Made by a program: the position numbers and the translations under genes. Source: Deltaproteobacteria bacterium (GTDB taxonomy: Bacteria > Desulfobacterota > Deferrimicrobia > Deferrimicrobiales > Deferrimicrobiaceae). Taken from it: a stretch of DNA of 35,203 nt. Position 1 is the first letter of the stretch. Every line of letters starts with the position of its first letter. Shown in pieces: positions 1 to 35,203 of this stretch. The notes beneath the pieces were generated by a model, which did no database searches, was not told the DNA's origin, and worked only from the letters and a program-made list of their open reading frames with translations. The DNA lies in contig JACRCO010000057.1 in the NCBI GenBank assembly GCA_016218975.1, positions 1-35,203 of the forward strand, read 5' to 3'.

Positions 1-527
1 ACGTCGTACCCATCCCTCAATACGCGGTCCTGGCCGCCGATGAATGCGTCGCCCGAGAATAGCCATCCCCTGTTTTCCTCGAAAAGCACGATATGATCCG
101 GGGAGTGGCCGGGGGAATGAATCACGCGGAACCTGCAATGCTCCGTCGAAAAGGTATTTCCGACGGGCTTTCCCGCGGACGGCGATGGCTCGCCGAAGAA
201 CAGCCTCTGATACGGAAGGAGGCGAAGCTTTCGCGGATCCGAAATTACCCGTAACGCCTTGTCGTGGGCATAGACGGGAACGCCCCGGCGCTCCTGCAGA
301 AGCGCGTTGGCGCCGATATGGTCCTCGTGGGAATGGGTGTTGACGATCGCGAAGACGCTGCGCCCCGAAAGGGATTTGAGGAAACTTTTCCGAAGATGAA
401 ATATCCCCGTATCGACGAGCAGGCCGTCCACGAGGAAACAGGCGGAGCGATAAAGTTTCTTGCCGAGTAAGCGGCGGGCCATGACGAACCGGACCACGCC
501 GCCTTCGACGACGTCGGCTTGAACCAT
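1..527 (-). CDS. MBL-fold metallo-hydrolase, partial (C-terminus off left edge)
   Basis: About 175 N-terminal residues are present; the frame stays open to the window edge. The metal-binding signature NTHSHEDHIGAN gives the HxHxDH motif near residue 70. A later PGHSPDHI gives the next histidine, and FSGDAF gives the bridging aspartate, so both metal sites look intact. This is the zinc or di-iron hydrolase fold shared by glyoxalase II, lactonases and similar enzymes; the substrate cannot be read from sequence. The ATG at 527 lies 2 bp after the stop of the upstream radical SAM gene, which suggests one operon. A second ATG, 15 codons in, is possible because neither has a clear Shine-Dalgarno site. 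Confidence 0.85.
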   Translation of the reverse strand, partial: MVQADVVEGGVVRFVMARRLLGKKLYRSACFLVDGLLVDTGIFHLRKSFLKSLSGRSVFAIVNTHSHEDHIGANALLQERRGVPVYAHDKALRVISDPRKLRLLPYQRLFFGEPSPSAGKPVGNTFSTEHCRFRVIHSPGHSPDHIVLFEENRGWLFSGDAFIGGQDRVLRDGYD

Positions 528-529
528 GG

Positions 530-2218
530 TCAGGCGGTGGCGATCACTTCCATCGGATGGCCGGCGCGAGCGGGCGCATGGAGGTCCGTGTTCCGGAATA
601 TCGACGCGGCCTTCATCGCGTAGGCGTCGTATCTCTCCTCGTCCTCCACAAGGGCGTGGAGCGTCTTTTCGTTCAGGAAGTACCCCGAGCCGTTAGCCTT
701 GTATATTCCCTGCGGGATGAGGAATTCCTTCTCGAGTTCCAGGAGACCCGCGTAGTGGGGCTCGAGACCGTTCCATATCATCTGGAAAGCGCGCAATGCA
801 AGCCGGTCTTTCAGGGCGCTCCCCCGGTGGAAACGATAGGGGGCTTCGAATATGGCCCGCTGGAGCTGGCTTGGAAGCATCCGGGCGGGAAGAATGGTGA
901 CGGCGTGGCCGTTGAAGTACTTGTCGAGCCGGCCGGGGATATTGCGGCCCGCCGACAGCATTTCGTCCATGGTGCCCGGCACGATGCCGCGGGCATATAC
1001 CTGGATATTGAACAGGCCGACCCGTTCCCCGAACTCGGCGATGTTGACCACGTCCTCGTAGCTGTCCCCGTCGAACCCGGCCACGAAGGTCGCCGGGACC
1101 TGGATCCCGCACCTCCTAAGGGTCTCGATCGCCGCGTAATATTTCTGCAGGTCGGTCTTTTTCCTCATCTGCAGGAGGCTGCGCGAATTGATCGATTCCA
1201 GTCCGAGGCATGCCCTGGCGAACCCGGCGCGGGCCATCATTTTGAGCGTTTTCTCCGGAAAAACGCCGGCGCCTCCGGCAAACTGGTCGGCGCGGCACAG
1301 GGCCGTCAGCGCCGGTTTGTCTTCGCGGCCATCGAAAGCACGCAGGAGCTGGTGCATCAGCTCTTCCGTATACGCGATGTCGCCGCCGAACAGGTTATCG
1401 CAAACAACGAAGTTCCTGATGCCGGTGTATTCGACGGTATGCAGCACATCATGAAGAACATCTTCCATCGGACGCACGTAATATCCCGATTTTCCGAACA
1501 ATCCGATCCAGGTGCAGAAGGAGCAGGCGAACTTGCAGCCCCGCGAAGTCTGGATCGGCATATGCGCCGTGCGGAACCTTTTTCCCGCGTCCTCTGCGCC
1601 GGGGACGACGGTAAAATCGTATCGGTAGTCTATCCGTGCGATCCTTGCCGGCTCATGGTTGAAGCGCCACTTCCCGCCCAGGTCCCTGTAATGCAGTCCC
1701 GGGATCTGGGAAAGCAACGAATCCCTCGACATGGCGTCTTTTTCCTCGAGCGCCGAAAGGAGCGCGACCGCCGAATCGTCCCCCTCGTACGCGAGGAGAT
1801 AGTCGGCGTAGCGCCTGGCATCATCAGGATAAAGGGTGGCGTGTTCTCCCCCCGCTATGACGGGAACGTCACGCCCCAACCGCTCGCGGAGCTTCGCAAG
1901 GAAAACCTCGTTCTCGTTCGCGGTCGCGGTAAGGCCGTTGACCATGACGAATTTAGGTTCTTCCCGGGCGACGCTTTCGATGTCGATGGATCCCACGTAC
2001 GGCTGGAAAAGAAGGGATACGTCGTAATCCGTCCTGTCGGAAAGAACGGAAGAGATCACGAGCATTCCGAACCTGGGCATGACGATAAATTTGCCCAGAT
2101 TGGGAACGGAAGGACTTAGCTCGATCAGGACGACTTTGTCCAGGTTCGTTCCCTCTGGCTTTATATAAAACCCCTCGGACAGAGGAAAACATAATATAAC
2201 CGGTTTCCGAAAATGCAA
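530..2218 (-). CDS. B12-type radical SAM protein
   Basis: This 562-residue protein has an N-terminal Rossmann-like region (about 40-160) in the position of a cobalamin-binding domain, then a radical SAM barrel with the 4Fe-4S cluster motif CxxxCxxC at C228, C232 and C235 (SRGCKFACSFC). I see no DxHxxG cobalamin-ligand motif; the equivalent area reads GGEHATLYPD, so any B12 binding would be base-off without the lower His ligand, or absent. The reaction is unknown. The family includes methyltransferases and ring- or bond-forming enzymes. The start is uncertain: the frame opens with TTG at 2218 and has no good Shine-Dalgarno site. The MBL-fold gene follows 2 bp downstream and may act on the same substrate. 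Confidence 0.85.
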   Translation of the reverse strand: MHFRKPVILCFPLSEGFYIKPEGTNLDKVVLIELSPSVPNLGKFIVMPRFGMLVISSVLSDRTDYDVSLLFQPYVGSIDIESVAREEPKFVMVNGLTATANENEVFLAKLRERLGRDVPVIAGGEHATLYPDDARRYADYLLAYEGDDSAVALLSALEEKDAMSRDSLLSQIPGLHYRDLGGKWRFNHEPARIARIDYRYDFTVVPGAEDAGKRFRTAHMPIQTSRGCKFACSFCTWIGLFGKSGYYVRPMEDVLHDVLHTVEYTGIRNFVVCDNLFGGDIAYTEELMHQLLRAFDGREDKPALTALCRADQFAGGAGVFPEKTLKMMARAGFARACLGLESINSRSLLQMRKKTDLQKYYAAIETLRRCGIQVPATFVAGFDGDSYEDVVNIAEFGERVGLFNIQVYARGIVPGTMDEMLSAGRNIPGRLDKYFNGHAVTILPARMLPSQLQRAIFEAPYRFHRGSALKDRLALRAFQMIWNGLEPHYAGLLELEKEFLIPQGIYKANGSGYFLNEKTLHALVEDEERYDAYAMKAASIFRNTDLHAPARAGHPMEVIATA

Positions 2219-2298
2219 ATCTTTTTTTGAATGGGGAACTTCTACTGATATACAACATTAAAAACATCGCTTGTGTCGCTTCGCCGGTGCCGTTAAAT

Positions 2299-2338
2299 CA
2301 GGAAAGCCTCCTGTTTTTGCGATCAGGAGGCTTTCCTG
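2299..2338 (-). terminator. Perfect 15-bp hairpin between serC and the radical SAM gene
   Basis: CAGGAAAGCCTCCTG (2299-2313) is exactly reverse-complementary to 2324-2338, around a 10-nt loop. It lies just past the serC stop on the minus strand. The run after the stem is only moderately T-rich (TGATTTAAC), so it may be an imperfect intrinsic terminator or an attenuator in front of the radical SAM gene. Confidence 0.6.
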
Positions 2339-2381
2339 TTATGCGTCTTTCCTGCTTACCGGATTTGTCAGGCGCGCAAGC

Positions 2382-3506
2382 CTATTTCCCTTTCGCGTAC
2401 GTCTCCATGAACGAAGCGAGAGTATCCACCCACTCGTAGGATGCGGCGTTGTACATCGAAACCCGGATCCCTCCGACGGACCTGTGCCCCTTGAGCCCGA
2501 CCATGCCGGCTTTTTTCGCCTCGGCGATGAAGTTCGCCTCGAGTTCCTCGCTCGGAAGCCGGAATACCACGTTCATCACCGACCGGCTCTCCTTCTCCAC
2601 CGGGGAGCGGAAGAACTGCGGGTTCTTGTCGATCACGCCGTAGAGGCGGCCCGCCTTTTTCCGGTTGATTTCCTCGACCTTCGCAAGCCCGCCCTGACCC
2701 TTCAGCCAGGCGAGGACGTTGCGGACCATGTATACGCCGAATGTCGGGGGAGTGTTATACAGCGACTTGTTGTCCGCGTGCGTGCGGAACTGCCAGATCT
2801 TGGGTATGTCCTTCCTGCCCTTCTCGATCAGCTCCCTCGATATCACGACCACCACCACGCCGGACGGGCCGATGTTCTTCTGGGCTCCGGCGTAGGCGAT
2901 GCCGAATTTCGTGATGTCGAAGGACCGCCACAGGAAGTCGCTCGACATGTCGGCGACGAGCGGAACGCTCCCGGTTGAGGGAAATCCCCGCGTGGAGTCC
3001 GCATTGAACTCCACGCCGTGGATCGTCTCGTTGGAGGTGATGTGCAGATAGGCGGCCGCAGGATCGACCTTGACGTCGGCGGGCGCCGGAACCCTGGTGT
3101 ACTTCTTCTCCTTCCCTTCTCCGACTCCAAGGCTTTGCACTGCGACGTTTGCGCCGAACAACGCCGAAACCATCTTCGCCTCTCCGAGCGCCTTCTCGCC
3201 CCATGCGCCGGTGATCAGATACTGGGCGATGCTCCCCTTTTCAAGGAGGTTCAGGGGGATCTGCGCGAAGAGCGCCGTAGCCCCTCCCTGGAGGAGAAGG
3301 ACCTCGTAGCTCGCCGGGACGCCCAGCAGCTCCCTGACGAGCGCTATCGCCTCATCGTGCACACCTTCGTACTCTTTGCCGCGGTGGCTGTGCTCCATCA
3401 CCGACATGCCGCTACCCGCGAAATCGAGCATTTCTTCGCGCGCGCGCTCCAGCGCAGGCAGTGGAAGGGCGGCCGGGCCGGCGTTGAAATTGATCTTTCG
3501 GCTCAT
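2382..3506 (-). CDS. serC: Phosphoserine aminotransferase
   Basis: The 374-residue product is the usual length for SerC, a PLP enzyme that converts 3-phosphohydroxypyruvate and glutamate to phosphoserine in cytosolic serine synthesis; it can also act in PLP synthesis. It opens with the family signature [22 protein letters not shown] and [11 protein letters not shown] follow in the cofactor and substrate region. The PLP-binding lysine is K210 in [11 protein letters not shown] chose the ATG at 3506 because GAGG lies 8 bp upstream and the family motif starts two residues later. An in-frame TTG five codons upstream (3521) has no ribosome site. It is divergent from the deacetylase-fold gene. Confidence 0.95.
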
Positions 3507-3660
3507 AAGTGTCCTCGCCAAGGCGCGGAGGGGATTGCCGCGGGTCGCGCCTCTCGCCCGTATTTCCCGCCAGGGTTCGCAGCGGGAATGCAGGCTTCAT
3601 CGGCCGCGGGCCGGTTTCCCATTTTTCCAAGGGCGGGGCGAACCGTCAAGAGAAACGTTG

Positions 3661-3666
3661 TATACT
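3661..3666 (+). promoter_or_regulatory. Candidate -10 element of the deacetylase-fold gene
   Basis: TATACT lies 7 bp before the ATG at 3674. No Shine-Dalgarno site is visible, so transcription could begin at or next to the start codon. No convincing -35 is seen. Confidence 0.3.
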
Positions 3667-3673
3667 GCATCCG

Positions 3674-4555
3674 ATGCCCCGCTCCAGCCTCCCAACGGGA
3701 ATTTTCTATCACCCCTCCTTTTCAAGGCGAAGCTATCTTACCGTCGGATCGAGGCTGGCGGACTTTCCCGGTGCCATGGACACGGTGCTGAAGGGCGGCC
3801 GGGCGAGGATGTACGAACCCGGACCCGTATCCGCCGAATTGCTGCTTAAGGTCCACACCCCGGACCTGATCGAAGGCGTGAAGGCGGATCCCCTCTGCTC
3901 CACAGCATGGCACTCCGCGGGCGGCGTGGTGACGGCGGGGGAAAAAATCGCGGAAGGTGAAATCGCCAACGCCTTCGCATTCATCGGCGCGGGCGGACAC
4001 CATTCGGGAAGCAATTTTTTCGGCGGATATTGCTGCTTCAACGATGTCGCCCTTTGCATCGTCAACCTGCGTGAAAAATTCGGGTGGAGGCGTTTCGCCA
4101 TACTGGACACCGACGCCCATCACGGCGACGGCACCCGCGATCTCTTCCTTGACGATACCGACATCCTCCACGTCTGCGTGTGCGGAATGAGCCACGAATC
4201 GCCCGACGGAACGAAAGTCGATCTCCCGTTCCCCGACCCCGGCGAAGGGCGGTGGACCGGCGGATCGATGAACGACCTCTATTTCGATACGGTTTCCCGC
4301 GAGTTCCCCGCACGGGCGCGAAGCTTCCGCCCCGACCTGGTGTTCTGGTATTTCGGATTCGACACTCATCAGGGTGATTACGGCGACATCGGCCTTACAG
4401 GCCCCTGCTACTGGAATATCGCCGCCCTTATGCGGGACCTGTCGGAAGAAATCTGCGGGGGAAGGCTTGAAGTGGTTCTGGGCGGCGGTTCACATACCCG
4501 GTTGGCGACGTATCTGATACCCCCGATTCTCGATACGTTGGCAGGAACCGGCTGA
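3674..4555 (+). CDS. Histone deacetylase / AcuC-fold hydrolase with altered catalytic Tyr position
   Basis: This 293-residue protein has the arginase/deacetylase fold. The catalytic His pair is H109-H110 (GAGGHHSG). The zinc ligands are D147 and H149 (DTDAHHGDG) and D230 (FGFDTHQGD). Such enzymes remove acetyl or other acyl groups from lysines, polyamines or small amides with one zinc. The glycine-rich loop that normally ends in the transition-state tyrosine (GGGGY) reads LGGGSH here, putting H274 in that place, as in animal class IIa enzymes. Low activity on acetyl-lysine or a different substrate is therefore possible. The ATG at 3674 was chosen because homology begins there; the frame is open back to 3509, over serC leader sequence. 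Confidence 0.85.
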   Translation: MPRSSLPTGIFYHPSFSRRSYLTVGSRLADFPGAMDTVLKGGRARMYEPGPVSAELLLKVHTPDLIEGVKADPLCSTAWHSAGGVVTAGEKIAEGEIANAFAFIGAGGHHSGSNFFGGYCCFNDVALCIVNLREKFGWRRFAILDTDAHHGDGTRDLFLDDTDILHVCVCGMSHESPDGTKVDLPFPDPGEGRWTGGSMNDLYFDTVSREFPARARSFRPDLVFWYFGFDTHQGDYGDIGLTGPCYWNIAALMRDLSEEICGGRLEVVLGGGSHTRLATYLIPPILDTLAGTG

Positions 4556-4621
4556 TGCTGTCCCGACGCCGGCCGGTCCGCCCTCCGTATTTTTTATATA
4601 TACAGTATACAGTCGATTCTG

Positions 4622-4630
4622 TGTTATAGT
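4622..4630 (+). promoter_or_regulatory. Extended -10 promoter candidate for mdh
   Basis: TGTTATAGT contains TG, one base and then TATAGT, an extended -10 form, about 57 bp before the mdh ATG in an otherwise AT-rich patch. The -35 position (near 4601) is poor, as is common for extended -10 promoters. Confidence 0.45.
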
Positions 4631-4653
4631 CCGGTTCAACGTATTCATCCTGA

Positions 4654-5640
<987 letters not shown>

Positions 5641-5655
5641 CGCATTCCGCAGTTT

Positions 5656-5690
5656 GCCGCCCTCCGGTCCGGCGCGGTCCGGGGGGCGGC
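5656..5690. terminator. Bidirectional hairpin between mdh and the histidine kinase gene
   Basis: GCCGCCCTCCGG (5656-5667) pairs with CCGGGGGGCGGC (5679-5690), 12 bp with one G-U, around an 11-nt loop between two converging genes. The following tract GCCTTGTATTATCTTT is only partly T-rich. Confidence 0.6.
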
Positions 5691-5704
5691 GCCTTGTATT
5701 ATCT

Positions 5705-7591
5705 TTAACCCCGTCTCATCACTAGATGGATTTCCCGGCTCAACTCCTGGATCGTGAACGGCTTCCTCACCCTGCCCCGGAACCCGTAGTGCGCGTGGTT
5801 CGACAGGACCGGGTCGTTGGAATATCCGCTCGAGACGATCGCCGCCACGCCCGGATCGGCCTCCCGCAGTCTCCGCACGACCTCCACTCCCCCCGTCCCC
5901 CCGGGGACCGTCAGGTCCAGGATGACCGCATCGTACGGCTCGCCTGTCTCAAGGGCGCGCAGATAGAGCCGGGACGCCTCATCCCCGTCACGGACGACGC
6001 TCACGCGGTAGCCGAGTTTCGTGAGCATCTCGCCGATAACGTCGAGGATGATCTGCTCGTCATCCATCACAAGGATTTTCCCCACCCCGCGGAATACCGT
6101 CTCATCCGTCCTGGATTCGGGTGCCGCCTGCTTCCCGGAAGCGGGGAGGTAAAAGCGGAACGTCGTCCCCTTCCCCGGTTCCGATTCCACGACGATGTTC
6201 CCGCCGTGCCTGTTAATGATGGAATAGACCGTGGTCAGCCCCAGTCCTGACCCCTTGGGTTTCGTGGTGAAGTACGGGTCGAATATCTTGTCGAGGTTTT
6301 CCGGCGGGATCCCGATCCCATGGTCGCTTATGGAGACCTTTACGTACTTTCCTTCCTTGAGGAGCAGGGAATTCCCCGGCGCAGCCGTGAAATTCTCACC
6401 CTCGATCCGGATCGATCCCCCGTCCGGCATCGCCTGGTCGGCGTTCAGTATCAAGTTGTTGACGACCTGGCTGATCTGGCCCGCGTCCACGTCCGCCGGC
6501 CAGAGATCGGCAGGGAAGGAAAATTCGCACCGGACGTCGGATCCGCGCAGGGCGAACACGGCGGATTCGTCGATCAGGTCACGTATGGAAGCGGCGCTCC
6601 TTACGGGTGCGCCTCCCTTGGAGAACGTGAGAAGCTGCTGCGTCAGGTTCTGTGCGAGAAGGCATGCCTTCTCAGCTTCCAGCAGCCGCTGGCCCTCCTT
6701 CTTCCCCTGGGCGGAGGCCATCATGGACAGGGCGATGTTCCCCCTGATGGCTGTAAGGAGGTTGTTGAAGTCGTGGGCGATGCCGCCTGCAAGCACGCCG
6801 AGCGATTCGAGCTTCCTCGACTGGATCAGTTCCTCCTCCATCCTCCTCTTTTCCGTTATGTCCCGTGCGACCCCGATCCCTCCCACGATGTTTCCCGCCG
6901 CGTCCTTGAGCGGCGAAGCGGACATCTGTACGTGTTTCAATCCCCGGTCCGCCGCCACGGACCGTTCGATCCTGTGAACCTTGCTTGTCCTGAAGACTTT
7001 TTCCATCGGGCAGTCATCGCACACTGCGGGCAGCTTGTGATACGCCTCGTAGCAATATTCGCCGACGTGCGGCCCGACTATGTCCCTGTGCGCGTTGTTC
7101 TGGTACAGCACCTTGAAATCCCTGTCGACTATGCTGATCCCGTCCCCCATGGCATCGATGATGCCTTCCAGCCTGGCCTTCTCCACATTGACACGATAGA
7201 TCGCCTCCTGAAGCTCCGTCCCGCTGCCGCCTTTCGCGGTGATGTCCGCGATGATCCCCCGGAAGCCCACGACGTTGCCGTCCCGCCGGATCGGAGCAGC
7301 GTACACGTGAACGAACAACGACGAGCCGTCCTTCCGCCTGGCCTTGTATTCGTTGCCGTTGGGTTTCAGCCCGTTCACCGCGCGCAGGATGTTCTCTTCC
7401 ACCCGGTCCCTGCTGCCGGAATCGAGAACCCGGAAGATATCGATCCCCTTCTCGATATCCTCACCGGTAAATCCGAAGGTTTCGCCGGCGTGGCGATTCG
7501 CGAACGTCAGGTTTCCTTCCAGGTCCATTTCGAATACCGACTGAGGCAGGGAATCGATCAACTCCCTGAAGTCGATTTGACGGTTCTTCAT
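5705..7591 (-). CDS. PAS-PAS hybrid sensor histidine kinase with receiver domain
   Basis: This 628-residue protein has no membrane segment, so it is a cytoplasmic sensor. The order is PAS1 with PAC (about 5-120), PAS2 (about 140-245), a phosphoacceptor helix with H273 in AGGIAHDFNNLL, an ATPase domain (N384, DHGIGIP near 424, GSGLGL near 448) and a receiver domain with acidic D510/D511, phosphoacceptor D559 and K610. PAS2 carries C180, C191 and C194 (CYEAYH...CDDCP), a cysteine cluster common in PAS domains of anaerobes and possibly a redox or metal site. The receiver has no output domain, so a partner regulator must exist elsewhere. ATG 7591 follows GAGGGGG; an upstream in-frame start at 7633 lacks one. 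Confidence 0.9.
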   Translation of the reverse strand: MKNRQIDFRELIDSLPQSVFEMDLEGNLTFANRHAGETFGFTGEDIEKGIDIFRVLDSGSRDRVEENILRAVNGLKPNGNEYKARRKDGSSLFVHVYAAPIRRDGNVVGFRGIIADITAKGGSGTELQEAIYRVNVEKARLEGIIDAMGDGISIVDRDFKVLYQNNAHRDIVGPHVGEYCYEAYHKLPAVCDDCPMEKVFRTSKVHRIERSVAADRGLKHVQMSASPLKDAAGNIVGGIGVARDITEKRRMEEELIQSRKLESLGVLAGGIAHDFNNLLTAIRGNIALSMMASAQGKKEGQRLLEAEKACLLAQNLTQQLLTFSKGGAPVRSAASIRDLIDESAVFALRGSDVRCEFSFPADLWPADVDAGQISQVVNNLILNADQAMPDGGSIRIEGENFTAAPGNSLLLKEGKYVKVSISDHGIGIPPENLDKIFDPYFTTKPKGSGLGLTTVYSIINRHGGNIVVESEPGKGTTFRFYLPASGKQAAPESRTDETVFRGVGKILVMDDEQIILDVIGEMLTKLGYRVSVVRDGDEASRLYLRALETGEPYDAVILDLTVPGGTGGVEVVRRLREADPGVAAIVSSGYSNDPVLSNHAHYGFRGRVRKPFTIQELSREIHLVMRRG

Positions 7592-7706
7592 CGATCCGCC
7601 CCCTCGATATCCGATTTGGAAACCTGGAAACACGAAACCTTGCAGGAAGACATACCAATAGCATTATCGGAATTTAAGAAATCAAAACAAGTAGAATCTG
7701 ACAAGG

Positions 7707-8537
7707 CTATCGGGAAAGAAACCCCTCTATCGTTCGGAGCGCCGCAAGCGAACCATCCGGGATCGACAGGTGGGGGTCGTCGATCCATGGCTCCCCCGGA
7801 TTGATCCGGATTACGGTCGCGCCTGTCCGCCGCCCCATTCGTTCGCACATGCTCCGTATCGTCGGAATCGCGGTCCCGGCGCCGATTTCGACGACCGCCG
7901 TCTCGCCGCCCATGTTCTCTTCGAGGAACCTGTCGAACCGGTTTTCCTGGCAATCGGTTCGGTTGCTCAGCCATGAAAAATCGCCGAACATCAGGATATT
8001 GGGTCTTGCCGTGCCTCCGCACCGGATGCACGACGGAATCCTGAGCGCCCGCATGGTTTCCTCGTTTACGGGAATCTCCTCGCGATTCGGCCAGATTTCA
8101 TCGGTGCAGGGTGAAAGGCATTGAAGGTGATGGATCGATCCGTGAATTTCCAGCACATCCTCCTCCCCGAAACCGGCCTTCTGGAAATGGCCGTCCACGT
8201 TGGATGTGACTATGAATTTTTTCAGCCCGAATCGTTCCACCCACCCCCGAAGGATACGAAAACCTTCATGAGGCTCCGTGCTGCGGTAGAGGTTGGCGCG
8301 GTGTCCGTAGAAACCCCAGCCGAACGCTGGATCGCGGCCGAAATGCGCGGGATTGGCTGCGCCGACAAAGGTTATCCCGAGTCTCTCGTACATCGGGTAG
8401 GCGTTCCAGAATCCCTTTTCTCCCCGGAAATCCGGCAGCCCGGAATCCACTCCCATCCCCGCTCCAGAGGCGATCACAAGCGCCCGCGCCTTCCCTATCG
8501 CATCCGCCGCACGCCGGCACGCTTCCAGCAGGTCCAT
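7707..8537 (-). CDS. Sir2-family NAD-dependent protein deacylase
   Basis: The 276-residue sirtuin transfers acyl groups from lysine to ADP-ribose, releasing nicotinamide. It shows the NAD loop GAGMGVDSGLPDFRG (25-39), SNVDGHFQKAG in the place of the usual TQNIDGLH, the catalytic H132 (EIHGS), and zinc cysteines C140, C144, C170 and C173. Y77 and R80 (FYGHR) form the YxxR pair that in SIRT5 and E. coli CobB accommodates succinyl or malonyl groups, so a deacylase with a taste for acidic acyl groups is possible. ATG 8537 has GGAGG 7 bp upstream. The gene is separated from the kinase by about 115 bp with no clear signal. Confidence 0.9.
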   Translation of the reverse strand: MDLLEACRRAADAIGKARALVIASGAGMGVDSGLPDFRGEKGFWNAYPMYERLGITFVGAANPAHFGRDPAFGWGFYGHRANLYRSTEPHEGFRILRGWVERFGLKKFIVTSNVDGHFQKAGFGEEDVLEIHGSIHHLQCLSPCTDEIWPNREEIPVNEETMRALRIPSCIRCGGTARPNILMFGDFSWLSNRTDCQENRFDRFLEENMGGETAVVEIGAGTAIPTIRSMCERMGRRTGATVIRINPGEPWIDDPHLSIPDGSLAALRTIEGFLSR

Positions 8538-8728
8538 GCCTATTCCTCCACCTTCCGAATATAGCAAGCCGTAACGTCGATAGGGAAGCGGATAGGCCTT
8601 ATAGCGATAAACTTTCCCGGTCGTTTTCCGATAAGGCTTTTAAGGCTAGGAATGGAGTTCTACCTTTGTTTTAAGGTTATGGCAAGCAGTTGAAACTTAA
8701 CGTGAAATGCAACATGGAGTAAAAACCA

Positions 8729-10039
8729 GTGGATTCATTTCCGTTCCTTATCGCGAAATCGGTCCTGCTGATCCTCGCGGCGGCTCTGATTGTGGAGTAC
8801 GTGATCAGGAGACGGACCCTGCATCGGGAGGCCGTCCAGAACAATTACAGGCAGCAGCAATTGACCGATCTGTCCCAGGAGTTGCACCGCCTCAAGAAAA
8901 CCCTGGCGCGGAAGAACGAAATCGCCAACTCCATACCGCTGATCGCAAAGAAACTCACCGAAAGGCTGCCGCAGGACGCCCTCCCTTCGATCGCAGTGCG
9001 TTGCGCCAAGGACCTGTTCCATGCGAGGCAGGCGGGTTTCTTCGCGCCCGTGGACGATACCTCCGATTACACGCTGGAAGTAGGGGTCGGTTTCCCGCAG
9101 GACTGGCAGGGAAACATAAGGATCAAATCGGACGAAGGAATCCTCGGTATGGCCCTCCAGAAGAAGGTGGTCGTCGCCCGGGTGGATTCCCTTTCCTCGG
9201 CAGGACGGCGCCTGTCGCAGCAGTCCCTTGAGCAGATGAACGTTTTTCCCGATTTCGTCGCCCCGGTATTCGGCGTATCGGGAATCATGGGGGTTCTCGT
9301 GGTCGCGGGAAGTCCCCTTCCCCTCGACGAGGAACGGAAAAACATTTCCATGCTGGCCGACCTCTTTTCCGTGGCTTTGCGTAACGCCACCTTGATCGAT
9401 TCGGGCATCACCAGGACGTGGGCCGATCATCTCACCGGCGTATCGAACCGGCTGCATTTCCTTCAGAGATTCGAAATCGAGATCCGCCGGGCGGAAAACT
9501 ACGGCCAGGCCATTTCCCTCTTCATGTTCGATATCGACGAGTTCAAGAACATAAACGACACCTACGGGCACACCGCGGGAGACCAGGTTATAAAGAAGCT
9601 GGCGGAGATAGTCCGCCATAACACCAGAAGCTCGGACCTTGTCGGACGCTACGGCGGCGATGAGTTCATGGTGCTGATGACGTCGTCGAACATGGAACAG
9701 GCGCAGAAGTACGCCGATCAACTGAGGGGAAAAATCGCGGGCACGGGTATCTCTCTCCCCGGCTATGCCGATCCCGTGCGGATCACGATAAGCGGCGGCC
9801 TGGCGGTCTATCCTGCCAACGGGATCACGACGACCGAACTGATGAACGCGGCCGATGCCGCGCTCTACGAGGCGAAACGTACCGGCCGGAACAGGATGAT
9901 CGTGGCGCAATCCCTGGGGCTGGACGGAAGCGTCATCTGCCACCATGCCGCGAAAGACGAAAAAATCCCGCAGCCGGAAACCGGACCGGAGGACGGGGTT
10001 CTTCCGCCTGCACCCCCGCTGAAGGAAATAATCAAGTAA
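8729..10039 (+). CDS. Membrane-anchored GAF-GGDEF diguanylate cyclase
   Basis: This 436-residue protein makes cyclic di-GMP from two GTP. It has one N-terminal membrane segment (about 5-26), a short coiled coil (30-65), a GAF-like sensory domain (about 75-225) and a GGDEF domain. The active loop is intact (RYGGDEF, 307-313), and R300-S-S-D303 is the RxxD inhibitory site, so the product should feed back. It starts with GTG at 8729 with GGAG about 10 bp upstream. The 160-bp leader shows no recognisable cyclic di-GMP riboswitch. lexA begins 30 bp downstream behind its own operator, so read-through from this gene could add to lexA expression. Confidence 0.9.
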   Translation: MDSFPFLIAKSVLLILAAALIVEYVIRRRTLHREAVQNNYRQQQLTDLSQELHRLKKTLARKNEIANSIPLIAKKLTERLPQDALPSIAVRCAKDLFHARQAGFFAPVDDTSDYTLEVGVGFPQDWQGNIRIKSDEGILGMALQKKVVVARVDSLSSAGRRLSQQSLEQMNVFPDFVAPVFGVSGIMGVLVVAGSPLPLDEERKNISMLADLFSVALRNATLIDSGITRTWADHLTGVSNRLHFLQRFEIEIRRAENYGQAISLFMFDIDEFKNINDTYGHTAGDQVIKKLAEIVRHNTRSSDLVGRYGGDEFMVLMTSSNMEQAQKYADQLRGKIAGTGISLPGYADPVRITISGGLAVYPANGITTTELMNAADAALYEAKRTGRNRMIVAQSLGLDGSVICHHAAKDEKIPQPETGPEDGVLPPAPPLKEIIK

Positions 10040-10051
10040 AGTTTTCCGTAA

Positions 10052-10065
10052 GTATGTTAACCTAC
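10052..10065 (+). promoter_or_regulatory. LexA box before lexA
   Basis: GTATGTTAACCTAC differs by one base from the perfect palindrome found before the RecA-like gene. It ends 4 bp before the lexA ATG. Autoregulation is the norm for LexA, which supports reading this as the operator. Confidence 0.75.
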
Positions 10066-10069
10066 ATGC

Positions 10070-10687
10070 ATGGCGAATACCGCTCCATTGACGGTATCCC
10101 AGCGCCAGGTACTGACGTTTATACGGGAGTTCATGGCGCGGAACCGGTTCGCCCCCACGGCCAGGGAGATCGCCGCCAGGTTCGGAATAGCCGAGAAAAA
10201 CGGTTTCTACTACCTGGATGTCCTGGAGCGGAAAGGATACATACGGCGCGGCAGGCACATGGCCCGGCGGATCGAATTCCCGGACGAGCCGTCGCACCCT
10301 GTCCCGATCAGGGTTCCCGTGCTCGGACGGGTCCCGGCGGGAAACCCCCTCGAAGCCGTCGAAGAACTCGAGGAGGAGTTGTTTCTCGATCCGTCCCTGA
10401 CGGGAAGCGGCGAGATTTTCTCGCTTCGCGTCAAGGGGGAAAGCATGATGGATGCGCACATCCGTGACGGGGACTACGTCCTGGTCCGGTCGCAGCAAGG
10501 CGCCGATGACGGCGACATCGTCGTGGCCGTGATCGACGGGGAAGCCACGGTCAAGCGTTTCTCCAGGCAAAGGGGAAAAATCCGTCTCGAGGCCGCAAAT
10601 CCGGCCTACCCGACGATCATCGTCCCTTCCGATTCCTCCTCTTTCCGCATAGCGGGCAAGGTCGTCGGCATTTACCGGAAAATTTGA
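10070..10687 (+). CDS. lexA: LexA SOS repressor
   Basis: The 205-residue repressor has an N-terminal winged helix (about 8-70) and an S24 self-cleavage domain. The autolysis site is A90-G91 (RVPAGNPL) and the Ser/Lys dyad is S125 (GESMMD) and K162 (ATVKRF). When RecA filaments form, it cuts itself and releases its targets. The recognition-helix region (PTAREIAARFGIAEKNGFYYLDVL) differs clearly from the classical LexA form that reads SxxTVHxHL. That fits the unusual operator seen here. No Shine-Dalgarno site precedes the ATG, which is only 4 bp from the operator; no other good start exists before the DNA-binding domain. Confidence 0.95.
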   Translation: MANTAPLTVSQRQVLTFIREFMARNRFAPTAREIAARFGIAEKNGFYYLDVLERKGYIRRGRHMARRIEFPDEPSHPVPIRVPVLGRVPAGNPLEAVEELEEELFLDPSLTGSGEIFSLRVKGESMMDAHIRDGDYVLVRSQQGADDGDIVVAVIDGEATVKRFSRQRGKIRLEAANPAYPTIIVPSDSSSFRIAGKVVGIYRKI

Positions 10688-11035
10688 TCAGTAGGGTATC
10701 TTGACGATCCTGTCCCCCTTCCTGAAATAGTCGGCGGCGCTCATCATGTTCAGCGGGGTGGCGCGTGCGATGCTCACTTCGACCCGGTCGCCTTCCCTGA
10801 AATCCCAGAGGTCGACCTCCGCGCCCTGGACAACCTTGTAGTTCCACCGTACGCCCATTCCGTCAGTCACGGAAAATGTCCCTTCGGCCGGATCGATCTT
10901 CACTATTGTTCCGACTATTTCGCGCCCGCCCGCAACGGCGGGCTGCGCGCACGCCGCTACGGCCAGGAACGCGAAAAGCGCAAGGACCGCTCCCGATCCT
11001 CCGCAGATCTTCATCCGGGTCGACGCGTATCTCAT
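10688..11035 (-). CDS. Small exported lipoprotein-like protein
   Basis: The 115-residue product has a hydrophobic signal segment ending in LAVAAC, which fits a lipobox; an alternative signal peptidase I cut after AVA is also possible. The mature part (IVGTIVKIDPAEGTFSVTD... YKVVQGAEVDLWDFREGDRVEVSI) looks like a small beta-barrel of the CusF/DUF5666 kind, but I do not recognise a specific family. ATG 11035 has AAGGAGAGG upstream and is preferred to the start at 11056. Its stop abuts the lexA stop, with no space for a terminator between the convergent genes. Confidence 0.75.
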   Translation of the reverse strand: MRYASTRMKICGGSGAVLALFAFLAVAACAQPAVAGGREIVGTIVKIDPAEGTFSVTDGMGVRWNYKVVQGAEVDLWDFREGDRVEVSIARATPLNMMSAADYFRKGDRIVKIPY

Positions 11036-11211
11036 AAGTCCTCTCCTTGCCTGCACGATTTCTTCATCGGCGCCCTTTTCCTCCCGTTACTCTTTGATAG
11101 TTCCCGGACCGAACCGGGTGCGTCCGGAAAACGATCTAAGAGTAATCGACGCGGCGGTCCGTCAACATTTATTTTCGTCTCCCGCATCCATCGGGAAAGA
11201 AGGAGGAAGAG

Positions 11212-11643
11212 ATGCCGCAGCAATCCCTGATCGACGCAGCCAAGGCGCCCGTCATCGCCTTCGGCGAAAAGAACTGGAATGCATTGATGACCTGCGTTAC
11301 GGCAGGAGTGCTCTACGATGAAGTGCCCACTCAACGGAAAACGCGCGGCATCGAGCATCTGCTCGAATGCTGGATGGGATGGAGCAACGCATTCCCCGAT
11401 GCGAAGGCGACGTTCCACTCGCCGCACGTCAGCGGCAGCACCGTAGTGCTGGAGGTAACGTGGCACGGCACGCACAGGGGGCCGCTGGAGACACCGGGGG
11501 GCCGGATCCCTGCTACCGGCAGGCCGGTGGAAGTACCCGCATGCCTGATCGTGGAAATCGAGGAGGGCAAGGCCAAATCGCTGCGCCATTACTTCGACAT
11601 GGCGACGCTGCTGCAACAGATAGGAATCGCGAAAGCCGCTTGA
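11212..11643 (+). CDS. SnoaL-like / NTF2-fold protein
   Basis: The 143-residue protein matches the SnoaL-like polyketide-cyclase/ester-cyclase group of the NTF2 fold: an N-terminal helix with the region WNALMTCVTAGVLYDEVPT, a central GIEHLLECWMGWSNAFPDA stretch, and a C-terminal IVEIEEGKAKSLRHYFDMATLLQQIG. Members bind small hydrophobic ligands; many have no known reaction. A strong AAGGAGGAAG lies just before the ATG. It ends just before the LexA box of the RecA-like gene, so it is not itself under that operator. Confidence 0.8.
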   Translation: MPQQSLIDAAKAPVIAFGEKNWNALMTCVTAGVLYDEVPTQRKTRGIEHLLECWMGWSNAFPDAKATFHSPHVSGSTVVLEVTWHGTHRGPLETPGGRIPATGRPVEVPACLIVEIEEGKAKSLRHYFDMATLLQQIGIAKAA

Positions 11644-11644
11644 T

Positions 11645-11658
11645 GTATGTTAACATAC
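11645..11658 (+). promoter_or_regulatory. LexA box before the RecA-like gene
   Basis: GTATGTTAACATAC is a perfect 14-bp palindrome. It starts 1 bp after the SnoaL-like stop codon and ends 4 bp before the next ATG. The following bases CTATATGGA are identical to those after the polymerase box. Confidence 0.8.
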
Positions 11659-11662
11659 CTAT

Positions 11663-12325
11663 ATGGATGGCCCGCTCTCCATGCCGCAGGTCGACATCGA
11701 ACGGGCCTCTTCCATCTGCCTCTCCCCGCCGCGGGGGAAGTTGGCGGGAATCTTCGGGGAGGGGGCCTGCCCCCTGGCGTTGCGGGCGCTGGCCCGCCCT
11801 CTCCTTCGCGGAGAACCCGTCGTGGCCGTGGACGGGGGGAACCGATTCGACCCGTACGCGATCGGAAAAGCGGCCGCGGCGCTGGGCGGAAGCGGGAGGG
11901 AAGCCCTCTCCCGCATCCGCGTCTCCAGGGCGTTCACCTGCCACCAGATGGAGGCGCTCCTCGTCCGCAAGCTGCCGGCCGCCCTGTCCCGGTACGACGC
12001 ACGGCTGGCGCTGATCCTGGGACTGCCCGAGACGTTCACGGACGCCGACGTCCCTTACGCGGAGGCGTGCCGGCTCTTCCGGAGCTGCCTCTCCGCGCTC
12101 CGGCGGATATCCATGGAAGGCGTCCGCGTCGTCCTGGTCGGCAAGGCGGCGCCGCGGGACGGGGGACGCTTCTCCCCCCTGCCGGCCGCGGAAAACAGGG
12201 AAGGGCTCTTCCGGCACCTTGCGCAGACCGCCGACCCCGCGCTTTTCCTGTTGAAGGAAGGTGACGGCCGGCGATGGGAGCTGCGCCGGAGCGATTCCCG
12301 GCGCGCCGGCCTCCCGGGAGGATGA
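11663..12325 (+). CDS. RecA/RadA-fold protein without a P-loop (ImuA-like)
   Basis: The 220-residue protein follows the plan of a RecA/RadA core: a strand and loop (GKLAGIFGEGACPLALRAL) where Walker A should be, VVAVDGGNRFDPYAIGKAAAALG, the RVSRAFTCHQMEALL segment, a Walker-B-like strand (LALILGLPETF), LRRISMEGVRVVLVG, and an ending LFLLKEGDGRRWELRRSDS. The Walker A lysine and GKT/S are absent, and the Walker B aspartate is replaced by glycine, so ATP hydrolysis is unlikely. ImuA, the RecA-like adaptor of mutasome cassettes, is the closest functional parallel; this is inference. It has an adjacent LexA box, no Shine-Dalgarno site, and a stop overlapping the next gene's first ATG. Confidence 0.75.
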   Translation: MDGPLSMPQVDIERASSICLSPPRGKLAGIFGEGACPLALRALARPLLRGEPVVAVDGGNRFDPYAIGKAAAALGGSGREALSRIRVSRAFTCHQMEALLVRKLPAALSRYDARLALILGLPETFTDADVPYAEACRLFRSCLSALRRISMEGVRVVLVGKAAPRDGGRFSPLPAAENREGLFRHLAQTADPALFLLKEGDGRRWELRRSDSRRAGLPGG

Positions 12326-12327
12326 CG

Positions 12328-12606
12328 ATGGGACGCACCGTGCTTTCCTTCACCCAGGAACTGTACCGCGAGGAGGAATCCTGGAAAGCGTTCCGCCGGG
12401 CGCTTCGCCGGGAGGACCGGGAGCTGTTCGACGAGCTGTTCGCGGCGGCCCGCTACCACACGGCCGCCTGCGCCTGCTCGGGCCGGGCACTGCCCTTCGA
12501 GGCGATCCTCATGAGCATTCTCGTCGAGGAAAGACGGGCGGTAAGGGAGCTTTCCCGGCGGGTCGACGAGCTGGCCCGTCAGTGCGAGGCGCGGCGCCTC
12601 GAGTGA
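12328..12606 (+). CDS. Small helical protein coupled to the RecA-like gene
   Basis: The 92-residue product is predicted to be nearly all helix and strongly charged, with a central segment FDELFAAARYHTAACACSGRALPFEAILMSILVEERRAVREL and a C-terminal coiled-coil-like tail. I do not recognise a named family. GGGAGG (12316-12321) is ideally placed for the ATG at 12328; an earlier ATG at 12322 overlaps the RecA-like stop (ATGA) but is too close to that site. Tight coupling under one LexA box implies that it acts with the RecA-like protein and, probably, the downstream polymerase. Its last 28 bp overlap the 3' end of the converging membrane-protein gene. Confidence 0.75.
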   Translation: MGRTVLSFTQELYREEESWKAFRRALRREDRELFDELFAAARYHTAACACSGRALPFEAILMSILVEERRAVRELSRRVDELARQCEARRLE

Positions 12607-13067
12607 CGGCGGACGGCCCGGAGCGGATTGCTCCCCTTCGATTTTTCGAAGCAGTCGGGGCACATCCCGTGCGTAGTCTGCGTGTCGAACCCCGAGGAGA
12701 AGATTTTTTCGACTGAAGTCCATTCGCCTTCATACTGGATCTTCCTGCACCACGCGCAGACTTTCAGGAATCCTTCCAAACGGAACAACCGCAACACCAG
12801 CCGGTTGGTCGCGAGGAGGATGACGACGGCGACGAGAATGACCGTTATCACTTCGAACGATCCTTCCCACATTTCGGGCTGACTCGTGTATTTCGCGAAC
12901 AACCTCTTCGGCATCTCGTAGATTTCGTCCATGAGGACCATGGCGAGGATCGCGAGAAAGCCGAGCGCCTCGTAAACGAGGATTCTCTCCGGATACCTTC
13001 TGATTTTCAAATCGCGCCTCCCCTGCAGTTGAGATGCGCATCGAAGAAAATCCTCTTCTTTTTTCAT
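12579..13067 (-). CDS. Two-pass membrane protein with CxxC zinc-like C-terminal domain
   Basis: The 162-residue protein has two hydrophobic segments (about 30-46 and 74-92) and a cytoplasmic tail VCAWCRKI...GEWTSVEKIF...THGMCPDC. This tail is the CAWCxxI...HGxCPDC module often found at the end of PAS or HAMP proteins in deltaproteobacteria and likely to bind zinc. Here it is attached directly to the membrane hairpin, with no kinase or cyclase. The function is unknown. No Shine-Dalgarno site is seen before the ATG. It lies on the opposite strand within the SOS block, and its 3' end overlaps the small helical protein gene by 28 bp. Confidence 0.75.
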   Translation of the reverse strand: MKKEEDFLRCASQLQGRRDLKIRRYPERILVYEALGFLAILAMVLMDEIYEMPKRLFAKYTSQPEMWEGSFEVITVILVAVVILLATNRLVLRLFRLEGFLKVCAWCRKIQYEGEWTSVEKIFSSGFDTQTTHGMCPDCFEKSKGSNPLRAVRRHSRRRASH

Positions 13068-13086
13068 CTAAACGCCGGAGGATGCC

Positions 13087-13620
13087 ATGAGAAATTCCGC
13101 AACCGCGCTGCTGGCGGCCGTCGTCTTGTCGCTCATCCCGTTTCCGGGCGCCGCAGAGGAGGGAAAGAAAATGGACGACCTGTTCATCGCAAGCCCGGCT
13201 TTCGAGGATCAAGGGTTGATTCCGCCGAAATACACGTGCGACGGCGCCGACGTCAATCCGCCGCTGTCGATCGGCAACATTCCCGTTAAAACGAAATCCC
13301 TCGCGCTGGTCGTAGACGACCCGGACGCCCCGATGGGAACCTGGGTCCACTGGGTGATGTGGAACATGGGGCCCGGCGTGGATTCGGTCCCCGAAAATTC
13401 CATCCCGAAGGGAGCCCTTCAAGGAACCAACGACTTCCGGAAACAGGGCTACGGCGGGCCCTGCCCGCCTTCCGGGACGCACCGGTACTATTTCAAGCTG
13501 TACGCGCTGGACGCCCCCCTGGCGCTGCAGCCGGGCGCCACGAAGGCGCAGCTCGAGCAGGCGATGAAGGGGCATCTGCTCGGCAAGGCCGAGCTGATAG
13601 GGCTGTACCGCAGAAAATAG
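13087..13620 (+). CDS. YbhB/YbcL-type PEBP-family protein, secreted
   Basis: The 177-residue protein carries a signal peptide (residues 1-21, cut near GAA-EE) and the phosphatidylethanolamine-binding/Raf-kinase-inhibitor-like fold: FIPPKYTCDGADVNPPLSI, ALVVDDPDAPMGTWVHWVMWN with the ligand-pocket DPDAP and HW residues, and GPCPPSGTHRYYFKLYALD. Bacterial members bind small anionic ligands; no reaction is established. GGAGG precedes the ATG at 13087. It stands between the RecA-like operon and the polymerase, and the polymerase LexA box begins 8 bp after its stop. There is no sign that it belongs to the damage response. Confidence 0.9.
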   Translation: MRNSATALLAAVVLSLIPFPGAAEEGKKMDDLFIASPAFEDQGLIPPKYTCDGADVNPPLSIGNIPVKTKSLALVVDDPDAPMGTWVHWVMWNMGPGVDSVPENSIPKGALQGTNDFRKQGYGGPCPPSGTHRYYFKLYALDAPLALQPGATKAQLEQAMKGHLLGKAELIGLYRRK

Positions 13621-13628
13621 CCATATGG

Positions 13629-13642
13629 GTATGCTAACATAC
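13629..13642 (+). promoter_or_regulatory. LexA box before the PolB2-like polymerase
   Basis: GTATGCTAACATAC differs from the perfect palindrome by one base and ends 4 bp before the ATG at 13647. The downstream CTATATGGA is the same as at the RecA-like gene. Confidence 0.8.
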
Positions 13643-13646
13643 CTAT

Positions 13647-15863
13647 ATGGACAAGGGTCCGGCGGAAGCGTCCCGGCGGAACATGGCCGGGTGGGTGTTC
13701 GACACGATCCCCGACGCGGGCGGAATGACCGTCTGGTTCCGCACGGAGACGGGGGAAACGGTTCCCCTGCGCGCTCCCTTCCGCCCATCCTTCGCCCTGG
13801 CGGGGAAACACCTTGGAGAGGCCGGCCTCCGCGCGGCCGCCGCCCGCTGGAACTGCTCCCTTGAGCGGCGGGAAGGCGCCGAATTCTTCTCCGGCAGGCG
13901 CCTTCCGGCGTGGAAGTTCACCGTCGCCGCTCCGGGGCTGCTGGGCGCCGCCGTCCGGAGAGCCGAAAAAGCGTTCGGTCCCGAAGCCCTCTTCGACGCC
14001 GACATCGCCCCGGAGCAGCAGTTCGCTTACGCCACCGGCCTCTACCCGCTCTCGCATGCCCGCGTGGAGTGCGGGTACGACGGCGCGATCCTTTCCATCC
14101 GGATCCTCGATTCCCCGTGGGAAATCGACGCGCCGCTCCCCTCCTTTTCCACCGCGCTTCTGAGAATGGAGGGGAAAGGCCACCCGGCGCACGGAAGGAC
14201 CCGCCCGCTGGAATTCGTCTCGGACGGCGTAACGCACACACTGCTGTGGGAAGACGGGGAGGAGTTTCTCCGTGAGTTGCTGCGGCTCCTGAAAACGGCC
14301 GATCCCGACCTGCTCGTCACCGAGTACGGGGACGATTACCTCATGCCGCGCCTGCTGGAGCTGGCCGGCCGGCTCCGCGTACCCCTTCCCCTCGGGCGCC
14401 CGGCGCGCGTTCCGACTCCCGGCGGCGCCGTCCGCCGCGCGAAGGAGCGGTCGTACCTTTCCTACGGCCGCGTTGTCTTCCTCGCGGCGCCCCACACCCT
14501 TTCCGGCCGCTGGCACGTTGACGCCCGCAACTCCTTCCTTTTCGGGGAGACGGGCCTGCCCGGGCTCATCGAGCTGGCGCGCCTCTCCGGCATCCCCCTG
14601 CAGCGCCTCGCCCGGACCTCGCCCGGAACGGCCATCTCCGCGATGCAGGTGGCTACCGCCCTGCGCCGCGGGATCCTGGTGCCATACAAGAAACGCGAGC
14701 CGGAGGAGTTCAAGTCCGGCGCCGACCTCGTCGTTACCGACAAGGGGGGGCTGACCTATCTGCCGCGTCCGGGCCTGCACGGGAATGTGGGCGAGCTCGA
14801 CTTCGCTTCGATGTACCCCTCCCTCATGGACCGCTACAACATATCCCCCGAGACGATCAACTGCGGATGCTGCGGAAAGCATGCGCCCGGAGGCCGCAGG
14901 GGCACGCCGGTGCCCGAGATCGGCGCCCACACGTGCGTCCGCCGCAGGGGGCTTGTGCCCGATACGATCGCCCCGATCCTCGCCAAGCGGCGCCTGCTCA
15001 AAATACGGCAGGCGGCGTGCGCCTTCCCCGAGGAACGCGATCTGTTCCGGAAACGCCAGACGGCGCTCAAGTGGCTCCTGGTGGTCTGTTTCGGGTTCCT
15101 GGGATACCGGAACGCCAGGTTCGGCCGCATCGAGGCGCACGAGGCGGTCACCGCCTGGGGACGGGAGAAGCTCCTGGCCGCAAAGGAGATCGCGGAGCGC
15201 GACGGTTTCCTCTTCCTGCACGGGCTGACCGACGCCATCTGGGTCAAGCGTCACGGCGCGTCCGAAGGCGATTACCGGGAGCTCGCGGAACGTATCACGG
15301 ACGAAACCGGGATGCCGATCGCGCTGGAAGGGGTCTACCGATGGCTCATGTTCCTTCCGTCGAAGCGGAACCCGGCGGTGGCCGTCCCCAACCGGTTCGC
15401 GGGAACATTCTCCACCGGCGAGATAAAGGCTCGCGGGATCGCGATGCGCCGGTCGGACACTCCCCCGCTCGTCGCCGCCCTCCAGCGGGAGCTCCTGGCG
15501 CGGATGGCCGCGGCGGAAACGGCCTCGGAACTTGCTGCCATGCTGCCGGAGCTGCGCGGTATAAGGGAGCACGCCGCGGCCGCGCTGCGCGAGGGACGCG
15601 TCCCGCCCGAGGCGCTGGCCGTCGCCCGGCGCCTGTCCAAACCGCCCGGGCAGTACGTCGCGAACACCGTCGCCGCCGCGGTCACCCGCGAGCTGTGCGG
15701 GCGCGGCGTGGCGCTCCGGCCGGGATCGAAGATCCGGTACCTGCTGGCCGACGGAAAAGGACGGGCGATGGGGTTCCTGGACGGCAACGAAACGCCGGAT
15801 CTTCCCCGCTACGAAGAGATGCTGAGCGAGGCGGAGGAGGAACTGCTCGGGCTTATCCGATGA
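13647..15863 (+). CDS. PolB2-type family-B DNA polymerase, proofreading site degenerate
   Basis: The 738-residue protein keeps the family-B palm. Motif A is D385 in LDFASMYPS. Motif B has K475 but reads KWLLVVCFG in the place of the usual KxxxNSxYG. Motif C is HGLTDA (525-530): the first aspartate of YGDTDS is Leu527, and the second, D529, which holds the metal with D385, is kept. Cysteines in NCGCCG...HTC after motif A resemble the PolB2 cluster. The exonuclease region is degenerate: the ExoII position reads YGDDYLMP with Leu232 for the catalytic Asp, and no DIE-type ExoI motif is visible. It probably extends or bypasses damaged templates without proofreading. An adjacent LexA box indicates SOS induction. 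An internal ATG at 13683 is an alternative start. Confidence 0.85.
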   Translation: MDKGPAEASRRNMAGWVFDTIPDAGGMTVWFRTETGETVPLRAPFRPSFALAGKHLGEAGLRAAAARWNCSLERREGAEFFSGRRLPAWKFTVAAPGLLGAAVRRAEKAFGPEALFDADIAPEQQFAYATGLYPLSHARVECGYDGAILSIRILDSPWEIDAPLPSFSTALLRMEGKGHPAHGRTRPLEFVSDGVTHTLLWEDGEEFLRELLRLLKTADPDLLVTEYGDDYLMPRLLELAGRLRVPLPLGRPARVPTPGGAVRRAKERSYLSYGRVVFLAAPHTLSGRWHVDARNSFLFGETGLPGLIELARLSGIPLQRLARTSPGTAISAMQVATALRRGILVPYKKREPEEFKSGADLVVTDKGGLTYLPRPGLHGNVGELDFASMYPSLMDRYNISPETINCGCCGKHAPGGRRGTPVPEIGAHTCVRRRGLVPDTIAPILAKRRLLKIRQAACAFPEERDLFRKRQTALKWLLVVCFGFLGYRNARFGRIEAHEAVTAWGREKLLAAKEIAERDGFLFLHGLTDAIWVKRHGASEGDYRELAERITDETGMPIALEGVYRWLMFLPSKRNPAVAVPNRFAGTFSTGEIKARGIAMRRSDTPPLVAALQRELLARMAAAETASELAAMLPELRGIREHAAAALREGRVPPEALAVARRLSKPPGQYVANTVAAAVTRELCGRGVALRPGSKIRYLLADGKGRAMGFLDGNETPDLPRYEEMLSEAEEELLGLIR

Positions 15864-15877
15864 ACCTTGGTCTGCGT

Positions 15878-16879
15878 TCAGGCGGCCGCTTCACCGATGC
15901 CGACTTGCACGGTCAACCGCTCCGTCCCGCGCAGCAGCCCGATGCTCGCCGTCTCCCCCGCCCCGGTCTCCGACAGCAGGCGGTGCAGCGCGTCGACGCT
16001 TTCCGCCGGATGTCCGTTCAACTCCACCAGGATATCCCCCGGCCTGATGCCCGACACGTTCGCGGGGCCCCGCGGATCGAGTGAAACCACCTCCACGCCG
16101 GATTCACGCGCCAGGTTGAAATAGCGCACGACGCGCCTCGGAAGCGGCCTCGACCGTCCGGTAATCCCCAGGTATCCCCGGCGGACCTTGCCATAAGCAA
16201 GTATATGCGACACCACATGCCGGGCCGTGTTGGCCGGAACGGCGAACCCGATACCCTGCGCTGCGGCGATGATCGCCGTGTTGATACCGACGATCCGCCC
16301 CTTCGAATCTACAAGCGGCCCGCCGGAGTTCCCGGGGTTCAACGGTGCGGTGTGCTGGATCACGTTATCGATCATGCGTCCGTCCAGGCTCCGCATACTT
16401 CTCCCCGTGGCGCTCACGACCCCTGTCGACACGCTGGACTGGAAACCATAGGGATTCCCGATGGCGATCGCAAGCTGTCCCACACGCAGCGTGGAGGAAT
16501 CGCCCAGCGCCGCGTACGGCAGCCCCGAGCCGTTCGCCCGCACGACGGCGAGGTCGTTCGGAGGATCCGAGCCCACTGCGGACGCGCCGAGACTCGTTCC
16601 GTCCGTCAGAGTCAACCGCACATGCTCCGCGCCGCCCACCACATGGTGATTTGTAAGGACGTATCCGTCAGGCGTCAGGATGACGCCCGATCCCGCGCCG
16701 ACCGGTTCGACGTCGTTCCCGCCCGGAGCGTCGCGACCGACGAAGATGCCGACGACGGAGGGACCGACCGCATCCACCACGGCAGTCACGGCCCGAGAGT
16801 AGGCATCCAGCAGTTCCACGTCCTTCCTGCCCGCAAGCCCGTTTTCGTACCTGCCGGACGGGATTATATTTTCATCCAT
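15878..16879 (-). CDS. HtrA/DegP-type trypsin-like serine protease with PDZ domain, no signal peptide
   Basis: The 333-residue protein has a trypsin-like protease domain with an intact triad: H79 (TNHHVV), D109 (PNDLAVV) and S185 (GNSGGP). One PDZ domain follows at about 235-325 (GVEVVSLDPRGPANVSGIRPGDILVELNG). HtrA proteins are normally exported or membrane-anchored, but the N-terminus here is hydrophilic and has no signal or membrane segment, so it may work in the cytoplasm. The ATG at 16879 is the first ATG; a TTG at 16906 also keeps the frame, and neither has an ideal ribosome site. It converges on the polymerase gene with 14 bp between the stops. Confidence 0.9.
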   Translation of the reverse strand: MDENIIPSGRYENGLAGRKDVELLDAYSRAVTAVVDAVGPSVVGIFVGRDAPGGNDVEPVGAGSGVILTPDGYVLTNHHVVGGAEHVRLTLTDGTSLGASAVGSDPPNDLAVVRANGSGLPYAALGDSSTLRVGQLAIAIGNPYGFQSSVSTGVVSATGRSMRSLDGRMIDNVIQHTAPLNPGNSGGPLVDSKGRIVGINTAIIAAAQGIGFAVPANTARHVVSHILAYGKVRRGYLGITGRSRPLPRRVVRYFNLARESGVEVVSLDPRGPANVSGIRPGDILVELNGHPAESVDALHRLLSETGAGETASIGLLRGTERLTVQVGIGEAAA

Positions 16880-16926
16880 ATCCTCGCCGCCGCCGATCGT
16901 GGTCAAAATTGCCGTGTGAAACGCCG

Positions 16927-17112
16927 TTACGCCGCCTTCTCATCCTGTATGAGGCGGTGCATCTTTTTCCTCAGGTTCTTGGGGATCTCCTTCAGATGAT
17001 GCACGTTTTTCGAATGCTCGGATGCGCGATCCAGGACTTCCTCCTCGGTATCCCCCCGGAACACTTCCTGGCATCCCGACACCAGTTCCTTGCAATACAG
17101 GATTTTCTTCAT
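16927..17112 (-). CDS. DUF1059-family small protein
   Basis: The 61-residue protein shows the DUF1059 layout: MKKILYCKEL with C7, a second cysteine at C14 (SGCQEVFRG), then TEEEVLDRASEHSKNVHHL. Family members are small and of unknown role, and the paired cysteines suggest a metal or redox site. The C-terminal tail (KNLRKKMHRLIQDEKAA) is basic and slightly longer than in typical members. The ATG has GGGAGG 6 bp upstream. The protease gene follows about 50 bp downstream on the same strand. Confidence 0.8.
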   Translation of the reverse strand: MKKILYCKELVSGCQEVFRGDTEEEVLDRASEHSKNVHHLKEIPKNLRKKMHRLIQDEKAA

Positions 17113-17277
17113 GGGCCGCCTCCCTGATCGAATGCATTTTTCCTCGAGTGTCCGTTATTTTGATGTAATGCACGCGTCTCGAGGTTCCGCCGAACGAATT
17201 CCCGCCGAAAGCGGACCTTCGGAACATCCGCCGGAATCTAATTTTTTGAAACGACAAGCAGAACGGGGAGGAACGAG

Positions 17278-18180
17278 ATGAAATCGCCTTTTGTGATCTG
17301 CGGCGCGACCGGAAACATCGGATCGAGGATCGTAGGGAAGCTGCTCGATGCGGGCGAACCCGTACGCGCCATAGCGAGGGAACGGGTCCGGCTGGGGCCC
17401 TTGGCATCGAAAGGCGCGGAACCGTGGCCGGGAGATATCGGAGACCCGGCATTTCTCGAAAGGGTGCTTGCGGGGGCAAGAGGCGCTTTCGTCCTGATCC
17501 CGCCGAAACACGACGCACCGGATTTCCGCAAGTACCAGGACAGGATCGGGGATTCGATCGTATCGGCGCTCGAAAAAGCCCATGTCCCGCGCGTGGTGAT
17601 ACTGAGCAGCATCGGGGCCAACCTGTCCGAAGGGACAGGTCCCGTCCTGGGCCTTCACGACCTCGAATTGAAATCGAAAAAGGTGCGCGACACGGCGTTC
17701 GTCTGCCTCAGGCCCGCCTATTTCATGGAGAATCACCTATGGAGCATTTCCGCAATCCGCGAAAACGGGGTGAACGGAAGCCCGGTACGTCCCGACGTCC
17801 CCATACCCATGGTGGCGACGAAGGACATAGCGGGCAGGGCGGCCAGGTTGCTGCTGGAAGGGAAATTCACCGGTCATTCCGTTCAGTACCTTCTCGGCCC
17901 GCGCGACCTGACGCTTTCGGAGGCGACGCGCATAATCGGCGCGGCAATCGGGAAACCGGATCTGCGCTACGTGCAGTTCCCCGAGGACGAGGCCCGCAAG
18001 GCGATGGCCCGCATGGGGCTCTCGGACAGCGTGATCGAAGCGTTTCTGGAGATGGAACGCGGATTCAACGCGGGGCGGATCCAGGCCACGCAGGAACGCA
18101 ATGCGGAAAACACCACGCCCACGCCGCTCGAGGAGTTCGTCAAGACGGTCTTCGCTCCGGCCTACAAGGCCGCCGCATGA
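17278..18180 (+). CDS. NmrA-like NAD(P)-binding reductase/regulator
   Basis: The 300-residue protein is an atypical short-chain dehydrogenase of the NmrA/NAD(P)H-azoreductase-like group. It has the dinucleotide loop GATGNIGSRI (9-18) and R39 after the second strand, suggesting NADP. The segment VVILSSIGAN replaces the active Ser of true dehydrogenases and no YxxxK catalytic pair is evident, as is usual in NmrA-like sensors and quinone reductases. LRPAYFMEN is a family mark. GGGGAGG precedes the ATG. It is a single gene, convergent with the chalcone-isomerase-like gene. The substrate is unknown. Confidence 0.88.
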   Translation: MKSPFVICGATGNIGSRIVGKLLDAGEPVRAIARERVRLGPLASKGAEPWPGDIGDPAFLERVLAGARGAFVLIPPKHDAPDFRKYQDRIGDSIVSALEKAHVPRVVILSSIGANLSEGTGPVLGLHDLELKSKKVRDTAFVCLRPAYFMENHLWSISAIRENGVNGSPVRPDVPIPMVATKDIAGRAARLLLEGKFTGHSVQYLLGPRDLTLSEATRIIGAAIGKPDLRYVQFPEDEARKAMARMGLSDSVIEAFLEMERGFNAGRIQATQERNAENTTPTPLEEFVKTVFAPAYKAAA

Positions 18181-18257
18181 TACGGACCGGGTGTGAAAGT
18201 TCGATTGCCGAGACCGGGGGAATTGGGGACGCCATCGGCGGCCCAATGAAAGCGCAC

Positions 18258-18280
18258 GGCCGCCCCCCGGTCCGGCGGCC
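18258..18280. terminator. Weak hairpin between converging genes
   Basis: GGCCGCC (18258-18264) pairs with GGCGGCC (18274-18280) across a 9-nt loop in the gap between the NmrA-like and chalcone-isomerase-like genes. There is no T tract. Confidence 0.35.
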
Positions 18281-18298
18281 TGTAATCGTGGAATCCGG

Positions 18299-18853
18299 TT
18301 ACCGTATTCCCAGCATCCCTTTTTTCAGGTCTTCGCTGGCCGGTTTAGGCCCGACGTAAATCAAAAGGATGGCGTTCGCCAGTTTCGCGGTGCGGATAGT
18401 GCCCAGCACTTTGCCGTTGTGCCTCGCGACGACCGTACCGTCTCCGCTCAAGGCCAGATCGACGACATCCCCCTTGACGAAATCGGAGGTGAAGAATGAA
18501 AGGAACGTCTTCGCATCGCCGGATGCCGCCACGTCGGGGCTGTTGTTCGCGAATCCCTCCGCGAACGCCCCTGTGATCTTTTCCTTCTCGACCTTGCTGT
18601 GCAGGAAATTCATCCGGATGAGCTTGTCGCCGGGATCGGCAAGCAGCTCCGCCGGAGTCGAGACACGCTTTGCGGTGTACAGCGATCCGATGTAAATCTT
18701 GAAAAACAGCTTTTTCCGGATGCCGTAGCCGTTGAGCGCAAGCGTTTTTTCCTTCACGCGGACCGACGGCTCGATTGTTACCCCCGACACCTCCACGGCG
18801 TACGAGTTTGCGGAAATCAGCAAAACGGCAAGGACGGCCGCCAATCGTTTCAT
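18299..18853 (-). CDS. Chalcone-isomerase-like exported protein
   Basis: The 184-residue protein has a signal peptide (1-19, cut after SYA) and the bacterial chalcone-isomerase-like domain: GYGIRKKLFFKIYIGSLYTAKRV, then the LIRMNFLHSKVEKEKITGAFAEGF helix and a C-terminal FLSFFTSDFVKGDVVDLALSGDGTVV. In plants this fold cyclises chalcones or binds fatty acids; bacterial versions are periplasmic and have no assigned reaction here. GGAGGGG lies 4 bp before the ATG. It is transcribed alone. Confidence 0.85.
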   Translation of the reverse strand: MKRLAAVLAVLLISANSYAVEVSGVTIEPSVRVKEKTLALNGYGIRKKLFFKIYIGSLYTAKRVSTPAELLADPGDKLIRMNFLHSKVEKEKITGAFAEGFANNSPDVAASGDAKTFLSFFTSDFVKGDVVDLALSGDGTVVARHNGKVLGTIRTAKLANAILLIYVGPKPASEDLKKGMLGIR

Positions 18854-18970
18854 GATCCCCTCCCGGTGCGTTATCTCATCCGCCCATCACTATAACCGAA
18901 TCCCGTATCCGGAAACCACGGCGTTCCTGCGCGTCTCTAATGCGTACGGACCGACTGGAGGTGAATTCCG

Positions 18971-19219
18971 ATGATAAAAGTCAAAACCTTCACGACGCAA
19001 CTCAGGATATTCCATACACGGCAAGAACTGGATGAATTGGACAAGGAGGTCGGCGATTTCCTTTCCTCCCGCAAGATACGTAAGGTGATATCCGTCTGCG
19101 ACGCCTCCACGTCGGGGGAAAAGGGAGAAACGATCGGCCTGATCCGAACGCTGACTTACGAGGAACCGACGGCTACAAAGGCGAAGGCGATGAGGATCTG
19201 GCTGAGAAAGGCGAGCTGA
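18971..19219 (+). CDS. Small protein of unknown function
   Basis: The 82-residue product begins IKVKTFTTQLRIFHTRQELDELDKEVGDFLSS and has the alternating strand-helix-strand look of short Cse60-like proteins, which carry a KVKxF start and an acidic helix. I do not claim that identity. There is no signal or membrane segment. A good GGAGGTGA sits 8 bp before the ATG, which with consistent codon use supports a real gene. It converges on the glycosylase gene. Confidence 0.65.
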   Translation: MIKVKTFTTQLRIFHTRQELDELDKEVGDFLSSRKIRKVISVCDASTSGEKGETIGLIRTLTYEEPTATKAKAMRIWLRKAS

Positions 19220-19227
19220 AGCGGTGA

Positions 19228-19245
19228 GGCCGGGTAACGCCGGCC
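19228..19245. terminator. Small hairpin between converging genes
   Basis: GGCCGG (19228-19233) pairs with CCGGCC (19240-19245) over a 6-nt loop between the 82-residue protein gene and the glycosylase gene. There is no T tract; it may be only a GC-rich coincidence. Confidence 0.3.
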
Positions 19246-19249
19246 CGGG

Positions 19250-19801
19250 CTATATCCTCGAAACGAACGGGTTGCCGCGTATGTAGAACCGGAGGCGGCG
19301 TTTCGCCCACGCCCCGGCGTAGTCCACCCCGACCCGCGGCCGCCTCACTACCGTAAGCGGCCCGGGCTCTTCCGGTTCGGCGATGAAGAACTCGTCGCCG
19401 GTAAGATCGTGGCCGTTCAGGCGCTTGTCGATCCCCATCGCCCTGCACAAAAGCCCGGGACCCTGCGTTCGCCCCTCGACGTTCCGCACCGGCTCGATCG
19501 CCCGCAGGAGAACGGCGGAAGCGTGTCCGTCCCGCTCCGTCACGGCGTTCATACAGAAATGCATGCCGTAGACCATGTAGACGTACGCGTGGCCCGGAGG
19601 TCCGAACATGACCTTCGTCCGCTCGGTAAATCCGCGGGAGGAATGCGCCGCAAGATCGTGGGGTCCCACATATGCTTCAACCTCCACTATCCTGCCGACG
19701 CGCGCAGCTCCGTTCGTCGAGCGAACCAGGTGTTTCCCGAGCAATTCCCTTGCTACTTCGACCGTGTCCCGGTCGTAAAATTCACGAGGAAGTTTCAGCA
19801 T
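19250..19801 (-). CDS. mpg: 3-methyladenine DNA glycosylase (AAG/MPG type)
   Basis: The 183-residue enzyme excises alkylated and deaminated purines. It matches the AAG/MPG family along its length: FYDRDTVEVARELLGKHLVR, then IVEVEAYVGPHDLAAHSSRG with the catalytic glutamate in VEVEAY, the DNA-intercalating-loop area MFGPPGHAYVYMVYGMHFCMN, LLRAIEP and GPGLLCRAMGID. The ATG at 19801 is preferred; an upstream TTG at 19813 adds four residues and no ribosome site is clear for either. The Zn-ribbon gene upstream ends 30 bp away and may be co-transcribed. No LexA box is seen near it. Confidence 0.93.
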   Translation of the reverse strand: MLKLPREFYDRDTVEVARELLGKHLVRSTNGAARVGRIVEVEAYVGPHDLAAHSSRGFTERTKVMFGPPGHAYVYMVYGMHFCMNAVTERDGHASAVLLRAIEPVRNVEGRTQGPGLLCRAMGIDKRLNGHDLTGDEFFIAEPEEPGPLTVVRRPRVGVDYAGAWAKRRLRFYIRGNPFVSRI

Positions 19802-19831
19802 GCCTGCATGCAAGGCGAAAACGGCTGATAT

Positions 19832-20146
19832 TCAATCGAGGTCGATGTCGCGCACCGGTTTGGGGGCCGGCTCATCCTTGGACTTTTCGAGGAATTCCTT
19901 GAACTTCTTCTCCATCGTTTCGCCTCGCCCCTTATCCGATTCGACGATCTGCTTGTATTTCTCGTGGATTCGGGACGTTTCCTCGCGGAGAACCTGATGG
20001 GCGTCCGACAGGGACGCTTCCTTGCGTGGGTTGACGGGCTGGCGGCTTTCCAGGACAATTCCACGGGCGGCGTCGATCGACAGGCGCGCCCCGCAGCACG
20101 GGCAATCCACCTGGACCGTCGAGCTGTTTCCGGCAGAATCGGTCAT
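19832..20146 (-). CDS. Small zinc-ribbon protein
   Basis: The 104-residue protein has a short N-terminal half-ribbon VDCPCCGARLSID (two CxxC-type cysteines), a linker, and a long charged helix (about 45-90) likely to form a coiled coil. It ends in an acidic PVRDIDLD. Similar small proteins in deltaproteobacteria are unassigned. The ATG has GGAGGGG 8 bp upstream. It is the first gene of a minus-strand pair with the glycosylase and shares a divergent promoter region with acnB. Confidence 0.7.
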   Translation of the reverse strand: MTDSAGNSSTVQVDCPCCGARLSIDAARGIVLESRQPVNPRKEASLSDAHQVLREETSRIHEKYKQIVESDKGRGETMEKKFKEFLEKSKDEPAPKPVRDIDLD

Positions 20147-20172
20147 CTTCGATTCCCCTCCACAACGGACAT

Positions 20173-20193
20173 ATTATATGATAGCAGTATAAT
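20173..20193. promoter_or_regulatory. Divergent promoter region, back-to-back -10 elements
   Basis: A perfect TATAAT lies on the plus strand (20188-20193, toward acnB), and another on the minus strand (complement of 20173-20178, toward the Zn-ribbon gene). The -35 positions are weak on both sides. The two elements are only 9 bp apart, so the polymerases may exclude each other. Confidence 0.5.
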
Positions 20194-20258
20194 TGTTTAC
20201 CCGCGGAATCTCCTGCGCCCAGCAGGCAAATCAACCTGACAGCTCTGAGGAGGTGGCG

Positions 20259-22793
20259 ATGATCGAAGCGTATCTTAAGGAGGAGAAGGAGCGCGCCGGA
20301 CTGGGGATTCCCCCCCTGCCGCTCAATCCGGAACAGACCGCCGGTCTGTGCAAACTGCTCCAGAAACCGCCGAAGGGGAAGGAGGAGTTTCTCCTCGGAC
20401 TGCTGAAAAACCGCGTATCACCGGGCGTCGACCCAGCCGCGAAAGTGAAAGCCGAATTCCTTGCGGGAATCGTCTCCGGAAAGATCAAATCGCCGCTTGT
20501 CGGCCCGCAGGACGCCATTGCGATCTTAGGCACGATGCTCGGCGGCTATAACGTGGCCCCGCTCGTAGCGGCTCTCAAGAACAAAAAGCTTGCGGGAGAT
20601 GCGGCAAAGGCGCTGTCCGGGATCACCCTGGTGTACGACGCATTCGAGGACGTCGCAGAGCTTGCCAAAGCGAAGAACGAGGCAGCTCTCAAGGTAATGA
20701 AGTCATGGGCCGAGGCGGAATGGTTCACCTCACGCCCGGGCGTGCCGGAAACGATCGAGGTCAAGGTCTTCAAGGTCGAAGGCGAGATCAACACGGACGA
20801 CTTCTCCCCTGCCGGCGATGCCTGGAGCCGCCCGGACATCCCGCTTCACGCGCTTGCCATGGGAAAGACCCGCTTCAAGAGCGGGCTGGACACGATCGCC
20901 GGGTTCCGCAAGGAAGGCGCCCGGGTCGCCTTCGCAGGCGACGTGGTCGGCACCGGCTCCTCCCGCAAGTCCGCATGCAACAGCGTGCTTTGGCACATCG
21001 GCGAGGAAATCCCTTGCGTGCCCAACAAAAAGACCCGCGGCGTAATCATCGGCGGCGTCATTGCGCCGATCTTCTTCAACACCGCCGAGGACTCCGGGGC
21101 GCTTCCGATAAAGGCCGACGTGACAGCCATGAAGACCGGCGACACGATCGTCATAGACACGAAGAACGGCGTCATCAAGGACAGCTCCGGAAACGTCCTT
21201 TCCAAATTCACGCTGTCCCCGAACACGCTGGCGGACGAATTCCGGGCAGGCGGCCGCATTCCGCTCATCATAGGAAAAGCTCTCACCGTGAAGGCCCGCA
21301 AGGCCCTCAAGATGAAACCCTCCACGATCTTCACGCAGCCGGACAACCCGGTGCCGAAACCGAAGCAGGCGTATTCGCTGGCGCAGAAGATCGTCGGCGC
21401 GGCATGCGGCCTTCCGGGCGTACTTCCGGGGACCGCCTGCACGCCGAAGATGACCACGGTCGGCTCGCAGGACACGACCGGCCCGATGACCGCCGACGAA
21501 CTGAAGGAGCTTGCGTGCCTTAAATTCCAGGCGCCCATGTTCATGCAGTCGTTCTGCCACACGGCGGCGTATCCGAAGCCGGCCGACGTCAAGATGCACA
21601 AGAACCTGCCGTCCTTCGTATCCGCAAGGGGCGGCGTGGCGCTTCGCCCCGGCGACGGCGTCATCCACTCCTGGCTCAACCGCCTGCTCGTGCCCGATAC
21701 GGTCGGCACGGGCGGCGATTCCCACACCAGGTTCCCGATCGGCATTTCGTTCCCTGCAGGGTCCGGACTCGTCGCCTTCGCCGGCGCGCTCGGATTCATG
21801 CCGCTCGACATGCCGGAATCGGTGCTCGTGCGTTTCTCCGGAAAGCTCAACCCCGGCATCACGCTTCGCGATGTTGTCAATTCGATCCCGTTCTACGCCA
21901 TCAGGAAGGGGCTTCTCACGGTTCCTAAAAAGAACAAGGTCAACGTCTTCAACGGCCGCATTCTCGAAATGGAAGGGCTGCCCGACCTGACCGTGGAGCA
22001 GGCTTTCGAGCTGACCGACGCAGCCGCCGAGCGTTCCGCAGCCGCCGGATGCATCCAGCTCTCCGGGAAATCGGTCGCGACGTTCCTTCGCTCGAACATC
22101 GCGCTGATGAAGAAGATGATCGCCGACGGGTACTCCGACGCGCAGACGCTCGCGAACCGCATCAAGGCCGTCGAGAAGTGGCTCAAGAAGCCATCCCTCC
22201 TCAAGGCCGACAGGGGCGCCGGATATGCGGCGGTGATCGAGATCGACCTCGCGGAGATCACCGAGCCGATCCTTGCCTGCCCGAACGATCCTGACGACGT
22301 TAAGCTGCTGTCGGAAGTCGCGGGCGACTCGATCCAGGACGTCTTCATCGGTTCATGCATGGTCAACATCGGCCATTTCCGCGCAGCCGGCGAAGTCTGG
22401 CGAGGCCGCAAGTTCAACCCCAACGTCCGCACATGGATCTGCCCGCCCACAAGGATGGACCAGGCGCAGTTGAAGGACGAGGCGTACTTCTCCGTCTACA
22501 GCGCCGTCGGCGCCAGGATAGAGATAGCGGGCTGCTCGCTTTGCATGGGAAACCAGGCGCGGGTGCCCGAAAAGTCCAACGTGTTCTCCACCTCGACGCG
22601 GAATTTCGACGACAGGATGGGCGACGGGGCGAGGGTGTACCTCGGCTCGGCGGAACTCGGCGCGGTTACCGCCGTGCTTGGACGGCTTCCGCAGCCCGCG
22701 GAATACTTCCAGGTTTTCAGCGAGAAGATCGAGCCGAACCAGGGGAAGATCTACAAGTACCTCCAGTTCGACGAGATGCCCGCGTACAGTTAA
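20259..22793 (+). CDS. acnB: Bifunctional aconitate hydratase 2 / 2-methylisocitrate dehydratase
   Basis: The 844-residue protein has the AcnB layout: an N-terminal HEAT-like helical domain (about 1-160), the mobile swivel domain in front (TDDFSPAGDAWSRPDIPLHALAMGK, 180-205), and then the three catalytic domains. The cluster cysteines are C700, C759 and C762, with the same spacing as in E. coli AcnB. GSQDTTGPMT and GTGGDSHTRFP are substrate-site motifs. It isomerises citrate to isocitrate in the TCA cycle, and can serve the methylcitrate route. I chose the ATG at 20259 for its GAGGAGG site; the frame is open 22 codons further up. A strong terminator follows. Confidence 0.97.
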   Translation: MIEAYLKEEKERAGLGIPPLPLNPEQTAGLCKLLQKPPKGKEEFLLGLLKNRVSPGVDPAAKVKAEFLAGIVSGKIKSPLVGPQDAIAILGTMLGGYNVAPLVAALKNKKLAGDAAKALSGITLVYDAFEDVAELAKAKNEAALKVMKSWAEAEWFTSRPGVPETIEVKVFKVEGEINTDDFSPAGDAWSRPDIPLHALAMGKTRFKSGLDTIAGFRKEGARVAFAGDVVGTGSSRKSACNSVLWHIGEEIPCVPNKKTRGVIIGGVIAPIFFNTAEDSGALPIKADVTAMKTGDTIVIDTKNGVIKDSSGNVLSKFTLSPNTLADEFRAGGRIPLIIGKALTVKARKALKMKPSTIFTQPDNPVPKPKQAYSLAQKIVGAACGLPGVLPGTACTPKMTTVGSQDTTGPMTADELKELACLKFQAPMFMQSFCHTAAYPKPADVKMHKNLPSFVSARGGVALRPGDGVIHSWLNRLLVPDTVGTGGDSHTRFPIGISFPAGSGLVAFAGALGFMPLDMPESVLVRFSGKLNPGITLRDVVNSIPFYAIRKGLLTVPKKNKVNVFNGRILEMEGLPDLTVEQAFELTDAAAERSAAAGCIQLSGKSVATFLRSNIALMKKMIADGYSDAQTLANRIKAVEKWLKKPSLLKADRGAGYAAVIEIDLAEITEPILACPNDPDDVKLLSEVAGDSIQDVFIGSCMVNIGHFRAAGEVWRGRKFNPNVRTWICPPTRMDQAQLKDEAYFSVYSAVGARIEIAGCSLCMGNQARVPEKSNVFSTSTRNFDDRMGDGARVYLGSAELGAVTAVLGRLPQPAEYFQVFSEKIEPNQGKIYKYLQFDEMPAYS

Positions 22794-22817
22794 GCCGCGG
22801 CGATTACAGGCACGTCG

Positions 22818-22855
22818 AAGGGGTTACGGTTATGTGCCGTAACCCCTTTTTTTTT
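22818..22855 (+). terminator. Intrinsic terminator of acnB
   Basis: AAGGGGTTACGG (22818-22829) pairs perfectly with CCGTAACCCCTT (22837-22848) over a 7-nt loop and runs into nine T residues. Confidence 0.95.
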
Positions 22856-22946
22856 CACAATATTTGGCCATTCAAAACAGTATTTTGCTTCCCGGTGAAG
22901 TTTTATTCGATGGATTCGCTGTCCTGAACCGGAACCCCCCGTGGAT

Positions 22947-22973
22947 TAAAGATTTTTTCATACATACCGATTA
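22947..22973 (+). promoter_or_regulatory. Sigma-28 (FliA)-like promoter of the binding protein/chemoreceptor pair
   Basis: TAAAGATT, an 11-bp spacer and ACCGATTA match the flagellar/chemotaxis sigma consensus TAAAGTTT-N11-GCCGATAA at 7 of 8 and 6 of 8 bases with exact spacing. It lies about 70 bp before the first ATG of an operon containing a chemoreceptor. Confidence 0.7.
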
Positions 22974-23045
22974 AAGGGGGGTGAAGCGATATATTCTTAT
23001 CTGTTTATATACTCGGGTCCGAAAATTTCCACGCGGGGGTTTCTT

Positions 23046-24185
23046 ATGAAAAATATCTTGTTGTTGGCATTTGCAGGCCTGTTGATCCTTGCCGGAGTAA
23101 GCGAGGCCGACGCAGGCATGGACGGTGAAATATTGCTCGGAATGGCCAATGCCCAGTCCGGCCCGGCCTCCGGTCTCGGGAAAGGCATGCGCACGGGCGC
23201 CGAAGCGGTCTTCAAGGAGATCAACGCGAAGGGAGGGATCCACGGCCGCTCCGTGAAATTGATCGTGCAGGACGACGGATACGAACCCGAGAAATCGATC
23301 GATGCGACGCTCAAGCTGATCGAAGAGAACAAGGTCTTCTGCCTTTTCGGGTACGTGGGAACCCCCACCGCCAACGCAGTCGTCCCCATCGTCAAGGAAA
23401 CCCATGTCCCCCTTGTTGGTCTTTTCACCGGCGCCATGTCGCTGCGCAATCCGGTCGTCCCGGAGGTGATCAATTTCCGTGCAAGCTATGACGACGAAGC
23501 CGAGAAGCTCGTCGACCACTTCGTAAAATCGTTCGACGCGAAAAAGTTCGCAGTCTTCTACCAGGACGACGGGTTCGGCCTGGCGGTCCTCTCGGGCACG
23601 GAAAAAGCCCTCGCCCGCCGGAAGATATCCGTCACTGCGAAAGGGATGTTCCAGAGAAATACGACGGCGGTCAAGACGGGCCTCGCGGCGGTCGCCGCAT
23701 CGGAGCCGGACGTGGTCATCATGGTCGGCCCCTATGCGCCTCTCTCCGCCTTCGTAAAGGATGCGAAGGCCGCGGGGCTCAAGGCGCGGCTTGCGACCGT
23801 ATCCTTCGTGGGAACCGAGAACCTCGTGGCCGCGGTCGGACGTGACGGCGACGGGGTCGTCATATCGCAGGTCGTCCCGTTTCCCGAGGATTTGTCCACG
23901 CCGATCACGAAAGAATGCAGCGACCTCCTCGGAAAGCACGCCCCCGGAGAGAAGCTGGGATTCGTGAATTTCGAGGGATGCGTCACGGCCAAGCTCATGG
24001 CGCTCGGACTGGAAAAAGCGGGCAAGGATCCGGGCAGGGACGCCCTCCTGAAGTCGTTCGAAGGAATGAACAACGTGGATATCGGCGGGATCGTCATTTC
24101 GATGAACGCCGGCGACCACCAGGCGTCCGACTCCGTATTCCTCACGGAGATCCGGAACGGAGCCATATCCATTATCGGACGTTGA
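23046..24185 (+). CDS. LivK-type periplasmic ligand-binding protein
   Basis: The 379-residue protein has a signal peptide (1-23, cut after ADA) and the type I periplasmic binding fold of branched-chain amino acid and amide receptors: EILLGMANAQSGPASGLGKGM, AVFKEINAKGGIHGRSVKLIVQDDGYEPEKS, then CLFGYVGTPTANAV and KKFAVFYQDDGFG. No ABC permease or ATPase gene is adjacent. The next gene, 30 bp on, is a chemoreceptor and both lie behind a sigma-28-like promoter, so the protein probably presents its ligand to that receptor instead of feeding a transporter. GGGGG lies about 7 bp before the ATG. The ligand is not predictable. Confidence 0.9.
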   Translation: MKNILLLAFAGLLILAGVSEADAGMDGEILLGMANAQSGPASGLGKGMRTGAEAVFKEINAKGGIHGRSVKLIVQDDGYEPEKSIDATLKLIEENKVFCLFGYVGTPTANAVVPIVKETHVPLVGLFTGAMSLRNPVVPEVINFRASYDDEAEKLVDHFVKSFDAKKFAVFYQDDGFGLAVLSGTEKALARRKISVTAKGMFQRNTTAVKTGLAAVAASEPDVVIMVGPYAPLSAFVKDAKAAGLKARLATVSFVGTENLVAAVGRDGDGVVISQVVPFPEDLSTPITKECSDLLGKHAPGEKLGFVNFEGCVTAKLMALGLEKAGKDPGRDALLKSFEGMNNVDIGGIVISMNAGDHQASDSVFLTEIRNGAISIIGR

Positions 24186-24215
24186 CGGCCGCAACGGCCT
24201 TTCGGGAAACGTGAA

Positions 24216-26666
24216 ATGACGATACGCGGGAAACTGATTGCGGGTGTCGCGGCGACTTCCATCGCCATCGCCGTGATAGCGGCGGCGAGCACGTCGGCCA
24301 TTCTCAAAATACGAGATGCCGTCGGACTGCTGACCGATCGCTCCACCCCGCTACAGATCAAGACAGTGTCGCTACAGCAGACGGTCGAAAAGCTTTCCGC
24401 CGATTTCCTGCGGCTCGGGATGGCCGCCGAGCAGAACGAGATCCGGGAGCTTTCCTCCTCAATCGACTCCCACATCGGCTCCATCGAGAAGGTCAACGCT
24501 GAAATCCGCGAGTTGAGCACCGAGGGCGCACAGGCCGATCCCCGGCTTTTCAGGGACGTTCACCGTGACGTGCTTTCGGCGGTCGAGACGCGGCGCGCGA
24601 ACGTCGCAATTTACAGGCAGCGGGTCGGACAGGTCAACGAGGGACTGGCGCGGATAGAGGCGAACCTTGCGGGCATCGGGGAAACGATACGAAAGCTGAA
24701 CGCCCACGCCGACGAAACCATGGAAAAAGCCCAGGCGGGGAACAACCAGATCACCGCCGATATCAAGACCCTCCTCACCCTCCAGGCAAAGCTCAAGGAC
24801 GCAGCGGCGATCATCAACGAATTCGAGGCGGTCCGAAGCAAGTACAAATTCGGGCCGATGCGCGAGAAACTACGGTCAGTCATAGATTCCATCGAATCGG
24901 TCTGCGCCGCGCAATGCTCGCACACCGCCGTAAAGGTGATCCGCACCGCCGTTCCCGAACTGCAGAGCGGAGGGACGGCGCTTATAAAGCTTCGTGAAGA
25001 TGTTTTATCGGGAAGGGCGCATGAGGACGCGTACGCCTCGTCCAAGCGCGATCTCCTCTCCCGGTTCGCGGAGCACGGAAACCGGATCGCCGAAGCGACC
25101 GACTCCCTCGAAATCTCCACTCTCAAAGGAAGGGAGAGGATGAGCCAGTCCCGCCGCCTGCTGGACGGGGCGACATCCATCGCAAGCTCGGGGAACGCGA
25201 TCGGCATAGACGTGAAGGAGCTCGCGTCGTCCGCCCGTCTCGTCATGCTCGCCTCCTCTGCGGCGGAGATCGACAGGCGGTCCCGGGACATAAAGGCGAC
25301 CACGGACCGGATCGGCAAGCAGGTCGCCCGGATGAAGGAGGCCATACGCGGCTCTTCACAGGAACAACTGCTCGGCGGGGCCGACTCCATCGGCCGTGAG
25401 ATGAAGACCGTCGAGGGGCTCATGGACGGGATCGTCGCCGCGAAACGGAAAGTGATATCCAGCGACGAAGCATTCCATGGGTCCGTGGCGCGCATCATGA
25501 CCGTCAGCGGCGAGCAGTCCCGGAAGGCGGGGGACCAGGTGCGGGCAACATCCGAAACGCAGAAGGAAGTCGTGGCCGGCGTAAACAGCAAGGTTCGGAC
25601 CTCGCTCGCGCTCATCCTCGCCTTGTCCGGCGCCGTGGTGGCGGTATCGGTCGTGGCCGGAAGCCGGATGGTCGTTTCCATTTCCAAGCCGATCCGGGAG
25701 ACTGTCGAAGTCATCGGCGCGCTCGGAAACGGGGACCTTACGCGCAAGACGGAGATCAGGACCGGGGACGAAATCGGCATGGTCGGGAGAAGCGTCAACG
25801 GACTGGTCGAAAAGCTGCATTCGGGAATGTCGCAGGTCTCGGAGAAGTCGGACGTAGTCGTCTCGTCCGCCCACGAGCTCTCCTCGACCGCGGAACAACT
25901 CTCCAAACGCGCGCAGGCGCAGTACGACGAGGTGAAATCGCTTGCGGCATCCGCCGAGGAGATTTCCGCCGTCACATCGAACATGACGAAAAACGCCGAG
26001 TCGTCCGTCCGTTTCGCCGAGGAAACTAGGAAAGTCGCCTTCGCGGGGGACGAAACCGTCCGAGGCGCCGTCGACGGGGTCGGACAGGCGGCAGGGTCCC
26101 TTGCCGAGATCGCCTCGTCGATCGACTCGCTGAAGAATGATTCCGGTCGGATCGGAGAGATCGCGGCGTTCATCAAGGAGGTCACCGAGCAGATCAACCT
26201 GCTCTCACTGAACGCGGCGATCGAGGCGGCGCGCGCAGGCGATGCGGGCCGCGGCTTCGCGGTCGTGGCCGACTCGGTCCGGCAACTGGCCGACAAGACG
26301 GCTACCGCGGCGGAACAGATCGGCGGCGTAATCGCGTCGATCCACAAGGGCGTCTCGAGATCCGCGGCGGTCGCGGACCACGGGCGGAAGGAAATGGCCA
26401 GGGTCGTCGAACGGGCGAACCTTGCGGGCGCATCGCTCCGTGAAATAGTGGGAAAGGTCGAACGCCAGGCCGAGCTTATCCGGCAGATGGCGACCGCATC
26501 GGCCGAACAGTCGACCACCGTGGAAACGATGGCTGCAAACATCACCCGGGCCGCGGATATTTCCAGGGAATTCGTATCCGCAAGCTCGCAAATCTCCAGC
26601 ACCGGAGACGATCTGAACCGGGTCGCCGTCGATCTACAGGGAATCGTCCGGCAATACAAGCTGTGA
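24216..26666 (+). CDS. Methyl-accepting chemotaxis protein
   Basis: The 816-residue receptor has a first membrane helix (about 8-30), a very long periplasmic helical region (about 31-460), a second membrane helix (about 462-485), a HAMP domain (about 485-535) and the cytoplasmic signalling domain. The hairpin tip, which contacts CheA and CheW, is [28 protein letters not shown] at about 658-690. The periplasmic part, about 430 residues, is long and lacks a Cache or 4-helix-bundle hallmark that I can name; two nearby cysteines (VCAAQC, about 230) could form a disulfide. No C-terminal CheR-tethering pentapeptide is present. It follows the binding protein in one operon. Confidence 0.93.
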
Positions 26667-26725
26667 AGGACCTATCGCCGTCCTTCCGGCGGCGCTCGTC
26701 ATTATCGCCATCGCCATCGTGATCT

Positions 26726-27880
26726 CTATTCTGTTTGTCGGCGCAAAGGCCGCGCCGCGTCGTCTTCCCCGAACCGCCAGACGATCGCGCAGAGAACGCC
26801 GGTTCCGAATCCCGCCATGTTCCCCGCAAGGGAGAGCGCCGCGGGGTTGAGGAATTCCATGACCGGGTTCGCATCCATCGCGAGGAAGAACGCGACGATT
26901 ACCCACGCGCAGGCGAAAAGGTAGGCGGGAAGACACGCAAGCCGCCCCATCCCGTACATCCTGATCGAAACGTTGGGAAAAAACACGAGATAAGCCCCGA
27001 GTATTCCGGCGACCGACCCCGCCGATCCCTGCGAAGGAGGTCCGCCCGCCTTCCCCCACAGCACGTGGGCGACTCCGGCTACGACGCCGCAGAAAAGGAA
27101 GAGCGTAAAGAACGGGATCTTCCCCATCCTCTCCTCTACGTTTTCCCCGAGGACGAAAAGGAAAAGCGAACCCGCCGCCAGAGGAAGAAATCCGGCGTGG
27201 AAGAAGGGGGCGAAAAGAAGGGGAAGCTTCGGAACGCCCGCGAATCCGGTCCCGGACGGCAAACCGGGCAGGCCGCCGGGCAGCGTGAGGGGCGAACCCG
27301 TGACCTGCCCGATTGCGTAAAGAAAAACAAACACAAGGATCAGCGAATAGCTCGCCAGGGGCAAAGCTCCCGGTTCGGAGGCATCAGTGGCAAGCGGAAC
27401 GACAATGGGAAGCGGGATCCCGGCTCCGACAGGATTGCCCGCATTGCCCGTGCCGTATTTTTTTTCCATAATGCGGCGGGACTCCCCCGCGAGCGTCTCG
27501 CCGAGGGCCGCATATCTTGCTTCATTCTCCCTGAGGAATCTGAACTTCGCGCGGATGCCCGATGCCGACTCGCGGGAGGCGAGTATCCCTTCGCAGGCGG
27601 CGCAGTGTAGAACGGGTATCCCCGTAGCCTGGAAATCGACCGCCGTCAGGCTCTCTTCGCAGCGGGGGCATCGCGAAACCGCAGCGGCGGCGCGCATCCG
27701 GGAAATCGCCGTACCGGATTTTCCAGGCGTTTCCGCGGCCGCGTTCAATCTCCCCCCGGTCAATTCCCGGATCTCGCCGTAGTCGAACCATATCGCTCCG
27801 CAGGACGAGCACAGGTCGATCTCCTTCCCGCCGGAGACGATCCTTCGCATCGAGGAAATCCTGCAAAAAGGGCATTTCAT
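26726..27880 (-). CDS. Zinc-ribbon/rhomboid-fold protein lacking catalytic residues
   Basis: The 384-residue protein has an N-terminal ribbon pair (C3-x2-C6, C24-x2-C27; C71-x2-C74, C93-x2-C96), a linker, and a six-helix rhomboid membrane domain from about 178. The fold is clear from FLFVLGENVEERMG and AGILGAYLVFFP. The catalytic serine loop GxSG reads GSAG (285-288) with Ala287 at the nucleophile; the catalytic histidine is Asn354 (GNMAGF); the oxyanion His and Asn are Pro233 and Gly237. It is therefore probably a pseudoprotease. The ATG at 27880 starts the ribbon (MKCPFC); the frame upstream to 28105 is antisense to lemA's leader. It is divergent from lemA. Confidence 0.85.
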   Translation of the reverse strand: MKCPFCRISSMRRIVSGGKEIDLCSSCGAIWFDYGEIRELTGGRLNAAAETPGKSGTAISRMRAAAAVSRCPRCEESLTAVDFQATGIPVLHCAACEGILASRESASGIRAKFRFLRENEARYAALGETLAGESRRIMEKKYGTGNAGNPVGAGIPLPIVVPLATDASEPGALPLASYSLILVFVFLYAIGQVTGSPLTLPGGLPGLPSGTGFAGVPKLPLLFAPFFHAGFLPLAAGSLFLFVLGENVEERMGKIPFFTLFLFCGVVAGVAHVLWGKAGGPPSQGSAGSVAGILGAYLVFFPNVSIRMYGMGRLACLPAYLFACAWVIVAFFLAMDANPVMEFLNPAALSLAGNMAGFGTGVLCAIVWRFGEDDAARPLRRQTE

Positions 27881-27952
27881 CCGGCACAGTATATCCGCCC
27901 GGCAAGCACGACCGCAAACACCTGCACGGCCCTTGAATCCGGCCCGCTTCTG

Positions 27953-27980
27953 TTGACAATCATCCCGCATCCGATAGACT
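27953..27980 (+). promoter_or_regulatory. Sigma-70-type promoter of lemA
   Basis: TTGACA (27953-27958) and TAGACT (27975-27980) are 16 bp apart, about 64 bp before the lemA ATG. The -35 is perfect and the -10 is 4 of 6. Confidence 0.65.
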
Positions 27981-28043
27981 TTTCGGCATATAGCCGCGCG
28001 CCCGGCGATTGAGCCGGTTGCCGGAATACGGGGGGCATTCGCA

Positions 28044-28592
28044 ATGCAATGGATCCCGGGTATTATCGCGGTCGTCATCGTCGCCTGGTTCGTCGGGACG
28101 TACAACCGGCTCGTCCGTCTGCGGAATCAGATCAAGAACGCCTGGCACCAGATAGAGGTGCAGCTCAAGCGACGCTACGATCTCATCCCGAACCTGGTCG
28201 AGGTCGTCAAGGATTACATGAGTTACGAGCAGGAGACGCTCGCGAAGGTTATCGAAGCGCGCGGCGCGGCGCTTTCCGCCAGGGGAACCGCCGCCCAGGC
28301 CAAGGCGGAAAATGCGCTGACGGAATCCCTGAAAAGCCTCTTCGCCGTCGTGGAAAGCTATCCGGATCTAAAGGCCAATCAGAACGTGGCGTCTCTCCAG
28401 GAAGAACTGACCGGAACCGAGAACAAGATCTCCTTCGCGCGACAGTATTACAACGACTCCGTTATGACCTACAACAATACGATCCAGTCGATTCCCTCGA
28501 ACGTCATCGCTTCGGTTTTCGACTTTCAGCCTTCCGAATATTTCGAGGCCGGCGTGGAGGCCAAGGCCGTCCCGAAGGCCGACCTGAGATAA
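28044..28592 (+). CDS. lemA: LemA family protein
   Basis: The 182-residue protein has one N-terminal membrane helix (about 4-18) and the LemA helical domain: YNRLVRLRNQIKNAWHQIEVQLKRRYDLIPNLVEVVKDYM, then LKANQNVASLQEELTGTENKISFARQYYNDSVMTYNN and a C-terminal FEAGVEAKAVPKADL. LemA proteins are membrane-anchored, face the periplasm or outside, and have no assigned enzyme role. GGGGGG lies about 10 bp before the ATG. The M48 protease gene starts 4 bp after the stop, the common lemA-M48 pairing, so the two are probably co-translated. Confidence 0.95.
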   Translation: MQWIPGIIAVVIVAWFVGTYNRLVRLRNQIKNAWHQIEVQLKRRYDLIPNLVEVVKDYMSYEQETLAKVIEARGAALSARGTAAQAKAENALTESLKSLFAVVESYPDLKANQNVASLQEELTGTENKISFARQYYNDSVMTYNNTIQSIPSNVIASVFDFQPSEYFEAGVEAKAVPKADLR

Positions 28593-28596
28593 TTCC

Positions 28597-29673
28597 ATGG
28601 AGGGGGGACTCGCCTGCCCCAGGTGCGGCACGCTGAACCGGGCCGATGCCGCATATTGCAACCTTTGCCAGGAACCGTTCAAGCCGAGGGACCTGTCGTC
28701 TCCCGCCGGCGCTTCCGATACCGCCGCCGGGGCCGCACCCTTCATGAAACACGTCCCGATGCTCCCGTTCAACGAGGCGGCAAGGAGCAATGTCCGCATG
28801 TCGCGGCTGCTGTTCCTTGCGCTCTTCGTCGTGTTTTTCGGGCTGGGCGGAGTCATCGGACAGGCGTACGGGAGCGTGGAACCCGGCCTTGCGCTTGCCC
28901 TGATCCTTTATGCGATACTGTCCTCATCGGCCTATTTCAGCGGTTCCTCGATCGTCCTCTCGATCCACGACGCCCGGGAAGCCGACCCGGCCAGGCACCG
29001 TCAACTGCTGAACGTCGTCGAAGAGATGAAGATCGCTTCCGGTATCCCGATGCCGAAGGTTTACGTCATGGAGACCCCGGGGTTGAACGCGTTCGCCGCC
29101 GGGAAAAAACCCGGAGAGGCCCTGGTCGCGGTGACGACCGGCATGCTGGAACGCCTCAGCCGGGATGAACTCCAGGGAGTGGTCGCGCACGAGATGGCCC
29201 ACATAAAGAGCCGGGATACCCTTTACAACATCTGCGCGGCCGTGCTGGTTGGAGCCATCGTACTGCTCTCCGACATGTTCCTGAGGGACACTTTCCTTTT
29301 CAGGGGAAGAGGAAGGACGCGGGCGGGAGGCAGCGGCCGCGGGAACCCCGCATTCCTGCTCATCGGCATACTTCTCGCCGTTCTCGCCCCCCTGGCCGCA
29401 AAGCTGCTCCAGATGAGCATCTCACGGCAGCGGGAGTACCACGCAGACGCCGCGGCGGCGGAATTCACTCGCAACCCGCTGGGGCTTGCTTCCGCGCTCG
29501 AGAAAATATCGATGGGCGGCGCGGGAGTGCCGGGGGAGAACCGGGGGACCCAGCACCTTTTCATCGTGAACCCGCTGCGGAAGTTCACGGAGCTCGATTC
29601 CGCCCTACTTTCCACGCACCCACCCACGGAATTGCGCATTCAGCGCCTGAAAGCCATGGCGGGAGCAGGATAA
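28597..29673 (+). CDS. Zn-ribbon M48 family membrane metalloprotease (HtpX-like)
   Basis: The 358-residue protein has an N-terminal zinc ribbon (C7-x2-C10, C21-x2-C24), two or more membrane helices (about 70-90, 97-120) and an M48 protease domain with the zinc site HEMAH at 198-202 and the third ligand in QREYHADAAAAEFT. A later hydrophobic pair (about 208-228 and 250-268) follows. HtpX-type enzymes degrade misfolded membrane proteins. The extra ribbon is not in E. coli HtpX. It overlaps the lemA operon (4-bp gap) and two membrane proteins follow within 15 bp each. STHPPTELRIQRL is the family's C-terminal signature. Confidence 0.93.
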   Translation: MEGGLACPRCGTLNRADAAYCNLCQEPFKPRDLSSPAGASDTAAGAAPFMKHVPMLPFNEAARSNVRMSRLLFLALFVVFFGLGGVIGQAYGSVEPGLALALILYAILSSSAYFSGSSIVLSIHDAREADPARHRQLLNVVEEMKIASGIPMPKVYVMETPGLNAFAAGKKPGEALVAVTTGMLERLSRDELQGVVAHEMAHIKSRDTLYNICAAVLVGAIVLLSDMFLRDTFLFRGRGRTRAGGSGRGNPAFLLIGILLAVLAPLAAKLLQMSISRQREYHADAAAAEFTRNPLGLASALEKISMGGAGVPGENRGTQHLFIVNPLRKFTELDSALLSTHPPTELRIQRLKAMAGAG

Positions 29674-29683
29674 CGAGGTGAGC

Positions 29684-30244
29684 ATGGAAACCGCAAAACC
29701 GCCGCGATTCCTGTCGATGGAATTCCACACCCGGTTTTTCCCGGACCTTGTCCGCAACCGTTTGCGTCCTAAAGAGCGGACTGCGACCGGGTTCGTTTCG
29801 GGATTCGATTCCCTCATAGTGTTTTTCATTGCCATCGCCGTCGCGGCTATCGGGATTTCATATGCCGTGTCCCACCGGTCGGTCATCGGGTGGATCGCCG
29901 GCGGCGCGGGGGTTGCGGGAGTACTGGCCCTGTTCGTCCAGAGCGTGGTTTCCCGAGAAAATATTCCGTGCTACGAATCGTTTCTCTTCGGCGTCTTCGG
30001 CTTTTTCGTCACACTCGGGGCGACCGCGGGGATATTCATCGGGACACTCGAACACTCGCTCCCGCTCGTCCTGACGGCCGCCCCGGCGGGATTGGCGGCG
30101 GGCTATCTGCTCGGCATCCTGGCGGGACTCTGGTTCCAGTATCTCGGGTGGATTGCGGTGCTTGTGAACGGCATCGCGGCGCTTGCCGTCGTCGGCATGA
30201 TCGTCGTGGACCTTGTGCTCCTCTCCGGAGCCCTGTTCGGCTGA
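29684..30244 (+). CDS. Multi-pass membrane protein of unknown function
   Basis: The 186-residue product has a soluble N-terminal stretch of about 35 residues and four or five hydrophobic segments (about 45-62, 70-90, 100-120, 130-150 and 160-182). I do not recognise its family. The ATG at 29684 is chosen because GAGGTGA ends 2 bp upstream; a GTG two codons up would also keep frame. It sits 10 bp after the M48 gene and directly abuts the next gene, so it is part of the lemA-M48 operon. Confidence 0.75.
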   Translation: METAKPPRFLSMEFHTRFFPDLVRNRLRPKERTATGFVSGFDSLIVFFIAIAVAAIGISYAVSHRSVIGWIAGGAGVAGVLALFVQSVVSRENIPCYESFLFGVFGFFVTLGATAGIFIGTLEHSLPLVLTAAPAGLAAGYLLGILAGLWFQYLGWIAVLVNGIAALAVVGMIVVDLVLLSGALFG

Positions 30245-30835
30245 ATGGAAAAGGAGCTGGCATATGTCCCGGAGCGGCGAAGGGTCGCGGAGACCCTGGG
30301 GTTTCAACCGGGGATCTGGGGCGCCTTTTTCCTCATTGCCGCCTGTTTTTTCTTATTCACCGGCAAAGGGCCCACGGACGACGTCCTGTGGATGATCGCC
30401 GGTTGCGCCGCAGCGCTCGGCCTGGCATTGACCGGGTACGAAGCGTGGAGGCGCAGGAACCGCACGGTGCTCGTGAGGGAAGGGGATCACATCGCCGTTT
30501 ACCGCAAAGGCACCCTCGACCTGACCCTCGCCCCCGAAGAAGTCACCGAGGAAAAACCCGGAATCTTCGTCATGCTGCGGATCGGCATCCCGCTGGGGAT
30601 GGCAGCGGCCATATTTTTGGGCGTTGCGATCACGGAAATTCTACGCGATAAAACGGGGATCGGCGAAACCCTGCTTATCCTGTCCCTGGGCCTTGCCTGC
30701 GCCGCCTCTCTCGCATCCGCGGCATGGATCCGGTTCCGCTATCGCCACCTGCAGGTACGCATCGAAGGTTCGAGATGGCTGGCGGAGGAGACGGTCCTGG
30801 TCCACCCTTCCCGGATGAAAGACCTGTTTCAGTAG
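30245..30835 (+). CDS. Membrane protein with PH-like segment
   Basis: The 196-residue product has two N-terminal membrane helices (about 28-45, 50-68), a short soluble stretch like a bacterial PH domain (TVLVREGDHIAVYRKGTLDLTLAPEEVTEE), then two more helices (about 112-130, 140-162). The start codon follows the stop of the previous gene without a gap and the frame is clean to the stop at 30835. It is the last gene of the lemA-M48 operon. Its final 7 bp overlap the convergent gene. Family unassigned. Confidence 0.75.
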   Translation: MEKELAYVPERRRVAETLGFQPGIWGAFFLIAACFFLFTGKGPTDDVLWMIAGCAAALGLALTGYEAWRRRNRTVLVREGDHIAVYRKGTLDLTLAPEEVTEEKPGIFVMLRIGIPLGMAAAIFLGVAITEILRDKTGIGETLLILSLGLACAASLASAAWIRFRYRHLQVRIEGSRWLAEETVLVHPSRMKDLFQ

Positions 30836-31092
30836 ACCACCCGGACGTCCGGGCAATGGTTCTTGATCCAGTCCAGGTACTCCGGCGAGCACTGGTTCCG
30901 TTTCTCCCCCTGGAGAGGGGGCATGCAGTCGAGGTATTTCCCCTTGGGGCATTCGTAATTTATCGGCCTGCCGGCTGGAGGCGGAACGGGCGGAAGCACG
31001 GGGGTCGGCTCTCCCGTCGTCATGTATTGGTTCGCCAACGCACCGGTCAAAACCAGCACGCAAAACCATTTTCCGCCGGCGAATACCGTCAT
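30829..31092 (-). CDS. Small exported cysteine-containing protein
   Basis: The 87-residue product has an N-terminal hydrophobic stretch (about 8-20) that would serve as a signal or anchor, a proline-rich linker ([14 protein letters not shown]) and a tail with four cysteines (YECPKGKYLDCMPPLQGEKRNQCSPEYLDWIKNHCPD), probably forming two disulfides in the periplasm. I recognise no family. GGGAGG lies 8 bp before the ATG, and the gene is 21 bp downstream of the DUF4919 gene on the same strand. Confidence 0.65.
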   Translation of the reverse strand: MTVFAGGKWFCVLVLTGALANQYMTTGEPTPVLPPVPPPAGRPINYECPKGKYLDCMPPLQGEKRNQCSPEYLDWIKNHCPDVRVVY

Positions 31093-31113
31093 CGCGGGGC
31101 CTCCCGTAATTCC

Positions 31114-31752
31114 CTACCTGATTTTCCTGTTCAGCCAACCGAACGGAATATCGATGTTGAAATATACGTCCATCGTTTTTCCGGTTTTCGGTTCCATCGC
31201 CTCGAGTTTGTCGTAGTTGTGCCCATTCGACGCGATCAGACCCTGTTTGACGCTTCGAAGCCCCAGCACGCGCAACAGGACGTACTCTTCCCCCGTATCG
31301 ATGACGACAAATGCCGTTTCCGGGGACGTTCCGTCACCCGAATCCAATATCGAATCGATCAGACCTCCTGCGACGAACGCGTGATAGGCCGACTTGTCGT
31401 TCTCCCTCATCTGCTTGTATGCGATCCTGCAGACGGTGTGGGCGTCTATATCCACATATTTTTTCCCGAGGATCCTTTGCGCCGCATCGAGGGCCTTATC
31501 GTACATGGCGTCGCGAAGGGCATTGAACATCTTTTCACGATCGGTGGAATCGTCCGAGTAGGGGTTGTATTCCTTCGTCGCCGCGTAGGCAATCCTGAAT
31601 TCCGTGAAATCGATCGAGCGATCCTGCTTCTTCACTTTATCCAGCAGTTCGCCGTACGACGGCTTTTCCTTGCCGTGCAGATTACCCGTGAAGCCGACGA
31701 CCATCGCAACAGCCGCCGCGCAGGCAAGGAAGCCAAGCCGATGATTTTTCAT
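31114..31752 (-). CDS. DUF4919-type exported protein
   Basis: The 212-residue product has a signal peptide (about 1-27, MKNHRLGFLACAAAVAMVVG) and a domain like DUF4919: DRSIDFTEFRIAYAATKEYNPYSDDS, then a stretch of helices with AYKQMRENDKSAYHAF and GTSPETAFVVIDTGEEYVLLRVLGL. Such proteins have no known function. The ATG at 31752 is chosen because the signal peptide starts there and GGAG precedes it; the frame is open back to 31899, but that stretch is unlike coding sequence. Confidence 0.75.
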   Translation of the reverse strand: MKNHRLGFLACAAAVAMVVGFTGNLHGKEKPSYGELLDKVKKQDRSIDFTEFRIAYAATKEYNPYSDDSTDREKMFNALRDAMYDKALDAAQRILGKKYVDIDAHTVCRIAYKQMRENDKSAYHAFVAGGLIDSILDSGDGTSPETAFVVIDTGEEYVLLRVLGLRSVKQGLIASNGHNYDKLEAMEPKTGKTMDVYFNIDIPFGWLNRKIR

Positions 31753-31917
31753 TCTCCATCCACCAGCATGGGAAGCCTCCCGTGAGCCGATTTTCAGTAT
31801 ACTCGCCGATGAATGAGACGCAATCCCGTCTGTCACGGATCCATCGCCATACCGTGCGCACCGGGCTGCTTGCCCGCTATGGCGCCGAGAGCGTGACATG
31901 AACCTGCGCCGTCCGGC

Positions 31918-32727
31918 TTATCGCCGATACCTGCCCCGGGTCCCGAGCGCCAGGGAGCGGATGATGAATTCGGGGAGCACCTTCAACAGGAAGACGTAGA
32001 ACTTGTAACGCCGGCCGGGGACGACGAACAGTTTTCCGCGCGCGAGGCCCCGCAGGGAAGCGTCCACCACGTCCTCCGCGGACATCCACCAATTCCGGGG
32101 AACGTGATCCCTCCCGATCCCCGATGCGTCATGGAATTCCGTGAGTGTGTATCCCGGGCAGAGCGCCTGCACCTTGACGGGCGACCCGACGGTTGCAAGA
32201 TCCAGGTAAAGCCCTTCCGTGAAGCTGTTCATCCAGGCCTTGGTTGCGCAGTAGCTCGCGTTGCCGGGACTATGCCCGAAGGCCGCCACCGATGAAACGT
32301 TCACAAGGCACCCTTTTCCCCGGGCGACCATTCCGCCAAGCGCCGCGTGACTTAATCGTACGGAGGCGATCACATGGAGGCGGTGCATCCGATCCTGTCC
32401 TTCAACGTCCGTCTCGAAGAACAGGTCCCGCGTGCCGAAGCCGGCGTTGTTCACGAGGAACTCCAGTTCCCGGGCGCAGGCGATTCTCTCCTCCACCCTT
32501 CGAAGATCGCCGTCATCGGCCAAGTCCGCCGCCAGGACTTCCGCCTCCACTCCGCAGCCTGTTTTCAGTTCCTCCGCAAGTTGCTCGAGCCTGTCTTTCC
32601 TGCGTGCCACCAGGATCAGATCATAGCCGTCGGAGGCGAGACGCCTCGCATAGGCCGCACCGATACCGCTTGATGCGCCTGTCACCAGCGCCGACCGACC
32701 GTGGCCCTTGCGCGGGGTTTTCGTCAT
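31918..32727 (-). CDS. Short-chain dehydrogenase/reductase
   Basis: The 269-residue enzyme has the NAD(P) loop TGASSGIG (15-22), a basic ARR after the second strand (NADP-type), NNAGFG and the catalytic set S...YCATK (NVSSVAAFG with the active Ser, then Y and K four apart). Its C-terminal ending (KVLPEFIIRSLALGTRG) is hydrophobic and unusual, perhaps peripheral to the membrane. The substrate is unknown. The ATG at 32727 has GGAGGAG about 12 bp upstream and starts directly before the fold; a frame back to 32820 would add 31 residues without motif. Confidence 0.9.
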   Translation of the reverse strand: MTKTPRKGHGRSALVTGASSGIGAAYARRLASDGYDLILVARRKDRLEQLAEELKTGCGVEAEVLAADLADDGDLRRVEERIACARELEFLVNNAGFGTRDLFFETDVEGQDRMHRLHVIASVRLSHAALGGMVARGKGCLVNVSSVAAFGHSPGNASYCATKAWMNSFTEGLYLDLATVGSPVKVQALCPGYTLTEFHDASGIGRDHVPRNWWMSAEDVVDASLRGLARGKLFVVPGRRYKFYVFLLKVLPEFIIRSLALGTRGRYRR

Positions 32728-32869
32728 ATTTGGACAGCGCTCCTCCTTTTTCGGGAATTTTACGCCAGGGAAGAACATCCGTCCTGCGAAATCCCGTAAC
32801 CCGGAGGAATACGCCTCCATCTAAAGGGCGAGCATCCGATGGCATACATCGGGCGAGGAGGTGAATACC

Positions 32870-32920
32870 ATGCTGAATTTCAAATCCATCCTGTTAATGA
32901 CACCCTGGGAGAGCGAATGA
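32870..32920 (+). pseudogene. Truncated 16-codon reading frame with strong ribosome site
   Basis: GAGGAGGTG lies 6 bp before an ATG that opens MLNFKSILLMTPWESE and then stops. The beginning has the strand pattern of a universal-stress-protein N-terminus, which usually reads like FKxILVPTD; this is a guess. A good ribosome site in front of a dead-end frame suggests a gene truncated by a point mutation or deletion, or an unusual leader peptide. Confidence 0.35.
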
Positions 32921-33152
32921 TGCAACTCCCTGCTCATTCATCGGCGCCCCGCCTGCAACGGAGGATCGATAACCTTGATGTTCCTCGCCGCCCTGGAAAC
33001 GAACAGGTCTTATGGATGGATGACCATCACTGCAAAAGCATGCGGGCGCCGGAAGGCGGACGGACAAAGCGGAGGGAACGGGTAGCTGCAAGATCTGCCG
33101 CCGGCACAAGGAGTCGACGAGTGCCCGGATGCGCCAGGTACTCGAAGCGCTT

Positions 33153-33300
33153 CGGCTCCTCCCCTTCGGCGTCACTAATCCCACGTCGTCGAAGTAATGC
33201 TCCTTCACGGAGGTGGAGCTCTTCACTTCGTACAGTTCCAATAGCCGCGATTCCGGACGATAGTCTCGTTCGTCAGGACTCGTGATATTCTTGCCGCAGT
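33153..33300 (-). pseudogene. Fragment of a DUF2779-like (PD-(D/E)XK nuclease) gene
   Basis: On the minus strand one frame reads RPESRLLELYEVKSSTSVK and continues EHYFDDVGL. The ExK-containing EVKSSTSVK with a following DD/DV is the nuclease motif seen in DUF2779 (Cas4/RecB-type) proteins. The frame has no start or continuing homology on either side, and a separate frame takes over near 33170. About 40 codons survive, so it is a remnant of a larger gene. Confidence 0.55.
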
Positions 33301-33413
33301 TGACGCTCCGCCCCCGTAAACGGTTCCGACACGATTCCTTCCTGATGGAGGCGTACTTGACTCAACCCGATTCCCGTTCCAAGCCGAGAAGAGGCTATAC
33401 ATACATCACCGAC

Positions 33414-34592
33414 ATGACGCATCTCCCCGATCCCCTTGATTCGGATCCCCGGATCCCGGAACCCGCCAGGCGGTTAACCGAATACCTGGGATCCATCATC
33501 GAGAAAGCCTCCCTTTTCCAGCCGGAACAGTGGGGGGAAACAATCATGCGGTGCCGGCGCCGCCCCGGCCGGCAGCGGTGTCCCGGGCGGATCCACGTCC
33601 GGATCGGGAAGGAGGACCCGCCTGAGATCCTTTGGGCCTGCCCCCGATGCGAAGAGAACGGAATCATCCGGAATTGGCAGGGATCGGCCTGGGACCTCTC
33701 CGATGTCGGCTGGGATCTCCCTGAGGTGGCGCATGGGCTCGAAGACCTCCCCGCCGCTTCGAGCGGAAGCCCGTCCGTCATCCCCATTTACCAGGTCGAC
33801 GCTTTCACCGACAGACTCTTCGCGGGGAATCCCGCCGCCGTCTGCCCGCTCAACGGCTGGCTTTCCGACGACCTGCTGCAGAAGATCGCCGCCGAGAACA
33901 ACCTCTCCGAGACGGCCTTCTTCGTATCCAGGGATGACGAGTTCGAGCTGCGCTGGTTCACGCCCGAGGTCGAAGTGGATCTTTGCGGGCACGCCACGTT
34001 GGCCGCCGCCTTTGTCCTGATGGAGCTCCTGGAGCCTGACCGCCGATCCGTCACCTTCCGGTCCCGGAGCGGACCCCTTCCCGTGACTTGCGATGGAGAC
34101 CTATTCTGTCTGGACTTCCCAAGCCGACCTCCCGCGCCGATCCCGGAGCCGCCCGGTCTATCCGGGGCGCTTGGCGCCCCGCCGGCATCGGTCCTCAAAA
34201 CCCGGGACATCATAGCCGTCTTCGACGACCCGGAAACGGTGCGCCGCCTCGCCCCGGACATGGAGAAGCTCAGAGCCGTCGAGGGTTTCGCCGTCTGCGC
34301 CACGGCACCCGGATCAGGCCGTGACTCCGACGTCGATTATGTACTGAGGTTCTTCGCGCCGGCCCAAGGAGTCGACGAGGATCCGGTAACCGGTTCGGTC
34401 CAGTGCTCCCTGGCCCCCTACTGGTCGGCAAGGCTCGGCAAGACGATCCTTCGCGCCCGCCAGGTCAGCCGCCGGGGAGGAGAGCTCCTGTGCGAGGTTG
34501 CCGGGGACCGGGTCCGCATCGCGGGGAAGGCAGTTCTGGTGTTCAGCGGGATATTGCGCCTTCCATCCATTTCCCGGCAGGAGTTCCCATGA
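33414..34592 (+). CDS. Zinc-ribbon domain fused to a PhzF-type isomerase/epimerase
   Basis: The 392-residue protein has two parts. Residues 1-115 hold CRRRPGRQRCPGRIHV and WACPRCEENGIIRNWQG, a zinc-binding domain I know from small stand-alone proteins, often near pRiA4b ORF-3-type genes. From about residue 123 it is a full PhzF/YddE-fold enzyme: PIYQVDAFTDRLFAGNPAAVCPL, IAAENNLSETAFF with the catalytic Glu, CGHATLAAAFVL, and DEDPVTGSVQCSLAPYW. Usual members read GSAHC at the last site. No start codon lies at the PhzF junction, so the fusion is real in this assembly. The ATG at 33414 is chosen because homology begins there. Substrate unknown. Confidence 0.82.
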   Translation: MTHLPDPLDSDPRIPEPARRLTEYLGSIIEKASLFQPEQWGETIMRCRRRPGRQRCPGRIHVRIGKEDPPEILWACPRCEENGIIRNWQGSAWDLSDVGWDLPEVAHGLEDLPAASSGSPSVIPIYQVDAFTDRLFAGNPAAVCPLNGWLSDDLLQKIAAENNLSETAFFVSRDDEFELRWFTPEVEVDLCGHATLAAAFVLMELLEPDRRSVTFRSRSGPLPVTCDGDLFCLDFPSRPPAPIPEPPGLSGALGAPPASVLKTRDIIAVFDDPETVRRLAPDMEKLRAVEGFAVCATAPGSGRDSDVDYVLRFFAPAQGVDEDPVTGSVQCSLAPYWSARLGKTILRARQVSRRGGELLCEVAGDRVRIAGKAVLVFSGILRLPSISRQEFP

Positions 34593-35203
34593 ACTCCTCC
34601 AGTGGGATTCCCTGCCCCCCGACAAGAAGGACCCGGTTCGGCTGAAACAACTTGGCGAAGGCATCGAACCCGGGCAGCGCCGCCCTCCTCCTGCCGCTCT
34701 TAACCTCGATGGCGACGACGGCCTCGCCGGCACGCAGGACGAAATCCACCTCGCGGTTCGCGTGGCGCCAGTAATACAGCTCCGTGTTCGTCCCCAACGA
34801 GGAGTTGTACAGGTGCGCTCCGACGGCTGACTCCACGAGCCTCCCCCAGTATTCCCGATCCTGCCGCGCCCCCTCGAAGGAGAGATGGGACTGTGCGCAA
34901 AGCAGGGCCGTGTTCAGCACCTGGAGCTTGGGACTCGAGCCCCGCTGCCTCAGGCGGGCGCCATGATACTTCGGAAGACCGGCCAGCAGCCCCGCCCCGG
35001 CAAGCAGGTCGAGGTAGTGCGCCAGGGTCGTCGTGTTGCCCGCCTCCTGCAACTGGCCGACCATCTTCTGGTAGGAGAGCACCTGCCCCGAATAGGCGCA
35101 TCCCAGGTGAAAAAGCTGCCGCAGCAGGGAGGGCTTGTCCACGCGGGTCATGAGGAGGATGTCCTGCGACAGGGTCGTCTCGATCAGGGAATCGACGATA
35201 TAG
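34543..35203 (-). CDS. DUF4143-type AAA ATPase, C-terminal part (N-terminus off right edge)
   Basis: About 220 residues are present, with the frame open to the window edge. The visible part is the DUF4143 domain that follows the AAA ATPase core in these proteins: SLIETTLSQDILLMTRVDKPSLLRQLF, YSGQVLSYQKMVGQL, HYLDLLAGAGLLAGLPKY, then EYWGRLVESAVGAHL and the PD-(D/E)XK-like ending YYWRHANREVDFVL...VVAIEVKSGRR. Such ATPases occur widely and many are defence- or mobile-element-linked; their role is unknown. The last 50 bp overlap the 3' end of the PhzF fusion gene on the other strand. The Walker motifs lie outside the window. Confidence 0.88.
   Translation of the reverse strand, partial: YIVDSLIETTLSQDILLMTRVDKPSLLRQLFHLGCAYSGQVLSYQKMVGQLQEAGNTTTLAHYLDLLAGAGLLAGLPKYHGARLRQRGSSPKLQVLNTALLCAQSHLSFEGARQDREYWGRLVESAVGAHLYNSSLGTNTELYYWRHANREVDFVLRAGEAVVAIEVKSGRRRAALPGFDAFAKLFQPNRVLLVGGQGIPLEEFMGTPAGKWMEGAISR

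Follow-up and report, generated by a model that had tools for sequence, protein, structure and literature searches.

How an archaeal-type DNA polymerase has come to stand, together with two partner proteins, behind the same operator as lexA is the question raised by a genomic region of a Deltaproteobacteria bacterium. The region was analysed within a stretch of 35,203 nucleotides (hereafter the window), in which lexA, iRadA, PPB2 and PolB2 lie together, all on the + strand. A bacterial operon lexA–iRadA–arCOG07300 (PPB2)–PolB2 has been predicted previously, with LFML04_0990-0993 of Leptospirillum ferriphilum as an example and a role in DNA damage proposed (Makarova et al., 2014, PMC4104785). 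The PolB2 mutasome, comprising PolB2, iRadA and a PPB2 trimer, was modelled by Timinskas et al. (2025, PMC11791011), who also gave its bacterial gene order, the enrichment of lexA nearby and the marks of its families; bacterial PolB2 has also been surveyed in PMC12926913. The initial annotation of the window, a PolB2 mutasome under bacterial LexA, is thus largely right but not new, since the arrangement is published (PMC4104785, PMC11791011). The four-gene machine is already known; the operator evidence and the broken-up arrangement are the additions made here. Very probably, the locus represents a LexA-controlled mutasome cassette of the bacterial PolB2 type, in which an ancestral single operon has been broken up and common control has been kept by copies of the operator.

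Layout of the locus and its putative operators

In the window, three transcription units make up the cassette, and bystander genes lie between them. The first gene, lexA (10070..10687), encodes a 205-residue protein with winged-helix and S24 peptidase parts, and a SnoaL-like gene (11212..11643, + strand) occupies the gap between it and iRadA (11663..12325). PPB2 (12328..12606) starts 2 nt past the iRadA stop. The gap between PPB2 and PolB2 (13647..15863) holds a membrane-protein gene with no assigned function (12579..13067, − strand) and a gene for a PEBP-family protein (13087..13620, + strand). The latter two had been taken for bystanders from the outset, and the neighbourhood comparison agrees: the SnoaL, PEBP and membrane-protein genes are absent from the cassettes of relatives, with the single exception of the membrane-protein gene, which likewise lies upstream of PolB2 in one genome of the same genus.

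A palindrome with the core GTATGYTAACATAC precedes lexA (with one mismatch), iRadA and PolB2, and ends exactly 4 nt before each ATG. The putative LexA operators, all on the + strand, are GTATGTTAACCTAC at 10052..10065, before lexA; the perfect 14-bp palindrome GTATGTTAACATAC at 11645..11658, before iRadA; and GTATGCTAACATAC at 13629..13642, before PolB2, which sits within the longer imperfect palindrome CCATATGGGTATGCTAACATACCTATATGG. No separate operator precedes PPB2, which shares that of iRadA. The original observation that the genes for the RecA-fold protein, the helical protein and PolB2 lie behind the operator of lexA is accordingly borne out, one operator preceding each transcription unit.

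These sites are hardly products of chance. The 21-base motif TATGNTAACATACCTATATGG, with up to three mismatches, gave three strand matches at two sites of the window, where 0.00 were expected, and the exact matches to TATGYTAACMTAC in the whole 2.95-Mb assembly are the three cassette sites only. A pattern search of this genome found no exact or one-mismatch operator outside the cassette. At two mismatches, TATGYTAACMTAC gave 34 strand matches genome-wide and its reversed control 47, which shows no excess of operators elsewhere; an additional two-mismatch candidate before an amidohydrolase-like gene (C5:3653-3666) was judged a chance match. The search consisted of pattern matching only, in an assembly that is 97.6% complete, and weaker operators could be missed. 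When 24 genomes of the order were searched with GTATGNTAACATAC, matches on both strands (palindromic) with at most one mismatch were located at cassette genes, against 0–1 matches per strand and genome for the reversed control. Recurrent single-strand matches in other genomes of the order, GRATGRTAACATAC, were rejected, as they fall at coding 3' ends where read; several, G022:C130 among them, were left out.

A repressor of another kind, for example of the MarR or TetR type, might bind this operator, with lexA a mere neighbour and the cassette outside SOS control. We infer the binding of LexA, we know of no LexA operator that the sequence resembles, and recA has no copy of it. Nevertheless, in most genomes of the order this operator, or one closely similar to it, also stands before lexA at a nearly constant distance, and across the phylum the cassette begins with lexA. 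In addition, one genome (G015, L094) has a lone lexA with its operator, neither iRadA nor PolB2 being found in the genome, as would be expected of autoregulation. Control by another repressor is, in our judgement, distinctly improbable. In other families, different sequences stand before lexA, such as ACTCATCAAATGATGAGT or ACAAGTATACTAATGATTAGTATA beside a TTGACA box; the operator has thus apparently diverged, with the linkage to lexA kept. In genome G016 (L062:5383-5416), the lexA operator lies inside a perfect 34-bp palindrome, TCCCATATGGGTATGTTAACATACCCATATGGGA, that takes in the ATG of the gene, a hint that the lexA transcript has little or no leader.

Linkage of the four genes and probable break-up of the operon

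Within the order, a PolB2 match was obtained in 19 of the 24 genomes, iRadA in 18 and a cassette-type LexA, at no less than 62% identity, in 20. Every genome with an intact PolB2 also has iRadA, incomplete assemblies aside; the exceptions to the pairing are the incomplete assemblies G002 and G012 and genome G011, where iRadA is missing and PolB2 is reduced to a remnant. Cassette-type LexA and PolB2 are found together in 18 of the 24 genomes (Fisher p=0.018, kinship ignored). Co-occurrence of the three genes elsewhere had been chosen beforehand as a check on the initial annotation, and it was found: the genes are linked with lexA in almost every genome of the order that has PolB2 and in 25 of 40 PolB2 loci retrieved from across the phylum, most of the other 15 being cut by contig ends. 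The order lexA–iRadA–PPB2–PolB2 on one strand is seen in 24 of these 25 complete loci; in the remaining one (L131:8929-9092, genome G242), PolB2 is divergent from lexA–iRadA–PPB2 with a single operator between them. The window, like most relatives, keeps the order iRadA–PPB2–PolB2. Pairwise distances of LexA and PolB2 are correlated (r=0.91, 41 loci), as expected of joint inheritance, although shared ancestry alone yields values of this kind too.

Where the operon is contiguous in relatives, the operator stands before lexA only. In four of the five rearranged loci, a detached unit has an operator copy of its own: both iRadA and PolB2 in the window, PolB2 in G016 and G011, and iRadA in G006. 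In the fifth locus (G005, L066), no operator was recognised for PolB2, which is separated from PPB2 by 2.2 kb; an apparent ribbon-helix-helix, antitoxin-like protein is encoded between the two genes (L066:2148-4338). The G006 locus indicates how such copies may arise. An operator and a truncated lexA start (codons 5-37) lie ahead of the detached iRadA–PPB2 pair on the opposite strand (L061:17742-17864), and lexA and PolB2 directly adjoin elsewhere in the same locus; the operator was therefore probably copied along with the 5' end of lexA. In the window, iRadA carries an extra N-terminal MDGPLS ahead of its native start MPQVDIERA, and these six residues resemble the LexA start of relatives, MDRPLT. 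As a trace of copying of the lexA 5' end, this likeness between short peptides is suggestive only.

The insertions that divide the cassette in the window might instead mark a decaying, functionless remnant in this lineage. Decay does occur in the same genus: in the G011 locus (L078:123-1766), a cassette in decay, PolB2 lacks residues 114-686 and the genome has no iRadA, yet lexA still stands there along with two operators. However, none of the four genes of the window is truncated, the conserved residues are retained, identity to relatives is about 57-85% and every unit still has an operator; we regard decay of this locus as very improbable. In the reading that we prefer, an ancestral operon lexA–iRadA–PPB2–PolB2 would have been split by inserted genes in this lineage, and each piece would have been given a copy of the lexA operator, so that common control was retained. 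Interrupted PolB2 mutasome operons are rare (PMC11791011). The operon of L. ferriphilum links the same four families and has the same proposed role in DNA damage, but the passages on it give gene linkage only and no operator (PMC4104785), whereas the present locus has three units, bystanders and one operator per unit.

PolB2 and its partner proteins

The 738-residue polymerase is a B-family enzyme (Pfam DNA_pol_B, 4e-29) with an intact motif A, DFASMYPS. Its motif C reads LTD instead of DTD, the first Asp of DxD being lost, and this motif is xTD, never with Asp first, in all 52 PolB2 sequences readable there. The D(K/R) loop motif is D365-K366 here; all 53 sequences that could be read at this point have DK. 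The assignment to PolB2 made at the outset is upheld by the B-family match, the xTD motif C and the DK motif. With the first Asp of DxD gone, the case that the enzyme would be catalytically active is argued from the precedent of archaeal PolB2. By eye in the alignment, exonuclease motifs I-III were unrecognisable. An apparent split of the PolB2 gene in one family of the phylum coincides with contig ends and was not accepted as real. In that family, assemblies break inside PolB2 (L148-L154; G272, G364, G311, G347 and G330), near model position 406/407 at a cysteine-containing loop in four of five (about 386 in G330); other members bear an insertion at that loop, perhaps a repeat or a mobile insert.

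Among solved structures, the iRadA profile matches archaeal RadB/RadA and not bacterial RecA (best E 5.6e-6), and its predicted model (pLDDT 79) matches Rad51/RadA structures with E ~1e-9. The Walker A lysine is absent, and no sequence read has GKT in the Walker A region. PPB2, of arCOG07300 type, is a 92-residue protein whose true start codon is the second ATG, so that it begins with MGRT; the start is MGRT or VGRT in 48 of 48 loci, two of which use GTG. Its model is all-helical (pLDDT 88), and a fold search found no structural match in the PDB. Neither iRadA nor PPB2 has a Pfam or NCBIfam family above cut-off, and weak matches to HnRNP_M_NLS and DUF1595 were taken as chance. The RecA-fold protein had initially been called ImuA-like, an identity rejected on these profile and fold matches to archaeal RadA/RadB and Rad51. 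We give almost no credence to the set being a variant ImuA–ImuB–DnaE2 mutasome, which it resembles in the similar logic of a lexA beside a RecA-fold protein and a polymerase and in the existence of lexA2–imuABC operons (PMC5261740), as the genome also encodes a single DnaE and, in the Y family, a single DinB-like polymerase, ImuB and a second DnaE being absent.

In common with the modelled PolB2 mutasome, the locus has the PPB2 MGRT arm, an inactive RadA, loss of the first Asp of DxD, the DK motif, the gene order and lexA nearby (PMC11791011). The differences are the interrupted gene order and the clamp-binding motif: a simple pattern search found no credible beta-clamp motif in iRadA or PolB2, where many mutasome members, though not all, have one.

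Reach of LexA and the proposed mechanism

LexA, the only one encoded in the genome, has the Ala90-Gly91 cleavage site and the Ser125–Lys162 dyad. Neither DnaE2, ImuB nor UmuC was found in the genome. With one DnaE and no second Y-family polymerase, neither Pol V nor ImuA–ImuB–DnaE2 was detected, which leaves PolB2 as the sole mutasome candidate. In the upstream sequences read, no operator precedes recA or dinB, the single Y-family gene. Since these two genes lack the operator and no site was found outside the cassette, LexA may control nothing other than its own mutasome. A broader proposal is advanced tentatively, at somewhat less than even confidence: in this bacterial family, LexA would have given up general SOS regulation and would govern its own mutasome alone, as a private switch for mutagenesis, with recA, dinB and the rest outside its regulon; on break-up of the cassette, each fragment would gain an operator copy, here four bases before the start codon.

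On sequence grounds, an archaeal-type PolB2 with two partners appears to be under the control of LexA, the SOS repressor of bacteria. In undamaged cells, LexA would sit on the palindromic operators overlapping the 5' ends of lexA, iRadA–PPB2 and PolB2 and keep the three units off. Upon DNA damage, RecA filaments would trigger self-cleavage of LexA at Ala90-Gly91, and the three units would then be transcribed together. As published models and the genetics of archaeal Dpo2 suggest, iRadA, the PPB2 trimer and PolB2 would form an error-prone extender polymerase, which would bypass lesions and cause mutations. Two known systems share parts of this scheme. In Pseudomonas putida lexA2–imuA–imuB–imuC, LexA is likewise co-transcribed with the mutasome that it regulates, but the polymerases are the C-family ImuC/DnaE2 and the Y-family ImuB, a different polymerase family from PolB2 (PMC5261740), and P. 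putida has a second lexA whereas this genome has one. In Sulfolobus, Dpo2/PolB2 also occurs with iRadA and PPB2, is damage-inducible and is needed for targeted mutagenesis, but its regulation is linked to archaeal Orc1/Cdc6 and not to LexA (reviewed in PMC11791011).

A search of the main texts of papers, with thin coverage of subscription journals, found no description of LexA operators of the PolB2 cassette. The present locus provides operator evidence for the wiring of an archaeal-type PolB2 mutasome into bacterial SOS control, which was earlier inferred from lexA as a neighbour. It also suggests that this control survives fragmentation of the operon, an argument for the importance of joint induction of the components. 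If LexA indeed controls nothing else, the family would offer a clean natural case in which mutagenesis runs separately from the other parts of the SOS response.
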